NCBI RefSeq assembly: GCF_011602485.2
Contig: NZ_CP050022.2
Coordinates: 5,228,001-5,292,000 of the forward strand
DNA length: 64,000 nucleotides
From: Bradyrhizobium sp. 1(2017)
Lineage (GTDB): Bacteria; Pseudomonadota; Alphaproteobacteria; Rhizobiales; Xanthobacteraceae
Reading direction: 5' to 3'
The notes beneath the pieces are model-generated. The model saw only the letters and a list, made by a program, of their open reading frames with translations. It ran no database searches and was not told where the DNA came from. Each line of letters starts with the position of its first letter. Positions within the stretch are counted from its first letter, which is position 1. This document shows, piece by piece, positions 1 through 64,000 of the stretch. The translations under genes and the position numbers were made by a program.

Positions 1-847
1 CGACACCGGACCCCGCGACGCGTGCCCGCACATAGTCGCGCAGCTCCGCATCCAGCGCCGCCTTCGCAGACAGCACCTCGTCCAGCGTCCGGCCCGCGAC
101 CGCTTCGCGGATCGCGAACTGCACCAGGCGGTACAGCCACGCATCCACGTCGGGCACGGTCGCAACCGTGCGCTCTGGATCGACAACCCGGCGGAACGCA
201 GTCAGCGTCACCCGCAGCGCGATGCGATCCTTGGTCAGCATCTCCTGCGCAGTGATCTCGACCGCCTGGGGCCGCAGGTCGAGGCGCTTGACCTCGATCT
301 TGCGGCCGACAGTCCAGAAGGCGTGCCGGCCAGGCGCAAGCCGCTCCACGATCCGGCCCTCGACATAGAGCAGGCCCGCCTCGTGGTTCTCGACCACAGC
401 TTCCGTCACGACGGTCGAGCGGTTGCGCTCGATCATGGCCAGGTGCCGCGCATCGACCCTGGCATCGCGCGACACATCGATGCGCTCGACATCGATGCGG
501 GTTGCGACCTTCCAGTAGACGCGCACCTGCCAGGGCGTCATCAGATGCACGGGCCGGCCATCGAGGCTGACGATGGCGATCTCGTCCGCCTTCGTCTCGA
601 CCGCCTCGAACAGCTCCGCGGCGAGATCGGGCCGCGCGGCCTTCAGCACCGCGTAGCGATCCGCAGAAAATTCGCTGCGGACCACGTCGAGCACCTCGGC
701 CTTCAGCTCGTGCAGGGGATCGAACAGCCGGTGCTTGCCGGGCGCGAGCACGCGCACGAGCTGCCCGTTGCGCGTGAGCAGCGCACGCTCGCCATCCTTC
801 ACCGTCAAGTTGAGCATCAGCAAGTGCCAGCTCTTGTTCGAAGTCAC
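1..847 (-). CDS. slipin / SPFH (band 7) family protein, C-terminus cut by window edge
   Basis: The minus-strand frame stays open from the window edge and begins at a GTG at 847 with an AAGGAGG six bases upstream. An ATG lies nine codons further in, but the ribosome site favours the GTG. The protein starts MTSNKSWHLLMLNLTVKDGE (first residue from GTG) and contains a duplicated slipin pattern: GERALLTRNG...LAPGKHRLF near the N-terminus and EAGLLYVEGRIVERLAPGRH further on, followed by the band-7 core with LDLRPQAVEITAQEMLTKD. SPFH proteins scaffold membrane microdomains and often pair with NfeD proteases, but the downstream partner would lie outside the window. The family is clear; the exact role is not. 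Confidence 0.85.
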   Translation of the reverse strand, partial: MTSNKSWHLLMLNLTVKDGERALLTRNGQLVRVLAPGKHRLFDPLHELKAEVLDVVRSEFSADRYAVLKAARPDLAAELFEAVETKADEIAIVSLDGRPVHLMTPWQVRVYWKVATRIDVERIDVSRDARVDARHLAMIERNRSTVVTEAVVENHEAGLLYVEGRIVERLAPGRHAFWTVGRKIEVKRLDLRPQAVEITAQEMLTKDRIALRVTLTAFRRVVDPERTVATVPDVDAWLYRLVQFAIREAVAGRTLDEVLSAKAALDAELRDYVRARVAGSGV

Positions 848-1155
848 GACACGCCTCCTTCGTTTGCGCCCGGCCGGATGCCGGACGACAGGTTTCGCTT
901 GCAAAGGACGTGAGGACGCGGACGACGCTTCCCGGGAGATCGACGGGCCGGGGCTTGAGCTTGCACGACGACGGGCGCACGCGCGCGATCGCGCGACGCG
1001 TGTCGCGCGGTCATGCGGAGCCACCCGGCATCGGCGCAAGCGGTATCTACCCGCGGCGCAAAGCCGGTCTCACAGTGTCTAGGTTCGGACGGAAAGCCTT
1101 GCGGCAAAACGGCCGGACTGCGACTGAAGCGCGCGTCCGGTCCTCGTCAGAGGTA
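848..1155. other. non-coding stretch between slipin gene and tRNA-like region
   Basis: Short frames occur on both strands here, but none has a ribosome site, family motif or sensible composition. It is the leader region of the slipin gene on the minus strand and the 3' flank of the tRNA-like sequences. I see no other element in it. Confidence 0.5.
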
Positions 1156-1172
1156 TCAGCTTTTCAGGCTGA
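1156..1172 (-). other. isolated anticodon-arm-like hairpin (Phe-type loop)
   Basis: On the minus strand a five-base-pair stem (TCAGC with GCTGA) encloses the seven-base loop CTGAAAA, which is what the anticodon arm of a tRNA-Phe(GAA) looks like. No D arm, T arm or acceptor stem surrounds it. It lies directly after the tRNA-like sequence at 1180-1252. It may be a fragment of a third decayed tRNA, or an ordinary hairpin. Confidence 0.3.
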
Positions 1173-1179
1173 AACGGAG

Positions 1180-1252
1180 CGCTGGAGCGGGATTCGAACC
1201 CGCGTCACGATGAGTCAGTGTCATCTGCTCTACCAAACTGAGCTATCCTTTG
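1180..1252 (-). tRNA. degenerate tRNA-like sequence with apparent CUG anticodon
   Basis: The minus strand shows a perfect D arm (GCTC, loop AGTTTGGTA, GAGC), a perfect five-pair anticodon stem (GATGA/TCATC), a five-base variable loop and a perfect T arm (GCGGG TTCGAAT CCCGC). Two features are wrong for a working tRNA. The anticodon loop CACTGAC has A instead of the invariant U33, and the 5' acceptor strand CAAAGGA pairs with TCCAGCG at only four of seven positions, three of them adjacent to the D arm. The apparent anticodon would be CUG (Gln). It starts one base after the neighbouring tRNA-like sequence ends. Probably a pseudo-tRNA. Confidence 0.5.
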
Positions 1253-1322
1253 TGCAAGAGACCGGCATCGAACCGATACCTTCGGGTGTTCAGCCCGACG
1301 CTCTCCATGAGCTACGTCCTGC
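1253..1322 (-). tRNA. degenerate tRNA-like sequence with apparent GAA (Phe) anticodon
   Basis: On the minus strand a perfect five-pair anticodon stem (TCGGG/CCCGA) carries the loop CTGAACA, reading GAA. The T arm ATCGG TTCGATG CCGGT and a D stem GCTC/GAGC are present, and GCAGGA pairs with TCTTGC to give a six-pair acceptor. The D loop has only five bases (ATGGA) and there is one extra base between acceptor and D stem, so the fold is shortened. It directly abuts the second tRNA-like sequence, suggesting remnants of a tRNA array. No encoded CCA follows. Confidence 0.5.
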
Positions 1323-1356
1323 GTTTCTCCTTCATTCGGCGGAACACGAAACCGGA

Positions 1357-1374
1357 GACCGGCCCGCGCCGGTC
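1357..1374. repeat. short hairpin upstream of the tRNA-like pair
   Basis: GACCGGC and GCCGGTC form a seven-pair stem around a four-base loop. It lies just upstream of the tRNA-like sequences in their direction of reading and downstream of the LysR gene stop at 1498. It could be the LysR terminator, although no T run follows. Confidence 0.3.
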
Positions 1375-1497
1375 GGGATCTCAGAGAGCCCGAACCCATG
1401 GCCTAGCGAAGGACCGCGCTAATAGACGAAGCACGTTCGGGTTGCAAGAGGCTGCGCGAAGATTTTTCGTCGGGCGTCACGTACCGTGACGCGACGA

Positions 1498-2349
1498 TCA
1501 CAAGTCGACGTCGCGTCGGGCGCGCGACATTTGCTCGAAACAAGACCGCACCCAGTCGATCGTCACGCGAGTCGCGGAATCGCGCTTGAGATGGTTTTGC
1601 ACGAGCAGCCAGACGTCGCGCCGTTTCGGCAGCAGCGTGGCGCGCAGGCGGCGGTCGCCGAGCAACTCGGTGCAGCTGTGCTCCGGCAGCACGCCCGCGG
1701 CCCGGTGCGACCGGATCAGCGTGCGGATGACGCGGACATTGTCGGTCACGCAGCGCGGCCGGATTTTCTTGGTCCGCAGAAACTGCATCTCCGGAATGGC
1801 GCCGAGCTCGTCCGGATAGGCGCACAGCATCGGCTCGCTTTCGGTCGCGACCGGCTCGAAATAATAGAGCTTGATGTCACCGAGCCTCGAAATGGAAAAG
1901 TCGCCCTTGTCGGGCTTGCGCAGCCGGATCGCGAGATCGGCTTCCCAGCGCGAGAACCTGACATTGTCGCTCGAGGTCAGGAATTGCAGCGTCAGGCCGG
2001 GATTGGCGCGCAGGAAGTCGCTCGCATGCGGTGCCAGCACCTCCTCCGCGAATGCATTGGTGGAGGCGATGCGCAAATCTCCCGCCGGGCCGGGCAGGCT
2101 CCGACCGACACGGCCGATCTCGGCGGCATGCGCAGCCATCGCCTGGACATGCGCGAGCACCGCTTCGCAGCTCCGGGTCGGCCTGCGGACGCCGTCGGCG
2201 GCCTCGAACAGGCGCAGGCCGAGCGCGCGCTCGATGCGCGACAGCCGGCGTCCGACCGTGGTCTCGTCGATGCGCAGCCGTGCGCTGGCGCCGGCATAGG
2301 TGCCCTCGTCCCTGACCGCGGCAATGATGCGAAGGTCGTCCCAGTTCAT
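1498..2349 (-). CDS. LysR family transcriptional regulator
   Basis: 283 residues starting MNWDDLRIIAAVRDEGTYAG. The first ~60 residues form the LysR winged helix-turn-helix (GASARLRIDETTVGRRLSRI is the recognition part). The rest is a periplasmic-binding-protein-like effector domain of usual length. It is transcribed away from the cysteine hydrolase at 2476 with 126 bp between, the arrangement in which a LysR protein usually controls its divergent neighbour. The opening and the GRRLSRIERALGLRLFE segment resemble the AmpR/GcvA-like half of the family. The effector cannot be told from sequence. Confidence 0.9.
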   Translation of the reverse strand: MNWDDLRIIAAVRDEGTYAGASARLRIDETTVGRRLSRIERALGLRLFEAADGVRRPTRSCEAVLAHVQAMAAHAAEIGRVGRSLPGPAGDLRIASTNAFAEEVLAPHASDFLRANPGLTLQFLTSSDNVRFSRWEADLAIRLRKPDKGDFSISRLGDIKLYYFEPVATESEPMLCAYPDELGAIPEMQFLRTKKIRPRCVTDNVRVIRTLIRSHRAAGVLPEHSCTELLGDRRLRATLLPKRRDVWLLVQNHLKRDSATRVTIDWVRSCFEQMSRARRDVDL

Positions 2350-2378
2350 GGCGCAAGGTTACATTGGTCGGCAATGGC

Positions 2379-2424
2379 CTGCAATATCGCAGCCATCGGC
2401 TGCAATATCCCTGCATATCGGCAG
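2379..2424. promoter_or_regulatory. repeat-rich divergent control region, candidate LysR operator
   Basis: CTGCAATATC occurs at 2379-2388 and again at 2400-2409, 21 bp apart (two helical turns). A related CTGCATATC follows at 2411. An inverted repeat GCAGCC-ATC-GGCTGC spans 2389-2403, and CTGC/GCAG flank 2411-2424. The spacing and the position between LysR and its divergent neighbour fit a LysR binding region. This is inference from layout. Confidence 0.5.
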
Positions 2425-2475
2425 GCAGCCGGGAGGCTATGCTCGGCCCAACCCGCTGTCCTGGAGAATTGAGCC

Positions 2476-3069
2476 ATGACCTCCGCAAAGACCCTGCTGC
2501 AACTCGCCGGTGCTGACCTCACCCCGCCACGTCTTGGCGACGCCGCCTTGGTGCTGATCGACATCCAGAACGAATATCTGGCGGGCCCCCTCGCCCTGCC
2601 CGACGCCAAGCCTGCGATCGTGCGGGCGGCCGCGCTGTTGGCGCGGGCGCGCCAGCGCGGCGCTGCGATCATCCATATCGCCCATCGCGGCAAGCAAGGC
2701 GGCCTGTTCGATCGCTCCGCCGATCGCGGCGCCATCGTCGCCGAGCTCAGCCCACGTGCGAATGAGCTCGTGATCGAGAAGGAGCTGCCGAACGCCTTCG
2801 CCGGCACCGACCTGCAGGCGCAGCTCGCCGCGAGCGGACGCAAGGACATCGTGCTGGCCGGCTTCATGACGCATATGTGCGTCAGCTCCACCGCGCGTGC
2901 CGCGCTCGATCTCGGTTTTCGCACGACCATCGATGCAGACAGCTGCGCCACCCGTGACCTGCCCGACGGAAGCGGCGGCACGCTCGACGCCCGGACCATC
3001 CACGAGGTCGCGCTCGCCGAGCTGTCGGACCGCTTCGCGATCATCGCACGCGGCGACGCACTGGGGTGA
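2476..3069 (+). CDS. isochorismatase-like cysteine hydrolase
   Basis: 197 residues. The catalytic triad of the family is visible: Asp29 in LVLIDIQNEYL, a Lys in ELVIEKELPNAF (about residue 101) and a Cys in FMTHMCVSSTARAA (about residue 136), with the usual cis-peptide region before the Cys. Members hydrolyse isochorismate, nicotinamide, N-carbamoyl compounds or similar amides; the sequence does not say which. The ATG at 2476 follows GGAGAATTGAGCC. The divergent LysR gene is the likely regulator. Cytoplasmic, with no signal peptide. Confidence 0.85.
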   Translation: MTSAKTLLQLAGADLTPPRLGDAALVLIDIQNEYLAGPLALPDAKPAIVRAAALLARARQRGAAIIHIAHRGKQGGLFDRSADRGAIVAELSPRANELVIEKELPNAFAGTDLQAQLAASGRKDIVLAGFMTHMCVSSTARAALDLGFRTTIDADSCATRDLPDGSGGTLDARTIHEVALAELSDRFAIIARGDALG

Positions 3070-3181
3070 CCGCGGGGTTGATCTCCGGCGTTTCCTTGCA
3101 AGGGGGCATTGAAGTCGACCCGGCATGCGCTAATCTCAGGGGATATTTTCGATATTTCCCTGGACGGCATTCAGGCGAGCT

Positions 3182-4529
3182 TTTTCCGGATCGCGCCTGG
3201 CCGAGCTTTGCCTAGTCCACCTCGCCTGCTGGCTTTGTCCTGGTTCCGCATTGGCGGAAACGCGGATCGCGCTCGTCGTCGGCAATGGCGCCTATACCTC
3301 CACGGCGCAACTCCCCAACCCGTCGCACGATGCCGAGGACGTCGCCGCCTCGCTCAAGCGCAGCGGCTTCGAGGTGCTCCAGGGCATTGACCTGCGCCAG
3401 GCCGAGATGCAGGACCTCACCATCCGCTTCGCGCGCGCGGCCAGCAGAGCCGATGTCCATGTTCTATTACAGCGGCCATGCGATGCAGTACAACGGCGTG
3501 AACTATCTGATGCCCATCGACGCCATGCTGACTGATGAAGCGGACCTCAAGCGCTTCGTGCGGGTCGACGACATCGTGAACGATCTACAGCAGGCCAAGA
3601 ACCTGCGCATCCTGGTGCTCGATTCCTGCCGTGACAATCCGCTCGCCGAAACACTCAAGCGCTCGGCCGGCGCGACCCGCGCCGCCTCGATCGGACGCGG
3701 GCTGTCGAAGATCGAGGCGCCGCGCGGCACGATCGTATCGTTCTCGACGCAATCAGGACAGGTCGCCCGCCGACGGCACCGGCCGCAACAGCCCCTACAC
3801 GACGGCGTTCCTGAAGCACATCGAGCAGCCGCACGAGATCGGCGACGTCTTTCGCGACATCAGCAGCGACGTCTACGATTCGAGCGGCAAGACCCAGCTC
3901 CCGGAGCTGTCGCTGTCGATCATCGGCAAGTTCTATCTGAACGGACAGGTCGCGATCACGGTCGCCCCACCGCGCCCCAGCCCACGCCGCGGCCCGATCC
4001 GTGCGCAGCCGCGGAGGCACACTGGAAGGCCGCCGAGAGCATCGGCAATGCCAGCGCCTTTGAGGATCATCTGGCGCGATTTTCGAGTTGCAGCTTCGCC
4101 GGTCTCGCCAAGGCGCGGATCGAGGGCCTGAAGCAGAAGACGGTGCTCGCGCCGGCGTCAGACGCCGCCCGGGCCAGCGGGACCAAGGCCTTCGACGGCA
4201 ACTGGGACGTGACGTTGAACTGCCCGACTTCGGGCAAGGCGCAGGGCTTCACCAGGGCCCTGGCAGCCACCGTGACGAACGGCGTGTTTCACGCCGAGGG
4301 GCAGAACCCAGGCGGGAGCAACCGGCTGGAGATCGACGGCCAGATTCCGGCGGACGGCAAGACGACGTTGAGTGCACGCGGCACGACGGGGGCGAGCGCC
4401 TACACCCTCAATAACCTTGCGCCCGGCTCGCCCTACGCCTTTACGATCGATGCGCAGTTCGAACGCAGCCGCGGCAGCGGCAAGCGCAACGAGGCGCGGG
4501 CCTGCAACCTGGTTTTCGTCAAGCGCTGA
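3182..4529 (+). pseudogene. caspase-like (peptidase C14) secreted protein, broken by frameshifts
   Basis: Consecutive parts of one caspase-like protein lie in different frames. The first (ending near 3457) has a signal-peptide-like stretch ending ALA, then ETRIALVVGNGAY. The second (3459-3767) carries the catalytic His motif MFYYSGHAMQ and Cys motif LVLDSCRDNPLA. The third (3769-3968) has ADGTGRNSPYTTAFLKHIE. The fourth (3969-4529) holds the C-terminal part with CAAAEAHW and TFDGNWDV-like text. Shifts are needed near 3458, 3768 and 3968, each at a short C run, and no ATG or GTG start is in frame with the signal peptide. An intact relative lies at 58138-59976. Sequencing error is possible, but neighbouring genes are clean. 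Confidence 0.8.
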
Positions 4530-4632
4530 TCGTGCGATGATCGCGACTGCGCCGCGTACACGCGTTACACCGCACGTGTGGCGATGGCGATTGGCCCCGC
4601 AATCGACTGACTTCTCACAACAGGAAAAGATC

Positions 4633-5457
4633 ATGACATCGCATGACACGGCGAAGATTCTGGCCGGCAAGGTCGCACTGGTGACCGGCGCGGGGCGCGG
4701 GCTCGGCCGCGCTTTTGCTGAGAGGCTCGCTGCGCTCGGCGCCGACGTTGCCATCCACGGCATGCGCGAGAATGGCCCCGCGGAATATGGCGAGGGCACC
4801 ACCCTCACCGCGGTGGCCGAAGCCATCGGACAGCAATTCGGCGTCCGCAGCCAGCGGGTGCTCGGCGATCTCACCAAGGGCGAGGACATCGCACGCGTGA
4901 TTGCCGAGACGGAGGCTGCGCTCGGCTCGATCGACATTCTCGTCCACAATGCCGGCGGCGACATCGCGGCCGCCGGCGGCAAGCCGGATCCGAACGATGC
5001 GGTGAACATCAAGGAGGCCGACGTGCGCGCGGTGCTGGAGCGTAATCTGCTCTCGACCATCCTGACCTGCCAGGCGGTCGCCAAGGGCATGATGGAGCGG
5101 CGATCCGGCCGCATCGTCACGCTCGGCTCGGTCGCGGCGTTCAAGGGGCGAACCAACGGCTCGATTTATGCGGTGTCGAAGGCCGGCGTGACCCACTACA
5201 CGCGATGCCTTGCCGACCAGCTCCGTCCCTACGACATCGCCGTCAACTGCATCGCGCCTGGCGATACCCGCACGGGCCGCTTCCTCGGCACGCGGGCCGT
5301 GGATCCGGACCGGATGGTCGAGAGCGGCACGCTCGACCGCATCGCGACGGTGGACGAGGTCGCGCGTGTCGTGGAGTTCTTTGCCGGCCCCATGGGCGCC
5401 TTCGTCTCCGGCCAGGTGCTGAGGATCGACGGCGGCGGACAATGTTGGCCGGGCTGA
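4633..5457 (+). CDS. short-chain dehydrogenase/reductase (SDR)
   Basis: 274 residues. The N-terminal Rossmann fold has TGAGRGLG at residues 18-25, the NAG motif appears in DILVHNAGG, and the active site is Ser in VTLGSVAAF with Tyr179 and Lys183 in YAVSKAG. This is a classical NAD(P)-dependent SDR with the C-terminal VSGQVLRIDGG. The frame is open upstream to 4372, but that part overlaps the caspase pseudogene. The ATG at 4633 is preceded by AGGAAAAG and starts MTSHDTAKILAGKVALVTG, the normal beginning. The substrate is unknown and no pathway neighbours help. Confidence 0.9.
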   Translation: MTSHDTAKILAGKVALVTGAGRGLGRAFAERLAALGADVAIHGMRENGPAEYGEGTTLTAVAEAIGQQFGVRSQRVLGDLTKGEDIARVIAETEAALGSIDILVHNAGGDIAAAGGKPDPNDAVNIKEADVRAVLERNLLSTILTCQAVAKGMMERRSGRIVTLGSVAAFKGRTNGSIYAVSKAGVTHYTRCLADQLRPYDIAVNCIAPGDTRTGRFLGTRAVDPDRMVESGTLDRIATVDEVARVVEFFAGPMGAFVSGQVLRIDGGGQCWPG

Positions 5458-5476
5458 CAACGGGCCCGTGAAAAAG

Positions 5477-5501
5477 AAAGGGCCGCTGCGAGCGGCCCTT
5501 T
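5477..5501. terminator. intrinsic terminator between convergent genes
   Basis: An eleven-pair stem (AAAGGGCCGCT / AGCGGCCCTTT) with a GCG loop. On the minus strand it is followed by TCTTTTTCAC, so it best serves the DUF2778 gene ending at 5525. It lies 20 bp after the SDR stop and could also block read-through from that side. Confidence 0.8.
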
Positions 5502-5524
5502 GCGTCATTCACAGAAGGATGAGA

Positions 5525-6706
5525 TCACTCAACCCGCGCCAGCACCGCGAGCTTGCGGATGCCCTTGTTGCGATAGGCGTCGAGGAACGCGTAATAGTCC
5601 TTGAACGACACGCAGCCGTTCGAGTCGCCGTTCGGCCCGAGCATGTAGGTGTGCGCGAGCAGGCCGTCGCGGCCGTAGATCGCACTCTCGCCGCCGATCG
5701 GGGTCAGGCGCAGCGCCGGCACGCCGTGGAACAGCGCTTCGCGCGGCTTCAGCGTGTAGATGTGCGGCGGCGTCACGCCGCGCATGCGGGTGCGCTGCGA
5801 GCGCGGATCGTCGAGGTTGGAACCGAGGCCGGAATGCGCCTCGAGCTTGGTGCCATCGGGCAGATAGACCGTCTTGGCGGTGATGTCGTAGACCGCGGTA
5901 TCGCGCTCATAGGGCGGCGCGCCGCCGAACATCGGGTTCTGCTCCTTGGGCGCGATGGCCGCGGTGATGCTGGCATCGGCCGAGGCGTAGGCCAGAAGCC
6001 CGCCGGACGGCTCACGCTTGCCCCAGAGTTTTTCGACCATCGACTGACGCGGGCCGGTGATCGCCATCACCGCCGCCTTGGCGCGATCGGCGAACGACTT
6101 CGGCTTCGCCTCGGGTGCCGGCACGATCTGGGCCGGATCGGCCGAGGCGAGCTGCATCTGGGCATCCGGAGCGCGCTTGGCCTTGTCCGCGGTCTTGTCG
6201 GTGGACTTGTCGGCAATCTTGGCCGGGGCCGACGGTTTCAGCGCTTCCGCGACCTTCGCGATCACACTCTGCTTCGGCGCGTCCTTGACCACGGCGACCT
6301 GGGTCGCGGGCGCGGCGCTGGCCGCATTCGATGGTACGCCTTGCGTCGCAGCCGCGGCAAAGCGCTCGTTGAACATCTCGCGCGAGATCGGCGCGGCAAT
6401 CTGGATCCGATCGGGCAAGAGCGAGAAGGCTTCCTTGACCGCCTCGCCCGCCTCCCGCAGCGCGACCTTGGGCGCACGCTTGATCACGGGCTCGTCATAG
6501 CCAATGCTGCCGACGGTCGGATAGACGCTGGCGCCGAGGATGTTGGTGTAGATGGTCCAGCCGGCGCCCATCACGACGCAGCCGATCGCCGCGGCGCCGA
6601 GCCATTTACGGGTGGTCATTTTCCGGGAAGATTTCCGCGAATAGCTCTTCGAGAACTTCTTGGACTTCCGTGCCGCGTTACTCTGCGCAGCGATACTCGT
6701 ACTCAT
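5525..6706 (-). CDS. DUF2778 (Tlde1-like) L,D-transpeptidase-fold protein
   Basis: 393 residues from ATG 6706 (MSTSIAAQSNAARKSKK), preceded by AAGGCGA. A 24-codon upstream extension from 6778 is possible but unlikely. The basic N-terminus leads into one membrane anchor (WLGAAAIGCVVMGAGW, about residues 36-55), then a long Ala/Lys/Pro-rich linker of about 200 residues, then the C-terminal DUF2778 domain. That domain has HTYMLGPNGDSNGCVSF, with the His and the SNGC cysteine expected of an L,D-transpeptidase-like catalytic centre. The family includes the Salmonella type VI effector Tlde1, which cuts or exchanges peptidoglycan stem peptides. Here the N-terminal anchor and absence of T6SS genes suggest a housekeeping envelope enzyme. 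Confidence 0.8.
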   Translation of the reverse strand: MSTSIAAQSNAARKSKKFSKSYSRKSSRKMTTRKWLGAAAIGCVVMGAGWTIYTNILGASVYPTVGSIGYDEPVIKRAPKVALREAGEAVKEAFSLLPDRIQIAAPISREMFNERFAAAATQGVPSNAASAAPATQVAVVKDAPKQSVIAKVAEALKPSAPAKIADKSTDKTADKAKRAPDAQMQLASADPAQIVPAPEAKPKSFADRAKAAVMAITGPRQSMVEKLWGKREPSGGLLAYASADASITAAIAPKEQNPMFGGAPPYERDTAVYDITAKTVYLPDGTKLEAHSGLGSNLDDPRSQRTRMRGVTPPHIYTLKPREALFHGVPALRLTPIGGESAIYGRDGLLAHTYMLGPNGDSNGCVSFKDYYAFLDAYRNKGIRKLAVLARVE

Positions 6707-7227
6707 TCGCCTTGCGTCCAGGACGGTGTCACCAAGTCCCCCTTCGAAGTGCCGCTGGTCACGATCCGGGAACAGCATCTCGCAGAGGGTCGGAGCGTCA
6801 TTAAGGCGACTTTTAGTTAAATGCGGATTAAGTTCGGGCGGATGTGGGGCAGCTCGTTAACGCTGTCTCATTTTGGGAAAAAAGCCCGCAGAACTACGGA
6901 CTTATTCGGATCTGTTAACCATAATTCTCGGCCGGATCGGCGCGTTCTGCCGGGGTGTCCGGCGGCATCTCCAAGGCCATCCAATCACGTCGTTTTCGTG
7001 GTCTTTATGCCCGGAGGATAACGGGGAAGCGTTGCGCGAGGCTGGTGGGCGCGCCCCTCTCCAACCGCTGCGCTGCTCTCATTGCCCGCGCTCATCCTGC
7101 ATCACACATCCTGCGTGGCGCGCTCACGCGGCACGGCGCCGTGATTGAAAGTTGATCGCGCCGGTCTGGAAATCGGCGCGACGAGAAAGTAGTTCCTACC
7201 TCGGCACTTTTCAGCAGCCTCTGTGCA
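6707..7227. other. intergenic region without a convincing gene
   Basis: Several short frames cross this stretch, but none has a ribosome site plus protein-like composition. It is less GC-rich in its first 250 bases than the genes around it. A perfect 12-bp palindrome CACGGCGCCGTG lies at 7132-7143. It presumably holds the promoters of both the DUF2778 gene (leftward) and the FecR-cyclase pair (rightward). Confidence 0.5.
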
Positions 7228-7245
7228 TGATACGGTACCGTATCA
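7228..7245. promoter_or_regulatory. 18-bp perfect palindrome, candidate operator
   Basis: TGATACGGTACCGTATCA reads identically on both strands and ends 42 bp before the ATG of the FecR-like gene. Its length, symmetry and place between promoter and start codon suit a dimeric repressor such as a TetR-family protein. No such regulator gene is adjacent. Confidence 0.5.
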
Positions 7246-7287
7246 ACATCGCCTTGGACTGTGCCGCGCACGCAAACGGAGGCTGGC

Positions 7288-7812
7288 ATGAGAGGCTTTT
7301 CGCGCGCCGCGTATTTCGCCGCAGCGTGGTCACTGTTGTTGATGGGGTTTGCAAGCGCACAGCCCGCTGCCAGTACGGGCTGCACGGATTCGCCGTCGGC
7401 CGCAGGCACGCAAATTTGGCGCTGCAACAACGGCGTCACGATCGTTGCCGAAAACGGCGCCCGATTTGAACTTAAGGACGCCAACCGCGACGGACATATA
7501 GACTCCGTGGAGTTGAGCAGCAAAGCGCTGCTGATCGAAGTGCCCAAGAAACGCGGTGGCAATCCCTTCAAGGTGCTGACCCCGCAGGCGATTGCCGCGG
7601 TGCGCGGCACGAAATGGGCGGTCGACGTCGCTGACGCCAAGACCTCCGTGTTCGTCGCCGATGGCCGTGTCGGCGTGAGCCGCAGGGCCCGTGGACGCGG
7701 CGTCGTGCTCGGACCGGGCCAAGGCGTTGATGTCGAGACAACCGGCCCGCTGACCGTCAAGACATGGGGCCAGCCGCGCGTTGACGCACTCATGGCGAGG
7801 CTCCGGCAATAA
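7288..7812 (+). CDS. secreted FecR-like protein with an EF-hand loop
   Basis: 174 residues from ATG 7288; an in-frame upstream extension exists but lacks a signal sequence. Residues 1-24 form a signal peptide ending ASA. The FecR-type domain follows (IWRCNNGVTIVAENGARF; FKVLTPQAIAAVRGTKWAVDV; SVFVADGRVGVSRRARGRGVVLGPGQGVDVE), a periplasmic beta-rich fold used in signalling. Inserted at residues 64-75 is DANRDGHIDSVE, which has Asp, Asn, Asp, Asp and Glu at EF-hand loop positions 1, 3, 5, 9 and 12. The gene sits 100 bp before a CHASE2 cyclase, a pairing that suggests the FecR protein is the periplasmic partner of that sensor. The calcium role is inferred. Confidence 0.8.
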   Translation: MRGFSRAAYFAAAWSLLLMGFASAQPAASTGCTDSPSAAGTQIWRCNNGVTIVAENGARFELKDANRDGHIDSVELSSKALLIEVPKKRGGNPFKVLTPQAIAAVRGTKWAVDVADAKTSVFVADGRVGVSRRARGRGVVLGPGQGVDVETTGPLTVKTWGQPRVDALMARLRQ

Positions 7813-7819
7813 GTCTCGG

Positions 7820-7900
7820 ACGTAAGGCTTGGACGACGAGACTTGGACGATAAGGCCGGGTAACGACGCTGGCCAATGAGATTTGGACAATAGAAGATTG
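7820..7900 (+). repeat. imperfect direct repeats in the FecR-cyclase spacer
   Basis: Variants of GAGACTTGGACGATAAG recur in the spacer (CTTGGACGAC, CTTGGACGAT, ATTTGGACAAT) at irregular steps. The block separates the FecR stop from the cyclase start. It may be a decayed tandem duplication; no function is evident. Confidence 0.4.
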
Positions 7901-7912
7901 CAAGACGACCGC

Positions 7913-9805
7913 ATGCGTAGCCGACGCGTTCAGATCCTGATGGCATTCGTGCTCACCGCACTGTGGGGCGCGGGCATCTATACCGCGCACGCCAACGGCC
8001 ACCTGCGCTTTCTCGACCGCCTCGAGGCGACGCTGACGGATTGGCGGACCCAAATCCGCGGCGTGCAGCGCCCGCCCGATTTCGTCACCATCGTCGCGAT
8101 CGACGATACCGTGGTGAAGCGCGGGGGGACCTATCCGCTGCCGCGCGCCGATCTCGCCCGTGTCGTCGACACCATCGTGCAATTCAATCCGAAGGTCGTC
8201 GCGATCGACCTGCTGCTGGTCGACCGCAGCGCCGCGATCGGCGATGCCACGCTGGCGAACACGCTCGCCACGGGTCCGATGGTCCTCGCCGCCGCGGCAA
8301 TCTTCCCGTCTGCCAGCGAGACCATTGAGCCGAGCAGCGATGGGCCCCTCGCCACCCTGCCCCAGGCCGAGCGCTTCCTGCTGCCGCTGCCGGCGTTCGC
8401 CGACCATGCCGAGGTCGGCGTCGTCAACGTCGCGACCGGCCAATCGGGATCGCCGCTCTCGGTGCCGATGCTGTTCCGCACCCGGGACAAGGTCGAGCTG
8501 TCATTTCCGCTTCGCGTCGCTGCGCGCGCGCTCGACAAGCCGCTGACGATCGCACCCGATCATCTCATGCTCGGCGATCGCGCGGTGCCGACCGACGCCG
8601 ACTTCGCGCTGCCGATCACATACTATGGCCCACGCCGCACCATCCGCACCGTCAGCGCGCAGAGCATCTTCGACGGCACGCTCAGCCGCGCCGCCATCGA
8701 GAACCGGATCGTCGTGATCGGCGCTTCGGTCGCCGGCGGCGGCGACTTCTACCCGACGCCGTTCGATTCCCTGATGCCGGGGGTCGAGGTGGTTTCGACC
8801 GCAATCACCCATCTCGTCGCCGGCGACGGCATCTTGCGCGATCGCAGGGTCCGTATCGCCGACGCATTTGCCGCGATCCTCCTGCCGATGCTGCTGGTTG
8901 GCCTGCTCGCCTGGCGGCGCAGCGCGCTCGGCATCATGGCGGCGGCTGCGGTGATGATCGCCTGGGCCGGGCTCAACGTGCTCGCATTCACGCATGGCGT
9001 CTGGCTGAACGCTGCCACCACGCTTGCGGCCACCGTGCCGCCGGTCGCGGTCTTTGCCGGTGTGCAGCTGTGGGCAGGAGGCCGCCGCACGCAATATCTC
9101 GCCGCCAAGAGCAGGTCGCTGGCGCAATTCCAGGCGCCGGCGGTGCAGGAGTGGCTGGCGCGCGATCCGAACTTTTTGTCGAAACCGGTCCGCCAGGACG
9201 CAGCCGTGGTCTTCATCGATCTCTCCGGCTTCACGGCTCTGAGCGAACGGACCGATCCGGATGCGCTCCGGGAGATCGTGAAGGCGTTTCACGCGCTGAT
9301 CGACAAGACCGCGGTCGATTGCGGCGGCATGATCACCGGCTTTCTCGGCGACGGCGCCATGATCCTGTTCGGCCTGCCGCGCGCCATGCCGGATGACGCC
9401 GCGCGCGCGCTGAATTGCGCGATCGGCCTGCATCGCGGCGTCGAGCGCTGGATCGCCTCGCTGCCGCCGGCGATCGGCAACCAGCTTGGTTTCAAGATCG
9501 GCGCCCATTGCGGCGAGATCGTCGCCTCCCGCCTCGGCGGGAGCCACCAGCACATCACGGCGACGGGCGACACGGTCAATGTCGCGAGCCGGCTGATGGA
9601 GGTCGCCGCGCAGAACCATGCGCGGCTCGCACTGAGCGATACGCTGCTGGATGCAGCCGACTTCCACGGCGCTCCCGACGGCATCCTGACAGGCCCCCTC
9701 CTCACCCAGGTCCGCGGCCGCTCCGGCGTCGTGACCGTGTGGTTCTGGCGGGACAGGGATGGGCCGGGCGGCCAGGCGGCTACCAAGGCTGAAATGATCG
9801 ACTGA
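7913..9805 (+). CDS. CHASE2-domain class III adenylate/guanylate cyclase
   Basis: 630 residues from ATG 7913; TTG codons at 7883 and 7898 are alternatives and no strong ribosome site decides. An N-terminal membrane segment (VQILMAFVLTALWGAGI) leads to a periplasmic CHASE2 sensor (VTIVAIDDTVVKRGGTYPLPR...VVAIDLLLVD). Three membrane helices follow (about residues 310-390), then the cyclase domain. Metal-binding Asp are in VVFIDLSGFTALSE and GFLGDGAMILFG, and the GDTVNVASRL motif is present. At the usual adenine-specifying Lys (K before YTxxGD in relatives) the sequence is HQHITATGD, so the Lys is replaced, probably by Gln. Product is probably a cyclic nucleotide, but specificity is uncertain. 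Confidence 0.88.
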   Translation: MRSRRVQILMAFVLTALWGAGIYTAHANGHLRFLDRLEATLTDWRTQIRGVQRPPDFVTIVAIDDTVVKRGGTYPLPRADLARVVDTIVQFNPKVVAIDLLLVDRSAAIGDATLANTLATGPMVLAAAAIFPSASETIEPSSDGPLATLPQAERFLLPLPAFADHAEVGVVNVATGQSGSPLSVPMLFRTRDKVELSFPLRVAARALDKPLTIAPDHLMLGDRAVPTDADFALPITYYGPRRTIRTVSAQSIFDGTLSRAAIENRIVVIGASVAGGGDFYPTPFDSLMPGVEVVSTAITHLVAGDGILRDRRVRIADAFAAILLPMLLVGLLAWRRSALGIMAAAAVMIAWAGLNVLAFTHGVWLNAATTLAATVPPVAVFAGVQLWAGGRRTQYLAAKSRSLAQFQAPAVQEWLARDPNFLSKPVRQDAAVVFIDLSGFTALSERTDPDALREIVKAFHALIDKTAVDCGGMITGFLGDGAMILFGLPRAMPDDAARALNCAIGLHRGVERWIASLPPAIGNQLGFKIGAHCGEIVASRLGGSHQHITATGDTVNVASRLMEVAAQNHARLALSDTLLDAADFHGAPDGILTGPLLTQVRGRSGVVTVWFWRDRDGPGGQAATKAEMID

Positions 9806-9835
9806 TAGACACCGCGCCCCACCCAACACTCCGCT

Positions 9836-9861
9836 GTCGTCCCGGCGTTCGCCGGGGCGAC
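9836..9861. repeat. GTCGTCCCGGCG hairpin (small intergenic palindrome)
   Basis: GTCG-T-CCCGGC and GCCGGG-G-CGAC form an eleven-pair stem with one wobble around GTTC. It lies between convergent genes (cyclase and glycosyltransferase). It resembles the central part of the larger GTCATTCCGGGG-type palindromes found elsewhere in the window, and may help end transcription. Confidence 0.6.
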
Positions 9862-9882
9862 GGCGAGGAAGTGGCGCGGCCG

Positions 9883-11385
9883 TTACCGCGCCTCCGGCGG
9901 CGGGGAACGGTCGAGCACGTCACCCTTGGCGCCTTCGAGCAGATCGATGCCGTAGGTCTCGACCACGAGCGGCCCGCGCTTGCGCTGCAATTGCGCAACC
10001 TGCGTCACCTTCGCGAAAAGCTCGTCGAGGGCAGGACGTCCTCCTGCACGCAGCTCGTCGACGTAGAGCAGCTTGTCGGCGAGCAGCTTGGGATCGGGCT
10101 CAGGCATGTTGACCCAGCGGATGCGCTGGGTCTGCTGCGCCACGCAGGTCCCGCGCGGCAAATAGAAGGCGAGCCATCCGGTGGTGCCGTAGTCCTGCGC
10201 GAGCACACAGGTCGCGCCGTTGCGCGCACGCACCGCTTCGATCTCGGCGGCAAGCTCACGCCAGCCGACGCCGACGCTGCGCACCGTGGCGTCGCGGCGA
10301 TATCCGGACAGCCAGCCGGTATTGGCCTGCACGATCAGGGCTGCAAACATCACGATGCCCGTTGGCGCCGCCCAGCGCAGGCAGAAATCGGCCAGGCGCC
10401 GCTGGCGCGGCCGCCACGGCACGAGGTTGACTGCGGCCGCCGCAGCAATGACGAAGGGCGGATAGACAGGCGCGAACCAGTTGGCCTCGACGCGGGCATG
10501 CAGCGAATGCCAGACGAAATAGACGACGATGGTCCAGAACATCGTCTCGATCAGCACGCGCGAGGCCAGCGCGCCGGCCCGGTGCCAGGTCAAGGCGTGC
10601 AGACCCATCGCGCCGAGGATGAAGACGAGCGGGGTCGCGAACGCGATCTGGGTCGGAACCAGCTCCGCGATGAAGACGGGGCGGAAGTCCTCGATCCTGG
10701 CACGGCCGAGCTGCTTTGCGAACGAGACCCATTGATGATCCGCATTCCATAGGATCACCGGCGAGAACAGCGCCAGCGCAACGAGGCCACCGAGATAGGG
10801 CCAGGGCGAGAGGAACCAGCGCCGCAATTTCGGCACGGCCGCGAGCCAGATCAGGATCGCCAGCCCGAAGAACATCGCGGTGTATTTCGACAGCAGCGCC
10901 GCACCGACGGCTGCGCCGACCGCGAGCCACCAGGGCCCGCGTCCGGTCTCCAGCACCTTCGCAAGGAAGAACAGCACGAAGCTGGAGGCGACCAGAAGCG
11001 GCGCATCGGGCGTCACGATCAGCGTGCCGACCGAGGCCATCATCGTCACGTTGAGCAGGATGGCGCTGGTGGCGGCCACGCGCGCACCGCCGAACAGGAT
11101 CGCGGCGGAGCGATAGACCGCGTAGCTCATCGGCAGCGCCAGCAGGATCGAGACGAGGCGAACGCCGAGCTCGGTGTCGCCGGCAATCATGGTGCCGGCG
11201 CGGATCACATAGGCCACCATCGGCGGGTGGTCGTAGTAACCGCCCGCCAGGTTCTTCGACCACATCCAGTAATAGGCTTCGTCGAAGGTGATCGGCGTGA
11301 ACGCGGCCGCGACCAGCCGCAACGCGACCAGCGCAAGAATCGCCAGCGCGGTGTTGCGGACGATCCGCGCGTCAACTCCGGCCAT
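9883..11385 (-). CDS. family 39 glycosyltransferase (ArnT/PMT-like membrane protein)
   Basis: 500 residues with about ten to eleven hydrophobic helices. The first periplasmic loop has the family signature TFDEAYYWMWSKNLAGGYYDHPPMVAY, where the acidic DE and the YYDHPP motif are typical of enzymes that move a sugar from a polyprenyl-phosphate carrier to lipid A or another envelope acceptor. The start codon is six bases after the stop of the GT2-GtrA gene, so the two are one operon: the first would load the lipid carrier, this one would transfer. The rhizobial RgtA-C enzymes are a known parallel. The sugar and acceptor are unknown. Confidence 0.87.
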   Translation of the reverse strand: MAGVDARIVRNTALAILALVALRLVAAAFTPITFDEAYYWMWSKNLAGGYYDHPPMVAYVIRAGTMIAGDTELGVRLVSILLALPMSYAVYRSAAILFGGARVAATSAILLNVTMMASVGTLIVTPDAPLLVASSFVLFFLAKVLETGRGPWWLAVGAAVGAALLSKYTAMFFGLAILIWLAAVPKLRRWFLSPWPYLGGLVALALFSPVILWNADHQWVSFAKQLGRARIEDFRPVFIAELVPTQIAFATPLVFILGAMGLHALTWHRAGALASRVLIETMFWTIVVYFVWHSLHARVEANWFAPVYPPFVIAAAAAVNLVPWRPRQRRLADFCLRWAAPTGIVMFAALIVQANTGWLSGYRRDATVRSVGVGWRELAAEIEAVRARNGATCVLAQDYGTTGWLAFYLPRGTCVAQQTQRIRWVNMPEPDPKLLADKLLYVDELRAGGRPALDELFAKVTQVAQLQRKRGPLVVETYGIDLLEGAKGDVLDRSPPPEAR

Positions 11386-11391
11386 ATCGCG

Positions 11392-12525
11392 CTATTTCTT
11401 GCGCCAGACGAACAGTCCGGACATCGCGTAGTTCCACACCACGCCCATCAGCGCGCCAGCCATGCCCGCCAGCCACCAGATCGGCTCCTGGTCATAGACC
11501 GAGAAAGCGACGCCGACATTGGCGAGCAGACCGACGCTGCACACGATGTAGAAGGCGATCAGGCCGCGCAGCAGCGCAAAGCCCTTCAGCCGCTGGTCGC
11601 GATAGGTCAGGAAGTTGTTGAGGATGAAATTACTGGTCATGGCGACGATGGCGCCGGCCGCCTGCGCCTCCGCGAATGGCGCCTTGAACAGCTGAAGTCC
11701 AATGAACAGCGTGGTGAGATGCACCACGAGGCCGATGCCGCCGACCATCGCGAACAGGATGAAGCGCAGCGAGACGATGTCGTTGCTCAGCTTGGCGAGG
11801 ACGAGGCCGAGGAAGTCGAGCGCGACCATGGAATCGAGCTTGCTCTCGCCATGCTGGCGGGCGCCGAACGTGTAGGGAATCTCGACCGCCCGCAAGGTTC
11901 CGTTCGCGGTCGCGACGACGTCGAGCAGGATCTTGAAGCCGTGCACGGACAGCTTCGGCGCCAGCTGTTCGAAACGGTCGCGGCGGAGCATGAAGAAGCC
12001 GCTCATGGGATCGGCGATCTCGACCCGCAGCATCTTTCTTGCAAACTCGGTTGCGAGCGCGCTGGCGCCGGCGCGCTGCTTGTTGAAGCCCTCGCTCTTG
12101 TAGCCCTCGATGTAGCGGCTGCCGACGACGAGGTCGGCCTGGTCGCTTGCGAGCAGCAACAGCATCTTCGGCAGCTGCGTCTCGTCGTGCTGGAGGTCGG
12201 CGTCGATCACGGCGACAAAGGGTGCGCTCGAGGCGAGAATGCCCTCGATGCAGGCGCCTGACAGGCCGCGACGGCCGATTCGGCGGACACAGCGCACGCG
12301 GCTGTCGCGCTGCGCCAGCGCGCGCACGACGTCCCAGGTGCCGTCCGGTGAATTGTCGTCGACGAACACGACTTCCCAGGCGACGTTGACGAGCGTCGCC
12401 TCCAGCCGCCGGTACAGCACCATGACGTTGTCGCGTTCGTTGAAGGTCGGGACGATGACCGACAGTTCCGGCCCCTCTTGAGCCTGTGGCAGGTTGTCGG
12501 CGCCCGGTCTGATCGCTTCATTCAT
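11392..12525 (-). CDS. GT2 polyprenyl-phosphate glycosyltransferase fused to GtrA domain
   Basis: 377 residues from ATG 12525 (MNEAIRPGADNLPQ). The frame opens 31 codons earlier, but that part is not conserved-looking. The N-terminal GT-A fold has VIVPTFNERDNV, DDNSPDGTWDVV and the metal motif AVIDADLQHDE, as in dolichol-phosphate mannose synthase and ArnC. The C-terminal ~130 residues are a four-helix GtrA module. The reaction expected is transfer of a sugar from a nucleotide sugar to undecaprenyl phosphate at the cytoplasmic face, with GtrA helping flip or anchor it. The following GT39 gene would use the product. Confidence 0.9.
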   Translation of the reverse strand: MNEAIRPGADNLPQAQEGPELSVIVPTFNERDNVMVLYRRLEATLVNVAWEVVFVDDNSPDGTWDVVRALAQRDSRVRCVRRIGRRGLSGACIEGILASSAPFVAVIDADLQHDETQLPKMLLLLASDQADLVVGSRYIEGYKSEGFNKQRAGASALATEFARKMLRVEIADPMSGFFMLRRDRFEQLAPKLSVHGFKILLDVVATANGTLRAVEIPYTFGARQHGESKLDSMVALDFLGLVLAKLSNDIVSLRFILFAMVGGIGLVVHLTTLFIGLQLFKAPFAEAQAAGAIVAMTSNFILNNFLTYRDQRLKGFALLRGLIAFYIVCSVGLLANVGVAFSVYDQEPIWWLAGMAGALMGVVWNYAMSGLFVWRKK

Positions 12526-12781
12526 AACGGCAGCGTATATCCGCCGCGTCCTGCGCTGCCAAGTTCTTGCGCTGCCAAGCCCAAGGGTTGTGTGGGGAAC
12601 GGCCCAAAGGGGCCCCAAAATGCCAACGACCCCGGAACGGCGGGCCGCGCGTACATCCGGCGCAAGCCCAAGCTATTCCAAGGTCGTCCCAGCGCCGGAG
12701 CTTTCGCTCAACGTCGCCGTTGATAGCTAGATAGGAACGAGGAATCCGCTTCGCAAGGGGTCCAAACCCGCTTTTTGTGCC

Positions 12782-12985
12782 CTATTGGTTGGGCACTTCC
12801 CGGATCACCGGCCCTCGTGGCGCCGGAGCGGCCGGGGCTGCGGGAGCCGCCGCCGGGGCAGGCTCCACTTTCGCTGGCTTGGGCGGCTTGCCGTACTGTC
12901 CAATCGGCCCGAACATGACGGCGACCACAAGCACGATCGCCGCGACGACCGCGCCCAGAATGCCCCCCACCGACTCAGACGACAT
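12782..12985 (-). CDS. small single-span membrane protein with Pro/Ala-rich tail
   Basis: 67 residues from ATG 12985 (MSSESVGGILGAVVAAIVLV), with GGGAT-like purines upstream on the minus strand. One transmembrane helix covers about residues 7-28. After it, GQYGKPPKPAKVEPAP leads into a low-complexity APAA stretch and the end REVPNQ. Probably an inner-membrane anchored peptide with a periplasmic tail. I recognise no family. The next gene on the same strand (13073-13453) ends 88 bp upstream and also encodes an exported protein. Confidence 0.6.
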   Translation of the reverse strand: MSSESVGGILGAVVAAIVLVVAVMFGPIGQYGKPPKPAKVEPAPAAAPAAPAAPAPRGPVIREVPNQ

Positions 12986-13072
12986 CGACCCATCCCTGTT
13001 CCAGATGCGCCCAGTGATACCATGGATGCGCGCGCGGCCGGAAGGGCTTGCCGACCGCACCGGTCAATCGAC

Positions 13073-13453
13073 CTATTTCTGCGGCGGTCGGTGCTTGACG
13101 TAAGCCGTCACGATGTCCTTCTGCGCCGCCTCCACAGCCCTGTTCGCGGTGGCGAGATGGGCGCCGGAATCGATGTTTGGATATTGCGTGGTGAGGTAAT
13201 CGAGCAACGCCACCCGGTAATATTGCCGTTCCGACGGACAGGCGCCCGCAACCGAGCGGCCGAAATCCTGCTCCGAGAGGCCCTTGTTGGACTCGCGCGA
13301 ATATTCCCGCGCCAGGCAATGCCAATAATCGTCGCGGCCCTGCTGGGCGAGCTTCTGTGCGCCTTTCGCGTCGTCGTCATCTGCGAAGGCAAAACATGTC
13401 ATGGCAGCAGATGTCATCACCACGAGCGCAGCTCCCACCAACAGCTTCCGCAT
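13073..13453 (-). CDS. small secreted protein of unknown function
   Basis: 126 residues from ATG 13453 (MRKLLVGAALVVMTSAAM), preceded by AGGAGAACAAG. The signal peptide ends AFA before DDDDAKGAQKLAQQ. The mature part is mostly helical and charged, with two cysteines (HCLAREY and GACPSE) that could form a disulfide. No family recognised. It is codirectional with the small membrane protein downstream. An earlier in-frame ATG at 13513 would bury the signal sequence and is rejected. Confidence 0.7.
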   Translation of the reverse strand: MRKLLVGAALVVMTSAAMTCFAFADDDDAKGAQKLAQQGRDDYWHCLAREYSRESNKGLSEQDFGRSVAGACPSERQYYRVALLDYLTTQYPNIDSGAHLATANRAVEAAQKDIVTAYVKHRPPQK

Positions 13454-13553
13454 CTTGTTCTCCTTTTTCGCGGGTCCGGCCGCGAGCTTAGACGGGACAG
13501 GCCAACTGGCCAATCACAACTGGTTTGACTAGGATGAGGTCCCTCCCCCGTCG

Positions 13554-14390
13554 ATGCGAGATCCGCCCGTGGCCAAAGCAAAAACTGCGTCCAAAAAATC
13601 CGGCAACATCTTCATTGGCATCGGCGGCTGGACCTTCGAGCCCTGGCGCGGCGTGTTCTATCCGGAGAAGCTGACGCAGGCGAAGGAGCTGTCCTATGCC
13701 GCCTCGAAGCTGACCTCGATCGAGATCAACGGCACCTATTACGGCTCGCAGAAGCCGGAGAGCTTCCGCAAATGGGCGAGCGAAGTACCCGAGGGTTTCG
13801 TGTTCTCGGTGAAGGGCCCCCGCTTTGCCACCAACCGCCGCGTGCTCGCCGAGGCCGGCGATTCCATCAAGCGGTTCTATGATTCCGGCGTGCTGGAGCT
13901 CGGCGACCATCTCGGGCCCGTGCTCTGGCAGTTCGCGCCGACCAAAAAGTTCGACGGCGCCGATTTCGGCAAGTTTCTGGAGCTGCTGCCGCGCAAGCTC
14001 GACGGGCGCGCGCTGCGCCATGTCGTGGAAGTGCGCCATGACAGTTTCTGTGCGCCTGATTTCGTCGCCCTGATCCGCGAATTCGAGACGCCGGTCGTGT
14101 TCGCCGAGCACGGCAAATATCCGGCGATCGCCGACGTCGCCGGCGACTTCGTCTATGCGCGGCTCCAGAAGGGCAATGACGAGATCAAGACCTGCTACCC
14201 GCCGAAGCAGCTGGACGCGTGGGCCGAGCGATTTCAGGCCTGGGCTTCGGGCAGTGAACCCGACGACCTGCCGAAAGTTGACGACAGCAAGCCGAAGAAG
14301 GAGCCGCGCGACGTGTTCGCCTATGTCATCCACGAGGGCAAGGTGCGGGCGCCGCACGGCGCCATGGAGCTGATCGCGCGGGTGAGCTGA
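13554..14390 (+). CDS. DUF72 family protein
   Basis: 278 residues from ATG 13554. A GTG at 13569 would give MAKAKTASKK, very like the start of the next gene (MAKAKKLF), so it is a serious alternative. The sequence carries the TIM-barrel-like DUF72 features: IGIGGWTFEPWRGVFYPE, ASKLTSIEINGTYYGSQ, KWASEVPEGFVFSVKGPR, LGPVLWQFAPTKKF, VVEVRHDSF and VVFAEHGKYP. The biochemical function of DUF72 is not established. It is followed after 9 bp by a DUF488 gene, a recurrent pairing. Confidence 0.88.
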   Translation: MRDPPVAKAKTASKKSGNIFIGIGGWTFEPWRGVFYPEKLTQAKELSYAASKLTSIEINGTYYGSQKPESFRKWASEVPEGFVFSVKGPRFATNRRVLAEAGDSIKRFYDSGVLELGDHLGPVLWQFAPTKKFDGADFGKFLELLPRKLDGRALRHVVEVRHDSFCAPDFVALIREFETPVVFAEHGKYPAIADVAGDFVYARLQKGNDEIKTCYPPKQLDAWAERFQAWASGSEPDDLPKVDDSKPKKEPRDVFAYVIHEGKVRAPHGAMELIARVS

Positions 14391-14399
14391 GGATCGTCC

Positions 14400-14861
14400 A
14401 TGGCGAAGGCGAAGAAACTCTTCACCATCGGCTATGAGCAGACGCCGCCCAAGGCGGTGCTGGACGAGCTGGAACAGGCCGGCGTCAAGCTCGTGGTCGA
14501 CGTGCGCGCGGTGACGTCCTCGCGCCGGCCGGGCTTCTCCAAGAAGCAATTGTCGGCGGGCCTCGACGAGCGCGGCATCGCCTATGTCCACCTCGCCGCG
14601 CTCGGCACGCCGAAGGAGGGCCGCCTGGCGGCGCGCAGCGGCCAATACGACGTGCTGGAGAAGATCTACTCAAAGCACCTGAAGACGCCGCAAGCGCGGG
14701 AAGAGATGGACGAGCTCTCGGCGCTGGTGAAGAGGGCCGGCCCCGTCTGCCTGCTGTGCTACGAGCGCGACCACACCCATTGCCACCGCCAGATGATCGC
14801 GGAGATCATCGAGGAGCGCGATGGCGTTGCGGTGAAGAATTTGGCGGGGCAGCAGGTGTAG
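14400..14861 (+). CDS. DUF488 family protein
   Basis: 153 residues. Typical DUF488 landmarks are TIGYEQ at the N-terminus, VDVRAVTSSRRPGFSKKQL, the HLAALGTPKE loop and the C-terminal CLLCYERDHTHCHRQMIAE, a conserved Cys/His cluster that looks catalytic or metal-binding. It is cotranscribed with the DUF72 gene (9-bp gap). The family has no settled function. A GTCATTCCGGGG palindrome follows ten bases after the stop. Confidence 0.88.
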   Translation: MAKAKKLFTIGYEQTPPKAVLDELEQAGVKLVVDVRAVTSSRRPGFSKKQLSAGLDERGIAYVHLAALGTPKEGRLAARSGQYDVLEKIYSKHLKTPQAREEMDELSALVKRAGPVCLLCYERDHTHCHRQMIAEIIEERDGVAVKNLAGQQV

Positions 14862-14870
14862 CCACACCGT

Positions 14871-14990
14871 CATTCCGGGGCGCGCGTAACGCGAGCTACG
14901 GTGCGCAATTGCGCACCTGAGAATCCATCGGGCAACAGAGTGAGTAGATGAATGGATTCCGGGCTCGCGACTTCGTCGCGCCCCGGAATG
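14871..14990. repeat. GTCATTCCGGGG-type intergenic palindrome
   Basis: CATTCCGGGGCGCG at 14871-14884 is the exact reverse complement of 14977-14990. Inside lies an 18-bp perfect palindrome GGTGCGCAATTGCGCACC at 14900-14917 and the GAATCCAT/ATGGATTC pair. It sits between convergent genes. Members of the same family occur at 17391, 22934 and 27451. Confidence 0.85.
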
Positions 14991-15005
14991 GCCGGCCGAT
15001 AGAAC

Positions 15006-15920
15006 TCAACCCTCCCCCGCCAGCTCGAACGTCCCCTCCATCATCTGCACGCAATGGCCGCCGACATAGGCATCGAGAAGCGCACCGCCCTCCTTCTCGA
15101 CCGTGGTCCGCAGGATGCTCGGCCGGCCCATGTCAAAACCCTGACCGAAGGTGAGCTTCACCTCGCCGTCGCGAAGCGGATCGAGCTCTGCGAGCAGAGC
15201 GGCCGCGGCGACCGTCGCGCTGCCGGTGGCGGGATCCTCCGCGAATCCACTTGTGCCGGGCATGAACATCCGCGCCATGAGATCGCAGCCCGCTTCCGCT
15301 GCGAGAATGTCACGCGTGTAGAAATAGACCGCGAAGGCGCCGTCTCGGGGCAGTATTTGCCCGAACGCAGCAGCATCGGGCTTCGCCCGCCGCAGGGCAT
15401 CGCGCGAATGCAATTCCGCGACCACGAACGGCGTTCCGACGCCGACCACCTGCGGCGCGTGGCGGTCGGTCCTGACGTCGTCCGCGGTCAATGACAGACA
15501 TGCGGCGACCTCGGCAGCGGACAGTTTTGCAAGACGCGCCAACGGCTGCGGTGCCGTCAGCTCGGCGCCAATGACCTTGCCATGCTCGCGCCAGATCTTG
15601 ACCGGCACGATCCCCGCCTTTTCCTCGAACAATAAACGCGGCCAGGGCTCGTTGCTGCGCCGGGCCAGCACGAAGGCGGTGCCGACATTGGGATGGCCTG
15701 CGAAGGGGAGCTCCCTCACCGGTGTGAAGATGCGGACCTCCGCTTCGTGGCCGGGATTGTGCGGCGGCAACACAAAGGTTGTCTCGGAATAGTTGAACTC
15801 GGTCGCGATCGCCTGCATCTGCGCGGTCGTGAGTCCGCCGGCATCGAGCACCACGGCGAGGGGGTTGCCGCCGAAGGCGCGGTCGGTGAACACGTCGACG
15901 GTGACGTAGCGGCGCTGCAT
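15006..15920 (-). CDS. PhzF family isomerase/epimerase-like protein
   Basis: 304 residues from ATG 15920, preceded by GAGGAAGAGAC; six extra codons upstream are possible. Two similar alpha/beta halves of the diaminopimelate-epimerase-like fold are present. The first has DVFTDRAFGGNPLAVV and Glu46 in FNYSETTFVLPP, the catalytic acid of PhzF. RIFTPVRELPFAGHPNVGTA follows, and the second half has GFAEDPATGSATVAAAALL. PhzF isomerises a dihydro-anthranilate in phenazine synthesis, but no phenazine genes are near, so this is one of the many orphan members with unknown substrate. Confidence 0.9.
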   Translation of the reverse strand: MQRRYVTVDVFTDRAFGGNPLAVVLDAGGLTTAQMQAIATEFNYSETTFVLPPHNPGHEAEVRIFTPVRELPFAGHPNVGTAFVLARRSNEPWPRLLFEEKAGIVPVKIWREHGKVIGAELTAPQPLARLAKLSAAEVAACLSLTADDVRTDRHAPQVVGVGTPFVVAELHSRDALRRAKPDAAAFGQILPRDGAFAVYFYTRDILAAEAGCDLMARMFMPGTSGFAEDPATGSATVAAAALLAELDPLRDGEVKLTFGQGFDMGRPSILRTTVEKEGGALLDAYVGGHCVQMMEGTFELAGEG

Positions 15921-16072
15921 TGTCTCTTCCTCATGCAAGCGCGGCCGCGACCGGCCGCATCACCGGCAGTCTACAAGCCGGCAACATCGCTCGTCATGTC
16001 CCAAAATTCGGAGCAATCGGAGCAATCGATTTCGAAGCGAAGGAGCGACACACGCGCGATGTGCGACGCGCG

Positions 16073-17380
16073 TTAGCCCAACTGAAACACCGCGACCGGC
16101 CGCTCGTAACCGCGCACCTCGACCTCGCCGAGCGCAACGGCGTCGGCGCCGTCGGCGCCCAGCGCCTCGCGAACGGTTGCGGAGATCAGGAGCTGCGAGC
16201 CGAACTCCTTGTTCAGCGCTTCCAGCCGCGAGGCGAAGTTCACGGTATCGCCGATGACAGTGTATTCCTTGCGCCGGGGCGAGCCGATATTGCCGGCGAC
16301 GACCTCGCCGAAATGGATGCCGATGCCGATGCGCAGCGGCCAGCTGGTCTGCGCGTTGATGCGGTCCATCGCAGTCAGCATCTCGCGGCCGGCGGCGACT
16401 GCGCGATGCGCGGCGTCGGCAGCCTCCAGCGGTGCGCCGAACAGCGCGAGAAAGCCATCACCGAGAAACTTGTTCACGATGCCGCCGTGGCGGTCGAGAA
16501 TGTCGACCAGCACGGCGAAGGCGCCGTCGAGCCGGTCGACCACCTCCTGCGGCGTGCGCGACTGCGCACCGGCGGTGAAGCCGCGGAAATCGACGAACAT
16601 CACGGCGACGCGGCGGACGTCGCCCCCGGTGCTGGGCCCCGCCGCCATCAGCCGCTCCACCACCTGCGGCGAGACGTGCTGGCCGAACAGATTGGTCACT
16701 CGGTCGCGCGCGGTGGCCGCCGCAATGCTCGCGGCAAATTGCCGCCGCAGCTGCGCGCCGACGGCGCCGGCGAGCACGCCGCAGATCAGGATGATGATGC
16801 TGCGCACGGCGTGGAAATAAATAAGGGGTTCGTCGCCCTCGCCAGCCGAGTTGTAATACAGCGCGACTCCCAGAAGTCCGGCGGCGGCCACGAAACCCGT
16901 GAATGCGGAGAGCCAGAAATCGAGCCGCAGCGTCGAGAGGATGACGAAGATGAAGTACATCAGCGGCACGGCGAAGCCGAGCGCCTGGGGCGCGCCCATG
17001 GACCGGATTTGCATGACAAGAATCACGGTGGGCAGTGACGTCTCGATCAGCGTGCCGATATAGCGCCGGATCACCGGCAGGTCGCGATCGAGGCGGAGGT
17101 TCTTCCTGATCTGGGTGTGAATCCAGACTTCGAACAGGATGAAGCAGGCCAGAAGGCCGTAGACCTCGATGATCCCCTCCGTCCCGCGCCAGACCCGGTT
17201 CACCACAGCGGGGTCGATCAGGTAGATAGCCGTGAGGAACAACGTCATGCAGCAGCCCGTCATGATCAGCGCTCGCACCCGCAACAGCTCGGTGCGCAGC
17301 ACCTCCCGCGTCAGCTCGCGCTCGAAATCGTCCGATAGCACGGCGTGATGCCGCGTCTTCCTGCTTGCAAACCTGACCAT
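16073..17380 (-). CDS. membrane adenylate/guanylate cyclase (class III)
   Basis: 435 residues. The N-terminal ~200 residues hold six predicted membrane helices grouped in pairs. The C-terminal cyclase domain is complete: VAVMFVDFRGFTAGAQ with the first metal Asp, KFLGDGFLALFGAP with the second, the Lys of RRKEYTVIGDTVNFASRLE that recognises adenine, and the transition-state Asn/Arg region. It is therefore probably an adenylate cyclase, unlike the CHASE2 cyclase at 7913 in which that Lys is replaced. It stands alone, followed by 150 bp without a gene. Confidence 0.9.
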   Translation of the reverse strand: MVRFASRKTRHHAVLSDDFERELTREVLRTELLRVRALIMTGCCMTLFLTAIYLIDPAVVNRVWRGTEGIIEVYGLLACFILFEVWIHTQIRKNLRLDRDLPVIRRYIGTLIETSLPTVILVMQIRSMGAPQALGFAVPLMYFIFVILSTLRLDFWLSAFTGFVAAAGLLGVALYYNSAGEGDEPLIYFHAVRSIIILICGVLAGAVGAQLRRQFAASIAAATARDRVTNLFGQHVSPQVVERLMAAGPSTGGDVRRVAVMFVDFRGFTAGAQSRTPQEVVDRLDGAFAVLVDILDRHGGIVNKFLGDGFLALFGAPLEAADAAHRAVAAGREMLTAMDRINAQTSWPLRIGIGIHFGEVVAGNIGSPRRKEYTVIGDTVNFASRLEALNKEFGSQLLISATVREALGADGADAVALGEVEVRGYERPVAVFQLG

Positions 17381-17390
17381 TCCGCCCCCT

Positions 17391-17472
17391 TGTCATTCCG
17401 GGTCGCGACAAGTCGCGAACCCGGAATCTCGAGATTCCGGGCTCGATGCTAGCGCATCGCCCCGGAATGACA
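17391..17472. repeat. GTCATTCCGGGG-type intergenic palindrome
   Basis: TGTCATTCCGGG at 17391-17402 pairs with CCCGGAATGACA at 17461-17472. A perfect 22-bp palindrome with half-site CCCGGAATCTC is nested at 17420-17441. It lies upstream of the cyclase gene and downstream of the ABC permease gene, both of which run leftward. Confidence 0.85.
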
Positions 17473-17488
17473 TCGAGGATAGTGTGCC

Positions 17489-18652
17489 TCAATCCAGCGT
17501 GCGGCGGAAGCGCGTCACGGCGATGGTCATGGCGAGCAGCATCAGGGCCGCCAGCGCCAGCGTGTCGAAATGAAGGTTCTGCATCGTCGCGCCCTTGAGC
17601 ATGATGGCGCGGACGATGCGCAAATAATGGGTCAGCGGCAGGGCTTCGCCGAGATATTGTGCCCAGGCCGGCATGCCCGCGAACGGAAACATGAAGCCGG
17701 AGAGCAGGATGCTCGGCAAGAAGAACATCATCGACATCTGCATCGCCTGGAGCTGGTTCTGCACCAGGGTCGAGATGGTGTAGCCGATCGACAGATTGGT
17801 GGTGATGAACAGCGTCGAGAGCAGCGCAAGCAGGAACAGGTTACCGAGCAGAGGCACGCCGAACAGGCCGACACCGATGCCGATGATGAGGAAAGCCTGG
17901 AGGAAACCGACCAGGACGTAGGGCACGATCTTGCCGAACATCACCTCGATCGGCTTGATCGGCATCGACAGCAGGCTCTCCATGGTGCCGCGCTCGACCT
18001 CGCGCGTCACCGACAGCGCCGTGAAGATCAGCATGGTCATGGTGAGGATGGTGCCGACCAGCCCCGGCACGATGTTGAGGCTGGAGTCCGCGGCCGGGTT
18101 GTAGCGGGCATGCGCGCGGATCTCGAGCGGCATCTCCGGAGGATCGCCGATGTAGAGATCATGCTTGAGCGCGGTCTGCACCACCATGCCGAGCGAACCG
18201 ATCGCCGAGCTCGCCGCAACCGGATCGGTGGCGTCGGCCGCGACCAGCAGCGCCGGCTTGTCACCGCGCCGCACCGCGCGTTCGAAGCCGCGCGGGATCT
18301 CGACGCCGAACAGCACCTTGCCCGATTTCAGGAGATTGTCGAAATCGTCGACGTCGTGCACTTCGTAGAGGAAGCGGAAATAGGCGGTGTTCTCCAGCGC
18401 CTTCAGGATCGAGCGGGCGAGATCGGAATCCTCCTGAAGCAGCACCGCGCTCGGCAGATTGCGCGGCGTGGTGTTGATGGCATAGCCGAACAGCATGAGC
18501 TGCATCACCGGCAGCATCACGATCATCGCGAACGAGACGCGATCGCGCCTCAGCTGGATGAACTCCTTGATCAGCATCGCATAGGAGCGCTTCCAGAAGC
18601 CGAAGCGTTCCCGGATCTCATGCCTTGGGACTGGCTGATCGGCGGCGCTCAT
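17489..18652 (-). CDS. ABC-2 type transporter permease
   Basis: 387 residues. One N-terminal helix (FAMIVMLPVMQLMLFGYAI) is followed by a large periplasmic domain and then five helices, the layout of the YbhR/YbhS-type ABC-2 permeases. The segment TREVERGTMESLLSMPIKPIEVMFGKI is the conserved coupling region. Its start overlaps the ATP-binding gene stop by four bases, so translation is coupled. With the HlyD adaptor and ATPase it forms a drug or lipid efflux pump. Only one permease gene is present, so it presumably works as a homodimer. Confidence 0.9.
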   Translation of the reverse strand: MSAADQPVPRHEIRERFGFWKRSYAMLIKEFIQLRRDRVSFAMIVMLPVMQLMLFGYAINTTPRNLPSAVLLQEDSDLARSILKALENTAYFRFLYEVHDVDDFDNLLKSGKVLFGVEIPRGFERAVRRGDKPALLVAADATDPVAASSAIGSLGMVVQTALKHDLYIGDPPEMPLEIRAHARYNPAADSSLNIVPGLVGTILTMTMLIFTALSVTREVERGTMESLLSMPIKPIEVMFGKIVPYVLVGFLQAFLIIGIGVGLFGVPLLGNLFLLALLSTLFITTNLSIGYTISTLVQNQLQAMQMSMMFFLPSILLSGFMFPFAGMPAWAQYLGEALPLTHYLRIVRAIMLKGATMQNLHFDTLALAALMLLAMTIAVTRFRRTLD

Positions 18653-19581
18653 TGGAAATTGTCCTTGGAACGGCTCATCAACTCGATGAACACGTCTTCC
18701 AGCGACGGCGACGATTTGTGCCAGTGCAGGCCGCTCTTGTCTTGCCAGGGCGCAATGCTGGCTTCGAGCGCAGCGACGTCACGGCCGGAGACGTGCAGCG
18801 AGGTGCCGAACGGCGCGACCATATCCACGCCGGGCTTGCCGGTGAGCGCGGCCGTGAGCTCGTTCAGCTCGTCGCCCGTCACCGTGTAGGTCGTCAGCGC
18901 GGATCCCGCGATCACCTCCTCCACCGTGCCATGCGTCAGCAGATGGCCGTACGCGATGTAGGCGATCTCGTGGCAGCGCTCGGCCTCGTCCATGTAGTGG
19001 GTCGAGACCAGCACGGTGAGACCATCGGCTGCGAGCGCGTGGATCTCGTTCCAGAAGTCACGCCGCGCCTTTGGATCGACGCCGGCAGTGGGCTCGTCCA
19101 GCAGCAGCAGTTTCGGACTGGGCAGCGTGCAGGCACCCAGCGCCAGCCGCTGCTTCCAGCCGCCGGAGAGTTCGCCCGCAAGCTGCTCCTCGCGCCCCGA
19201 AAGCCCGAGCCGCTTGATCATGTCGCGCGCAGCACCGCGCGGGTCCGTGAGGCCATAGAGCCGGGCGACGAATTCGAGGTTCTCGCGCACCGAGAGATCT
19301 TGATACAGGCTGAAGCGCTGGGTCATGTAGCCGACCAGGCGCTTGATCTTGTCGGCATCGCGCCGGATGTCGTAGCCGAGACAGGTGCCCTCGCCGCTGT
19401 CGGGCGTGAGCAGGCCGCAAAGGATGCGGATGGTCGTGGTCTTGCCCGAGCCATTGGGGCCGAGGAAGCCGTAGATCGAGCCGCGCTTCACCTGCATCGA
19501 CAGATCGTGCACGACCTCGCGGCCTCCGAACGACTTGGTCAGGCCCTTGACGTCGATCGCGATGCCGTTGCCGCCGCTCAT
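18649..19581 (-). CDS. ABC transporter ATP-binding protein (multidrug type)
   Basis: 310 residues from ATG 19581 (MSGGNGIAIDVKGLTK), overlapping the HlyD stop as ATGA. A longer frame upstream overlaps HlyD and is rejected. The Walker A is GFLGPNGSGKTTTIR, the signature is ELSGGWKQRLALG, Walker B is LLLLDEPTAGVDP, and the switch His is in VLVSTHYMDEAERC. The C-terminal ~80 residues (LTTYTVTGDELNELTAAL) form the accessory domain seen in DrrA/YbhF-like ATPases. Energises the permease encoded next. Confidence 0.93.
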   Translation of the reverse strand: MSGGNGIAIDVKGLTKSFGGREVVHDLSMQVKRGSIYGFLGPNGSGKTTTIRILCGLLTPDSGEGTCLGYDIRRDADKIKRLVGYMTQRFSLYQDLSVRENLEFVARLYGLTDPRGAARDMIKRLGLSGREEQLAGELSGGWKQRLALGACTLPSPKLLLLDEPTAGVDPKARRDFWNEIHALAADGLTVLVSTHYMDEAERCHEIAYIAYGHLLTHGTVEEVIAGSALTTYTVTGDELNELTAALTGKPGVDMVAPFGTSLHVSGRDVAALEASIAPWQDKSGLHWHKSSPSLEDVFIELMSRSKDNFQ

Positions 19582-20366
19582 CGCTTGTCCGCCACCGGAG
19601 TCTTTGGATTGAGATAGACGTCGATCGGCTGTCCGACGCGCAGGGCGTCGGGGCGCGAGGGCCGCGCCTGGATCAGATAGACCAGCTTGTTGCGTTCCTC
19701 GAGGCTGTAGATCACGGGCGGCGTGTATTCGGCCGCGGTTGCGATGAAATAGATCTTTGCGGTGAGATCGGCCGCGCAATTGTCGCAACCAACCCGCACG
19801 GTGTCGCCGATCGCAAGCTTCGGCAGCTCGGTCTCCGGCACGAAGAAGCGCAGCTTCATGTTGCCGGGCGGCATGATCGAGAGCACCGGCCGCTGCGCCG
19901 CCACCATCTCGCCCTCGCGGAAATAGATCTGCTGGATGGTGCCGGCAACGGGCGCAAAACCCTTGCGCCGCGCCAGCCGGGTCTGCGACGTCACCACCCG
20001 CGCCTCCGCGACCCGCAGGTCGGAGACGGCGGAATCGAGCGACGCCTGTGTTCCGGAGCCGGTCTTTCTCAGCGACTCCGCGCGATCATGGGTCTGCTGC
20101 GCGTTCGCCAGCGTCGCCTTGGTCTGATTGAGATCGGCAAGCTGGAGGTCGTCGTCGACGGAATAGAGCTGATCGCCGACCTTCACTTCGTCGCCTTCGC
20201 GAATGTTGAGCTTCGTCACCCGGCCTGCTTCGTCCGGGCTGACATAGATCATGTCGGCCTCGACCCAGCCCTGGAAGCCGGGATCGCGCTTCTCCTTGCA
20301 GCCGGCCAGCCCGGTCGCGAGCACGATCGTCAATGCAACACCGAAAATTGCTTGTGACGACCTCAT
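19578..20366 (-). CDS. HlyD-type periplasmic adaptor lipoprotein
   Basis: 262 residues. The N-terminus is a lipoprotein signal with lipobox LAGC (Cys about residue 23). The lipoyl halves GRVTKLNIREGDEVKVGDQLYSVDD and PVAGTIQQIYFREGEMVAAQRPVLSI flank a coiled-coil hairpin (about residues 75-130), followed by a beta-barrel (KLRFFVPETELPKLAIGDTVRV). This is the membrane-fusion subunit of a tripartite efflux system, matching YbhG. It overlaps the TetR gene by four bases and the ATPase by four. No outer-membrane factor is encoded here. Confidence 0.92.
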   Translation of the reverse strand: MRSSQAIFGVALTIVLATGLAGCKEKRDPGFQGWVEADMIYVSPDEAGRVTKLNIREGDEVKVGDQLYSVDDDLQLADLNQTKATLANAQQTHDRAESLRKTGSGTQASLDSAVSDLRVAEARVVTSQTRLARRKGFAPVAGTIQQIYFREGEMVAAQRPVLSIMPPGNMKLRFFVPETELPKLAIGDTVRVGCDNCAADLTAKIYFIATAAEYTPPVIYSLEERNKLVYLIQARPSRPDALRVGQPIDVYLNPKTPVADKR

Positions 20367-21058
20367 GTCGTCCTCCGTTCGCCAAAAATCAAATCGAGAT
20401 GAACGCGCAGCATCTCCTGCGCGTCGAGCGGCGCGTGCCGCGCAAACAGGCTCTGCCAGATCACCGCGATCATCGCGGGCGCGACCAGGATCTGCGGAAA
20501 GCGCGCAAGGTTCTTCTCGCGGATCTCGCCGCGGGCGATGCCGAGCTCGATCAGGGCGCGCATGCCCGCGATCCCGCGCGAGACGACTTCGCGGTAGTAG
20601 AAATCGGCAACGGACGGAAAGCGCGGCCCCTCCGCCACGATCAGGCGCACGAGATCGCCGCGCCTGGTGCCGATGACCTCTTTCAGGAAGTTGCCGGCAA
20701 AGGTCTCGATGAGCTCGCGCACCGTGCCGGTCGGCGGCGGCAGCGCATTCAGCCGCGCCACGACGGGGACGATGACGATGCGCACCAGCTCCTCGAACAT
20801 CGATTCCTTGTCCTTGAAGTGCAGGTAGATCGTGCCCTTGGCGACGCCGGCGCGCTTGGCGATGTCGTCGAGCCGCGTTGCGGCAAAGCCGCGTGCGATG
20901 AACTCCTCCATTGCCGCTTCCACGATCGCTGCCCGCCGCTCCGCGGCACGCGTGGCGCGGTTCGAGGCAGGCACGCCGCCTGCGCCATGGGGCGCATTGC
21001 CTTCCGCGCTGGCGCGATCTGCTGACGACGTGGGGGCTTTGGTCGGCTTCTTGGTCAT
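20363..21058 (-). CDS. TetR family repressor of the efflux operon
   Basis: 231 residues from ATG 21058; the two codons before it start at a TTG. After a 40-residue Ala/Ser/Pro-rich tail comes the TetR helix-turn-helix: RRAAIVEAAMEEFIARGFAATRLDDIAKRAGVAKGTIYLHFKDKESMFEEL. The C-terminal ligand domain is typical in length. It is the first gene of the TetR-HlyD-ATPase-permease operon, the same set as E. coli CecR-YbhGFSR. No Shine-Dalgarno sequence precedes the ATG; a 22-bp palindrome sits there instead, so autorepression is likely. Confidence 0.92.
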   Translation of the reverse strand: MTKKPTKAPTSSADRASAEGNAPHGAGGVPASNRATRAAERRAAIVEAAMEEFIARGFAATRLDDIAKRAGVAKGTIYLHFKDKESMFEELVRIVIVPVVARLNALPPPTGTVRELIETFAGNFLKEVIGTRRGDLVRLIVAEGPRFPSVADFYYREVVSRGIAGMRALIELGIARGEIREKNLARFPQILVAPAMIAVIWQSLFARHAPLDAQEMLRVHLDLIFGERRTT

Positions 21059-21066
21059 GATCAATT

Positions 21067-21088
21067 AATGACTGACTAGTCAGTCATT
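21067..21088. promoter_or_regulatory. 22-bp perfect palindrome, TetR operator
   Basis: The half-site AATGACTGACT at 21067-21077 is followed at once by its exact complement to 21088. It lies eight bases upstream of the TetR ATG, where binding would block transcription of the efflux operon and possibly of the divergent ArsR operon. Length and symmetry match known TetR-family operators. Confidence 0.8.
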
Positions 21089-21134
21089 GTCAAGTCAAGT
21101 GATTGGCGCGGATAAATGAAACAAATTAGCATTG

Positions 21135-21148
21135 ACTAATGCATTAGT
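21135..21148. promoter_or_regulatory. 14-bp palindrome, candidate ArsR-family operator with promoter
   Basis: ACTAATGCATTAGT is a perfect palindrome 18 bp before the ArsR ATG. A TTGACT at 21132-21137 overlaps it, and TAATTA at 21155-21160 follows after 17 bp. If this is the promoter, the message would begin close to the ATG at 21167 and be nearly leaderless, and the regulator would sit on its own promoter. Confidence 0.5.
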
Positions 21149-21166
21149 GTATACTAATTAAACCTC

Positions 21167-21502
21167 ATGATCGAAACTGCTCCAAATCCCGTCACCACCG
21201 TGATGCGCGCCCTCGCCGACCCGACCCGCCGCGCGGTGTTCGAGCGTGTCTTCGAGAGCAAGGAGATCAGCGTCGCCGAGCTCACCCGCGGCAGCGGCGT
21301 GACCCAGGGCGCGATCTCGCAGCACCTAAAATCCCTCAAGCAGGCCGGCCTCGTCGCCGAGCGTGCCGAGGGCCGCAACGTCTACTACCGCGCCGCGCCG
21401 CAAGGGCTCGAGCCCCTGGTCACCTGGATGGACCATTACGGCGTGTTCTGGCGCGAGCGCTTCCAGAACCTGCGTGACCTCTTGAAGGAGATCGATACAT
21501 GA
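21167..21502 (+). CDS. ArsR family transcriptional regulator
   Basis: 111 residues, a lone winged helix: ALADPTRRAVFERVFESKEISVAELTRGSGVTQGAISQHLKSLKQAGLVAERAEGRNVYYRA. It lacks the cysteine metal motif of true arsenic sensors. The end, LEPLVTWMDHYGVFWRERFQNLRDLL, is typical of the ArsR proteins paired with SRPBCC/AHSA1 genes. The next gene starts four bases before this stop (ATGA). It is likely autoregulatory through the upstream palindrome. Confidence 0.92.
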   Translation: MIETAPNPVTTVMRALADPTRRAVFERVFESKEISVAELTRGSGVTQGAISQHLKSLKQAGLVAERAEGRNVYYRAAPQGLEPLVTWMDHYGVFWRERFQNLRDLLKEIDT

Positions 21503-21963
21503 GTGCAGCCGAGTTGAACGCCGAGACAAAGGACATCGTCATCGACGAGGTCTTCCCTCATGCGGTCGAGGTCATCTGGAATGCGTTGACCAGCGCCCAG
21601 CTGATTGCGCGCTGGCTGATGCCGCCGACCGGTTTCGAAGCCGTCGAAGGCAACACATTCACGTTCAAGACCAACCCGGCGGGCGCGTGGGACGGCACGA
21701 TCCATTGCCGCGTTCTGGAGGTCGTCACGAACCGGCGCTTTTCCTATGCCTGGAAGGGCGGCGACGAGGGCAATACCGCCTACGGCTCGGCGCTCGACAC
21801 CGTCGTCACCTGGTCCCTCACGCCGGTCGAGGCAGGCACGCGGGTGCGGGTGGTGCATTCGGGCTTCGTGACGCCGAAGAACGACACCGCTTATCGCGAC
21901 ATGAGCGACGGCTGGGTCAAGGTGCTGCAGCGGCTCGATGCGATCTCGGGCGAAGGCACGTAA
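21499..21963 (+). CDS. SRPBCC (AHSA1/START-like) domain protein
   Basis: 154 residues. Single SRPBCC helix-grip domain: DEVFPHAVEVIWNALTSAQLIARWLMPPTGFEAVEGNTFTF, then WDGTIHCRVLEVVTNRRFSYAW and VTWSLTPVEAGTRVRVVHSGF. The ArsR-AHSA1 pairing is very common in proteobacteria, where the protein is thought to bind a hydrophobic ligand, but the ligand is unknown. Translation is coupled to the ArsR gene by a four-base overlap. Confidence 0.9.
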   Translation: MSAAELNAETKDIVIDEVFPHAVEVIWNALTSAQLIARWLMPPTGFEAVEGNTFTFKTNPAGAWDGTIHCRVLEVVTNRRFSYAWKGGDEGNTAYGSALDTVVTWSLTPVEAGTRVRVVHSGFVTPKNDTAYRDMSDGWVKVLQRLDAISGEGT

Positions 21964-21974
21964 GGAGCATCGTC

Positions 21975-22388
21975 ATGGACAAGCCCTATACCGGCGGCTG
22001 CGCCTGCGGCGCGATCCGCTATTCGATTGCCGGCGAGCCGCTGTTCAGCAATCACTGCCAGTGCCGCGACTGCCAGCGGGAGAGCGGTACCGGCCACGGC
22101 TCGTACGCGACGTTCGCGCGTGCCGGCGTCACGCTGACCGGCGATGCCAAGCATTGGGACATGGTCGCCGACAGCGGCAACGTGAAGACGCGCGGCTTCT
22201 GCGCGCAATGCGGCGTGCCTGTCTATCTGACCTTTGCCGCCATGCCCGACATCTTCACGATCCGCGCCGCGAGCCTCGACGAGCCCGCGCGATACAAGCC
22301 GCAGGTCGTGACGTATACCGCGCGCGGTCATGACTGGGATCGGCTCGATCCCGATCTGCAGACGTTCGAAGGCATGCCCCCGGGGTAG
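21975..22388 (+). CDS. GFA/CENP-V family zinc protein
   Basis: 137 residues from ATG 21975 with TAAGGAG upstream. The zinc ligands of the GFA fold are present: GGCACGAIRY, then NHCQCRDCQRESGTG (CxCxxC), then GFCAQCGVPVY. The founding member was named glutathione-dependent formaldehyde-activating enzyme, but most relatives have no proven reaction. It is the third gene of the ArsR-SRPBCC operon, 11 bp after the second. Confidence 0.9.
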   Translation: MDKPYTGGCACGAIRYSIAGEPLFSNHCQCRDCQRESGTGHGSYATFARAGVTLTGDAKHWDMVADSGNVKTRGFCAQCGVPVYLTFAAMPDIFTIRAASLDEPARYKPQVVTYTARGHDWDRLDPDLQTFEGMPPG

Positions 22389-22398
22389 CCGCGCACTC

Positions 22399-22484
22399 CG
22401 TCATTGCGAGGAGCGAAGCGGCGAAGCAATCCAGAAAACCTCCGCGGCAAGATTCTGGATTGCTTCGCTTCGCCCGCAATGACG
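22399..22484. repeat. GTCATTGCGAG-type intergenic palindrome
   Basis: CGTCATTGCG at 22399-22408 pairs with CGCAATGACG at 22475-22484, and GAAGCAATCCAGAA at 22423 pairs with TTCTGGATTGCTTC at 22453. The same element occurs at 32801-32885. It sits between convergent genes. Confidence 0.88.
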
Positions 22485-22509
22485 ATGCGGAAGCTGTCGG
22501 GCGCGGCCA

Positions 22510-22920
22510 CTAATTATGGAACTTCAGCCCGTCCACGATCTTGTCGATCACCTTGCGCTCGGCGCGGATCGCGATGCCGACGAGATTGAGTTCGGTGCGC
22601 GCCACGCCCCTCACCGCCTCGCGGTTGGCGGCATCATGCGTGGTCTTGAACATATCCTCGGTGTAGACCGCCGGTTTGACGTTGCGGGTGAGCGCGCGAT
22701 CGAGCGCGCGCGACAAGGCCGGACCATCGGCGCCGTAGATCAGGATCGGCTGGCCGATCAACGGATGATATGTCGTACCCGAGGCGTCCTCATAGGGCTC
22801 GCCGATACAGTCGGGAAACGCAGCGGCGATGCCGCTGGTGAGAAAAGACGCGACGTTGAGCTTCTGCCAGGCCTGAAGATCGGTGCGGATCACGACCGCG
22901 ATCTTGGTGTCGAACTGCAT
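22510..22920 (-). CDS. DUF2000 family protein
   Basis: 136 residues from ATG 22920 with GAGGAATTGC upstream. It has the DUF2000 pattern: KIAVVIRTDLQAWQKLNVASFLTSGIA at the N-terminus, GQPILIYGADGPALSRALDRAL in the middle and ARTELNLVGIAIRAERKVIDKIVDGLKFH at the end. The fold resembles peptidyl-tRNA hydrolase II, but no activity is established. It stands alone between two palindromic repeats. Confidence 0.85.
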   Translation of the reverse strand: MQFDTKIAVVIRTDLQAWQKLNVASFLTSGIAAAFPDCIGEPYEDASGTTYHPLIGQPILIYGADGPALSRALDRALTRNVKPAVYTEDMFKTTHDAANREAVRGVARTELNLVGIAIRAERKVIDKIVDGLKFHN

Positions 22921-22933
22921 GCAATTCCTCGAA

Positions 22934-22976
22934 TGTCATTCCTGATGGAGATGCTACGCATCGCCCCGGAATGACA
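22934..22976. repeat. short GTCATTCC-type palindrome
   Basis: TGTCATTCC at 22934-22942 pairs with GGAATGACA at 22968-22976. The middle, GATGCTACGCATCGCCCC, matches the inner end of the copy at 17391-17472, so this looks like a shortened member of that family. Confidence 0.8.
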
Positions 22977-22986
22977 GCAAGCGGAA

Positions 22987-23376
22987 TCAGCCCTTGGCGT
23001 CGCAAGCCCAGGCGCGGATCACGCATTCCTTGCCGCCGTATTTGTAGCATTCGCGCGTGGCGGCATTGAGCGAGGCCGAGATCTTCGGCTTGACGGCATA
23101 CCCATAGGCGCCGCAGGGATTGGCGAGATCGACCGACATCGCGGCGCAGGCGCGCTTCATCGTCACGGTCGTACAATCACCCTTGCATTGCTTCTGCGCC
23201 GCGGCGCGAGCCTCGTGTTCGGCGCCGTAATCAAAGGCTTGGCCATAGGCTCCGCACTTTCCGACCGCGATGGCGCCGGCGGCGTGGGCGTCGGTGATGT
23301 AACGAGCGCCGGAAACACAAACCGACAGCGCAAAGAAAAACATCGCGCAACGGCGCGCGACGACGTTCGAAGCCAT
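22987..23376 (-). CDS. secreted DUF4189 protein
   Basis: 129 residues from ATG 23376 with GGAGGGGC upstream. The signal peptide ends at DAHA. The mature part is the DUF4189 pattern of alternating cysteines and short tyrosine motifs: GAIAVGKCGAYGQAFDYG, QCKGDCTTVTMKRACAAM, NPCGAYGYAV and RECYKYGGKECVIRAWAC. Eight or more mature cysteines suggest disulfides in the periplasm. Members are usually small exported proteins of unknown role. No operon partner. Confidence 0.82.
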   Translation of the reverse strand: MASNVVARRCAMFFFALSVCVSGARYITDAHAAGAIAVGKCGAYGQAFDYGAEHEARAAAQKQCKGDCTTVTMKRACAAMSVDLANPCGAYGYAVKPKISASLNAATRECYKYGGKECVIRAWACDAKG

Positions 23377-23469
23377 GGAAAAGCCCCTCCCCCCAAGGCA
23401 GGTGGGCTCACTCTATGCCGCGGTCGTTTCCAGATGGTGAACGGGTGGTTGAAATCGAGCCGAATGGGA

Positions 23470-23573
23470 GGTGCCGTAGGGTGGGCAAAGGCGCGAAGCG
23501 CCGTGCCCACCATCCATCTCCGCGACTATCGAAAAATGGTGAACACGCTTCGCTTTGCCCACCCTACGGCACC
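23470..23573. repeat. GGTGCCGTAGGGTGGGCAAAG palindromic element
   Basis: A 21-bp arm at 23470-23490 is repeated exactly inverted at 23553-23573. Inside are a smaller hairpin around GGCGCGAAGCGCC and a conserved-looking CCACCATCCATCTC segment. It is a different family from the GTCATT elements and has only this copy in the window. Confidence 0.85.
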
Positions 23574-23590
23574 GTCATTGGACGGCACCT

Positions 23591-25195
23591 TCAGCCGCGG
23601 CGGGCCGCTTCCAGCGCCTGCGGCGTATCGATGTCGAGGAAGGCGCTCTCGCCATCGACGGGCACTTCGGCCACCGCTTCAGTGTGCTTGGCGATGAGAT
23701 GACGCGCACCGACGTCGCCGTCGAGCGTCATCAATTCCTTGAAGAAGCGGCGCGACCACAGCACGGGATTGCCGCGGCGGCCCTCGCTGACGGGCACGAC
23801 GATGAGATTGCCGCGGTCGGGTGCGAAACCGTCGATGAGGCGGTCGATCAGGCCGGCGTCGATCAACGGCATGTCACCGAGACACACCACGGCACCGTCG
23901 CAGGACTCGGGCGCGGCGGCGATGCCGGTCTTGACCGAGCTCGCTATGCCGCCGGCGAAATCCGGATTGCGGACGAACTTCACCTTCAGGCCCTGCAGCG
24001 CCTGCTCGACCAGCTCGGCCTGATGTCCGGTGACGACGATCACCTCCGATGCCTTGGAGGCGAGCGCCTGTTCGGTCGCGATCCGCACCAGCTTTTTGCC
24101 GTCGAACTCGGCGAGCAGCTTGTTCGGACCGCCCATGCGGGTGGAGCGGCCGGCCGCCAGCACGATGGCGGCGACCTGGCGGTTGCCCTCGGTCTCCGGC
24201 TTGGCGCGCGGCTGCGGGCGCGTGACGATCTCCATCAACAGGCCGCCAACGCCCATGCCCATCAGCTCGGACCGCGTCACCTCGATGCCGGCGAGCAGCC
24301 GCATCAAGACCCAGTCAAACCCGTTCTCGACCGGCGAGCGCGCACAGCCCGGCGCGCCCAGCACCGGCACATTGCCGGCGCGGGCGATCAGAAGCAGATT
24401 GCCGGGATCGACCGGCATGCCGAAATGCTCGATCTCGCCGCCAATGAGGGTGACGGCCGCCGGAATGACGTCGCGGCGGTCCGCGATCGCGGAGGCGCCG
24501 AAGACGATCACGAGCTCCGCACCGAGTGTGAGCAATTCCTTGATCGCGGCCGATAGCGCCTGCTCCTCATGCGGGACGCGCCGCTCGGCAATGATGCTGG
24601 CGCCGGCGGGCGCGAGCCGCTCGGCGGTGACACGCAGCGTCTTGTCGATCACCTTGGACGACAGGCCCGGCAGCAGCGTCGAGACCACGCCGACACGCTG
24701 GATCACGTAAGGCGCGACCTTAAGCACGTCCTTGCCGGCCGCCTTCACCGCCGCGTCGCGCAGACTCCCCTCGACGCCGAACGGGATGATCTTGACGGTA
24801 CCGACCATCTCGCCCTCGACCACCGGCTTGTAGGCCGAGAGCGTGGCAAAGGTGATGGCCTCGTCGATATTGTTGATGCGGTCGACCGCGGCGCGGTCGA
24901 TCACCAGCACGCCAGCGCGCGCGGCGAACAGATTGGCGCGGCCGGTGAAGGCGCGCTCGACATGGATGCCCTCGCCACCGATGGCAAGCGCGATGCCCGC
25001 GGCCGCAACGTCCTCGGAGACATCGCCCTCCTCCATGCGCACCACGACGATGTCCTTGATGCCGGCCCGCTCCAGCGCCTCGACCTCGGCGGGGCCGATC
25101 GTCGTGCCCTTCTTCAGCACCAGCGGTCCCTGGCGCAGGGTGTGGACGGTCACCCCGCCGATTGCGTCCTTGGGGCTCGCCGGACCGAACTTCAT
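23591..25195 (-). CDS. MoeA/MogA-like domain fused to MocA-like nucleotidyltransferase
   Basis: 534 residues from ATG 25195 (MKFGPASPKDAIGGVTVHTL); the start overlaps the stop of the XdhC gene by four bases. Residues ~1-330 are a molybdopterin-binding-like region (GVVSTLLPG, IVFGASAIADRRDVIPAAV, HFGMPVDPGNLLLIA, GAPGCARSPVENGFDWVL). Residues ~345-534 are an NTP transferase with AAIVLAAGRSTRMGGPNKLL and CLGDMPLI, as in MocA, which adds CMP to molybdenum cofactor. It is the last gene of the cox accessory cluster and probably prepares the MCD cofactor for a molybdenum hydroxylase. Confidence 0.88.
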   Translation of the reverse strand: MKFGPASPKDAIGGVTVHTLRQGPLVLKKGTTIGPAEVEALERAGIKDIVVVRMEEGDVSEDVAAAGIALAIGGEGIHVERAFTGRANLFAARAGVLVIDRAAVDRINNIDEAITFATLSAYKPVVEGEMVGTVKIIPFGVEGSLRDAAVKAAGKDVLKVAPYVIQRVGVVSTLLPGLSSKVIDKTLRVTAERLAPAGASIIAERRVPHEEQALSAAIKELLTLGAELVIVFGASAIADRRDVIPAAVTLIGGEIEHFGMPVDPGNLLLIARAGNVPVLGAPGCARSPVENGFDWVLMRLLAGIEVTRSELMGMGVGGLLMEIVTRPQPRAKPETEGNRQVAAIVLAAGRSTRMGGPNKLLAEFDGKKLVRIATEQALASKASEVIVVTGHQAELVEQALQGLKVKFVRNPDFAGGIASSVKTGIAAAPESCDGAVVCLGDMPLIDAGLIDRLIDGFAPDRGNLIVVPVSEGRRGNPVLWSRRFFKELMTLDGDVGARHLIAKHTEAVAEVPVDGESAFLDIDTPQALEAARRG

Positions 25196-25893
25196 GCCGC
25201 TTCTTCTTTTTCCTTTGGAGGTAGCCGAAGCACGGCCGTGATCTCGGCCATGATCGATACCGCGATCTCGGATGGCGAGACCGCGCCGATCGCGAGCCCG
25301 ATCGGCGCGTGGATGCGCGCGATGTCGCTTTCCTTGGCGCCCTGTGCACGTAGCCGGTCGCCGCGCTTGGCGTGAGTCTTTCGCGAGCCGAGCGCGCCGA
25401 TATAGAAACAATTGCGTTCGAAGGCGTGCAGCAACGCGGGATCGTCGATCTTCGGATCGTGCGTCACCGCGACGAAGGCGGTGTAGGCATCGACATTGAG
25501 CGGCGGCAGCGCCGTGTCGGGCCATTCCGCAACGAGTGGAATGTCGGGGAAGCGCTCGGGGCTCGCAAAGGCCGTGCGGGGATCGACGACCGTGACGTCG
25601 TAGCCGAGCGAGCGCGCCAGCGGCGCCAGGGCCTGGCTAATATGGACCGCGCCGATGATGACGAGTTTTGCGGTCGGCGCGTAGACGTTGAGGAACAGCT
25701 TCTTGCCGCCGGCCTCGACATTGGCGCTCTTGCCCATGCGGAGCTGCTTGTCCAGCTCGGCGCGCAGGGGATCCTTGGCAAAGTCCGCGGCCTTCACCAG
25801 GCGCTGCTCGCCGCTCTCGGTATCCGTCACCAGGATCACCGGCCGGCGCGCGGCGCGCTCGGCGTTGAGTTCGTGCAGGATCGCAAGCTTCAC
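25192..25893 (-). CDS. coxI: XdhC/CoxI family protein, Rossmann half
   Basis: 233 residues from GTG 25893, two bases after the previous gene stops. A Rossmann domain occupies the C-terminal two-thirds: LVIIGAVHISQALAPLARSLGYDVTVVDPR, VAVTHDPKIDDPALL, and YIGALGSRKTHAKR. It is the C-terminal part of XdhC proteins, which bind and protect sulfurated molybdenum cofactor before insertion. The N-terminal XdhC domain is a separate gene just upstream, so the two probably form a complex. The usual cysteine motif is in the other subunit. The symbol is assigned by cluster context. Confidence 0.82.
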   Translation of the reverse strand: MKLAILHELNAERAARRPVILVTDTESGEQRLVKAADFAKDPLRAELDKQLRMGKSANVEAGGKKLFLNVYAPTAKLVIIGAVHISQALAPLARSLGYDVTVVDPRTAFASPERFPDIPLVAEWPDTALPPLNVDAYTAFVAVTHDPKIDDPALLHAFERNCFYIGALGSRKTHAKRGDRLRAQGAKESDIARIHAPIGLAIGAVSPSEIAVSIMAEITAVLRLPPKEKEEAA

Positions 25894-25895
25894 GG

Positions 25896-26219
25896 CTAAC
25901 CGACCTTCTCGACGAAGACGCGGATGGTGCCGCCGCAGGAGAGCCCGACGTTCCAGGCAGTCTCGTCGGCCACGCCGAACTCCAGCATCTTGGGCTTGCC
26001 GCTCTCGATCACGTCCATCGCCTCGGTGACCACGGCGCCCTCGACGCAGCCGCCGGAGACGGACCCCAGGAACGTGCCCTCGTCGTTGATGACGAGGCTC
26101 GAGCCCGCCGGGCGCGGCGCCGAGCCCCAGGTCTCCACAACCGTTGCCAGCGCGACGCCACGGCCGGCCTTCTGCCAGTCTTCCGCCGCCTTCAGAATAT
26201 CCTCGTCGCGATCGAGCAT
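25896..26219 (-). CDS. coxF: XdhC/CoxF family protein, N-terminal domain
   Basis: 107 residues. Carries the XdhC N-terminal domain: GVALATVVETWGSAPRPAGSSLVI, then GSVSGGCVEGAVV with the conserved cysteine, and GLSCGGTIRVFVE with a second. These residues are thought to handle the sulfurated cofactor. It ends two bases before the Rossmann half and starts nine bases after the CoxE stop. Together they equal one split XdhC. Length is normal for the stand-alone domain. Confidence 0.85.
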   Translation of the reverse strand: MLDRDEDILKAAEDWQKAGRGVALATVVETWGSAPRPAGSSLVINDEGTFLGSVSGGCVEGAVVTEAMDVIESGKPKMLEFGVADETAWNVGLSCGGTIRVFVEKVG

Positions 26220-26228
26220 GGGGGCCTC

Positions 26229-27431
26229 TCAAGCTGCGGAGCGGATCAGGCTGCGGTGATGCGGCGGCAGCGGCCGGGAGAGCGTGGTGATCAGCTCCTG
26301 GATCGAACTCAAATTATGCACCGGGCGGAATTCGTCAACGTGCGGAAGCATCATTTTGATGCCCTGCGCCTTGGCCTCGAAGCCGCCGAACCGCAGTAGC
26401 GGATTCAGCCAGATCAGCCGCCGGCAGGACCGGTGCAGCCGGTCCATCTCGAAGGCCAGCTTGGAATCGGCCTCCCGCTCCAGCCCGTCGGAGATCAGGA
26501 GCACGATGGCGCCCTGGCTCAGCACGCGCCGTGCCCACAATTTGTTGAAGTTGTGCAGCGAGGCCGAAATCCGGGTGCCGCCGGCCCAATCCTCGACCGC
26601 GGCCGAGCAGCTCGCCAGCGCCTCGTCCGGATCGCGCTGGCGCAGCGCGCGGGTGACGTTGGTCAGGCGGGTGCCGAACAGGAACACCGAGACGCGCTTG
26701 CGCGCATCGGTGATGGCATGCAGGAAATGCAGGAACAGGCGGGTGTACTCGCTCATCGAGCCCGAGATATCGAGCAGCGCGACGATCGGCGCAGGCTTCT
26801 CGATGCGTCCGAGGCGATGGATGTCGATGATGTCACCACCTGTCCGCAAGGAGGCGCGCAGCGTCCGGCGCAGATCAAGCCGGAGGCCGTGGGGATCGGG
26901 CCGGCGCCGGCGCGTCAAGAGCTCGGCCTGCGGCAGGTGCATTTTCTCGACGGCGCGCAAGGCTTCCGCGATCTCTGCCGCGCTCATCTGCGCAAAATCC
27001 TTCTTCTGAAGGATTTCCTTGTCGGAGACCGACAGGCGCAGATCCTGTTCCTGGTGCTGCGGCGTCTCCGTCATCCGCGGCTGCGACATCGCCTCCTGCA
27101 CGCGGCGGGAGCCGGCCTGCGGCTTCTTCCTGGCCTGCTCCGGCAGCGGCACCGAATCCAGCATGTGCTTCCACTCCTCCGAGGCGCGGAAGAACAGGTT
27201 GAAGGCCTGCTTGAAGATCAGCGCATGCTCGTGGCGCTTGACGAAGATCGCCTCCAGCGTGGTGAAGACGTCGGCGCGGCTGCCGATGTCGATCACCTGC
27301 AGCGCGCTCATGGCATCGATGACGGCGCCTGGGCCCACTGGCATTCCCGCCGCCCGCAGCGCGCGGGCGAAGCCGACGATGTTGTCGGCGAACTGCTCGG
27401 TTTGCTCGGGGGCAAGGTGGTTGATGGCCAT
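26229..27431 (-). CDS. coxE: CoxE-like VWA domain protein
   Basis: 400 residues. The N-terminal part is helical (FVKRHEHALIFKQAFNLFF). The VWA domain begins near residue 215 with the MIDAS motif PIVALLDISGSMSEYTR, followed by FLFGTRLTNVTRAL and IVLLISDGLERE. CoxE works with the AAA+ protein CoxD to build the copper-sulfur-molybdenum centre of CO dehydrogenase or an analogous centre in related hydroxylases. Lies between the CoxD gene and the XdhC pair on the same strand. Confidence 0.88.
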   Translation of the reverse strand: MAINHLAPEQTEQFADNIVGFARALRAAGMPVGPGAVIDAMSALQVIDIGSRADVFTTLEAIFVKRHEHALIFKQAFNLFFRASEEWKHMLDSVPLPEQARKKPQAGSRRVQEAMSQPRMTETPQHQEQDLRLSVSDKEILQKKDFAQMSAAEIAEALRAVEKMHLPQAELLTRRRRPDPHGLRLDLRRTLRASLRTGGDIIDIHRLGRIEKPAPIVALLDISGSMSEYTRLFLHFLHAITDARKRVSVFLFGTRLTNVTRALRQRDPDEALASCSAAVEDWAGGTRISASLHNFNKLWARRVLSQGAIVLLISDGLEREADSKLAFEMDRLHRSCRRLIWLNPLLRFGGFEAKAQGIKMMLPHVDEFRPVHNLSSIQELITTLSRPLPPHHRSLIRSAA

Positions 27432-27450
27432 AGTCTCGTATCCATCCCCT

Positions 27451-27558
27451 CGTCATTCCGGGGCGCGCCCTCTTGGGCGCGAGCCCGGAATCCATTCATC
27501 CACCGTCGCCGCTGCACAATGGATTCCGGGTTCGCGCTACGCGCGCCCCGGAATGACG
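27451..27558. repeat. GTCATTCCGGGG-type palindrome inside the cox operon
   Basis: CGTCATTCCGGGGCGCGC at 27451-27468 is exactly inverted at 27541-27558. GGAATCCATT and AATGGATTCC pair inside. It occupies the space between coxD and coxE, so the transcript would carry a long hairpin there that could set different levels for the two halves of the operon. Confidence 0.88.
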
Positions 27559-27563
27559 GAAAA

Positions 27564-28487
27564 TCAATTCTCGCTCGTCGCGTCCTTCAGCACCTTTTGC
27601 AAGGTGTCGCCCTGCATCCGGGTAATGTCGTCCTGGTATTTGAGCAGCGCACCCAGCGTGTCGCCGACCACCTGCGGGGTCAGCGAGCGGGCGTCGAGCT
27701 CCGACAGTGCAGTGGCCCAATCGATGGTCTCGGCGACACCGGGCGACTTGTAGAAGTCCTGGTTGCGCAGCGCCTGGACGAAGCGCACGACCTGCTGCGA
27801 CAGCTTCGCGGAGATGCCGGGCACGCGTGACTTGACGATCGCGAGCTCGCGCTCGGCGGCGGGATAGTCGACCCAGTGATAGAGACAGCGCCGCTTCAGC
27901 GCGTCGTGAATCTCGCGGGTGCGGTTGGAGGTGATGATAACGATCGGCGGGCTCGGCGCCTTCACCGTGCCGAATTCCGGAATGGTCACCTGAAAGTCGC
28001 TGAGGATTTCGAGGAGGTATGCCTCGAACGCCTCGTCGGCGCGGTCGAGCTCATCGATCAAGAGCACTGGCGGACCGGCGACGTCGGGCTCCAGCGCCTG
28101 CAGCAGCGGCCGCTTGATCATGTAGCGATCGGCGAAGATGTCGCTCGAGAGCTGGTCGCGATCGGTGTCGCCGGCGGCTTCCGCCATCCGGATCGCGATC
28201 ATCTGCGCGGCGCTGTTCCACTCATAGACCGCGGAGGAGACATCGAGGCCTTCGTAGCACTGCAGGCGGATCAGTTTCCGCCCCAGCGCCGCCGAGAGCA
28301 CCTTGGCGATCTCTGTCTTGCCGACGCCGGCTTCGCCTTCCAGAAACAGCGGACGGCCCATGCGCAGCGACAGGTACGTCACCGTCGCCAGCGATCGCTC
28401 GGCGAGATAGCCGCGCGATGTCAGGAGTTCGAGCATCGCATCGACCGACGCCGGCAAAGCACCGGAAGAATTGGCCGCTGAGGTCAT
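27564..28487 (-). CDS. coxD: CoxD-like MoxR family AAA+ ATPase
   Basis: 307 residues. The AAA+ core has Walker A GEAGVGKTEIAKVL, Walker B VLLIDELDRADEAFE, sensor 1 in IVIITSNRTREIHDALKRR and the arginine region RRCLYHW. MoxR proteins act as chaperones that mature metal enzymes together with a VWA partner, here the CoxE gene downstream. In the cox system CoxD is needed to sulfurate the active site. It follows the CoxM gene by 62 bp. Confidence 0.9.
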   Translation of the reverse strand: MTSAANSSGALPASVDAMLELLTSRGYLAERSLATVTYLSLRMGRPLFLEGEAGVGKTEIAKVLSAALGRKLIRLQCYEGLDVSSAVYEWNSAAQMIAIRMAEAAGDTDRDQLSSDIFADRYMIKRPLLQALEPDVAGPPVLLIDELDRADEAFEAYLLEILSDFQVTIPEFGTVKAPSPPIVIITSNRTREIHDALKRRCLYHWVDYPAAERELAIVKSRVPGISAKLSQQVVRFVQALRNQDFYKSPGVAETIDWATALSELDARSLTPQVVGDTLGALLKYQDDITRMQGDTLQKVLKDATSEN

Positions 28488-28549
28488 GAAAAAGCCAGTC
28501 TCGCTACGCCCTCACCGGGGACAGGTCTGAGCCGGGGAATGAGGTCAGC

Positions 28550-29356
28550 TCATTCCTTGGCATTGGCGGCATCGACGGCGCGGCGCGTCAGCACGCCGAT
28601 GAGATGCGCGCGGTACTCGGCGCTGCCGTGGATGTCGCTGTTGAGGCCTTCCGCCGGCACCGCGATGCCGTCAAGCGCCTTCGCCGAGAAGCGCTTCTTC
28701 AAGGCCTCCTCGAACGCGGTCACGCGGAACACGCCGTCGGAGCCAGCGCCGGTGACGGCGACACGCACGTCCGACGGACGCCGCGCCACGAAGACGCCGA
28801 CCAGCGCATAGCGCGAGGCCTGGTTGCGGAACTTGATGTAGGCTGCCTTCTTCGGCAGCGGGAACATGACCTTGGTGATGATCTCGTCAGCTTCGAGTGC
28901 CGTCGAGAACAGACCCTGGAAATACTCTTCGGCCTTGAGGCGGCGCTTGTTGGTGACGATGGTTGCGCCCAACGCGAGCACCGCGGCCGGATAGTCCGCG
29001 GTCGGATCGTTGTTGGCGAGCGAGCCGCCGATCGTGCCTTTGTGACGGACGGCGGGATCGCCGATCTGGCTGGCGAGATCTGCCAATGCCGGAATCGCTT
29101 CCCCGACGATGGCGGAGCTCGCGACCTCGGCGTGCCTGGCGGTGGCGCCGATCACCAGCGAACGGCCCTTCATCTCGATCGCGTCAAGCCCCTCGATATG
29201 GGAGAGGTCGACCAGATGCGGCGGGCTGGCGAGGCGCTGTTTCATGACGGGGATCAGCGTGTGACCGCCGGCGATCACCTTGGCGTCCTCGTTCTTCACC
29301 AGGAGGTTGGCCGCCTGGCGAACGGTGCCGGGCCGATGATATTTGAATTCGTACAT
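28550..29356 (-). CDS. coxM: FAD-binding medium subunit of a molybdenum hydroxylase (CoxM-like)
   Basis: 268 residues. The FAD-binding loops of the xanthine oxidase/CO dehydrogenase medium subunit are clear: AKVIAGGHTLIPVMK near residue 30 and GTIGGSLANNDPTADYPAAVLAL near residue 110. The C-terminal part (RVAVTGAGSDGVFRVTAFEEAL) is normal. It passes electrons from the [2Fe-2S] subunit to the acceptor. It lies 33 bp after coxS. The large molybdenum-binding subunit that completes the enzyme is not encoded next to it or anywhere in the window. Confidence 0.9.
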   Translation of the reverse strand: MYEFKYHRPGTVRQAANLLVKNEDAKVIAGGHTLIPVMKQRLASPPHLVDLSHIEGLDAIEMKGRSLVIGATARHAEVASSAIVGEAIPALADLASQIGDPAVRHKGTIGGSLANNDPTADYPAAVLALGATIVTNKRRLKAEEYFQGLFSTALEADEIITKVMFPLPKKAAYIKFRNQASRYALVGVFVARRPSDVRVAVTGAGSDGVFRVTAFEEALKKRFSAKALDGIAVPAEGLNSDIHGSAEYRAHLIGVLTRRAVDAANAKE

Positions 29357-29389
29357 GGGTGTGTCCTGATCGCGGAATGCGCGCGCGGT

Positions 29390-29875
<486 letters not shown>

Positions 29876-29919
29876 AAGCACTCTCTATCAGCGCCCCGAC
29901 GGGTCCCATCGAAGCGGTT

Positions 29920-29935
29920 CTTATAATTGTTCCAA
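29920..29935 (-). promoter_or_regulatory. TTGGAACAATTATAAG motif upstream of coxS
   Basis: Read on the minus strand, this 16-base sequence resembles TTGAGCAGAATTATAG upstream of coxG (30480-30495). The shared part is TTG, CA and AATTATA with one base of spacing difference. It could be a -10-containing promoter or a regulator site used twice in the cluster. Confidence 0.35.
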
Positions 29936-29954
29936 CCCATCATATGGGCCAATA

Positions 29955-29981
29955 CGCCCGGGGGCAACATCGCCCCGGGCG
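29955..29981. other. stem-loop in the coxG-coxS spacer
   Basis: CGCCCGGGG at 29955-29963 pairs with CCCCGGGCG at 29973-29981 around a nine-base loop. A smaller hairpin CCCAT-CAT-ATGGG follows at 29936-29948. No T run follows in the direction of transcription, so it looks more like an mRNA-stabilising or processing structure than a terminator. Confidence 0.5.
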
Positions 29982-30010
29982 CAAGGCGCCATGCCGAAAG
30001 GCGATAGCCG

Positions 30011-30457
30011 TCAGCCCTGTACCGCCTTGGCGAAGTTCGCAAAAAATTCGTCGGCCAGCTTCTTGGCGGCGCCGTTGATGAGGCGCTGGCCGAGCTGCGC
30101 CAACTTGCCGCCGATCTGCGCCTCGACGTCGTAGGAGAGCAGCGTGCCGCCATCCTTCTCGGCGAGCCTCACGGCCGCGCCGCCCTTGGCAAAGCCGGCC
30201 ACTCCGCCCTCGCCTTCACCGGAGATCTTGTAGCCATTGGGCGGGTCGAGATCCGACAGCGTGACCTTGCCTTTGAAGCGCGCGGACACCGGGCCGACCT
30301 TCATTTTCGCCGTTGCGCGAAAGCCGCCGTCGTCCGTCTTCTCCAGCTCCTCGCAGCCGGGAATGCAGGCCTTCAAAACCTCGGGATCGTTGAGCTTGTC
30401 CCATACGGCCTCGCGCGGCGCCGCAAGCTGGACTTCGCCGTTCATCGTCATGGCCAT
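30011..30457 (-). CDS. coxG: CoxG-like SRPBCC family protein
   Basis: 148 residues from ATG 30457, with GGGAGG correctly spaced. An ATG two codons later is a weaker alternative. The CoxG helix-grip domain is complete: MNGEVQLAAPREAVWDKLNDPEVLKACIPGCEELEK, then GPVSARFKGKVTL, GEGEGGVAGFAKGGAAV and the final LINGAAKKLADEFFANF. CoxG is a membrane-associated accessory of CO dehydrogenase, thought to anchor the enzyme. It is the first gene of the leftward cluster. Confidence 0.9.
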   Translation of the reverse strand: MAMTMNGEVQLAAPREAVWDKLNDPEVLKACIPGCEELEKTDDGGFRATAKMKVGPVSARFKGKVTLSDLDPPNGYKISGEGEGGVAGFAKGGAAVRLAEKDGGTLLSYDVEAQIGGKLAQLGQRLINGAAKKLADEFFANFAKAVQG

Positions 30458-30479
30458 GGGTGCCTCCCGGATCGCACAA

Positions 30480-30495
30480 CTATAATTCTGCTCAA
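30480..30495 (-). promoter_or_regulatory. TTGAGCAGAATTATAG motif upstream of coxG
   Basis: Lies 23 bases before the coxG ATG on the minus strand and resembles the sequence 45 bases before coxS. TATAGT at its end could serve as a -10 box, although no good -35 box is visible. Confidence 0.35.
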
Positions 30496-30626
30496 GTAAC
30501 GCACGGAGGCCGTAAAGGAAAGGGCGGGGCCCGGTCACGTGCAATGCATATTCGCAACTGCAAAAGGCTTGCGTCAATGGTTTGGGATTGGCACAGGCGG
30601 GCCATGGTGGTTAGGTCCCGCACAAC

Positions 30627-31982
30627 ATGAGCACATCCCTCTCCCCCCTGCTCGCGCCGATGCTGTCGAGCGCAGCCATGCGCGCGGCCTGCGACGATCG
30701 GTCGACCCTTCAGAACATGCTCGATTTCGAGGCAGCGCTGGCCCGGGCCGAGGCCGCCACAGGCGTGATTCCCGCCTCCGCAGTGGGAGCGATTGCGTCC
30801 GCCTGCGAGGCTGATGCTTTTGACATGGCCGCCCTGGCCGAGGCCGCAACGCGGTCAGGCAATCTCGCGATTCCCCTGGTCAAGGCGCTGACCGCCAATG
30901 TCGGCAAGGCCGATGCGGAGGCCGCGCGTTACGTGCATTGGGGCGCGACCAGCCAGGACGTCATCGACACTGCGACCATGCTCATGCTGCGCGCCGGCAT
31001 CGGGGTGCTGGATGCCGACCTCAGCCGTGCCATCAAGGGCTTCGCCGCATTGGCGCGGGCCCATCGTGCCACCGCGATGGTGGCGCGGACCTGGCTCCAG
31101 CACGCGCTGCCGATGCCGTTCGGCCTCAAGGCCGCCGAATATGCCGCAAGCCTTGCCCGCGCCCGCTGTCGCCTCAGGCGGCTGTCCCGTGAAGGCCTCG
31201 CGCTGCAATTCGGCGGCGCCGCCGGCACGCTAGCCGCACTCGGCGACAAGGGACTCGCGGTCGCCGAACGGCTGGCGCAGGAGCTGAACCTGCCGTTGCC
31301 GGAAGCGCCCTGGCACACCCATCGCGACCGCATCGCGGAGGCCGCGTCAAGCTTGGCGATCCTCGCCGGCAGCTGCGGCAAGATCGCGCGCGACGTCTCG
31401 CTGATGATGCAGACCGACGTTGCCGAAGCGTTCGAGCCTGCCGGCGAAGGCAGGGGTGGCTCCTCGACGATGCCGCATAAGCGCAACCCGGTCGCCGCCG
31501 CCAGCGCGCTGGGCGCTGCGACCATGGCCCCTCAACTCGCTGCCACGATTTTTGCCGCGCAGGTCCACGATCACGAGCGCAGTGCCGGCCCCTGGCACGC
31601 GGAATGGCCTACGCTGCCGCAATTGATGCTGGTCACCTCTGGGGCGTTGGCCGCAATCGTCGACATCGCCGAGGGCCTCGACGTCGACGCCGCGCGCATG
31701 CGCAGCAATCTCGATGCGACGCAGGGGCTGATCATGGCGGAAGCCGTTACCTTTGCGCTCGCCGAGAAGATCGGCAAGAGCGATGCGCATCATCTCGTCG
31801 AGGCCGCCAGCAAGCGCGCCGTCGCCGAGAAGAAGCATCTGCGCGAGGTGCTGTCAGCCGATTCGCTCGTCACCGCGCATCTGCCGCCGGAAAAAATTGC
31901 GGCATTGTTCGAGCCGATGGCCTATCAAGGGGCTTCCCAGGCCCTGATCGACCGGCTGCTCGACAGCCTCGACCGCGAATAA
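30627..31982 (+). CDS. pcaB: 3-carboxy-cis,cis-muconate cycloisomerase
   Basis: 451 residues of the fumarase/aspartase superfamily. Landmarks are VHWGATSQDVIDTATMLM, TWLQHALPMPFGLKAAEYA and the signature GRGGSSTMPHKRNPVAA. The C-terminal domain and the neighbours pcaD and pcaC identify it as PcaB, which cycloisomerises 3-carboxymuconate to 4-carboxymuconolactone in the protocatechuate branch of the beta-ketoadipate pathway. The purB product in this window belongs to the same superfamily but has the GSSAMPHKRNP form. No PcaHG dioxygenase or Pca regulator is in the window. Confidence 0.93.
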   Translation: MSTSLSPLLAPMLSSAAMRAACDDRSTLQNMLDFEAALARAEAATGVIPASAVGAIASACEADAFDMAALAEAATRSGNLAIPLVKALTANVGKADAEAARYVHWGATSQDVIDTATMLMLRAGIGVLDADLSRAIKGFAALARAHRATAMVARTWLQHALPMPFGLKAAEYAASLARARCRLRRLSREGLALQFGGAAGTLAALGDKGLAVAERLAQELNLPLPEAPWHTHRDRIAEAASSLAILAGSCGKIARDVSLMMQTDVAEAFEPAGEGRGGSSTMPHKRNPVAAASALGAATMAPQLAATIFAAQVHDHERSAGPWHAEWPTLPQLMLVTSGALAAIVDIAEGLDVDAARMRSNLDATQGLIMAEAVTFALAEKIGKSDAHHLVEAASKRAVAEKKHLREVLSADSLVTAHLPPEKIAALFEPMAYQGASQALIDRLLDSLDRE

Positions 31983-32009
31983 GAACCGCAAATACGACGG
32001 AGACGCCGC
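31979..32009 (+). other. pcaB-pcaD spacer
   Basis: The 27 bases between the pcaB stop and the pcaD ATG include AATACGACGGAGACGCCGC, with GGAG about 8 bases before the ATG. The two genes are evidently cotranscribed. Confidence 0.5.
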
Positions 32010-32792
32010 ATGCCCATGATCGATGCCGACGGATGCCTGCTCAACGTCTCCGTCGAGGGCCGCGACGGCGGGCCCACCCTGATGCTCTCCAACTCGCTCG
32101 GCTGCACGCTTCAGATGTGGGAGCCGCAGATGAAGGCGCTGACGCAGGTATTCCGCGTCATCCGCTACGACCGCCGCGGCCACGGCAAATCGAACGTTCC
32201 GCCCGGCCCCTATACGATGGAGCGCTTCGGCCGCGACGTGCTCGCAATCCTCGACGATCTCAACATCGAGAAGGTGCATTGGTGCGGCCTGTCGATGGGC
32301 GGCATGGTCGGGCAATGGCTGGGCGCAAACGCGCCGGAACGCTTCGGCAAGCTCATCCTAGCCAACACGTCCTGCTACTATGCCGAGCCGACCAAATGGC
32401 TCGAGCGCATCGACGCCGTGAAGAAGGGCGGCATCGCGGCGGTTGCCGACGCCGTGATCGCGGGCTGGCTGACGCAGGATTTTCGCGAGCGCGCGCCTGA
32501 AATCACCGCGAAGATGAAGTCGATGCTGCTCGCCTCCCCTGTCGAGGGTTATCTTGCCTGCTGCGAGGCGCTGTCGACGCTGGATCAGCGCGCACTGCTT
32601 CCCAAGATCAAGAGCCCGACGCTGGTGATCGCCGGCCGTCACGACATGGCAACGCCGATCTCGGCGGGCGAGCTGATCCGCGCGAACGTTCCGGGCGCCA
32701 GCATGACCATCATCGACGCCGCCCACATTTCCAATGTCGAGCAGCCGCACGCATTCACGGATGCCGTGGTGGGATTCTTGACGCAGCGCTAG
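32010..32792 (+). CDS. pcaD: 3-oxoadipate enol-lactonase
   Basis: 260 residues, alpha/beta hydrolase. The nucleophile elbow is WCGLSMGGMVGQ (Ser about residue 93), with the oxyanion region MLSNSLGCTLQMW, the acid in VIAGRHDMATP and the catalytic His in DAAHISNVEQP. PcaD hydrolyses 3-oxoadipate enol-lactone to 3-oxoadipate. Its place between pcaB and pcaC supports the assignment. Confidence 0.93.
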   Translation: MPMIDADGCLLNVSVEGRDGGPTLMLSNSLGCTLQMWEPQMKALTQVFRVIRYDRRGHGKSNVPPGPYTMERFGRDVLAILDDLNIEKVHWCGLSMGGMVGQWLGANAPERFGKLILANTSCYYAEPTKWLERIDAVKKGGIAAVADAVIAGWLTQDFRERAPEITAKMKSMLLASPVEGYLACCEALSTLDQRALLPKIKSPTLVIAGRHDMATPISAGELIRANVPGASMTIIDAAHISNVEQPHAFTDAVVGFLTQR

Positions 32793-32800
32793 CTACAGCT

Positions 32801-32885
32801 GTCATTGCGAGCGCCGCGAAGCAATCCAGAAATCCCTCCGTGGCGACAGTCTGGATTGCTTCGTCGCTCCGCTCCTCGCAATGAC
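32801..32885. repeat. GTCATTGCGAG-type palindrome between pcaD and pcaC
   Basis: GTCATTGCGAG at 32801-32811 pairs with CTCGCAATGAC at 32875-32885; GAAGCAATCCAGA and TCTGGATTGCTTC pair inside. It fills almost the whole pcaD-pcaC gap, so the pca transcript would carry it as a hairpin directly before the pcaC ribosome site. Confidence 0.88.
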
Positions 32886-32900
32886 GAAGGAGGAAAGAAC

Positions 32901-33293
32901 ATGGACGACCAGAAGCGCCGCGAGGCCGGCATGAATGTGCGCCGAAAGGTGCTGGGCAATGCCTGGGTCGACAAGTCGATCGCGAACCGCAACGCGTTCA
33001 ACACCGACTTCCAGGACATGATCACCCGTTACGCCTGGGGCGAGATCTGGACGCGGCCGCATTTCGACGAGCGCACGCGGCGGGTGCTGGTGATCGGCAC
33101 GATGGTCGCGCTCGGACAATGGGACGAATTCCGCCTGCATGTGCGCGCGGCGCTCGCCGAGGGCGGCTTCACGCCCGACGACATCAAGGAGATCCTGCTG
33201 CAGCAGGCGATCTATTGCGGCGTTCCGGCGGTGAACCACGCCGTCAAGGAAGCCTCAGCGATTGTGCAGGAGCTCGGCCTGCTCAAGACCTAG
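32901..33293 (+). CDS. pcaC: 4-carboxymuconolactone decarboxylase
   Basis: 130 residues from ATG 32901 with AAGGAGGAAAG upstream. It is the small all-helical AhpD-like decarboxylase: RREAGMNVRRKVLGNAWVDKSI, FNTDFQDMITRYAWGEIWTRP, and LAEGGFTPDDIKEILLQQAIYCGVPAVNHAVKEA with the conserved Cys. PcaC turns 4-carboxymuconolactone into the enol-lactone used by PcaD. Its last 39 bases overlap the end of the convergent gene at 33255. Confidence 0.93.
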   Translation: MDDQKRREAGMNVRRKVLGNAWVDKSIANRNAFNTDFQDMITRYAWGEIWTRPHFDERTRRVLVIGTMVALGQWDEFRLHVRAALAEGGFTPDDIKEILLQQAIYCGVPAVNHAVKEASAIVQELGLLKT

Positions 33294-33779
33294 GGGGCCG
33301 ACGCTCTCGACGGTCTTCGGCGCCGCCTCCGGCTTCTCGATGACGAGCACGATCGCCGCGCCGAGCAGCAGCAGGAGCTCGGTGGCGTGCAGCCGGAGCG
33401 CGGCCATCTCGCCGACCTTGGACGCCATCACCATGCTGGCAAACGAGATCAGGCTGCCGATCGCCAGCGCAATGCCGAGCGCCTCGTCGCTGCCGCCATT
33501 CTTCCGCGTGCGGGGGATGCAGAGCAGCACGAAATAGATTGCAAAGAACGCCACCACCGTCAGCCGTCCCAGCGCCAGCAGCCAGGCGGCGCGCACCGTG
33601 TCCATCCCCGCCATCTGGAGATGGTCGCTCAGGAACAACGCGACGGCAACGCTCGGCCGCTCGTAGAGGCCGTGCACCGGTGCCACGATGATATTAAAGG
33701 CGACAAGGGACCATGCCGGAATGAAATAGGCCGCCAGCAGCGCGCCGTTGACCGAGCCGATCCGCCAATTCCTGAACAT
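33255..33779 (-). CDS. four-helix membrane protein of unknown function
   Basis: 174 residues with four hydrophobic segments (about residues 12-35, 62-86, 102-122 and 128-146). No conserved family motif recognised. The helices are well formed and basic loops alternate, so it is a real inner-membrane protein rather than a chance frame. Its stop lies 39 bases inside the 3' end of pcaC on the other strand, an unusual convergent overlap. The C-terminal ~25 residues encoded by that overlap are hydrophilic and may be dispensable. Confidence 0.65.
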   Translation of the reverse strand: MFRNWRIGSVNGALLAAYFIPAWSLVAFNIIVAPVHGLYERPSVAVALFLSDHLQMAGMDTVRAAWLLALGRLTVVAFFAIYFVLLCIPRTRKNGGSDEALGIALAIGSLISFASMVMASKVGEMAALRLHATELLLLLGAAIVLVIEKPEAAPKTVESVGPLGLEQAELLHNR

Positions 33780-33906
33780 GCCGCTTCCCGCTGGTTACCG
33801 AGGCCTTCGACGGAAGGCAGCGGCTTTGCCGGAGCTAACTCGCATCAGACTGTGGCGGCAATTTAAACCCTTTGTTTACCTTAACTGGGCCGCTGAACCA
33901 AAGATA

Positions 33907-33932
33907 AGGGCCCCGCCTTTCGGCGGGGCCCT
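33907..33932. terminator. bidirectional terminator-like hairpin
   Basis: AGGGCCCCGCC and GGCGGGGCCCT form an eleven-pair stem with a TTTC loop. It lies downstream of the small Gln-rich gene on the minus strand. The following bases are only moderately T-rich (TATCTTT on minus, CTTC on plus). Two TTGTGACTCC copies flank it at 33941 and 33952. Confidence 0.7.
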
Positions 33933-33977
33933 CTTCACCCTTGTGACTCCCTTGTGACTCCTGGGCTCCCAAACTCA

Positions 33978-34163
33978 CTATTCCTGACCGCGCTGGCCGC
34001 CCTGCTGCTGGCCGGGGCGCTCGCCCTGGCGCATCGGGTCGTTCTGCTGCTGCTGCCCGGGTTTCTGGCCGCCGCCCTGCTGCTGTCCGGGCTGTTGGCC
34101 TGGGCGCTGCTGGCCGGGGTTCTGACTCTGCTGGCCCGGATTCTGGTTCTGCTGCTTCGTCAT
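33978..34163 (-). CDS. small Gln/Gly/Pro-rich low-complexity protein
   Basis: 61 residues beginning MTKQQNQNPGQQSQNPGQQ and continuing with repeated PGQQ and GQQ units; about 40 percent of residues are Gln. A GGGAG lies upstream of the ATG and a strong hairpin lies downstream of the stop, so it looks like a transcribed gene. There is no signal peptide, membrane segment or hydrophobic core; the product must be disordered. The repeats make its length prone to change. No function can be inferred. Confidence 0.6.
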   Translation of the reverse strand: MTKQQNQNPGQQSQNPGQQRPGQQPGQQQGGGQKPGQQQQNDPMRQGERPGQQQGGQRGQE

Positions 34164-34440
34164 TCGGGGAAACTCCCTTGTTGGACGTCAGAGCGGATAC
34201 AACGGGCGGGCCCGACTTTCGTTGCCCGCGGAACCAGGTTCCTCGCACCTGCGGAACCGCCTCAATGACATTCGTAACTGAAATGACCATTGTACAAGCC
34301 CATCTGCCGCGGCTTCGCCAGTTGCAGCCGCCAGTTCCCTCCTGTTACAAAACCGGAAGAATGCTCAAGGGCTGCCGGAGCCCAAGAACTCTTTCTCAAG
34401 AGCTCCCTTTGAGCCGCGTCAGGTTTGGTAACGGCAGCCC
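34164..34440. other. leader region of the liv operon
   Basis: No gene fits in these 277 bases. It must carry the promoters for livH (rightward) and the Gln-rich gene (leftward). I could not pick out a convincing -35/-10 pair or a regulatory palindrome. Confidence 0.4.
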
Positions 34441-35358
<918 letters not shown>

Positions 35359-35370
35359 CGGACCGGCCGC

Positions 35371-36690
35371 GTGACAGCTTCCTCGACCAAGACGGCCAAA
35401 TCCGCAACGGGCGTCCCCTCCCTCCTGAAGACGGCCGTCATCAACGCGCTGGTCGCGCTGGTGCTGTTCTCGCTGATGGTCGGCGTCCGCACCGAGGCGG
35501 GTTCCTCCGGCCAGCTCACCTATTGGACGCGCTTCGGCGAGCTCGCCTCCCTCGTCGCCATCGTGTTCGGCGGCTCAATCGTGATCGAGCTGCTCAGGCA
35601 ATGGATCGGCTCGACCGGCACCGAGAGGCTGGTGCCGCCGGCGGTGCAGAGCGGAGTGTCGTTTATCGGCCGCTACCTCGCGCCGGCGCTCCTGATCTTC
35701 ACGCTGCTGGTGCCTGTGATCTTCTATAACCAGCGCTACATCCTCGACCTCGCGATCCTCGTGCTCACCTATGTCATGCTGGGCTGGGGGTTAAATGTCG
35801 TGGTCGGCCTCGCCGGCCTGCTCGATCTCGGCTACGTCGCCTTCTATGCGGTGGGTGCCTATTCCTACGCGCTGCTCGCCACGAATTTCGGCTGGTCCTT
35901 CTGGATCTGCCTGCCGCTTGCCGGCATCCTCGCCGCGTTCTGGGGCGTGCTGCTCGGCTTCCCCGTGCTGCGGCTGCGCGGCGACTACCTCGCGATCGTG
36001 ACGCTGGCCTTCGGCGAGATCATCCGCCTCGTCATCATCAACTGGCAGGAGCTCACCGGCGGGCCCAACGGCGTCACCGGCATTCCGCGCCCCTCCTTCT
36101 TCGGCATCCCGCTCGACAACAGCGATGAGGGACTCGCCGCCAGGCTCGGCATCGAGTATTCGGCGACCCACCGCATCATCTTCCTGTTCTACCTGATCCT
36201 GGCACTGGCGCTCCTCACCAACTGGGTGACGATCCGCCTGCGCCGCCTGCCGATCGGCCGGGCCTGGGAAGCCTTGCGCGAGGACGAGGTCGCCTGTCGC
36301 GCGCTCGGCATCAACACCACAACCACCAAGCTCACGGCGTTCGCGACAGGCGCGATGTTCGGCGGCTTCGCCGGCGCGTTCTTCGCCACGCGTCAGGGCT
36401 TCATCAGCCCGGAATCCTTCACCTTCCAGGAATCGGCGCTGGTCCTCGCCATCGTGGTGCTCGGCGGCATGGGCTCGCAGCTCGGCGTCGCGCTCGCAGC
36501 TCTCGCCCTGATCGGCGGCTTCGAGCTGTTCCGTGGTCTCGAGAACTACCGCATGCTGGTGTTCGGCATGGCGATGGTGCTGATCATGATCTGGCGGCCG
36601 CGCGGCCTGATCGGCCATCGCGCGCCGACCGTGTATCTGACCAAGGCGAAGGCGATCTCATCCGACCTCGTCAAGGAAGGGCACGGATGA
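35371..36690 (+). CDS. livM: branched-chain amino acid ABC transporter permease LivM
   Basis: 439 residues from GTG 35371, 12 bp after livH. The first ~110 residues add extra helices before the LivM core, as in the longer rhizobial form. The core shows VVGLAGLLDLGYVAFYAVGAYSYALL, GDYLAIVTLAFGEIIRLVIINW, TGGPNGVTGIPRPSFFG and GRAWEALREDEVACRALGINTTTTKL. The end MLVFGMAMVLIMIWRPRGLIGHR is standard. Overlaps livG by four bases. Confidence 0.94.
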   Translation: MTASSTKTAKSATGVPSLLKTAVINALVALVLFSLMVGVRTEAGSSGQLTYWTRFGELASLVAIVFGGSIVIELLRQWIGSTGTERLVPPAVQSGVSFIGRYLAPALLIFTLLVPVIFYNQRYILDLAILVLTYVMLGWGLNVVVGLAGLLDLGYVAFYAVGAYSYALLATNFGWSFWICLPLAGILAAFWGVLLGFPVLRLRGDYLAIVTLAFGEIIRLVIINWQELTGGPNGVTGIPRPSFFGIPLDNSDEGLAARLGIEYSATHRIIFLFYLILALALLTNWVTIRLRRLPIGRAWEALREDEVACRALGINTTTTKLTAFATGAMFGGFAGAFFATRQGFISPESFTFQESALVLAIVVLGGMGSQLGVALAALALIGGFELFRGLENYRMLVFGMAMVLIMIWRPRGLIGHRAPTVYLTKAKAISSDLVKEGHG

Positions 36691-37516
36691 GCGGCGACAC
36701 GATTCTCAGCGTCGACCGGCTCACCATGCGCTTCGGCGGCATCGTCGCCGTGCAGGATCTGTCGTTCGCGGCCGCGCGGAAGAAGATCACCGCGCTGATC
36801 GGGCCGAATGGCGCCGGCAAGACCACGGTCTTCAACTGCATCACCGGGTTTTACAAGCCGAGCGGCGGCAGCATCCGCCTGACCCACGACGACGGCGGGG
36901 TGATCGCGCTGGAGCGGCTCAACGATTTCCGCATCGCCAAGCAGGCCAAGGTCGCGCGCACATTCCAGAACATCCGCCTGTTTCCCGGCATGACCGCGCT
37001 CGAAAACCTGATGGTGGCGCAACATAACGCGCTGATGCGCGCCTCCGGCTTCACCTTTCTCGGCCTCATTGGCGCGCCCGCCTACCGCGAGGCCGAAAAG
37101 CGCGCGATCGACCTCGCCACCGACTGGCTCAAGCGGGTCAATTTGCTCGACCGCGCCGACGACGCCGCCGGCAATTTCGCCTATGGCGATCAGCGCCGTC
37201 TGGAAATCGCGCGCGCCATGTGCACGGAGCCGGCGCTTCTGTGCCTGGACGAACCTGCCGCCGGTCTCAATGCGCGCGAAAGCGCGGCCTTGAGCGAGCT
37301 GCTGCTGTCGATCCGCGACGAGCTCGGCACCTCGATCCTGCTGATCGAGCACGACATGTCGGTGGTCATGGAAATCTCCGACCAGATCGTGGTCATGGAT
37401 CACGGCGTCAAGATCGCCGAAGGCACGCCGCGCGAGATCCGCGACGATCCCAAGGTGATTGCAGCCTATCTCGGCGCCGACGAGGACGAGGCCGTGGCCG
37501 TGATGGAGAGCGGGTC

Positions 37517-37520
<4 letters not shown>
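36687..37520 (+). CDS. livG: branched-chain amino acid ABC transporter ATP-binding protein LivG
   Basis: 277 residues. Walker A GPNGAGKTTVFNCITGF, Q-loop with KVARTFQNIRLFPGMTALENL, Walker B ALLCLDEPAAGLN and the switch His in ILLIEHDMSVVM are intact. The signature is degenerate, FAYGDQRRLEIARA, as is common in LivG. The C-terminal helical addition EGTPREIRDDPKVIAAYLGADED is typical. Translation is coupled to livM before and livF after by four-base overlaps. Confidence 0.95.
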
Positions 37521-38251
<731 letters not shown>

Positions 38252-38425
38252 CGCGCCCTCCCAAGACAACCGGGGGCGAATCACGTGCGGCCGAATGCAG
38301 CGAGATATCTCCGCCAATGCCCGTATTTTGCCGGTGACTTCTCGGCAATTTCATTCGAGAATGGCGCCGGTTTGGACCGGGCAATGCCCGGCAACTTCCA
38401 CAGGCGACCACCCGCGAGGTATCTC

Positions 38426-39544
38426 ATGAAATCACTGAAGCTCATCGGTCTGGCATTCGGCGCATCGCTCGCGCTGTCGAGCGCGGCATTGGCGCAGGAT
38501 GTCACCGTCGCAGTCGCAGGCCCGATGACCGGCGGCGAGTCCGCCTTCGGCCGCCAGATGAAGAACGGCGCCGAGATGGCCGTGACCGACATCAACGCCG
38601 CCGGCGGCGTCAACGGCAAGAAGCTGGCGCTGTCCGTCGAGGACGATGCCTGCGATCCGAAGCAGGCGCGTTCGATCGCCGAGAAGATCGCCGGCGCAAA
38701 AATCCCGTTCGTGGCCGGGCACTATTGCTCGTCGTCGTCGATCCCCGCCTCCGAAGCCTATGCCGACGGCAACGTGCTCCAGATCACGCCGGCATCGACC
38801 AACCCGACCTTCACCGAGCGCAAGCTCTGGAACGTGGCGCGCGTCTGCGGCCGTGACGACCAGCAGGGCCTGATCGCCGCGCAATACATCGCCAAGAACT
38901 ACAAGGGCAAGAACATCGCGATCCTCAACGACAAGACCACCTACGGCAAGGGTCTTGCCGACGAGACCAAGAAGGCGCTCAACAAGGCCGGCGTCACCGA
39001 GAAGATGTACGAGTCCTACAACAAGGGCGACAAGGACTTCAACGCGATCGTCTCGCGCCTGAAGCGCGACAACATCGACCTCGTCTATGTCGGCGGCTAT
39101 CATCAGGAGAGCGGCCTTATCCTGCGTCAGATGCGCGACCAGGGCCTCAAGACCGTGCTGATGGCCGGCGACGCGCTTGCCGACAAGGAGTACGCCTCCA
39201 TCACCGGTCCGGCCGGCGAAGGCACGCTGTTCACCTTCGGTCCCGATCCGCGCAACAAGCCGACGGCGAAGAAGATCGTCGAGGCCTTCAAGGCCAAGGG
39301 CATCGATCCCGAGGGCTACACGCTCTACACCTACGCGGCGATGCAGGTCTGGTCGCAGGCGGCGAAGAAGGCCGGCACCACCGACGCCAAAAAGGTCATG
39401 GAGGCGATGAAGGCCGGCAAATGGGACACCGTGATCGGCCCGATCGAGTACGACGCCAAGGGCGACATCAAGCAGATCGACTACGTCGTCTACAAATGGG
39501 ATGCCAAGGGCGGCTACGCCGAGATCAGCGGCAACGGCACCTAG
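38426..39544 (+). CDS. livK: branched-chain amino acid ABC transporter substrate-binding protein
   Basis: 372 residues from ATG 38426. A signal peptide ends SAALA before QDVTVAVAGPMTGGES. The type I periplasmic-binding fold is shown by GAEMAVTDINAAGGVNGKKL, EDDACDPKQARSIAEKI, GHYCSSSSIPASEAY and the C-terminal GPIEYDAKGDIKQIDYVVYKWDAKG. It lies 174 bp after livF, and a small hairpin (CCGGGC-AAT-GCCCGG, 38377-38391) in that gap may protect the abundant livK message. A terminator follows the gene. Confidence 0.93.
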   Translation: MKSLKLIGLAFGASLALSSAALAQDVTVAVAGPMTGGESAFGRQMKNGAEMAVTDINAAGGVNGKKLALSVEDDACDPKQARSIAEKIAGAKIPFVAGHYCSSSSIPASEAYADGNVLQITPASTNPTFTERKLWNVARVCGRDDQQGLIAAQYIAKNYKGKNIAILNDKTTYGKGLADETKKALNKAGVTEKMYESYNKGDKDFNAIVSRLKRDNIDLVYVGGYHQESGLILRQMRDQGLKTVLMAGDALADKEYASITGPAGEGTLFTFGPDPRNKPTAKKIVEAFKAKGIDPEGYTLYTYAAMQVWSQAAKKAGTTDAKKVMEAMKAGKWDTVIGPIEYDAKGDIKQIDYVVYKWDAKGGYAEISGNGT

Positions 39545-39580
39545 CCGCTGGCCTTGACCTCAAGCCCATCGATCACCACG

Positions 39581-39607
39581 ACGCCCCGGCTTGCCCCGGG
39601 GCGTTTT
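39581..39607 (+). terminator. intrinsic terminator after livK
   Basis: ACGCCCCGG pairs with CCGGGGCGT around CTTGCC, followed by TTTTGTCTT. It lies 37 bp after the livK stop and ends the liv operon. Confidence 0.85.
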
Positions 39608-39620
39608 GTCTTGGGTAAGG

Positions 39621-40007
39621 TCAGACGGTTTCTGTGAGCTCGCCACCCGTCGCAGCCTGGGCCTTTTGCAGGGCCTGCAGGAGATCGTTCGGCCGAAACG
39701 GCTTTTGCAGGCAGACCACGTTGGCGAGGTGCGGCGATTGTTCCATGAAATCGAGCGCCGTCATTCCGGATACCGCGATGACGGGAAGTGCCGGCGCCCG
39801 CTCGCGCAGGCTCGCGATGACCTCGACGCCGCTGGTGTCGCCGAGGAAGATGTCGACGATCGCCACGTCAAAGGGGCTTTCCGCAAACGCTTTCAGCCCG
39901 GCCGCACCGCTCTCGGCCTCCACGGCCTCGAAACGATTGACCCGAAGCACCATCGCGATCATCGCGCGGACCTCCTTCTGGTCGTCGATGATGAGAACGC
40001 GAGGCAT
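39621..40007 (-). CDS. single-domain response regulator receiver protein
   Basis: 128 residues from ATG 40007 (MPRVLIIDDQKEVRAMIA); an upstream in-frame extension lacks receiver character. The acidic pair Asp8-Asp9, phospho-acceptor Asp52 in VAIVDIFLGDTSG, the switch Ser in VIAVSGMT and Lys in CLQKPFRPNDLL are all present. It has no output domain, so it may act as a phosphate shuttle or protein-binding switch. It diverges from the hybrid histidine kinase gene at 40230, whose product may phosphorylate it. Confidence 0.9.
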   Translation of the reverse strand: MPRVLIIDDQKEVRAMIAMVLRVNRFEAVEAESGAAGLKAFAESPFDVAIVDIFLGDTSGVEVIASLRERAPALPVIAVSGMTALDFMEQSPHLANVVCLQKPFRPNDLLQALQKAQAATGGELTETV

Positions 40008-40229
40008 TGGGAACCACCCCCCGATATCGAGATCAAATCGCCCGATTTGACCCTGGAACCCGCCGTGGCGGAGGAGCATTATGGCACCGTCGGGTAAAGC
40101 GCATCTTACCCGACCCCCGCACTGTATTCCCTGCGGTATTAAGTAAGCTGTAACCTTCGGTTGAGTCGTAACCGGTTCCGTTCACGATGCGCGCCCAGAA
40201 CCAGCTACCATGAACATGCTTCCGACCGA

Positions 40230-43103
40230 ATGAGACGAGCGGAGATGCTCAAGACCCTGTCCAAGACCCTGTCCAAGACCGTGCCGAAGATCCCGCCCAA
40301 GACCGACCTGCAAGAGGTGGACGTGCCTGCGACCATCGACCGAAGCACATTTCTTTCGACCCTGCCGGCCACCTCAACCGACCGGGCTGCGGCACTGACG
40401 ATCGTTGGTATCTCCTCGATCCTGTTCGCGATGGTCGCGCCCTTCGCCGGTATCCCGCTACTGCCCGTCCCCGCCTTTGTCGCGAGTTATCAGTCGGCGC
40501 TCGCTGTGAGCGACATCGTCACGGCGGTGCTGTTGCTCTCGCAATTTGCGGTGTTGCGGACCCGCGCGTTGCTGTGGCTCGCGACCGGCTATCTCTTCAC
40601 GGCCGCGGCCGCCCTGCTCCATGCCCTCACCTTCCCCGGGCTCTTCACGCCGACCGGTCTGTTCGGTGCGGGCCGCCAGACCACGGTCTGGCTTTACATG
40701 ATCTGGCACGCCGGTTTCCCGCTCTTCGTGCTGGGCTATGCCTGGCTGAAGGAGAAGGATGGAGGCGCCCGGGTCCGGATGGCCAACAGCAGCGCGATCT
40801 ATGCGAGCGTGTTCGGCGTGATCGCGGCGATTGCGGTCTTCGGCTGGATGGTCACTGCAGGGCACGATCTGCTTCCGGTCCTGCTGCGCGACGGCCACTA
40901 CACGCCGACAATGATCGGCGTCGTGTCCTTTGTCTGGTCGCTGAGCTTTGCCGCGCTCGTCTCGCTCTGGTTCCGCAGGCCGCATTCCGTGATCGACATC
41001 TGGCTCATGGTGGTCATGTGCGCCTGGCTGTTCGACATCGCGCTGTCGGCGATCATCAACGTCGCGCGCTTCGACCTCGGCTTCTATGCCGGCCGGCTCT
41101 ACGGCCTCGCGGCGGCGACTTTCGTGCTCGCGGTGCTTCTCATCGAGAATGTCCGCCTTCAGGCACATACGGTAGGTCTCGTCGGCCGGCTGCGCCAGCA
41201 ATCGGCTTCGGAACGCGACTATTTCGGCAAGCGGCTCGCCCTGTATGGCGCGGTGGTCGAGTCCTCCAACGACGCCATCATCACGAAGACGCTCGACGGG
41301 ATCATCACCAGCTGGAACAAGGCCGCCGAACAGCTGTTCGGCTATTCCGCTGCAGAGGCCGTCGGCCAGCCGATCGACATCATTGTGCCGCCGGATCGCA
41401 AGGGCGAGATCAGGAGCAGTCTCAACCGGATCGCCAGCAACGAGTCGATCGCCCAGCACGAAACGATCCGCATCCGAAAGGACGGACATCCGCTCGACGT
41501 CGTCCTGAATATTTCCCCCCTCCGCACGGATCAAGGCGAGGTCATCGGCGCTTCCAAGATCGCCCATGACATCACCGAAGAGAAGCAGGCGCGCGAGAAG
41601 CTGCGCCGCGAGACCGAAGAACGCCAGCGCATCTTCGAGACATCGCAGGACCTGATCCTGGTCACCGATGGCTACGGCAATTTCATTCAAGTCAGCCCGA
41701 GCGTGAAGAATATCCTCGGCTACGGCCCCGAGGACATGGTCGGGCACAGCGCAACCGAATTCATTCATCCCGACGATCTCGAGAACACGCGAAGCGAGAT
41801 GCGCGCGGCGCGGCGCGGCGCGGTCAAGCGCAGCTTCGAGGCGCGCTACTACCATTATGACGGTCACGAGGTCTCGCTGAACTGGATGGGCACCTGGTCC
41901 GAGCCGGTGAAGCGCCATTTCTTCATCGGCCGCGACCTCACCGACAAGCAGGCCGCCGAGGCCCAGCTCCGGCAAGTGCAGAAAATGGACTCCATCGGGC
42001 AATTGACCGGCGGCGTCGCCCACGACTTCAACAACGTGCTGACCGTGATCACGGGCACGATCGGCATTCTCAGCGACGCGGTCGCCGACCGGCCCGAGCT
42101 CGCCGCCATCACCAAGCTGATCGACGATGCGGCCGAGCGCGGCGCCCAGCTGACCAAGCATCTGCTCGCCTTCGCGCGCAAGCAGCCGCTCCAGCCGCGC
42201 GAGATCGACGTCAACGCGCTGGTGCTCGAAGCCGGCAAGCTGCTGCACCCGACCTTGGGCGAGCAGATCACGATCATGCCGCAGCTCACCGAGGACGCCT
42301 GGCCGGCGCTGGTGGACCCGGGCCAGCTCTCCACCGCGATCCTCAATCTCGCATTGAACGCGCGCGATGCCATGCCCGACGGCGGCACCTTGGTGCTGGA
42401 GACCCGCAACATCTTCCTCGACGACGGCTATGCCAGCATGAACCCCGACGTGGTCGCCGGCAATTACGTGATGATCGCCGTCAGCGATACGGGCAGCGGA
42501 ATTCCGCCGGACCTGATCGATCGGGTCTTCGACCCGTTCTTCACCACCAAGGAGGTCGGCAAGGGCACCGGCCTCGGGCTGAGCATGGTGTTCGGCTTCG
42601 TCAAGCAGTCGGGCGGCCACATCAAGATCTACAGCGAGGAAGGCCACGGCACGAGCGTGAAGATCTATCTGCCGCGCTCGACCGGCGTGCAGGAGACCGA
42701 GTTCGAGGTGCTCCAGAACGTACCCATCACGGGCGGCAGCGAGAAGGTCCTGATCGTCGAGGACGACGCGCTGGTGCGGCAATATGTTGTGACGCAGGTC
42801 AAGAGCCTCGGCTATACCGCGCTCGAGGCCGCCAACGGCGCAGAGGCCCTCACCATCATCGACAGCGACAAGACCATCGACCTGCTCTTCACCGACATCA
42901 TCATGCCGGGCAACATGAACGGCCGCCAGCTCGCCGATGAAGCCGCCCGGCGCCGTCCCGACCTCAAGACGTTGTTCACCTCGGGCTACACCGAGAATGC
43001 CATCGTTCATCATGGCCGGCTCGATTCCGGCGTGCTGCTGCTGGCCAAGCCCTACCGCAAGTCCGAGCTCGCCAAGATGCTCAGGACGGCGCTCGCCGGT
43101 TGA
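40230..43103 (+). CDS. MASE4-like hybrid histidine kinase with two PAS domains and receiver
   Basis: 957 residues from ATG 40230; ATG 40245 and a TTG at 40161 are alternatives. The N-terminus has LSKT repeats (a 12-base DNA repeat). Seven to eight helices at about 55-320 look like a MASE4 sensor. Then come PAS (SSNDAIITKTLDGIITSWNKAAEQLFGY), a PAC motif, a second PAS (SVKNILGYGPEDMVGHSATEFIHPDD), HisKA with His in GGVAHDFNNVLTVITG, an HATPase (GTGLGLSMVFGFVKQSGG) and a C-terminal receiver with phospho-Asp in LLFTDIIMPG. The ligand or signal is unknown. Confidence 0.9.
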   Translation: MRRAEMLKTLSKTLSKTVPKIPPKTDLQEVDVPATIDRSTFLSTLPATSTDRAAALTIVGISSILFAMVAPFAGIPLLPVPAFVASYQSALAVSDIVTAVLLLSQFAVLRTRALLWLATGYLFTAAAALLHALTFPGLFTPTGLFGAGRQTTVWLYMIWHAGFPLFVLGYAWLKEKDGGARVRMANSSAIYASVFGVIAAIAVFGWMVTAGHDLLPVLLRDGHYTPTMIGVVSFVWSLSFAALVSLWFRRPHSVIDIWLMVVMCAWLFDIALSAIINVARFDLGFYAGRLYGLAAATFVLAVLLIENVRLQAHTVGLVGRLRQQSASERDYFGKRLALYGAVVESSNDAIITKTLDGIITSWNKAAEQLFGYSAAEAVGQPIDIIVPPDRKGEIRSSLNRIASNESIAQHETIRIRKDGHPLDVVLNISPLRTDQGEVIGASKIAHDITEEKQAREKLRRETEERQRIFETSQDLILVTDGYGNFIQVSPSVKNILGYGPEDMVGHSATEFIHPDDLENTRSEMRAARRGAVKRSFEARYYHYDGHEVSLNWMGTWSEPVKRHFFIGRDLTDKQAAEAQLRQVQKMDSIGQLTGGVAHDFNNVLTVITGTIGILSDAVADRPELAAITKLIDDAAERGAQLTKHLLAFARKQPLQPREIDVNALVLEAGKLLHPTLGEQITIMPQLTEDAWPALVDPGQLSTAILNLALNARDAMPDGGTLVLETRNIFLDDGYASMNPDVVAGNYVMIAVSDTGSGIPPDLIDRVFDPFFTTKEVGKGTGLGLSMVFGFVKQSGGHIKIYSEEGHGTSVKIYLPRSTGVQETEFEVLQNVPITGGSEKVLIVEDDALVRQYVVTQVKSLGYTALEAANGAEALTIIDSDKTIDLLFTDIIMPGNMNGRQLADEAARRRPDLKTLFTSGYTENAIVHHGRLDSGVLLLAKPYRKSELAKMLRTALAG

Positions 43104-43160
43104 GCCTGCGACATCTCTGCGCTATCGCAGAGGTGAACCCTTTCAGCGCGCGAGGCCGGC

Positions 43161-44159
43161 TTGAAAAATCTCCTCACCGACGTTCCCGGCGTCCGCGTCG
43201 GCCATGCCGAAGACGCGAAAGTCGCCTCGGGCGCGACCGCGATCATCTTCGATTCTCCTGCGGTCGCCGCGATCGACGTCCGCGGCGGCGGACCCGGCAC
43301 GCGCGAAGACGCACTGCTCGATCTCGCCAACACCGTCGAGCGCGTCGACGCGATCGCGCTGTCGGGCGGGTCTGCCTTCGGCCTCGATACCGGCGGGGGC
43401 GTGCAGGCCTGGCTCGCCGAGCGGGGCCGCGGCCACCGGGTTCGCGAAGCGCTGATCCCGATCGTTCCGGGCGCCATCCTGTTCGACCTACTCAACGGCG
43501 GCGACAAGGCCTGGGGACGCTTTTCGCCCTATCGCGACCTCGGCTACGCCGCGGCAGCCGCCGCAGGCACGGACTTCGCGCTGGGCAGCGTCGGCGCCGG
43601 TCTGGGGGCCACCACCGCGACGTTCAAGGGCGGGCTCGGCTCGGCTTCGGCGGTGACACCAAGCGGCGTCAAGGTCGCTGCGATCGTCGCCGTCAACGCG
43701 GTGGGAAGCGTGACCGTCGGCGACGGACCCTGGTTCTGGGCGGCGCCGTTCGAGGTGAACGGCGAATTCGGCGGACGCGGCCTGCCGGACAAGTTCACCG
43801 ACGACATGCTCCGCATGCGCATCAAGGGCGGGCCCGCGGCGAATGCGCGCGAGAACACCACCATCGGCGCCGTCGTCACCGACGCGGTGCTGACCAAGCC
43901 CCAGGCCAAGCGGCTGGCGATGATCGCGCATACCGGCTTTGCCCGCGCGATCTATCCCGTGCATGCGCCGACCGACGGCGACGTGCTGTTCGCCGCCGCG
44001 ACCTGCGAGAAGCCGATCGAGCCGCTGGTCGGCCTGACCGAACTCGGCACGGTCGCAGCCAACGTGGTCGCACGCGCGATCGCCCGCGGGGTTTACGGCG
44101 CGAGCGTCCTGCCATTCCCCGGCGCGCTGCCCGCGTGGAGGGACCGGTTTCGCGATTAG
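43161..44159 (+). CDS. P1 (DmpA/S58) family peptidase
   Basis: 332 residues from TTG 43161, the only start that gives the normal opening LLTDVPGVRVGHAED. Landmarks are the ALSGGSAFGLDTGGGVQAWL segment, the REALIPIVPGAILFDLLNGGD region and RENTTIGAVVTDAVLTKPQAKRLA near residue 235, where this N-terminal-nucleophile family is cut autocatalytically (Thr or Ser becoming the nucleophile). Relatives include L-aminopeptidase D-Ala-esterase and beta-peptidyl aminopeptidases. No neighbour indicates the substrate. Confidence 0.88.
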   Translation: MKNLLTDVPGVRVGHAEDAKVASGATAIIFDSPAVAAIDVRGGGPGTREDALLDLANTVERVDAIALSGGSAFGLDTGGGVQAWLAERGRGHRVREALIPIVPGAILFDLLNGGDKAWGRFSPYRDLGYAAAAAAGTDFALGSVGAGLGATTATFKGGLGSASAVTPSGVKVAAIVAVNAVGSVTVGDGPWFWAAPFEVNGEFGGRGLPDKFTDDMLRMRIKGGPAANARENTTIGAVVTDAVLTKPQAKRLAMIAHTGFARAIYPVHAPTDGDVLFAAATCEKPIEPLVGLTELGTVAANVVARAIARGVYGASVLPFPGALPAWRDRFRD

Positions 44160-44171
44160 TTTGGCACGTCA

Positions 44172-44280
44172 GGTGTCATTGCCCGGCGACGACCGGGCGA
44201 TCCAGTATTCCAGAGACGACAGTGATTGAGCCGGCAGGCCCGCGGCGTACTGGATGCCCGCTTTCGCGGAGCATGACACC
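44172..44280. repeat. GTCATTGCCCGG-type intergenic palindrome
   Basis: GGTGTCAT at 44172-44179 pairs with ATGACACC at 44273-44280; inside, CCCGG-CGACGA-CCGGG forms a hairpin and GATCCAGTA/TACTGGAT pair. It has the same plan as the other GTCATT elements but different arms. Lies between convergent genes. Confidence 0.75.
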
Positions 44281-44307
44281 ATCATCTGTTGAGAGAGCGA
44301 TCTGCGC

Positions 44308-45081
44308 TCACACGCTCATCGACATCGAGGATGCGGCCGATCCCGCCGCGGTCTGCGCCTGGCGCTGCATCATCTGTCCGAACCAGTCATAGGGCGAATT
44401 GCCGCCACCGTTCGCATTTGAAGAACTGGAGGCGCCAGGGACCGTTGTCGACATCTTGAAGCCGTCGGCATAGGTGACGGTGGTGGTAGACGAGCCGTCG
44501 GCATTGGTCGTCGTCGTCGAGGTCGACCCGCCGCTGGACTGCGATCCGTCGCCCGCCCCGCCCGCACCTTGCGCGTGATGATGGCCCTGATGGCCGCCCT
44601 TCAGCGCTTTCGACATCTCGTCGAGGCTGACGCTGCCGTCGGCGTTCGAATCCATCTTCGAGAAGACGTCGTCGGCCTGCGCGAGGTTGGTGCCGCCGGC
44701 GCCCAGCGCGTTCTCGAATTCGGACTTGGTGATGCTGCCGTCGCCGTCCGCGTCGATCTGCGAGAACAGGTCCTTCAGCGCGGCGTCACGGCTCGTCGAG
44801 GTCGAGGATGTCGAGCTGGCCGAGCTGCTGCTCGTGCTGTCCGTCGACTGACCTTGCGCTGCGAACAGCGCGTTCATCGTCTCCGGCGCGATCTGCGGAT
44901 ATTTTCCCGCATTGACCGACGAGGTCGCACCGCTGGTCGTGCTGCTGCCGCTATCGATTGCGAACGGATTGGTTGTGCCTTGGGAAGATCCCGTCTTCTG
45001 CGTCGGGGATGACGATTTCGAGCTCGTCAGCGACTGGATCGCATCGAGTGCGCTCGATACCGCGCCAAGGGCGAACAACAT
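44308..45081 (-). CDS. EF-hand protein with Ser/Thr-rich linkers
   Basis: 257 residues from ATG 45081 (MLFALGAVSSALDAIQSLT); 12 more codons upstream are open but unlikely. Two canonical calcium loops stand in one pair: DADGDGSITKSE (about residue 109) and DSNADGSVSLDE (about residue 145). They are surrounded by low-complexity Ser/Thr stretches and a Gly/His patch (GGHQGHHHAQG). The N-terminus is only mildly hydrophobic and does not look like a standard signal peptide. Similar proteins are common in rhizobia; function unknown, perhaps a secreted calcium binder. Confidence 0.8.
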   Translation of the reverse strand: MLFALGAVSSALDAIQSLTSSKSSSPTQKTGSSQGTTNPFAIDSGSSTTSGATSSVNAGKYPQIAPETMNALFAAQGQSTDSTSSSSASSTSSTSTSRDAALKDLFSQIDADGDGSITKSEFENALGAGGTNLAQADDVFSKMDSNADGSVSLDEMSKALKGGHQGHHHAQGAGGAGDGSQSSGGSTSTTTTNADGSSTTTVTYADGFKMSTTVPGASSSSNANGGGNSPYDWFGQMMQRQAQTAAGSAASSMSMSV

Positions 45082-45334
45082 TGCACAACTCCAACCGACG
45101 CGGCATGCCGCGGCCAATGTTCCGGAGTTGAGGTCAGCAAGCGTCGTGCCAGCGTGAAAAGCTCAATGAAATCCGCCTTGGCTGCGCTTGGCACTGCCCG
45201 GAAGGACCGGCAATTCGTGCCGGTCACGGCAGAAATTTCCGCCCACAGGAAGCAGCCTCCCCCTGCATTGCCGGCCGCAGGGGCCCATGTTAGGCGAGGC
45301 CATTCCTCGTTCGGCCGCCACCGGAAACCGCGCC

Positions 45335-46036
45335 ATGACCCAAGCCTTCGCCCCTCGCCCCCTGGCCATCGCGCCCTCGATCCTGGCCTCGGATTTCTCC
45401 AGGCTCGGCGAGGAGGTGCGCGCCGTGGATGCCGCCGGCGCCGACTGGATCCATCTCGACGTGATGGACGGACACTTCGTTCCCAACATCTCCTATGGCC
45501 CCGACGTCATCAAGGCGATGCGCCCGCATACGAAGAAGATCTTCGACGCGCATCTGATGATCTCGCCCTGCGACCCCTATCTCGAGGCCTTCGCGAAGGC
45601 CGGCTGCGACCACATCACCGTGCATGCGGAGGCGGGTCCCCATCTGCACCGTTCGCTCCAGGCCATCCGCGGCCTCGGCAAGAAGGCAGGCGTCTCGCTC
45701 AATCCGGGCACGCCGATCAGCGCGCTCGAATATGTGCTCGACCTCGTCGATCTCGTGCTGGTGATGTCGGTCAATCCCGGCTTCGGCGGCCAGGCCTTCA
45801 TCCCCTCCGCGATCGGCAAGATCCGTGACATCCGTGCGATGATCGCGGGACGCCCGATCGACATCGAGGTCGATGGCGGCGTCGGTCCCGACGTTGCCGG
45901 CGCGCTCGCAGCGGCCGGCGCCAACGCCTTCGTCGCCGGCACGTCAGTTTTCAGGGGCGGCACGCAGGAAGCCTACAAGGCCAATATCGCTGCAATCCGC
46001 AACGCGGCCGCGGGCGCGCGCGGCGAGGCCATCTGA
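45335..46036 (+). CDS. rpe: ribulose-phosphate 3-epimerase
   Basis: 233 residues from ATG 45335 ([28 protein letters not shown]). TIM-barrel epimerase with the metal and catalytic residues in [65 protein letters not shown] and [12 protein letters not shown]. It interconverts ribulose-5-phosphate and xylulose-5-phosphate in the pentose phosphate and Calvin cycles. It is not next to cbb genes here, so it is the housekeeping copy as far as can be seen. Confidence 0.95.
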
Positions 46037-46079
46037 TCGCCATTCGCGGTCCGAACCGGCCTTGTAGCCGGTGCGACCA

Positions 46080-46634
46080 ATGGGAATGGATGAGATTCGT
46101 GCCACTCCGTTTTCTGCGGGCTTGAGGCGCCTGTGCGCCGAGGCGTTGCTGGACGGCGAGCGGGTGATCTGGGAGGGTCAACCCGACGGCATCGCCCGGA
46201 TGATCATGTGGCGATTTCTGTGGTGGCTCGGATTCCCCTGGCTGCTTCTGACCGTCGTCGCCCTCAGGAACGATTGGGTCGACCAAGCGGCCCAACCTCT
46301 CGTGATGCTGGGAGTTGCAATGATTGCGGCTCCGCTGGTGATGCTGCTGCAAGACCTGCAGACGCTGTACATGATCACCGATCGCCGCGCGCTGATCCTG
46401 CGAACAGCCTGGGGCCGACGGACGGTCAGCCAGACGCCGTTCAAGGCGATGGACGCGGTCTTCGAAATCCTCGACATCGGCGGTGGTGTTGGCCACCTCA
46501 ACTTCGCATCAGGTCGATCGACCCGCTCGCCCGATACCGACTACACCGGCCGCTACGGGTTTCGCTGTGTTCGAGATGCTGCGCGCATTCGCCATATCCT
46601 CGAAGGCGCGCGCGCAGGCAAAACGCGGCGGTAG
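46080..46634 (+). CDS. two-span membrane protein with bacterial PH-like domain
   Basis: 184 residues from ATG 46080; GTG 46071 and ATG 46086 are alternatives. An opening LLDGERVIWEGQPDG, two adjacent helices (about residues 40-85) and then LYMITDRRALILRTAWGRRTVSQTPFKAMD are the pattern of small DUF304/bPH-type membrane proteins. The start lies about 40 bp after rpe on the same strand, so it may be cotranscribed. Function is unknown. Confidence 0.75.
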   Translation: MGMDEIRATPFSAGLRRLCAEALLDGERVIWEGQPDGIARMIMWRFLWWLGFPWLLLTVVALRNDWVDQAAQPLVMLGVAMIAAPLVMLLQDLQTLYMITDRRALILRTAWGRRTVSQTPFKAMDAVFEILDIGGGVGHLNFASGRSTRSPDTDYTGRYGFRCVRDAARIRHILEGARAGKTRR

Positions 46635-46769
46635 CACACGCAAAGACTGCGGCTTTCGGGAGCGGCAGCACGCAATGCTTAAAATTGCCCAAATCCGTAC
46701 TCCTCCGGACTTCCCTGATTCGCGCAAATCACTGCTAGTGATTCTTGCCTGTTTTCGCGGGAGCACATC

Positions 46770-46904
46770 ATGACGACGACCCTGGTTTGGACTGGCGTGG
46801 CGTTGTGGCTTGGTTTCAGTGCGTTTGTTGTGTTTGGCCCTTCGGCCGGACCGGTGCAGGTCCCGGCACGTTCGGCGCGCAGCATCCGTCGCAATCGGAT
46901 CTGA
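46770..46904 (+). CDS. small membrane peptide, 44 residues
   Basis: Opens at ATG 46770 behind GCGGGAGCACATC and ends at TGA 46904. One hydrophobic segment (TLVWTGVALWLGFSAFVVFG, about residues 4-23) is followed by a basic tail VPARSARSIRRNR, the charge pattern of an N-out, C-in inner-membrane peptide. The next small gene begins five bases after the stop. I recognise no family. Confidence 0.5.
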   Translation: MTTTLVWTGVALWLGFSAFVVFGPSAGPVQVPARSARSIRRNRI

Positions 46905-46908
46905 CACC

Positions 46909-47061
46909 ATGCAAGTCGCGCTCGTGAAGCGTCAGCCGAAGCGCAGGTGCCGCATCCCGCGGCGTCCGCATCCGGACCTCGACTATTTCTTCGGTCGGCT
47001 CGAACGCACCGAAGGCGAGATGCGCGACGATCCGGGAGCTGAAGCGGCGGACCTGGACTAA
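46909..47061 (+). CDS. small basic/acidic protein, 50 residues
   Basis: ATG 46909 to TAA 47061. The first 20 residues are strongly basic (LVKRQPKRRCRIPRRP), the rest acidic (RLERTEGEMRDDPGAEAADLD). No signal or membrane segment. It follows the membrane peptide by four bases, which suggests co-translation. The ATG is preferred over a longer frame that would overlap the previous gene. No family recognised; codon use is like that of its neighbours. Confidence 0.45.
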   Translation: MQVALVKRQPKRRCRIPRRPHPDLDYFFGRLERTEGEMRDDPGAEAADLD

Positions 47062-47111
47062 CCGATCGGTCACCGTGCCGGCAATGAGATTCTGAATTGG
47101 ACTTGAGACCG

Positions 47112-47303
47112 ATGAAGCCGCACTGCCCGAACTGCCTGAAGGAAATGACCAAGGCGTCCGCGTCGCGTAACCTGTTCAATTGCGAGCCCTGCCGCGAGAT
47201 CATCCAGTATTTCGGCGGCAGCTGCGATCACGGCGAGCCCGGCCCGCAATTCTCCTGGCCGATCCGCCGCAAGCGCGTCGCGCACACCGCCCACGCGGCC
47301 TGA
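47112..47303 (+). CDS. small zinc-ribbon-like protein
   Basis: 63 residues from ATG 47112; a TTG five codons upstream is the alternative. CPNC at residues 5-8 and CEPC at about 24-27 form a CxxC pair likely to bind zinc, followed by a Gly-rich turn with another Cys/His (GGSCDHGEPG). The basic C-terminus is RRKRVAHTAH. Third in a run of three small codirectional genes after the PH-like protein. Confidence 0.55.
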   Translation: MKPHCPNCLKEMTKASASRNLFNCEPCREIIQYFGGSCDHGEPGPQFSWPIRRKRVAHTAHAA

Positions 47304-47328
47304 TCCGCCGTCCGGGCGCGCAAGCGGC

Positions 47329-48768
47329 CTATCCGGCCGCCTCGCCCGCATCCACGTCAGGCGCATCCCCTGCCATCCGCGGCGGCCGGACCACCGTGAC
47401 GGTGCAACTCGCCTCCGAGGCCACCTTGGCCGAGACGCTGCCGAGCAGCGAGCGCCTGAACGAGCTCTGCCGCGCCCCGATGATGACGTGGTCGACCTGG
47501 TTGACCTCGGCGAACTCCAGGATTGCGGCGGCGGGGTCGACGGCCTCCAGCACGTGAACCGACAGCCGGCTCTCGTCCAGCTTGAGCGGCGTCGCCCAAT
47601 GCCTGAGCGCCACCAGGCGGTCGATATGCTTGTTGGAGCCCTGCTCGTCGAGCGTCCGGTCGATCGCGATACGGTTGAGCTTGAGCACGTTGAGGCAGGC
47701 GAGCCGCGCCGAGGGCAGCGTGGCGAGAATGCGCTCGGCCGTCACGCGCAGCGCCTCGTTCAGCTCCGGTGCGCCTTCCACCGTGTCGAGCGCGACCGCA
47801 AGAATTGGGCTCGACGCGATCTGCGCCGCGACGTCCGCTTTTGCGCGCGGCGCCATGACGCCCAGGTTGAAGCGGCGCCGCCACGCGACGCCGAGGGAGT
47901 CGCGCTTCAGCCGCTCCGCGCGCGCGGTGAGCTTGACCTGGTCCGGATGGGTGAGATCGAAGGCCAGCTGTGCCGCGGTCGGATAGCGCCAGACCGGCTC
48001 GATCTCCAGGCACCGCAGCACCACCTCCTGGAGCCAGGGCGGATAGTCGGCGCGCAATGCCCGCGGCGGATAGGGATCGCGCCACAGACGGCGCCGCATC
48101 GCGCGCAATGTCTCACCCTCGCCGAAGGGGCGCTCGCCCGTGGTGAAGAAGTAGAGCAGCACGCCGAGCGAGAATAGGTCGCTGCGCGGATCGTCACGCG
48201 CCCCGAGCAGCCGCTCCGGCGCCATATAGGGCGCGGTCCCGTAAGGCAGGCGAAATTCCTCCTGCAACAGGTCGGGCAGATGGTTGTGGTGGGACAGGCC
48301 GTAGTCGATCAGCACGGCCTCGCCACTGTCGCGGAACATGATGCTGCTCGGCTTGATGTCGTGATGGATCACGTTCTGCCGGTGCAGGTCGGCGAGCCCG
48401 GTCGCGATCCTCGCCACGAGCTGCCGCGCCTCGTCGTATGGCAGCGGCAGGTCCGGCAGCCGCTTGTACAGCGTCGTGCCGACGATGCGCTCGATCACCA
48501 CATAGGCCTGGTGGGCGAAATCGCCGGTGCCGAAGCAGGCCGGCACGTGCGGCCCCGCAAGCCGCGGCAGGATCATCATCTCCATTTCGAAGGAGACGAT
48601 CGCGGCGGGGTCCTCGCCCTCCGACACCCGCGGGATCTTCATCAGCAAGGGCATGTCGATGCCGGGATGGGTCACGGTCCACAGCGTCGCCATGCCGCCG
48701 GCATGGACGCATTCGCCGATGGTGTAACCGTCGATCTCCGCGCCTGATTTGACCAGCGTTTTGGGCAT
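47329..48768 (-). CDS. Ser/Thr protein kinase fused to a universal stress protein domain
   Basis: 479 residues from ATG 48768 (MPKTLVKSGAEIDGYTIGEC). The kinase domain (about 1-280) has a glycine loop VHAGGMATLW, Lys44 in LLMKIPR, His135-His136-Asp137 with Lys139 in HHDIKPSSIMF, Asp155 in LIDYGLS, and APE in YMAPERLLG. Ser142 stands where nearly all kinases have the magnesium-binding Asn, and DYG replaces DFG. The C-terminal ~140 residues are UspA-like (ILAVALDTVEGAPELNEALR ... HVIIGARQSSFRRSLLGSVSAKVASEASCTVTVVRPP). It follows the phosphoesterase gene by five bases. Confidence 0.88.
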   Translation of the reverse strand: MPKTLVKSGAEIDGYTIGECVHAGGMATLWTVTHPGIDMPLLMKIPRVSEGEDPAAIVSFEMEMMILPRLAGPHVPACFGTGDFAHQAYVVIERIVGTTLYKRLPDLPLPYDEARQLVARIATGLADLHRQNVIHHDIKPSSIMFRDSGEAVLIDYGLSHHNHLPDLLQEEFRLPYGTAPYMAPERLLGARDDPRSDLFSLGVLLYFFTTGERPFGEGETLRAMRRRLWRDPYPPRALRADYPPWLQEVVLRCLEIEPVWRYPTAAQLAFDLTHPDQVKLTARAERLKRDSLGVAWRRRFNLGVMAPRAKADVAAQIASSPILAVALDTVEGAPELNEALRVTAERILATLPSARLACLNVLKLNRIAIDRTLDEQGSNKHIDRLVALRHWATPLKLDESRLSVHVLEAVDPAAAILEFAEVNQVDHVIIGARQSSFRRSLLGSVSAKVASEASCTVTVVRPPRMAGDAPDVDAGEAAG

Positions 48769-48773
48769 CGTCG

Positions 48774-49514
48774 TCAGCGCCCCTGCGACAGGCGGTCGGC
48801 GAGCCAATGCGGCAGGCCGTTGTCCCGGATCCTGCCTGCGGCAGTCGCAACGTCATAGGGCGCGCGACAATAGGTGATCTGGCACGAGACCGTGTCGAAC
48901 AGCACGAAGGATGCCGACGGATCGCCGTCGCGGGGCTGACCGACCGAACCGACCACCGCCAGCCATTGCCGGCCGCGCAGGAGCTGCACGGACACGTCGG
49001 TCTTCGGCACGAAGCTCGTCATCTTCGCCGTCACCGACATCGAGTAGAGCGCCGGCCTGTGGATGTGGCCGCAGAAGGTGACATGGGCCTGTGTCGCGAT
49101 CAGGCTTTTGGCAGCATCCGCGGTCGAGCGGACATAGTGCCAGCGCTGCGGGCTGGAGGCTTCCGAATGCACGAACAGACGGCCGTCGTCCTCCACCAGC
49201 ATCGGCAACTCGGCCAGGAAGCGGCGTTGCGCGGTGTCGAGACGGCCGCGGGTCCATTCGATCGCGACCTGCGCCTCCGCATTCATGGTCTCGGCCGACG
49301 AATTCACCGCCTGGTCGTGATTGCCGCGTATGGCCACGGCGCCGCCGGCGACGAGCTCCATCGCGGTGTCCACGACCCATTCCGGATCGGCGCCATAGCC
49401 GACGAAGTCACCGAGCAGGATGAAGCGCTCCGCGCCTTTCGCACGGGCCATCTTCAGGCTCGCCTCGAACGCCTGCCGGTTGCCGTGGATATCCGAGAAG
49501 ACAGCTAGGAGCAC
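48774..49514 (-). CDS. calcineurin-like metallophosphoesterase
   Basis: 246 residues. All metal motifs are present: Asp8 and His10 in LLAVFSDIHGN, GDFVGYGADPEWV near residue 36, GNHDQAVN near residue 80, and the later His in THVTFCGHIHRPAL. This is the diadenosine tetraphosphatase/YfcE-like branch. It precedes the kinase/USP gene in one operon, so a kinase-phosphatase relation is possible, though the substrate may instead be a nucleotide. Cytoplasmic, no signal peptide. Confidence 0.9.
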   Translation of the reverse strand: MLLAVFSDIHGNRQAFEASLKMARAKGAERFILLGDFVGYGADPEWVVDTAMELVAGGAVAIRGNHDQAVNSSAETMNAEAQVAIEWTRGRLDTAQRRFLAELPMLVEDDGRLFVHSEASSPQRWHYVRSTADAAKSLIATQAHVTFCGHIHRPALYSMSVTAKMTSFVPKTDVSVQLLRGRQWLAVVGSVGQPRDGDPSASFVLFDTVSCQITYCRAPYDVATAAGRIRDNGLPHWLADRLSQGR

Positions 49515-49628
49515 GCATCCTCCACCCTCAAAGGCTTATCGGAACCCGATAAGGCCAAATTGAGGGACGTCAAGACGATGCGCCGGCCGGGCCGGTTTTC
49601 CAGCTGCCTCTGCCGCGAAGGTGAAGGC

Positions 49629-50234
49629 CTATTGCTCGTCCTTTGGCGGCATCCGGGGCGGCGGCAAAGGGGTGAACACGGCGCCTTGGGCGCCGGCCGG
49701 CGGGGCGGTGAATTCGCCGGTCGAGGAATCGCCGCCGCTGGTCTCCAGGATGGTCTTCGGCGTCACATATTCCCGCACCATGTCGATCAGGCTGCCATCG
49801 CCACCGCCGAAATCGGCGGCGCGGCCTCCTTGCGGATGTCCCAATGCGATCTCGTTCTGCGCCGCATGGGTCTTGTTGGCCAGCCTGTCGTCGTAGGGCA
49901 CCCGGAACGCCCGGGGAATGCCGCTCGGACGATTGTCCTCGTCGAGCGCCTCGACCCACAGATAGATCGAGCCAGGATCGCCTTGCAGCGAATGCGGCTC
50001 GACGATGCGGGCCTGGAGCAGCTTGAAAGCGGTCGGCATCCGGTCGGAGCTGGCCCAGCCCAGCAGCCCGCGCATCTCGGAGAAGCTGACGACATAGAAG
50101 GCGCTGGTGATGACGACGGCCACGGCCTTCAGCGACCAGTGCAGCCGCGCATAGACCAGCACGACCAGCAGCAACGCGCCGATGACCGCATAGGCGACCG
50201 ACAAAGTGAGGATGACCGTCTGAAGGCTAATCAC
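49629..50234 (-). CDS. two-span membrane protein, third gene of the ExbB-like operon
   Basis: 201 residues. Two N-terminal helices (about 5-28 and 34-52: VILTLSVAYAVIGALLLVVLVY; LKAVAVVITSAFYVVSF) are followed by a soluble part with FKLLQARIVEP, IYLWVEALDEDNRPSGIPRAFRVPYDD and a flexible Gly/Pro-rich C-terminus ending PPPRMPPKDEQ. No family recognised. Its start overlaps the previous gene by eight bases, so the three products are made together and probably form a complex. Confidence 0.75.
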   Translation of the reverse strand: MISLQTVILTLSVAYAVIGALLLVVLVYARLHWSLKAVAVVITSAFYVVSFSEMRGLLGWASSDRMPTAFKLLQARIVEPHSLQGDPGSIYLWVEALDEDNRPSGIPRAFRVPYDDRLANKTHAAQNEIALGHPQGGRAADFGGGDGSLIDMVREYVTPKTILETSGGDSSTGEFTAPPAGAQGAVFTPLPPPRMPPKDEQ

Positions 50235-50913
50235 GGCGTATCCTCGCAGTGTTCTTGCTCACGCCGGTCCTCGGGTCGAGATCGGCGCCGTTGCGCCAGC
50301 CGCTGCGGAACGTCTCAAGCAGCGATTTCGGCCGCTGGTCGACGTTGACGACCTTGCCCTCGGCATCGATCCGGAACCGCACCGCGGTCTTCTCATCGCC
50401 GGTGTGGTCGAGTGTGAACTTGTTGTCGAAGACCACCTGCGCGGTCGGATTGAGCTTCTGCACCTTCACACTGGCCGTGACGGGTTCGCCCGTCGTCGCC
50501 ACGAAATGCGAGACGTTGACGGTATATTCGCCGGCGAGGATGCCGCGCACCGTGACGATCTCCTCGCGGATGGGCGAGGCGATCTTCTTGCCGGCGACGA
50601 TGATGAAGTCGTTGGCCCCGCCGCGGTCGTCGCGATCGAGCGTGAGGAAGCCGGCCTCGCGGTGCCGGTACCAGGCAATGTTGCCGGCGGGATCCTGCAC
50701 GAACAGGTCGAGATCGTCAGGATGGTTGTCCGGCCAGTCCAGTGTGATCATGAACTCGGCCTTGGAGTCGATCTTGCCTTCCTTGGCGTCCGGGGACACC
50801 GCAAGCAGCGCCAGAAAGAACAGAAATGCGATCACCTGGAGCGCCTTGAACAGCATCACGCCGAGCGGATCGAACGGCTCCTCGCGCGGATACAGACCAA
50901 AATCATCCATCAT
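50227..50913 (-). CDS. single-span protein with periplasmic beta-domain, ExbD-like layout
   Basis: 228 residues. A short cytoplasmic start (MMDDFGLYPREEPFDPLGV) carries Asp15 right before one helix (about 18-40, VMLFKALQVIAFLFFLALL). ExbD, TolR and MotB also have a short N-terminus, a critical Asp and one helix. The periplasmic part is not ExbD-like; it reads as a beta-sandwich (FMITLDWPDNHPDDLDLFVQ, GEYTVNVSHFVATTGE, SVKVQKLNPTAQVVFDNKFTL) like DUF2135-type domains. Overlaps the ExbB-like gene by four bases. Role as stator partner is inferred. Confidence 0.75.
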   Translation of the reverse strand: MMDDFGLYPREEPFDPLGVMLFKALQVIAFLFFLALLAVSPDAKEGKIDSKAEFMITLDWPDNHPDDLDLFVQDPAGNIAWYRHREAGFLTLDRDDRGGANDFIIVAGKKIASPIREEIVTVRGILAGEYTVNVSHFVATTGEPVTASVKVQKLNPTAQVVFDNKFTLDHTGDEKTAVRFRIDAEGKVVNVDQRPKSLLETFRSGWRNGADLDPRTGVSKNTARIRRD

Positions 50914-51680
50914 GACGCTGTCCCGGCACCTTTGCGCTCCAGGACCGGCGTCACATAGGTCTCGGTCAGCACCACCGCATCAGAGAACACCCGCTGGGTC
51001 GCGGCATCGAGCATGTAGTACTGGATGCGGACCAGGATGGAGCCGACGAGGCCCGCCAGCGTCGTGTACATGGCAACCGCCATGCCGTCGCTCATCAGGC
51101 CCATCGAGGACCGCATCGCGACCTTGTCGGCGGCATCCAGGCCCGCGATCGGCGCCAGCATGATGATGAAGCCGATGATGGTGCCGAGCAGGCCGAGCTT
51201 CATCAGCGTGTCCGAGACGAAGGCACCGAAGCCGTTGGAGCCGCGCAGGCGGTCGGCCAGCGTCCGCAGCAGCAGCGTCTGGTCGACCGGCCGGTAGTCC
51301 TGCGCGGCGGCCTTGGTCACCAGGCTCTCGATGTGATCGCGCACGAGGCCGCGCGGCAGCGCCGTCGCACGCCCATCGAGCAGCTTGCCGCCGTCGGGTG
51401 CTGCGAGCGCCGTCCGGCAGCGCCGCGCCGCCGCCCCCTCCCGCGCGATCGCCCGCGTGCGCAGGAAGCAGTGGCCGCAGGTGACGATGTAGAGCACCGC
51501 AATCACGCTCGAAATGTAGGTGCGGTCGGACGTCACCATCAGATGGATCAGGCCAAAGCGCCACAGCAGGACGACGGCGAAGATCGAGAGCCCGGTGAAG
51601 ATCATCCAGAACAAGAGCGCGCTGCGCTCGGATGGGTCGGCAGCCTGCCCCGCGATCGGTCCAATCGTCATCGAACTCAT
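50910..51680 (-). CDS. MotA/TolQ/ExbB-like proton channel subunit
   Basis: 256 residues. Two N-terminal helices (about 22-50 and 55-75), a cytoplasmic stretch of ~80 residues with ALPRGLVRDHIESLV, and two helices near the end (TLMKLGLLGTIIGFIIMLAPIAGL; GMAVAMYTTLAGLVGSILVRI). The last pair carries the family's conserved pattern of small and Thr residues lining the proton path. No tonB, exbD, tolA or flagellar gene is nearby. It is the first gene of a three-gene operon with overlapping reading frames, so the next protein is the probable channel partner. Confidence 0.85.
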   Translation of the reverse strand: MSSMTIGPIAGQAADPSERSALLFWMIFTGLSIFAVVLLWRFGLIHLMVTSDRTYISSVIAVLYIVTCGHCFLRTRAIAREGAAARRCRTALAAPDGGKLLDGRATALPRGLVRDHIESLVTKAAAQDYRPVDQTLLLRTLADRLRGSNGFGAFVSDTLMKLGLLGTIIGFIIMLAPIAGLDAADKVAMRSSMGLMSDGMAVAMYTTLAGLVGSILVRIQYYMLDAATQRVFSDAVVLTETYVTPVLERKGAGTAS

Positions 51681-51891
51681 GCTGCACCGCTCCTGCCCGC
51701 AACGATTGGCCTGAAAAGATCGGCCTGAAGGATTCCAGGCCGATTAGATCAAAGCCGCCGCGCCCGGTCCAAAGAGCCATGCCCAATCCGGCTTGGGAAA
51801 TTTGCCCGAGCTGCCAACTTGCCGTTCCCCGCAATTGGCAAGGGGCGGCGGCGTTGTTAGGCTGAGCTTACCAAACGTTGGGGGTGATCGC

Positions 51892-53262
51892 ATGCGCCTC
51901 GTGCTTCAGCTCGTCGCCCGTCTGCTGCTCATCGTGGCGCTGTGCCTGGGAGCTGCGACGGTGTGGGCCACATTCGACGCCTATCGGAGCGTCGACCGGG
52001 CAACGGCAGCCTCCGCGCAGCGGGTGGCGCAGGCGCTTCAGGCGCTCTATTGGCGCGAGCTCTTGTTGCGGAGCAGCAGAGCGCGCGAGCATCTCCTACC
52101 GGTTCCAGATTGGCGTTCGCTGGAGACGATGAAGCTGATCTCGCCCGGCGTCTGCATCGAGTTCCAGCCCGCCACGGCATTCGAGAAGCCGCTGTGCGGT
52201 CAGAGCGAGGGACTCGGCAAGACGCCGCCGCGCTGGTTCGCCGCGATCGTGCCGAGCTTCCTCGGCAGCCATGCCGAAGTGGTGCGGCCGGTCAGCCCGC
52301 GCGCTGCATCGGCCGGCACTGTGGTCGCGACACCGGACCCCGCAGCCGCAATCTCGCTCGCCTGGGAGTACATTCTCAACGTTATCGACGTCGCGCTGCT
52401 GATGGCAGCGGCAATAGCGCTGCTGGCGTCGCTCGCAATCGCGCATGCACTGGCACCGGCGCGCACCATCGTCACCGCGCTGCAGCGCATGGCGCGCGGC
52501 CAGTATCGCACCAGGCTGCCGCGTTTCCGCTCGATGGAGCTTGCAATGATCGGCAACGCCGTCGATGCGCTCGGCGGCCGGCTGGAGGAAGCGACCGAGC
52601 AGCGCGCGGCACTGACGCGGCGGCTGATCGAGATCCGCGACGACGAGCGCCGCGCACTCGCCCGCGAGCTCCACGACGAGTTCGGACAGAATCTCTCCGC
52701 CATCCTCGCCTTCGCCAACACCATCGAGACCGCAAGCGCGAAGGCCGACAAGGATAGCGGCATCGCGCAGGATGCGCGGATGATCTCGCAGGCGACCCAT
52801 CATCTGATGGCCTCGCTCCGCGATGCGCTGAAGCGCCTGCGCAATCCCCTGCCCGCGGAGCTTGGGCTCGAGGCGAGCCTCGTCAACCTCGTCGACAGCT
52901 GGCGCTCGCAGAGCGCGGCGCGGCCGACGATCCAGCTCGACCTCAAGGGCGACCTCACCGACATCAGCGGTCCGGCGGCCACCACCGCCTATCGCGTCGC
53001 GCAGGAATGCCTGACCAACGCGCTGCGCCACAGCGCGGCCCGCGAGATCTCGCTCAGGATCGAGCGGCGTGCCGGCGACGATGACGCGCTCCTGATCCGC
53101 GTCGAGGACGACGGCGGCGGCGATGCGGAACGCGTCGCGCAATCGGCCGGGTTCGGCCTCACCGGCATCCGCGAACGCGTTGCGGCCGCCGGCGGGTCGC
53201 TGTCGATCCTGCCTGCGAACCGCGGCCTCAGCGTCGCCGCCACCATCCCGCTCGCCGCATGA
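51892..53262 (+). CDS. NarL-type membrane sensor histidine kinase
   Basis: 456 residues from ATG 51892, preceded by TTGGGGGTGATCGC. Two helices (about 5-25 and 160-185) enclose a periplasmic sensor of ~130 residues with a CIEFQP...LCGQ cysteine pair. After a HAMP-like region (ALAPARTIVTALQRMARGQYRTRL) comes a HisKA_3 dimerisation helix with the phospho-His in RRALARELHDEFGQNLSAI. The HATPase part (YRVAQECLTNALRHSAA; VEDDGGGD; GFGLTGIRERVAAAGG) follows. Paired with the response regulator eight bases later. Divergent from the ExbB-like operon. Confidence 0.92.
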   Translation: MRLVLQLVARLLLIVALCLGAATVWATFDAYRSVDRATAASAQRVAQALQALYWRELLLRSSRAREHLLPVPDWRSLETMKLISPGVCIEFQPATAFEKPLCGQSEGLGKTPPRWFAAIVPSFLGSHAEVVRPVSPRAASAGTVVATPDPAAAISLAWEYILNVIDVALLMAAAIALLASLAIAHALAPARTIVTALQRMARGQYRTRLPRFRSMELAMIGNAVDALGGRLEEATEQRAALTRRLIEIRDDERRALARELHDEFGQNLSAILAFANTIETASAKADKDSGIAQDARMISQATHHLMASLRDALKRLRNPLPAELGLEASLVNLVDSWRSQSAARPTIQLDLKGDLTDISGPAATTAYRVAQECLTNALRHSAAREISLRIERRAGDDDALLIRVEDDGGGDAERVAQSAGFGLTGIRERVAAAGGSLSILPANRGLSVAATIPLAA

Positions 53263-53269
53263 GGCCGAC

Positions 53270-53923
53270 GTGAACGATGTCGCGGCAACAGGCATCTCCG
53301 TTCTGCTGGTCGACGACCACCCGATCGTGCGGCAAGGCTACCGGCGCGTGCTCGAAAGCCAGGGCGATCTTCGCGTCGTGGCGGAAGCCGACAACGCCGC
53401 GGACGCCTACGGCGCCTTCAAGGCGCACGACCCCGATGTCGTCGTGCTTGACATCTCGATGCCCGGCGCGAGCGGCCTGGAAGCAATCCGCAACATCCGG
53501 GCGCGCAATCCGCGGGCGCGCATTCTCGTCTTCACCATGCACAACGAAGCCGTGCTGGTGAAAGCCGCCTTCGGCGCCGGCGCCTCCGGTTTCGTCACCA
53601 AGAGCAGCGAGCCGTCCGCCGTGGTGCGCGCCATTCGCGGCGTCGCGCGCGGCGAGCGCGCCATGAGCGACGATGTCGCACATATTCTCGCCGAGGACAG
53701 CCTGTCGCCGACGGGTTCAGTGCTGGATCAGCTGGGCGAGCGCGAGATCGAGATCCTGCGCCAGTTCGCCGGCGGCGCCACCACCGAGCAGATCGCGGCG
53801 CATCTCAATCTCAGCGTGAAGACGGTCCAGAACTACCACTACCTGATCAAGTCGAAGACCGGGGCGCGCACGGACGCCCAACTCGTGCGGCTCGCGGCGA
53901 CGTGCGGGCTCACGCGAATCTAG
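53270..53923 (+). CDS. NarL/LuxR family response regulator
   Basis: 217 residues from GTG 53270. The receiver has Asp15-Asp16, phospho-acceptor Asp61 in VVVLDISMPGASG, Thr in ILVFTMHN and Lys in GFVTKSSEP. The C-terminal LuxR helix-turn-helix is LGEREIEILRQFAGGATTEQIAAHLNLSVKTVQNYHYLIKSK. Cognate of the kinase upstream. Both are close to the ExbB-like operon, which they might control, but no shared site is visible. Confidence 0.93.
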   Translation: MNDVAATGISVLLVDDHPIVRQGYRRVLESQGDLRVVAEADNAADAYGAFKAHDPDVVVLDISMPGASGLEAIRNIRARNPRARILVFTMHNEAVLVKAAFGAGASGFVTKSSEPSAVVRAIRGVARGERAMSDDVAHILAEDSLSPTGSVLDQLGEREIEILRQFAGGATTEQIAAHLNLSVKTVQNYHYLIKSKTGARTDAQLVRLAATCGLTRI

Positions 53924-54033
53924 CAGCAAGACTGCCGCACAGCCTTGGTTCATGGAGCCACTCAATCTGCCGAACGACATGGAACAGAGCGCATGCGGTT
54001 CCGGTTAGTACGACAGTCAAGGAGTCAAAGGTC

Positions 54034-54339
54034 ATGAGTAAGGGTCATCACAACGCTGTCGACCATCCCCCGATCATCACAGTAGGCGAGCTCATCGACG
54101 AACTCTGCCGCTTGCCGGACACCGCCGTCGTCCACTTCCGTTGCCCCATGCTCGAACAGGAACTGACCTTCTATCGCCTGCGCAAGCGGTCAAAGGACGC
54201 CGTGGAAATCGCGGTCAATGCCTATCCGGAAAGTCCCCCGGTCGTGCCATCGTCCGAGGCGAACTTCCATGCGCGCAGACGCTCGGCGTCCTCGCAACCG
54301 GCTCACAATGGCGCCCTGCTTCAGAAGGCACGCGGTTGA
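54034..54339 (+). CDS. small conserved-looking cytoplasmic protein, unknown function
   Basis: 101 residues from ATG 54034, with AAGGAGTCAAAG upstream. The first 70 residues look folded (PPIITVGELIDELCRLPDTAVVHFRCPMLEQELTFYRLRKRSKDAVEIAVN); the rest is polar and Ser/Ala-rich. No family recognised. It sits 110 bp after the response regulator on the same strand and could be a target or neighbour in the same transcript. Confidence 0.6.
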   Translation: MSKGHHNAVDHPPIITVGELIDELCRLPDTAVVHFRCPMLEQELTFYRLRKRSKDAVEIAVNAYPESPPVVPSSEANFHARRRSASSQPAHNGALLQKARG

Positions 54340-54367
54340 CTGGTATGCGGTGAAGAGGTGCGGCGGT

Positions 54368-54955
54368 CTATCCCGCCTTCAGCCCGCGCAGCAGCAGTGC
54401 CAGCGTCGCGTCGACGCGCGCCGGCAGATCGGCGTCCTTCCACTCGTCGGCGTGGGCCGGATGATGGAAGCGGACAGTCGCATCGAACATGGCGCGCGCT
54501 GTGGTCTTGACGTCGTCCACGGCGAAAACGCCCTGCTTGACGCCGTCGGTCAGGATCGCCCCGATCTGGTCGATCATGGTGTCCTTGTGACATTTGACGG
54601 CCGCGCAGGCCTCACGCGCCAGCGTCAGATAGGTTTCGAACATCTCGGGGTCGTCGAGGACGCGCGAACGCTTGGCGGCGAACAGCGTCCGCAGCCAGCG
54701 GTCGAGCCTGTCAGGGGCGGGCCCCTGTTCCTCGGTGATCGCGCGCAACGGCGCGTCGATGCGGTCGAGCCAGCGCTTGGCAACGGCCTCGCGCAGCGAG
54801 GCCTTGCTCGGGAAATGGCGATAGACGCTGCCGTGGCTCACATCGAGCGCACGGGCAACGTCGACCACGGTGGCCTTGGCCAGCCCGAAACGCCTGAGCA
54901 CGTCCTCGGTAACTTCGAGGATCCGCTCCGGCGTCAAGACAACGGCTTCATTCAT
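54368..54955 (-). CDS. TetR family transcriptional regulator
   Basis: 195 residues. The helix-turn-helix is RILEVTEDVLRRFGLAKATVVDVARALDVSHGSVYRHFPSKASLREAV. The C-terminal domain is a usual ligand-binding part. It points away from purB with 570 bp between, a region that holds a 24-bp inverted repeat and a possible 33-residue gene. Its target is not evident because no transporter or enzyme gene lies next to it. Confidence 0.9.
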   Translation of the reverse strand: MNEAVVLTPERILEVTEDVLRRFGLAKATVVDVARALDVSHGSVYRHFPSKASLREAVAKRWLDRIDAPLRAITEEQGPAPDRLDRWLRTLFAAKRSRVLDDPEMFETYLTLAREACAAVKCHKDTMIDQIGAILTDGVKQGVFAVDDVKTTARAMFDATVRFHHPAHADEWKDADLPARVDATLALLLRGLKAG

Positions 54956-55047
54956 GCCAGCACCATGTTCCCGTTCGGGGCTCAGTCACTCCGGCAGTAG
55001 GGCTGCTTCCGAAGCGCCCTGGCCGGTCGTTTCGGAAAGCCTATGCC

Positions 55048-55149
55048 TTAATGAGGCAGTTTTGCAGCCTGCGCCGCGATCTGGCGCGCCACCAGCACAT
55101 TGAGCCAATGCCCAATCACGCCGGTGAAATTGAGGATTTCGGTTGTCAT
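55048..55149 (-). CDS. possible very small protein, 33 residues
   Basis: ATG 55149 to TAA on the minus strand encodes MTTEILNFTGVIGHWLNVLV and on to AKLPH, an amphipathic helix with a clean composition. GGAG lies ten bases upstream. It is 92 bp before the TetR gene on the same strand and could be cotranscribed. No family recognised; it may be a chance frame. Confidence 0.4.
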   Translation of the reverse strand: MTTEILNFTGVIGHWLNVLVARQIAAQAAKLPH

Positions 55150-55288
55150 TGTCTTAAGTCTCCATTCGTCCGCGGTCCCCGTTCTTCAATCTGCCGTCCG
55201 ATCCGAAGGTTGTTCGGATGTCAGGCTCCCCGGGGCTTGTCGCGGGACACTCCAATCGAAGCGTCCGAGAACGGATATACACGTCTCG
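55150..55288. other. intergenic region upstream of purB and the TetR gene
   Basis: No supported gene in this part of the 570-bp gap. A plus-strand frame crosses it but has no ribosome site, and its composition is not protein-like. The stretch is less GC-rich than its surroundings, as promoter regions often are. Confidence 0.4.
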
Positions 55289-55312
55289 CTGACAGATTTC
55301 AATATCTGTCAG
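55289..55312. promoter_or_regulatory. 24-bp inverted repeat, candidate operator
   Basis: CTGACAGAT and ATCTGTCAG form a perfect nine-base inverted repeat around TTCAAT. A second, weaker repeat GTCAAT/ATTGAC overlaps its right side and ends near 55333. Position upstream of the TetR gene and of purB suits a TetR-family operator. Confidence 0.5.
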
Positions 55313-55525
55313 TCAATGATCCGTGATTGACAGCCGATTTTTGGCTCGGGTGCCGCTCGCTCACCCCCGACCGGTGGATAGGTGCTCCCGCGCTCCGCTC
55401 CATCGGCCGGATCGTTTGTTTCGCCCTCCCCGCTCTGCTAAATCGCGGCGTAAAAAGCATTTGGCCGGAGACCCACGCCCCCAATTTCTCCCGGGGCGCC
55501 CCCGCCTACCTCTTGGAGCCGTCAG

Positions 55526-56833
<1,308 letters not shown>

Positions 56834-56843
56834 GCGCGCGTCC

Positions 56844-56916
56844 GTAGCCCGGGTGAGCGCAGCGAGACCCGGGAGCCCAAATCGCAAGAAATCCCGGATG
56901 TCGCTATCCGGGCTAC
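56844..56916. repeat. GTAGCCCGGG-type intergenic palindrome
   Basis: GTAGCCCGG at 56844-56852 pairs with CCGGGCTAC at 56908-56916. Inside, CCCGGGT and ACCCGGG flank GAGCGCAGCGAG, giving a nested hairpin. Different arms from the GTCATT elements. It lies between two genes that both run rightward. Confidence 0.8.
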
Positions 56917-56937
56917 AACACCAGAGACGGAGCCTTC

Positions 56938-58110
56938 ATGCCCATCGTCAACCGCGTTGCCGCCCTCTCCGACGAAATGGCCGCCTGGCGCCATGACTTC
57001 CACGAGAACCCCGAGCTGCAATACGACGTCCACCGCACCGCCGGCATCGTCGCCGACAAGCTCAAGGAGTTCGGTTGCGACGAGGTGGTGACGGGCATCG
57101 GCCGCACCGGCGTGGTCGGCGTGATCCGCGGCCGCAAGTCCGCCTCCGGCAAGACCATCGGCCTGCGCGCCGACATGGATGCGCTGCCGATCATGGAAAC
57201 CTCCGGCGTGCCCTACGCCTCGAAGGTCCCCGGCAAGATGCACGCCTGCGGCCATGACGGCCACACCGCGATGCTGCTCGGGGCCGCCAAATATCTCGCC
57301 GAGACCCGCAATTTCGACGGCACCGCGGTCGTGATCTTCCAGCCCGCCGAGGAAGGCGGCGGCGGCGGCAAGGCCATGGTTGAGGATGGGCTGATGACGC
57401 GCTGGAACGTCCAGGAGGTCTACGGCATGCACAACATGCCGGGCCTGCCCGAAGGCCATTTCGCAACCACCCCCGGTGCGATGCTCGCCTCCTCCGACAA
57501 CATCCAGATCACCGTGCACGGCAAGGGCGGCCACGCCGGCGCCGGCCCGCACAAATCGGTCGACAGCGTGCTGATCGGCTCGCAGATCGTGAACGCGCTG
57601 CAGTCCATCGTCGCACGCAACGTCGATCCGCTGAAGTCAGCGGTCATCTCGATCACGCAATTCCACTCCGGCACGGCCTTCAACATCATCCCCGAGGTCG
57701 CCGAGCTCGCCGGCACCGTGCGCACGCTGGATCCTGAAGTCCGCGATCTCGTCGAGCGCCGCATCGGCGAAGTCGCCGACAGCGTCGCCCGCGCCTATGG
57801 CGGCTCGGCGGAGGTCAAGTACACGCGGATGTATCCGGTGACGATGAACCATGCGCGCGAGGCCGGCCTTGCCGCCGACGTCGCCCGCGACATCGTCGGC
57901 GCCGACCGCGTCAACGACAAGTTCATCCCGATGATGGGCGCCGAGGACTTCTCCTTCATGCTGGAGGCGCGTCCCGGCGCGATGGTGCTGGTCGGAATGG
58001 GCGACGGCAACGAGTGCCACCACCCTGCCTACGTCTTCAACGACAACATTCTGGGCCACGGCGCCTCGTTCTGGGCGCGTCTCGTCGAGACGAGGATGCC
58101 GGCGGGATAG
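56938..58110 (+). CDS. M20 family amidohydrolase (hippurate hydrolase-like)
   Basis: 390 residues. Metal and catalytic motifs: RHDFHENPELQYD at the start, GLRADMDALPI, MHACGHDGHTAMLL, IFQPAEEGGGGGKAMVEDG and the final GAEDFSFMLEARPGAMVLVGMGD. The dimerisation domain begins at ASSDNIQITVHGKGGHAGAGPH. The family removes N-acyl groups from amino acids (hippurate, N-acetyl-amino acids, indole-acetyl conjugates). The substrate is not shown by context. Confidence 0.92.
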   Translation: MPIVNRVAALSDEMAAWRHDFHENPELQYDVHRTAGIVADKLKEFGCDEVVTGIGRTGVVGVIRGRKSASGKTIGLRADMDALPIMETSGVPYASKVPGKMHACGHDGHTAMLLGAAKYLAETRNFDGTAVVIFQPAEEGGGGGKAMVEDGLMTRWNVQEVYGMHNMPGLPEGHFATTPGAMLASSDNIQITVHGKGGHAGAGPHKSVDSVLIGSQIVNALQSIVARNVDPLKSAVISITQFHSGTAFNIIPEVAELAGTVRTLDPEVRDLVERRIGEVADSVARAYGGSAEVKYTRMYPVTMNHAREAGLAADVARDIVGADRVNDKFIPMMGAEDFSFMLEARPGAMVLVGMGDGNECHHPAYVFNDNILGHGASFWARLVETRMPAG

Positions 58111-58137
58111 GATCGCGTTCGCCCAGACGAGCGACAC

Positions 58138-59976
58138 TCAATTGCAGACCTCGGCAGTAACGCTGACTCCGTTGTTGAGCTTCGTCGTTGCGAGGCGGCA
58201 CCCCTTTGCAACCGGCCGGCATCCCGCGCTGCCGCAGACCATCTGTCCCGCAGCCTGCGGTGCCGACGGGGCCGCCTCCGTTTGCTTTCGATCCGTGTCC
58301 CGCCTCCGTGACTCCTCGCGTGTCGCCACAGGTTTCTTCTCCGGGATCTTCTCGCACTCGTTGTCGTCACCGACCCGATAGCCGGCCCCGCAGGTGATCT
58401 TCACGCATTGATCGCCGTCTGCCTTGAAGCCGAAATTGCAAACGAGCGGGCAGACCCGTCCCGGCTTTGCCTTCAGCGCATCGAGGGCATCCACGCTGGC
58501 AAGCTTCACGTCGAACTGGGTGCCGGCATATTTGTTGAACAGCGTCAGCGAACGCTGCGCCGCCGGCGTCCACTCGCTCTCCGCAGACGCGGTCAGGCAG
58601 CCGACGCGGCGCAATTCGCTTTGTACGGATTTGGCGAGGTCGGCCGCCGACAATGAGGACGTGGGCCCCGGGGAGAGCGCGGCCACTTTCTGGTTTTCGA
58701 TTTCGGGCAGCTGCCGATCGGCGGCCGGCTTTGCGGCCTGCCCCGCCTTCTCCGCCGCCTGCTTTGCGGCGAGCTCGGCCTTGGCCTTCTCCGCCGCCTG
58801 CTTCTCGGCCAAGGCCTTCGCTGCGGCCGCCTCGGCCGCCTTGCGCTGCTGCTCGGCCGCCTCGGCCCTCGCCTGCTCGATCTGCTTCTGCTTCTCCGCG
58901 GCAACCCGCGCCTCTTCGGCCGCCTTGGCCGCGGCGGCTGCCTTCTCCTGCTCGGCCTTCTGGGCGCGCTCGGCAATCAGCCTCGTCTTTTCCTGCTCGG
59001 CCGCCTTGGCCCTCAGTTCGGCCGCAGCGCGCGTCTCCTCGGCGCCGATCTTGTTCAACTGACCTTTGGCGAGGTTGGCGTAGAAGCCGTCCGGATATTG
59101 CGCCAGAAACGCCTCCCAGGCGTCGCGCGTGGCGAGCTGGAGCGCGAGCTCGTAGTCCCTGCGGACCGCTTCCTGCGGGTTGGCCTGCGGACCGGTCGCA
59201 GCCGGCTTGAGCGCGACCAGCGGCACGTCGTCGCCCCCGAGCGAACCATAGACATAGGGCTCCTGCTTGTAGCCGGTCACCTTGAGCACGTCATCACGGA
59301 CGAAGCCGAAGGCCTTGCGAAGATCGAGCCCCGGCTTCGGCAAATGCTCGACGAGCGCGGCGGCGAACGGACTGTTTCTGGAATCCCCGTCGGACGCGGT
59401 CGATCCGGCCTTGGCGGCGAAGGCGATCATCGTATTCGGGCTGGTTGGTTCGACCTTGGCGAGGCCGCGTCCGATCGCGCGCGATGCCAGCGTGCGCTTC
59501 ATCGTCTTCGCGAACGGGTTGTCGCGGCAGGCATCCAGGATGATCAACCGCAGTTGCTTGGCCGGCTCGACCGCGAACAACGCCCGCTCGACCGGTATGG
59601 TCTCATCGAGAACGTCGCCGTCGGTCTCCAGCGTCGCGTCGGTCGGGATGAGATAGTTGTTGCCGTCGAGCTCGATGCCGTGACCGGCGTAGTAGATCAC
59701 CGCCATGTCGGCATCGCGCGTCCTCCCGGCGAACTCGCGCAGCATGCGCCGCATCTCGCTGGCACTGAGATCCAGCCGCACGTCCACGGAATCGAAGCCG
59801 GCCTTCTTGAACATGCCGCCGACGAGGGTGGCATCGTTGGCGGGATTGCCGAGCTTGGGCGCGCTCTTGTAGGCGGAATTGCCGATCACGAGCGCCACCC
59901 GCCGGTCGGCATGCGCCGGACCGCAGACAAAACCCATCGTCAAAATAAACAATACAAATAGCCGAAACGGAATCAC
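58138..59976 (-). CDS. secreted caspase-like (peptidase C14) protein with coiled coil
   Basis: 612 residues from GTG 59976. A signal peptide ends AHA before DRRVALVIGNSAYKSAPKL. The caspase-like dyad is His99 in VIYYAGHGIELDGNNYLIP and Cys150 in LIILDACRDNPFAKTMKR. The domain ends near residue 260. Then comes an Ala/Lys/Glu-rich coiled coil (about 300-410) and a cysteine-rich C-terminus (VCPLVCNFGFKADGDQCVKITC and AGYRVGDDNECEKIP). The broken relative is at 3182-4529. Function of these exported orthocaspase-like proteins in rhizobia is not known. Convergent with the amidohydrolase, 27 bp apart. Confidence 0.88.
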   Translation of the reverse strand: MIPFRLFVLFILTMGFVCGPAHADRRVALVIGNSAYKSAPKLGNPANDATLVGGMFKKAGFDSVDVRLDLSASEMRRMLREFAGRTRDADMAVIYYAGHGIELDGNNYLIPTDATLETDGDVLDETIPVERALFAVEPAKQLRLIILDACRDNPFAKTMKRTLASRAIGRGLAKVEPTSPNTMIAFAAKAGSTASDGDSRNSPFAAALVEHLPKPGLDLRKAFGFVRDDVLKVTGYKQEPYVYGSLGGDDVPLVALKPAATGPQANPQEAVRRDYELALQLATRDAWEAFLAQYPDGFYANLAKGQLNKIGAEETRAAAELRAKAAEQEKTRLIAERAQKAEQEKAAAAAKAAEEARVAAEKQKQIEQARAEAAEQQRKAAEAAAAKALAEKQAAEKAKAELAAKQAAEKAGQAAKPAADRQLPEIENQKVAALSPGPTSSLSAADLAKSVQSELRRVGCLTASAESEWTPAAQRSLTLFNKYAGTQFDVKLASVDALDALKAKPGRVCPLVCNFGFKADGDQCVKITCGAGYRVGDDNECEKIPEKKPVATREESRRRDTDRKQTEAAPSAPQAAGQMVCGSAGCRPVAKGCRLATTKLNNGVSVTAEVCN

Positions 59977-60141
59977 TTGCGTCCCCCCGGATGCAATTCC
60001 CTGAGACTATTCGGTAGCGTTGCCGATTGCCAATCGTACCTATGTGATACCTGTCACATAAGGCGGTCTGACGCGGGTATGATAATGCGACGAAGCGTCG
60101 CCCCGCTTTTCCAGCCGAGGCGACGCCACGCGCAGGGTTCG

Positions 60142-62049
60142 CTACATCTGCACCACCTCGTGGCGCATCACGAACGGTGCAAGCAACACGTGCACTTCGC
60201 TCGCAACCACCCTGCGCTGATCCGGCGGCAGGCCCGCGAGCGTCACGGTCGCGATCGATCCATGACTGCCATGGGCACCGACCTTGACCTTGCAATCGAT
60301 GCCGCGCTCCGCCAGCGGCGCCAGCACCTTGGTGAACACGCGCTCCGCGGCGTCCCAGCGCAGCTGCGGCTTGAACACCTTGCCGACGCCCGTGACCGGC
60401 ATCGGATTGATCGGAATGACCTGCACCGGAACGGCAGCGCGCTCGGGCGTGCGCTCGCGGACCCAGGCTTCGAGCTCGCCCGGCTCGACGGTCGCACCCG
60501 GCTTCAATTGCACATATCCCACCGGAAGCTCGCCGGCATAGGCGTCGGGCTGACCGACCACCGCGGCGAAGCCGACGGCGGGATGTCTGAACATGATCTC
60601 CTCGATCGGCGCCGGATCGATGTTGTGACCACCACGGATCACGAGGTCCTTGGCGCGGCCGGTGATCCAGAGATAGCCATCGGCATCGAGCCGGCCGAGA
60701 TCGCCGGAATTGACCCAGACCTCGTCGACGAAAGCGCCCTTGTTGTGCTCGTCGTTGAGATAGCCGCCGAACACGCCGGGCCCGGCCATGATGACGACAC
60801 CGATCTCGTCCGGCGCGCAATCGCGGATCAGGCGGCCATCGGCATCGAGCTGCACGATGCGCACGCGCGCGTAAGGCATGGGAAGGCCGACAGAGCCGAG
60901 CCGGATCGGCCGCGACGGATAGGCCAGCGTGTGCACGCTGGAGGTCTCGGTCATGCCGTAGACCTCGACCACCGGCAGCTTCAGCTTGTCCTGGATTGCC
61001 GAGCCCACGGCGACGGGGATCGCAGAGCCGCCGCCGGCGGCATATTTCAGGCTGGAAAGATCCGCGTCACCAGGCGGCACCGCCAGCGTGGCGGCAAGCA
61101 CCGTCGGCACGCTCGACAGCGCCTCGGGCTTGTAGCGCTCGACGAGCTGCCAGATGTTCTTCACCGCATTCGGATTGCGCCAGCCGCTCGGCGACAGCAC
61201 GACCATCGAGCCGCCGCTCGACAGGGTCAGCAGCACCTGCGTCAGCGAGCCCCCGACATGAAACAGCGGCATGCCGAACAGCAGGTTGCCGCCCGGCTTC
61301 GCCTTCAGCAGCAGATTGAGCGCCCAGGCCTGGTAGACCTGGTTGGCATGGGTGTGCCGCACCAGCTTCGGCGTGCCCGTGGTGCCGCCGGTGTGGAAAT
61401 AGGCGGCAATGTCGCCCCCCGAAATCTTGCGTTCGCTGACGAGCCGGTCGGACGGCTGCTGCTTGATCAGGTCGTTGAAGGCATAAATGCCCTTCGCCGG
61501 ATCGCCGCCGCCGAACACCTGTACGATCGCCTTGAGATGCTTCAGTTGCGGCCTGATCTGCTCGACCTTCTGCCAGATGTCGGTGCCGGGCATCGGTCCG
61601 AGCGCCACCAGGATCTTCGTGTTGGCGGCCTCCAGGATTTCCGCAATCTGGTGCGGCTCGAGCAGCGGATTGACGGGATTGGCGATGCCCGCGGCCTCGG
61701 CGCCGAACAGCGTCACGAAGGCATCGGGAACCAGCGGCAGCATGAAGCTGATGACGTCGCCCTTCTCCGCACCCAGCGCATGAAACATGTTGGCGGCCTG
61801 CGTGGCGCGCGCGATGAAATCGCGGTACGTGACCACGACCGGCGTGTCGGCGGGATCGGCATTCTGCAGGAACTGGATCGCCGCGCCGTCGGGATTGCGC
61901 GCGGCACCCAGCCTGATCGCTTCATAGGTGCTCTCGGCCGCGACGCGATCGGCATAAGGAACCTGCTCGAAGGCCCGCACCTCCGCGTCCGTCAAAAATT
62001 CCGGATAGTCGTTGCCGATGAGCCGATCGAGCGCGTGGATGCCCGCCAT
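60142..62049 (-). CDS. acyl-CoA synthetase (AMP-forming)
   Basis: 635 residues from ATG 62049 with GGGAGGACGG upstream; the frame is open 70 codons earlier but that part is low complexity. ANL motifs: FHTGGTTGTPKLVRHTH (P-loop), YGMTETSSVHTL, NSGDLGRLDADGYLWITGRAKDLVIRGG and the catalytic Lys in GVGKVFKPQLRW. It activates an acid to its CoA thioester; chain length or aromatic preference is not clear. The C-terminus has ~40 extra residues after the Lys motif. Transcribed alone. Confidence 0.92.
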   Translation of the reverse strand: MAGIHALDRLIGNDYPEFLTDAEVRAFEQVPYADRVAAESTYEAIRLGAARNPDGAAIQFLQNADPADTPVVVTYRDFIARATQAANMFHALGAEKGDVISFMLPLVPDAFVTLFGAEAAGIANPVNPLLEPHQIAEILEAANTKILVALGPMPGTDIWQKVEQIRPQLKHLKAIVQVFGGGDPAKGIYAFNDLIKQQPSDRLVSERKISGGDIAAYFHTGGTTGTPKLVRHTHANQVYQAWALNLLLKAKPGGNLLFGMPLFHVGGSLTQVLLTLSSGGSMVVLSPSGWRNPNAVKNIWQLVERYKPEALSSVPTVLAATLAVPPGDADLSSLKYAAGGGSAIPVAVGSAIQDKLKLPVVEVYGMTETSSVHTLAYPSRPIRLGSVGLPMPYARVRIVQLDADGRLIRDCAPDEIGVVIMAGPGVFGGYLNDEHNKGAFVDEVWVNSGDLGRLDADGYLWITGRAKDLVIRGGHNIDPAPIEEIMFRHPAVGFAAVVGQPDAYAGELPVGYVQLKPGATVEPGELEAWVRERTPERAAVPVQVIPINPMPVTGVGKVFKPQLRWDAAERVFTKVLAPLAERGIDCKVKVGAHGSHGSIATVTLAGLPPDQRRVVASEVHVLLAPFVMRHEVVQM

Positions 62050-62275
62050 GGAATTCCGTCCTCCCTCAGATGCTCGTCCCGCCGCCCTGTCTTTTGACAT
62101 TTTGGTCCGGCGAGGCCTCGGCCGATGGCCGGCCGAGCGCGGACAGAATGATGGATGATTTGGCGTTCGTCCATTGCCTGGCGTCTGCGTCGCTTGAACC
62201 TCTGCGGCCGGTCTGGGGACCAAGAACTGGCACTGAATTCGCGCGCCAGCGCCCTGCCGCAAGACTTGAGGTCAC

Positions 62276-63355
62276 ATGACGACGCCCCCGCGGAACCGCA
62301 TCACAAGGCTGATCGCCGCGTTCGCCGTCGCATCCGCGATCGCGTTGCCCTCCGCAACATTCGCCGCGGACAGCCAGCTCGACAAGATGCGTGCGAAGAT
62401 CGCGGCATTCATCACCGACAAGATGGAGAAGCTGGGCGGATCGCGCATCGTCTACAAGGTGGACAGCGACGCCTTGCGGGAGGCGGTCGTCACGGATCTG
62501 CGCGACGACGTCTACAGGACCTTGCGCGAGGGCCGGATCGCCTTCTCCGGCCTTGCGATCCGCGACGGCGGCGTCGACGTCAAGATCGCGGACGCCAAGG
62601 GCCGCCAACTGCTCACGCGCAAGCTCGCCTCGGCCGCAGAGGGATTGCCCACGCATGCGCTCACCGTGACCGATGCCGGAGACGGGCTGATCAGGCTCGC
62701 GCCGACCGATGCCGCGTCCGCCGCACGGCTGCACGACCTCGTCGAAGATTCCATCGCCATGATCGAGCAGCGCCTCAAGGACGCCGGCGTCACGCTGGCC
62801 AGCGTCCAGCCCGAGGGAACGGACCGCATCCGCATCTTCCTGCCGGGCATGATGGAGCCCGAGCGCATCACCGCGATCTTCGCCAAGAAGGTGAAGGTCA
62901 GCTTCCGCCCGATCGACGTCACGATGTCGGCGGAGCAGGCGCAATCCGGCACGCCTCCCGCGGGCACGGAAGTCATGTTGGGCTTCAAGGACAAGCACCA
63001 ATATCTCGTCAAGGCCAGCGCGCTCGACGGCGACGACATTAGCTACGCCGGACCTGGATTTACCACCGACACGAAGGAGCCGATCGCCTCGTTCCGCTTC
63101 AACGGCCGCGGTACGCGGCGCTTCGCCCACATCACGGCAGAGAACGTTGGAATGCCCTTCGCCATCGCGCTCGACGACAAGGTGATCTCCTCCCCCGTGA
63201 TCCGCGAGCCCATCACCGGCGGCTCCGTCCAGATTTCCGGCAACTTCACCCTGGAAGAGGCCAACAGCGTCGCCATGCTGCTGCGCGCCGGCTCGCTGCC
63301 CGGACGTCTTGGCCTTCTCGAGCAGCAGGTGATCCAACCCGCCGCCAAGCCGTAA
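62276..63355 (+). CDS. SecD-like periplasmic (P1) domain protein without membrane domain
   Basis: 359 residues. A signal peptide (about 1-30, ending TFA) leads into a P1-like region: IVYKVDSDALREAVVTDLRDDVYRTLREGRI, then MIEQRLKDAGVTLASVQPEGTDRIRIFLPGMMEPERI and IASFRFNGRGTRRFAHITAENVGMPFAIALDDKVISSPVIREPITGGSVQISGNFTLEEANSVAMLLRAGSLPG, as at the end of SecD P1. SecD then continues with six RND helices, but here the protein stops (LLEQQVIQPAAKP). It is therefore a stand-alone periplasmic head, perhaps assisting SecDF or repurposed. No partner genes nearby. Confidence 0.85.
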   Translation: MTTPPRNRITRLIAAFAVASAIALPSATFAADSQLDKMRAKIAAFITDKMEKLGGSRIVYKVDSDALREAVVTDLRDDVYRTLREGRIAFSGLAIRDGGVDVKIADAKGRQLLTRKLASAAEGLPTHALTVTDAGDGLIRLAPTDAASAARLHDLVEDSIAMIEQRLKDAGVTLASVQPEGTDRIRIFLPGMMEPERITAIFAKKVKVSFRPIDVTMSAEQAQSGTPPAGTEVMLGFKDKHQYLVKASALDGDDISYAGPGFTTDTKEPIASFRFNGRGTRRFAHITAENVGMPFAIALDDKVISSPVIREPITGGSVQISGNFTLEEANSVAMLLRAGSLPGRLGLLEQQVIQPAAKP

Positions 63356-63606
63356 GGCGAAGATCGTCCAACGCCCCGCCATGGGCCTCAAGCCCCTTCC
63401 GCAACGCCGAAGCCCGCCCCGAATCACGGCCGCATTGCAGCCAGACGCGCAACCAACGGGCAATTGCCGAAACGCCCGATCAGGTTAAAATTTGCCTCTT
63501 GCGACATGGCGGCCGAAGGCTTCATTTCAGACGGCCGTCACTCGATTTCGGCTATACCTGTCGAGCATACCGACCAAGACTGAAGGCCTTACGCGGGGTT
63601 AGTACC
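63356..63606. other. intergenic region before the last gene
   Basis: No gene supported. A TTAAAATTT stretch (63485-63493) is the most AT-rich part and could belong to a promoter. A short inverted ACGGCCGT lies at 63532-63539. Nothing else stands out. Confidence 0.4.
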
Positions 63607-64000
63607 ATGCCGTCCGGCAGCGCAGACATTTCGTCGATCCTCGACCGCATTCTAGATGCGGCGACGGACAACCTCAGGATCGCGAAGATCCTGGTCCAGA
63701 TGGGCCTCGATCCGAACAACGTCACCTATGATGCGATCTTCAACCGGCTGCTGGAGATCTTCGTCCACAACATCACGTTTGCCAATCTGTTCGCCGCGGT
63801 CGGCGCTGGTTTCTTCGTCGCCACCCTCTTGATGCGGACCATGGTGCCGCTGCGCGTCGCCAACATGATCGGCTGCGCGTTCTTTGCCGTTTTCGGCGCG
63901 CTCTCCGCCAACGTCGCCACGTTCCTGCTCTATCTGCTGCTGCTTCCGATCAACGCCCTGCGCCTGCGGCAGATGCTCAAGCTCGTCAAGAAAGCGCGCC
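63607..64000 (+). CDS. membrane protein with three helices, 3' end outside the window
   Basis: 131 residues are visible from ATG 63607 (MPSGSADISSILDRILDAA). A polar N-terminal helix is followed by three membrane helices (about 56-72, 80-98, 99-115) and then NALRLRQMLKLVKKAR, the basic link that in Popeye-like or cyclic-nucleotide-binding membrane proteins precedes a soluble domain. That reading is a guess because the rest is cut off. Complete frame with no stop to the window edge. Confidence 0.65.
   Translation, partial: MPSGSADISSILDRILDAATDNLRIAKILVQMGLDPNNVTYDAIFNRLLEIFVHNITFANLFAAVGAGFFVATLLMRTMVPLRVANMIGCAFFAVFGALSANVATFLLYLLLLPINALRLRQMLKLVKKAR

Follow-up and report, generated by a model that had tools for sequence, protein, structure and literature searches.

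The locus lies in a 64,000-nucleotide stretch of the Bradyrhizobium sp. 1(2017) genome (hereafter, the window), which itself is one contig of 7.86 Mb. Three genes, called A, B and C in reading order, lie on the minus strand. Gene A (50910..51680) encodes a predicted channel subunit of 256 residues from the MotA/TolQ/ExbB family with four predicted transmembrane (TM) helices, as judged by PF01618, alignment and hydropathy; gene B (50227..50913) encodes a 228-residue subunit on the ExbD/MotB plan, with a TM helix at residues 16-39 and a DUF2135-like domain at 54-192; and gene C (49629..50234), which has a GTG start, encodes a 201-residue protein with a TM hairpin (4-57), a beta-rich domain (~67-142) and a low-confidence tail. 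The coordinates of the open reading frames bore out the three genes of the original prediction as well as its overlaps of 4 to 8 bases, which are 4 bp between A and B and 8 bp between B and C. We found no promoter-like site and two terminator-like sites versus 1.5 expected, and an Rfam search of positions 44000-57000 gave no match. The nearest named relatives of B are from Bradyrhizobium.

The trio is flanked on one side by a kinase fused to a universal-stress (Usp) domain and a metallophosphoesterase (47329-49514, minus strand) and on the other by a histidine kinase/LuxR-type regulator pair (51913-53923, plus strand). Of 73 full-length Bradyrhizobium loci, all have the metallophosphoesterase and the kinase/Usp gene; the histidine kinase and the regulator are each present in 71. 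Among 20 other loci, the former two genes were found in none, and kinase-like and regulator-like genes, both from large families, in 3 and 6, respectively. The neighbors point to no role, none being common to all loci; some are common to related distant pairs, e.g. L127 and L128. The genome contains nine matches to PF01618, seven of them over the cut-off, and A is the sole one inside the window. Profile searches of the window gave no match to ExbD, the OmpA domain or TonB_C, of which there are four, nine and four elsewhere in the genome. Thus, the earlier statement that no TonB, Tol, Mot or Zorya genes are near holds for the four families that this check took in (PF01618, ExbD, OmpA-domain and TonB_C). 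A serine- and glycine-rich protein encoded at 44308-45117 (minus strand) carries D-x-D-x-D-G motifs in its translation, which we take to be EF-hand-like.

The window A protein matched PF01618 (MotA_ExbB) with E=1.4e-8 and 35.0 bits (cut-off 22.9) over residues 143-231, which correspond to the last two helices. This agrees with the expectation of an ExbB-like protein in which these two helices are conserved, and a hydropathy scan refined the total to four helices, as in MotA. Residues D52, G163, G166 and T207 were invariant across 50 aligned rows, 45 of which matched PF01618 at E<=0.01, and every one of the 196 loci with A, those of Bradyrhizobium among them, has Thr at residue 207. Judged by sequence similarity, A is a member of the MotA/TolQ/ExbB channel family. 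Phage A proteins from three large IMG/VR contigs also scored over the PF01618 cut-off, the protein of phage P10VF scored 20.1 bits, below it, and that of phage 16-3 matched no Pfam family. The spacing from D52 to G163 was 111 residues in the window, 38-45 in five phage isolates and a median of 58 in 79 IMG/VR loci. The IMG/VR proteins were short (134-210 aa, median 171; 78 found in the best 80 of 309 stretches) and aligned across the helices of A; A of RHph_N3_19, as annotated, has 113 aa and is without the first helix.

An AlphaFold2 model of B (mean pLDDT 80.9, mostly ~90 in the domain) placed a helix at 16-39 immediately after Asp15, followed by a beta domain at 54-192 that is taken to be periplasmic, and so matched the predicted plan of a short N-terminus, Asp15 before a single helix and a beta domain. 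Neither B nor C of the window reached any cut-off in Pfam or NCBIfam, and the proposed HMM search of the 228- and 201-residue proteins matched no model of a described stator subunit. The ExbD model (PF02472) and the OmpA domain (PF00691) were both unlisted for window B at E<=1 and for 27 members at E<=0.1. The beta domain, which had been considered an unfamiliar partner, proved recognizable as DUF2135-like by hhalign: a profile-profile comparison with DUF2135 (PF09906), using a profile built from 11 of 17 fetched rows, gave 96.7% probability and E=4e-10 (one comparison), with a score of 61 versus at most 18 in 30 column shuffles. Single B proteins gave borderline matches, with 4 of 27 reaching E<=0.1 (the best at 8.8e-4) and no match for window B; JGI names several relatives 'YfaP (DUF2135 family)'. 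On the strength of these profiles, we regard the domain as homologous to DUF2135. Its fold is TerD-like in a comparison that, like that of C, speaks only for the families included in it; TerD was not supported as a sequence relative (hhalign probability 0.8% local and 0.2% global) and was kept as a fold match. Assignment of B to the PPC-domain proteins was rejected (window match just E=0.15). Plain Foldseek with B at E<=0.001 gave no PDB match and, in BFVD, the uncharacterized viral proteins I7JBZ3 (Campylobacter phage CP21, 1.5e-4) and A0A7D0GQ91_1 (5.4e-4).

In the AlphaFold2 model of C, residues 4-28 and 33-57 form the two helices of a hairpin, and the protein also has a compact domain, in keeping with the predicted two helices and soluble part. 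This domain (~67-142) gave weak OB-like fold matches, and window C matched no Pfam family at E<=1. Relatives of C gave scattered Pfam matches, in 1-3 of 57 members each and at best TrAA12 (E=3.7e-7) in one member, which we do not count as evidence for a family.

We surveyed 200 loci with B, not all of them independent (L003 and L036 resemble one contig, and L001 is the window itself), and found that A adjoins B in 196, C in 197 and both in 194. Both neighbors were present in 79 of 80 Bradyrhizobium contigs (best 80 of 296 genome stretches), 20 of 22 loci of the window's own family, 10 of 10 distant proteobacteria, 2 of 3 same-order sister loci, 5 of 5 phage isolates and 78 of 80 IMG/VR stretches (best 80 of 309). 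In the six loci without the full trio, the contig starts there (L028 and L183), B is truncated (L021) or is an additional copy (L022), or C was undetected (L137) or lies ~1 kb off (L223). The three genes therefore stay together, and the contrary outcome considered at the outset, that the partners occur mostly without the ExbB-like gene, is contradicted by the count for A. Within the own family, B and C were found in the identical 21 of 149 genomes, and in a phylum-wide sample B was matched in 24 of 397 genomes, three of these weakly. Relatives of the distant members among the matches listed come from Burkholderiales (Ideonella, Hydrogenophaga, Methylibium and others) and gammaproteobacteria (Thiothrix among others). 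Because loci were found by patterns, which required residues at B 92-101 for the IMG/VR set and at B 60-67 and 26-33 for the genome-contig set, conservation at these residues is partly circular; positions 15, 19, 69, 118 and 174 of B lie outside the patterns.

Several loci depart from the common layout. One genome has a second B copy (L139, 12375-13058; G021:C56, the gene of L022) with A and C not found beside it, on a contig that ends 0.9 kb downstream. In L128 (10187-11250), C occurs in two tandem copies after A and B, and this locus has the only distant B without Asp19. L202, L204 and L223 contain ~0.9-1.0 kb of additional sequence, perhaps an inserted gene, between B and C. The contig of L078 is titled Frankia sp. 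RB7; its locus is Bradyrhizobium-like (93% identity to B), and the label looks doubtful.

Relatives of B were found in 27 of 50,697 phage records, representing 19 differently named phages, some of near-identical length, and the hosts of all 27 are Rhizobium or Sinorhizobium. The trio was present in the five isolates fetched, i.e., 16-3 (genes p038, p040 and p042), RHph_N3_19, P10VF, RHph_TM3_3_14B and RHph_X2_25, in three of which small or homing-endonuclease genes are interspersed. A pattern scan of IMG/VR yielded 309 encoding stretches, and six among the best 80 of these are on contigs of 202-527 kb. The trio family is widely phage-borne, which the original prediction missed. In 14 of 80 IMG/VR stretches, a viral origin is supported by a protein family of which the single member tested is a large terminase. 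The few genes tested on the six largest contigs gave no viral hallmark (two from L155 match PHROGs of unknown function), so the viral nature of these contigs rests on IMG/VR. Searches of PHROGs assigned no family to the phage A and C proteins tested (three of each), and the matches of phage B, all at E>=0.001, were confined to families of unknown function. Judging by their neighbors, two of the sister loci, L136 and L138, resemble prophages.

Other genes recur near the viral trios. A gene for a trypsin-like protease directly precedes A in TM3_3_14B and X2_25, is separated from it by one small gene in 16-3 and lies 2-3 kb downstream of A in N3_19, and a trypsin-like reading frame was noticed by eye near A in L136 and L138. 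On large viral contigs, a volactin-family protein, presumably actin-like, is encoded within 3 kb of the trio in L156 (8637-9641), and a full HSP70 within 3 kb in L155 (3380-5269) and L185 (2884-4773).

All 199 alignable B proteins in the 200-locus census have an aspartate at position 15 or 19, and its position follows the group. Asp19 only was found in 80 of 80 IMG/VR stretches (best 80 of 309), 5 of 5 phage isolates and 3 of 3 sister loci, and Asp15 with Val19 in 80 of 80 Bradyrhizobium contigs (best 80 of 296) and 21 of 21 readable own-family loci (one family fragment was unreadable). Nine of 10 distant proteobacteria have both Asp15 and Asp19; the tenth, L128, has Asp15 with Ala19. The anticipated conservation of Asp15 was thus upheld within the window's own group but not in phages. 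Because Asp19 is lost to Val in this group, the Bradyrhizobium version may be inactive as a motor. All 99 loci with A from Bradyrhizobium and the own family retain its residues T206, T207, G163 and G166, and the unchanged pore Thr207 argues that ions still pass in the group with Asp15 only. Lys161 of A was present in 109 of 109 loci with Asp15 and in 0 of 87 without it (one of the 87 being a gap); because both residues coincide with one clade, the pairing may reflect a single event rather than strong covariation. Bacterial rows formed one group beside the viral rows in a tree of 61 chosen rows (31 of 80 IMG/VR; SH-aLRT 99) and one group in a tree of 32 chosen rows (10 of 80 IMG/VR; support 99/95); both trees are unrooted and therefore leave the order of phage and bacterium undirected. 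The tree suggests that L128 lost Asp19 independently, as a second event, but a single origin was not rejected (AU p=0.18).

Membership of the trio in the ExbBD, Tol, Mot or Zorya systems was rejected on the tests for ExbD, the OmpA domain and ZorA. MotAB/PomAB share with it the family and four-helix plan of A and a B that combines a single TM helix with an Asp close to its N-terminal end, whereas the B of the trio has no OmpA match, the loop of phage A is short, gene C is added and no flagellar genes were noticed beside it. ExbBD/TolQR also have an A subunit of this channel family, and the D-[LM]-L-F motif of phage B presumably resembles that of ExbD/TolR; in contrast, the trio has a DUF2135/TerD-fold domain where the ExbD model finds no match, adds C and lies in a window without TonB_C. 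We know of no counterpart of C in TonB/ExbBD- or Tol-type systems. Zorya ZorAB likewise has a MotA-family subunit, and ZorA profiles (best E=1.4e-6, PADLOC) matched A solely across its TM region, but the NCBIfam ZorA score was 16.8 bits versus a cut-off of 500, the trio is without an OmpA-domain partner, and it occurs in phages. The B domain is related to DUF2135 (YfaP) by profile and resembles TerD by fold, neither of which is, to our knowledge, part of an ion-motor subunit.

Previous studies described motor-class members in motility, Ton, Tol, type I secretion and Zorya defense (PMC12204202), and the available parts of that paper and of PMC9389320 name no phage-borne motor. The available part of PMC12505986, in which ExbBD and TolQR are the generic ion transporters, covers diverse non-flagellar relatives, some of unknown function, and mentions phage solely for Zorya. 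In deep-sea Lentisphaerae phage genomes, an ExbB-annotated gene was reported as a TonB energizer and possible metabolic helper (PMC11361711, in the part available), so the presence of such a gene in a phage has a precedent; this gene is what those genomes have in common with our trio, and no trio is described there. The titles and abstract openings listed from the open-access literature contained no such trio, DUF2135-bearing stator partner or phage-borne stator partner, and the whole word 'DUF2135' was not found in the literature searched, where 'YfaP' does occur. The main text on phage AP-16-3 (PMC10460002) contains neither 'ExbB' nor 'membrane protein', and the sole mention of 'ExbB' in the paper on XacN1 (PMC5852040) is in its reference list.

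Altogether, we consider it probable (roughly 0.6) that the trio is one inner-membrane complex and a new family, with phage-borne spread, in the MotAB/ExbBD/TolQR class of ion-driven motors. This reading is backed by the homology of A, the modeled architecture of B and C, the conservation of the three genes together, their occurrence in phages and the difference in aspartate position. The evidence also partly supports the proposal of a separate ion-driven envelope machine, in that A belongs by similarity to the channel family, B and C match no stator model and the trio is conserved. A ring-and-axle ion motor is established for the MotAB and ExbBD families. What we infer of ring stoichiometry, membrane topology, ion flow, force and role is that a ring of A most likely holds a pair of B, whose helices would bear the aspartate that binds the ion close to their cytoplasmic end; ions passing through the interface of A and B would turn or tilt B; and the DUF2135/TerD-fold domain of B, with the domain of C docked on top, would pass the force to the cell envelope. 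Phages would apply the motor to the envelope of the cell that they infect, and one of its lineages would be an operon fixed in the chromosomes of Bradyrhizobium and other proteobacteria. A bolder version, which gives phage-host transfer a direction and which we hold only tentatively, is that many phages, some with contigs of >200 kb, encode a rotary ion motor for the host envelope, that proteobacteria took it over, and that in the Bradyrhizobium group the axle aspartate moved by one helical turn via a living two-aspartate intermediate, matched by the ring lysine.

The constancy of Val19 in Bradyrhizobium and the own family, and the unfailing company of Asp15 and Lys161, would also fit a retired motor that moves no ions and acts passively, as a sensor or scaffold in the envelope, in which Asp15 only forms a salt bridge with Lys161 of A at the cytoplasmic face. 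We consider this unlikely, since the Thr and Gly residues of A named above are intact and the existence of two-aspartate members makes a handover possible.

A regulated proton channel or ion leak that exerts no force, with which the phage version would lower or tune the host membrane potential in the timing of lysis or the exclusion of other phages, is less likely still. It could account for the loss of most of the cytoplasmic loop from phage A and for the lysozyme or endopeptidase genes that precede A by ~3-4 kb in TM3_3_14B and X2_25. However, ExbB-type motors likewise have small cytoplasmic parts, a conserved folded domain in B and a third subunit would be superfluous for a leak, and in N3_19 and P10VF the trio is surrounded by genes for replication and metabolism, the annotation of the 9 kb fetched including no lysis gene. 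We give very little weight to an accessory or diverged ExbBD/TolQR copy that energizes known TonB- or Tol-type partners, despite the shared family of A and the label 'Biopolymer transporter ExbD' given to one relative by UniRef, as the ExbD and OmpA models are not among the B matches (at E<=1 for the window and E<=0.1 for 27 members), the window has no TonB_C, ExbD or OmpA-domain match, four ExbD matches lie elsewhere in the genome, and C has no known counterpart in those systems.

If the trio is an ion-driven motor, as we favor, its presence in phages would make one ask why a virus should draw on the host ion gradient to act on the envelope, in a system that includes cultivable temperate phages such as 16-3. 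With the natural series of Asp19, Asp15 with Asp19, and Asp15, the distance over which the ion site of such a motor can shift could be tested directly.
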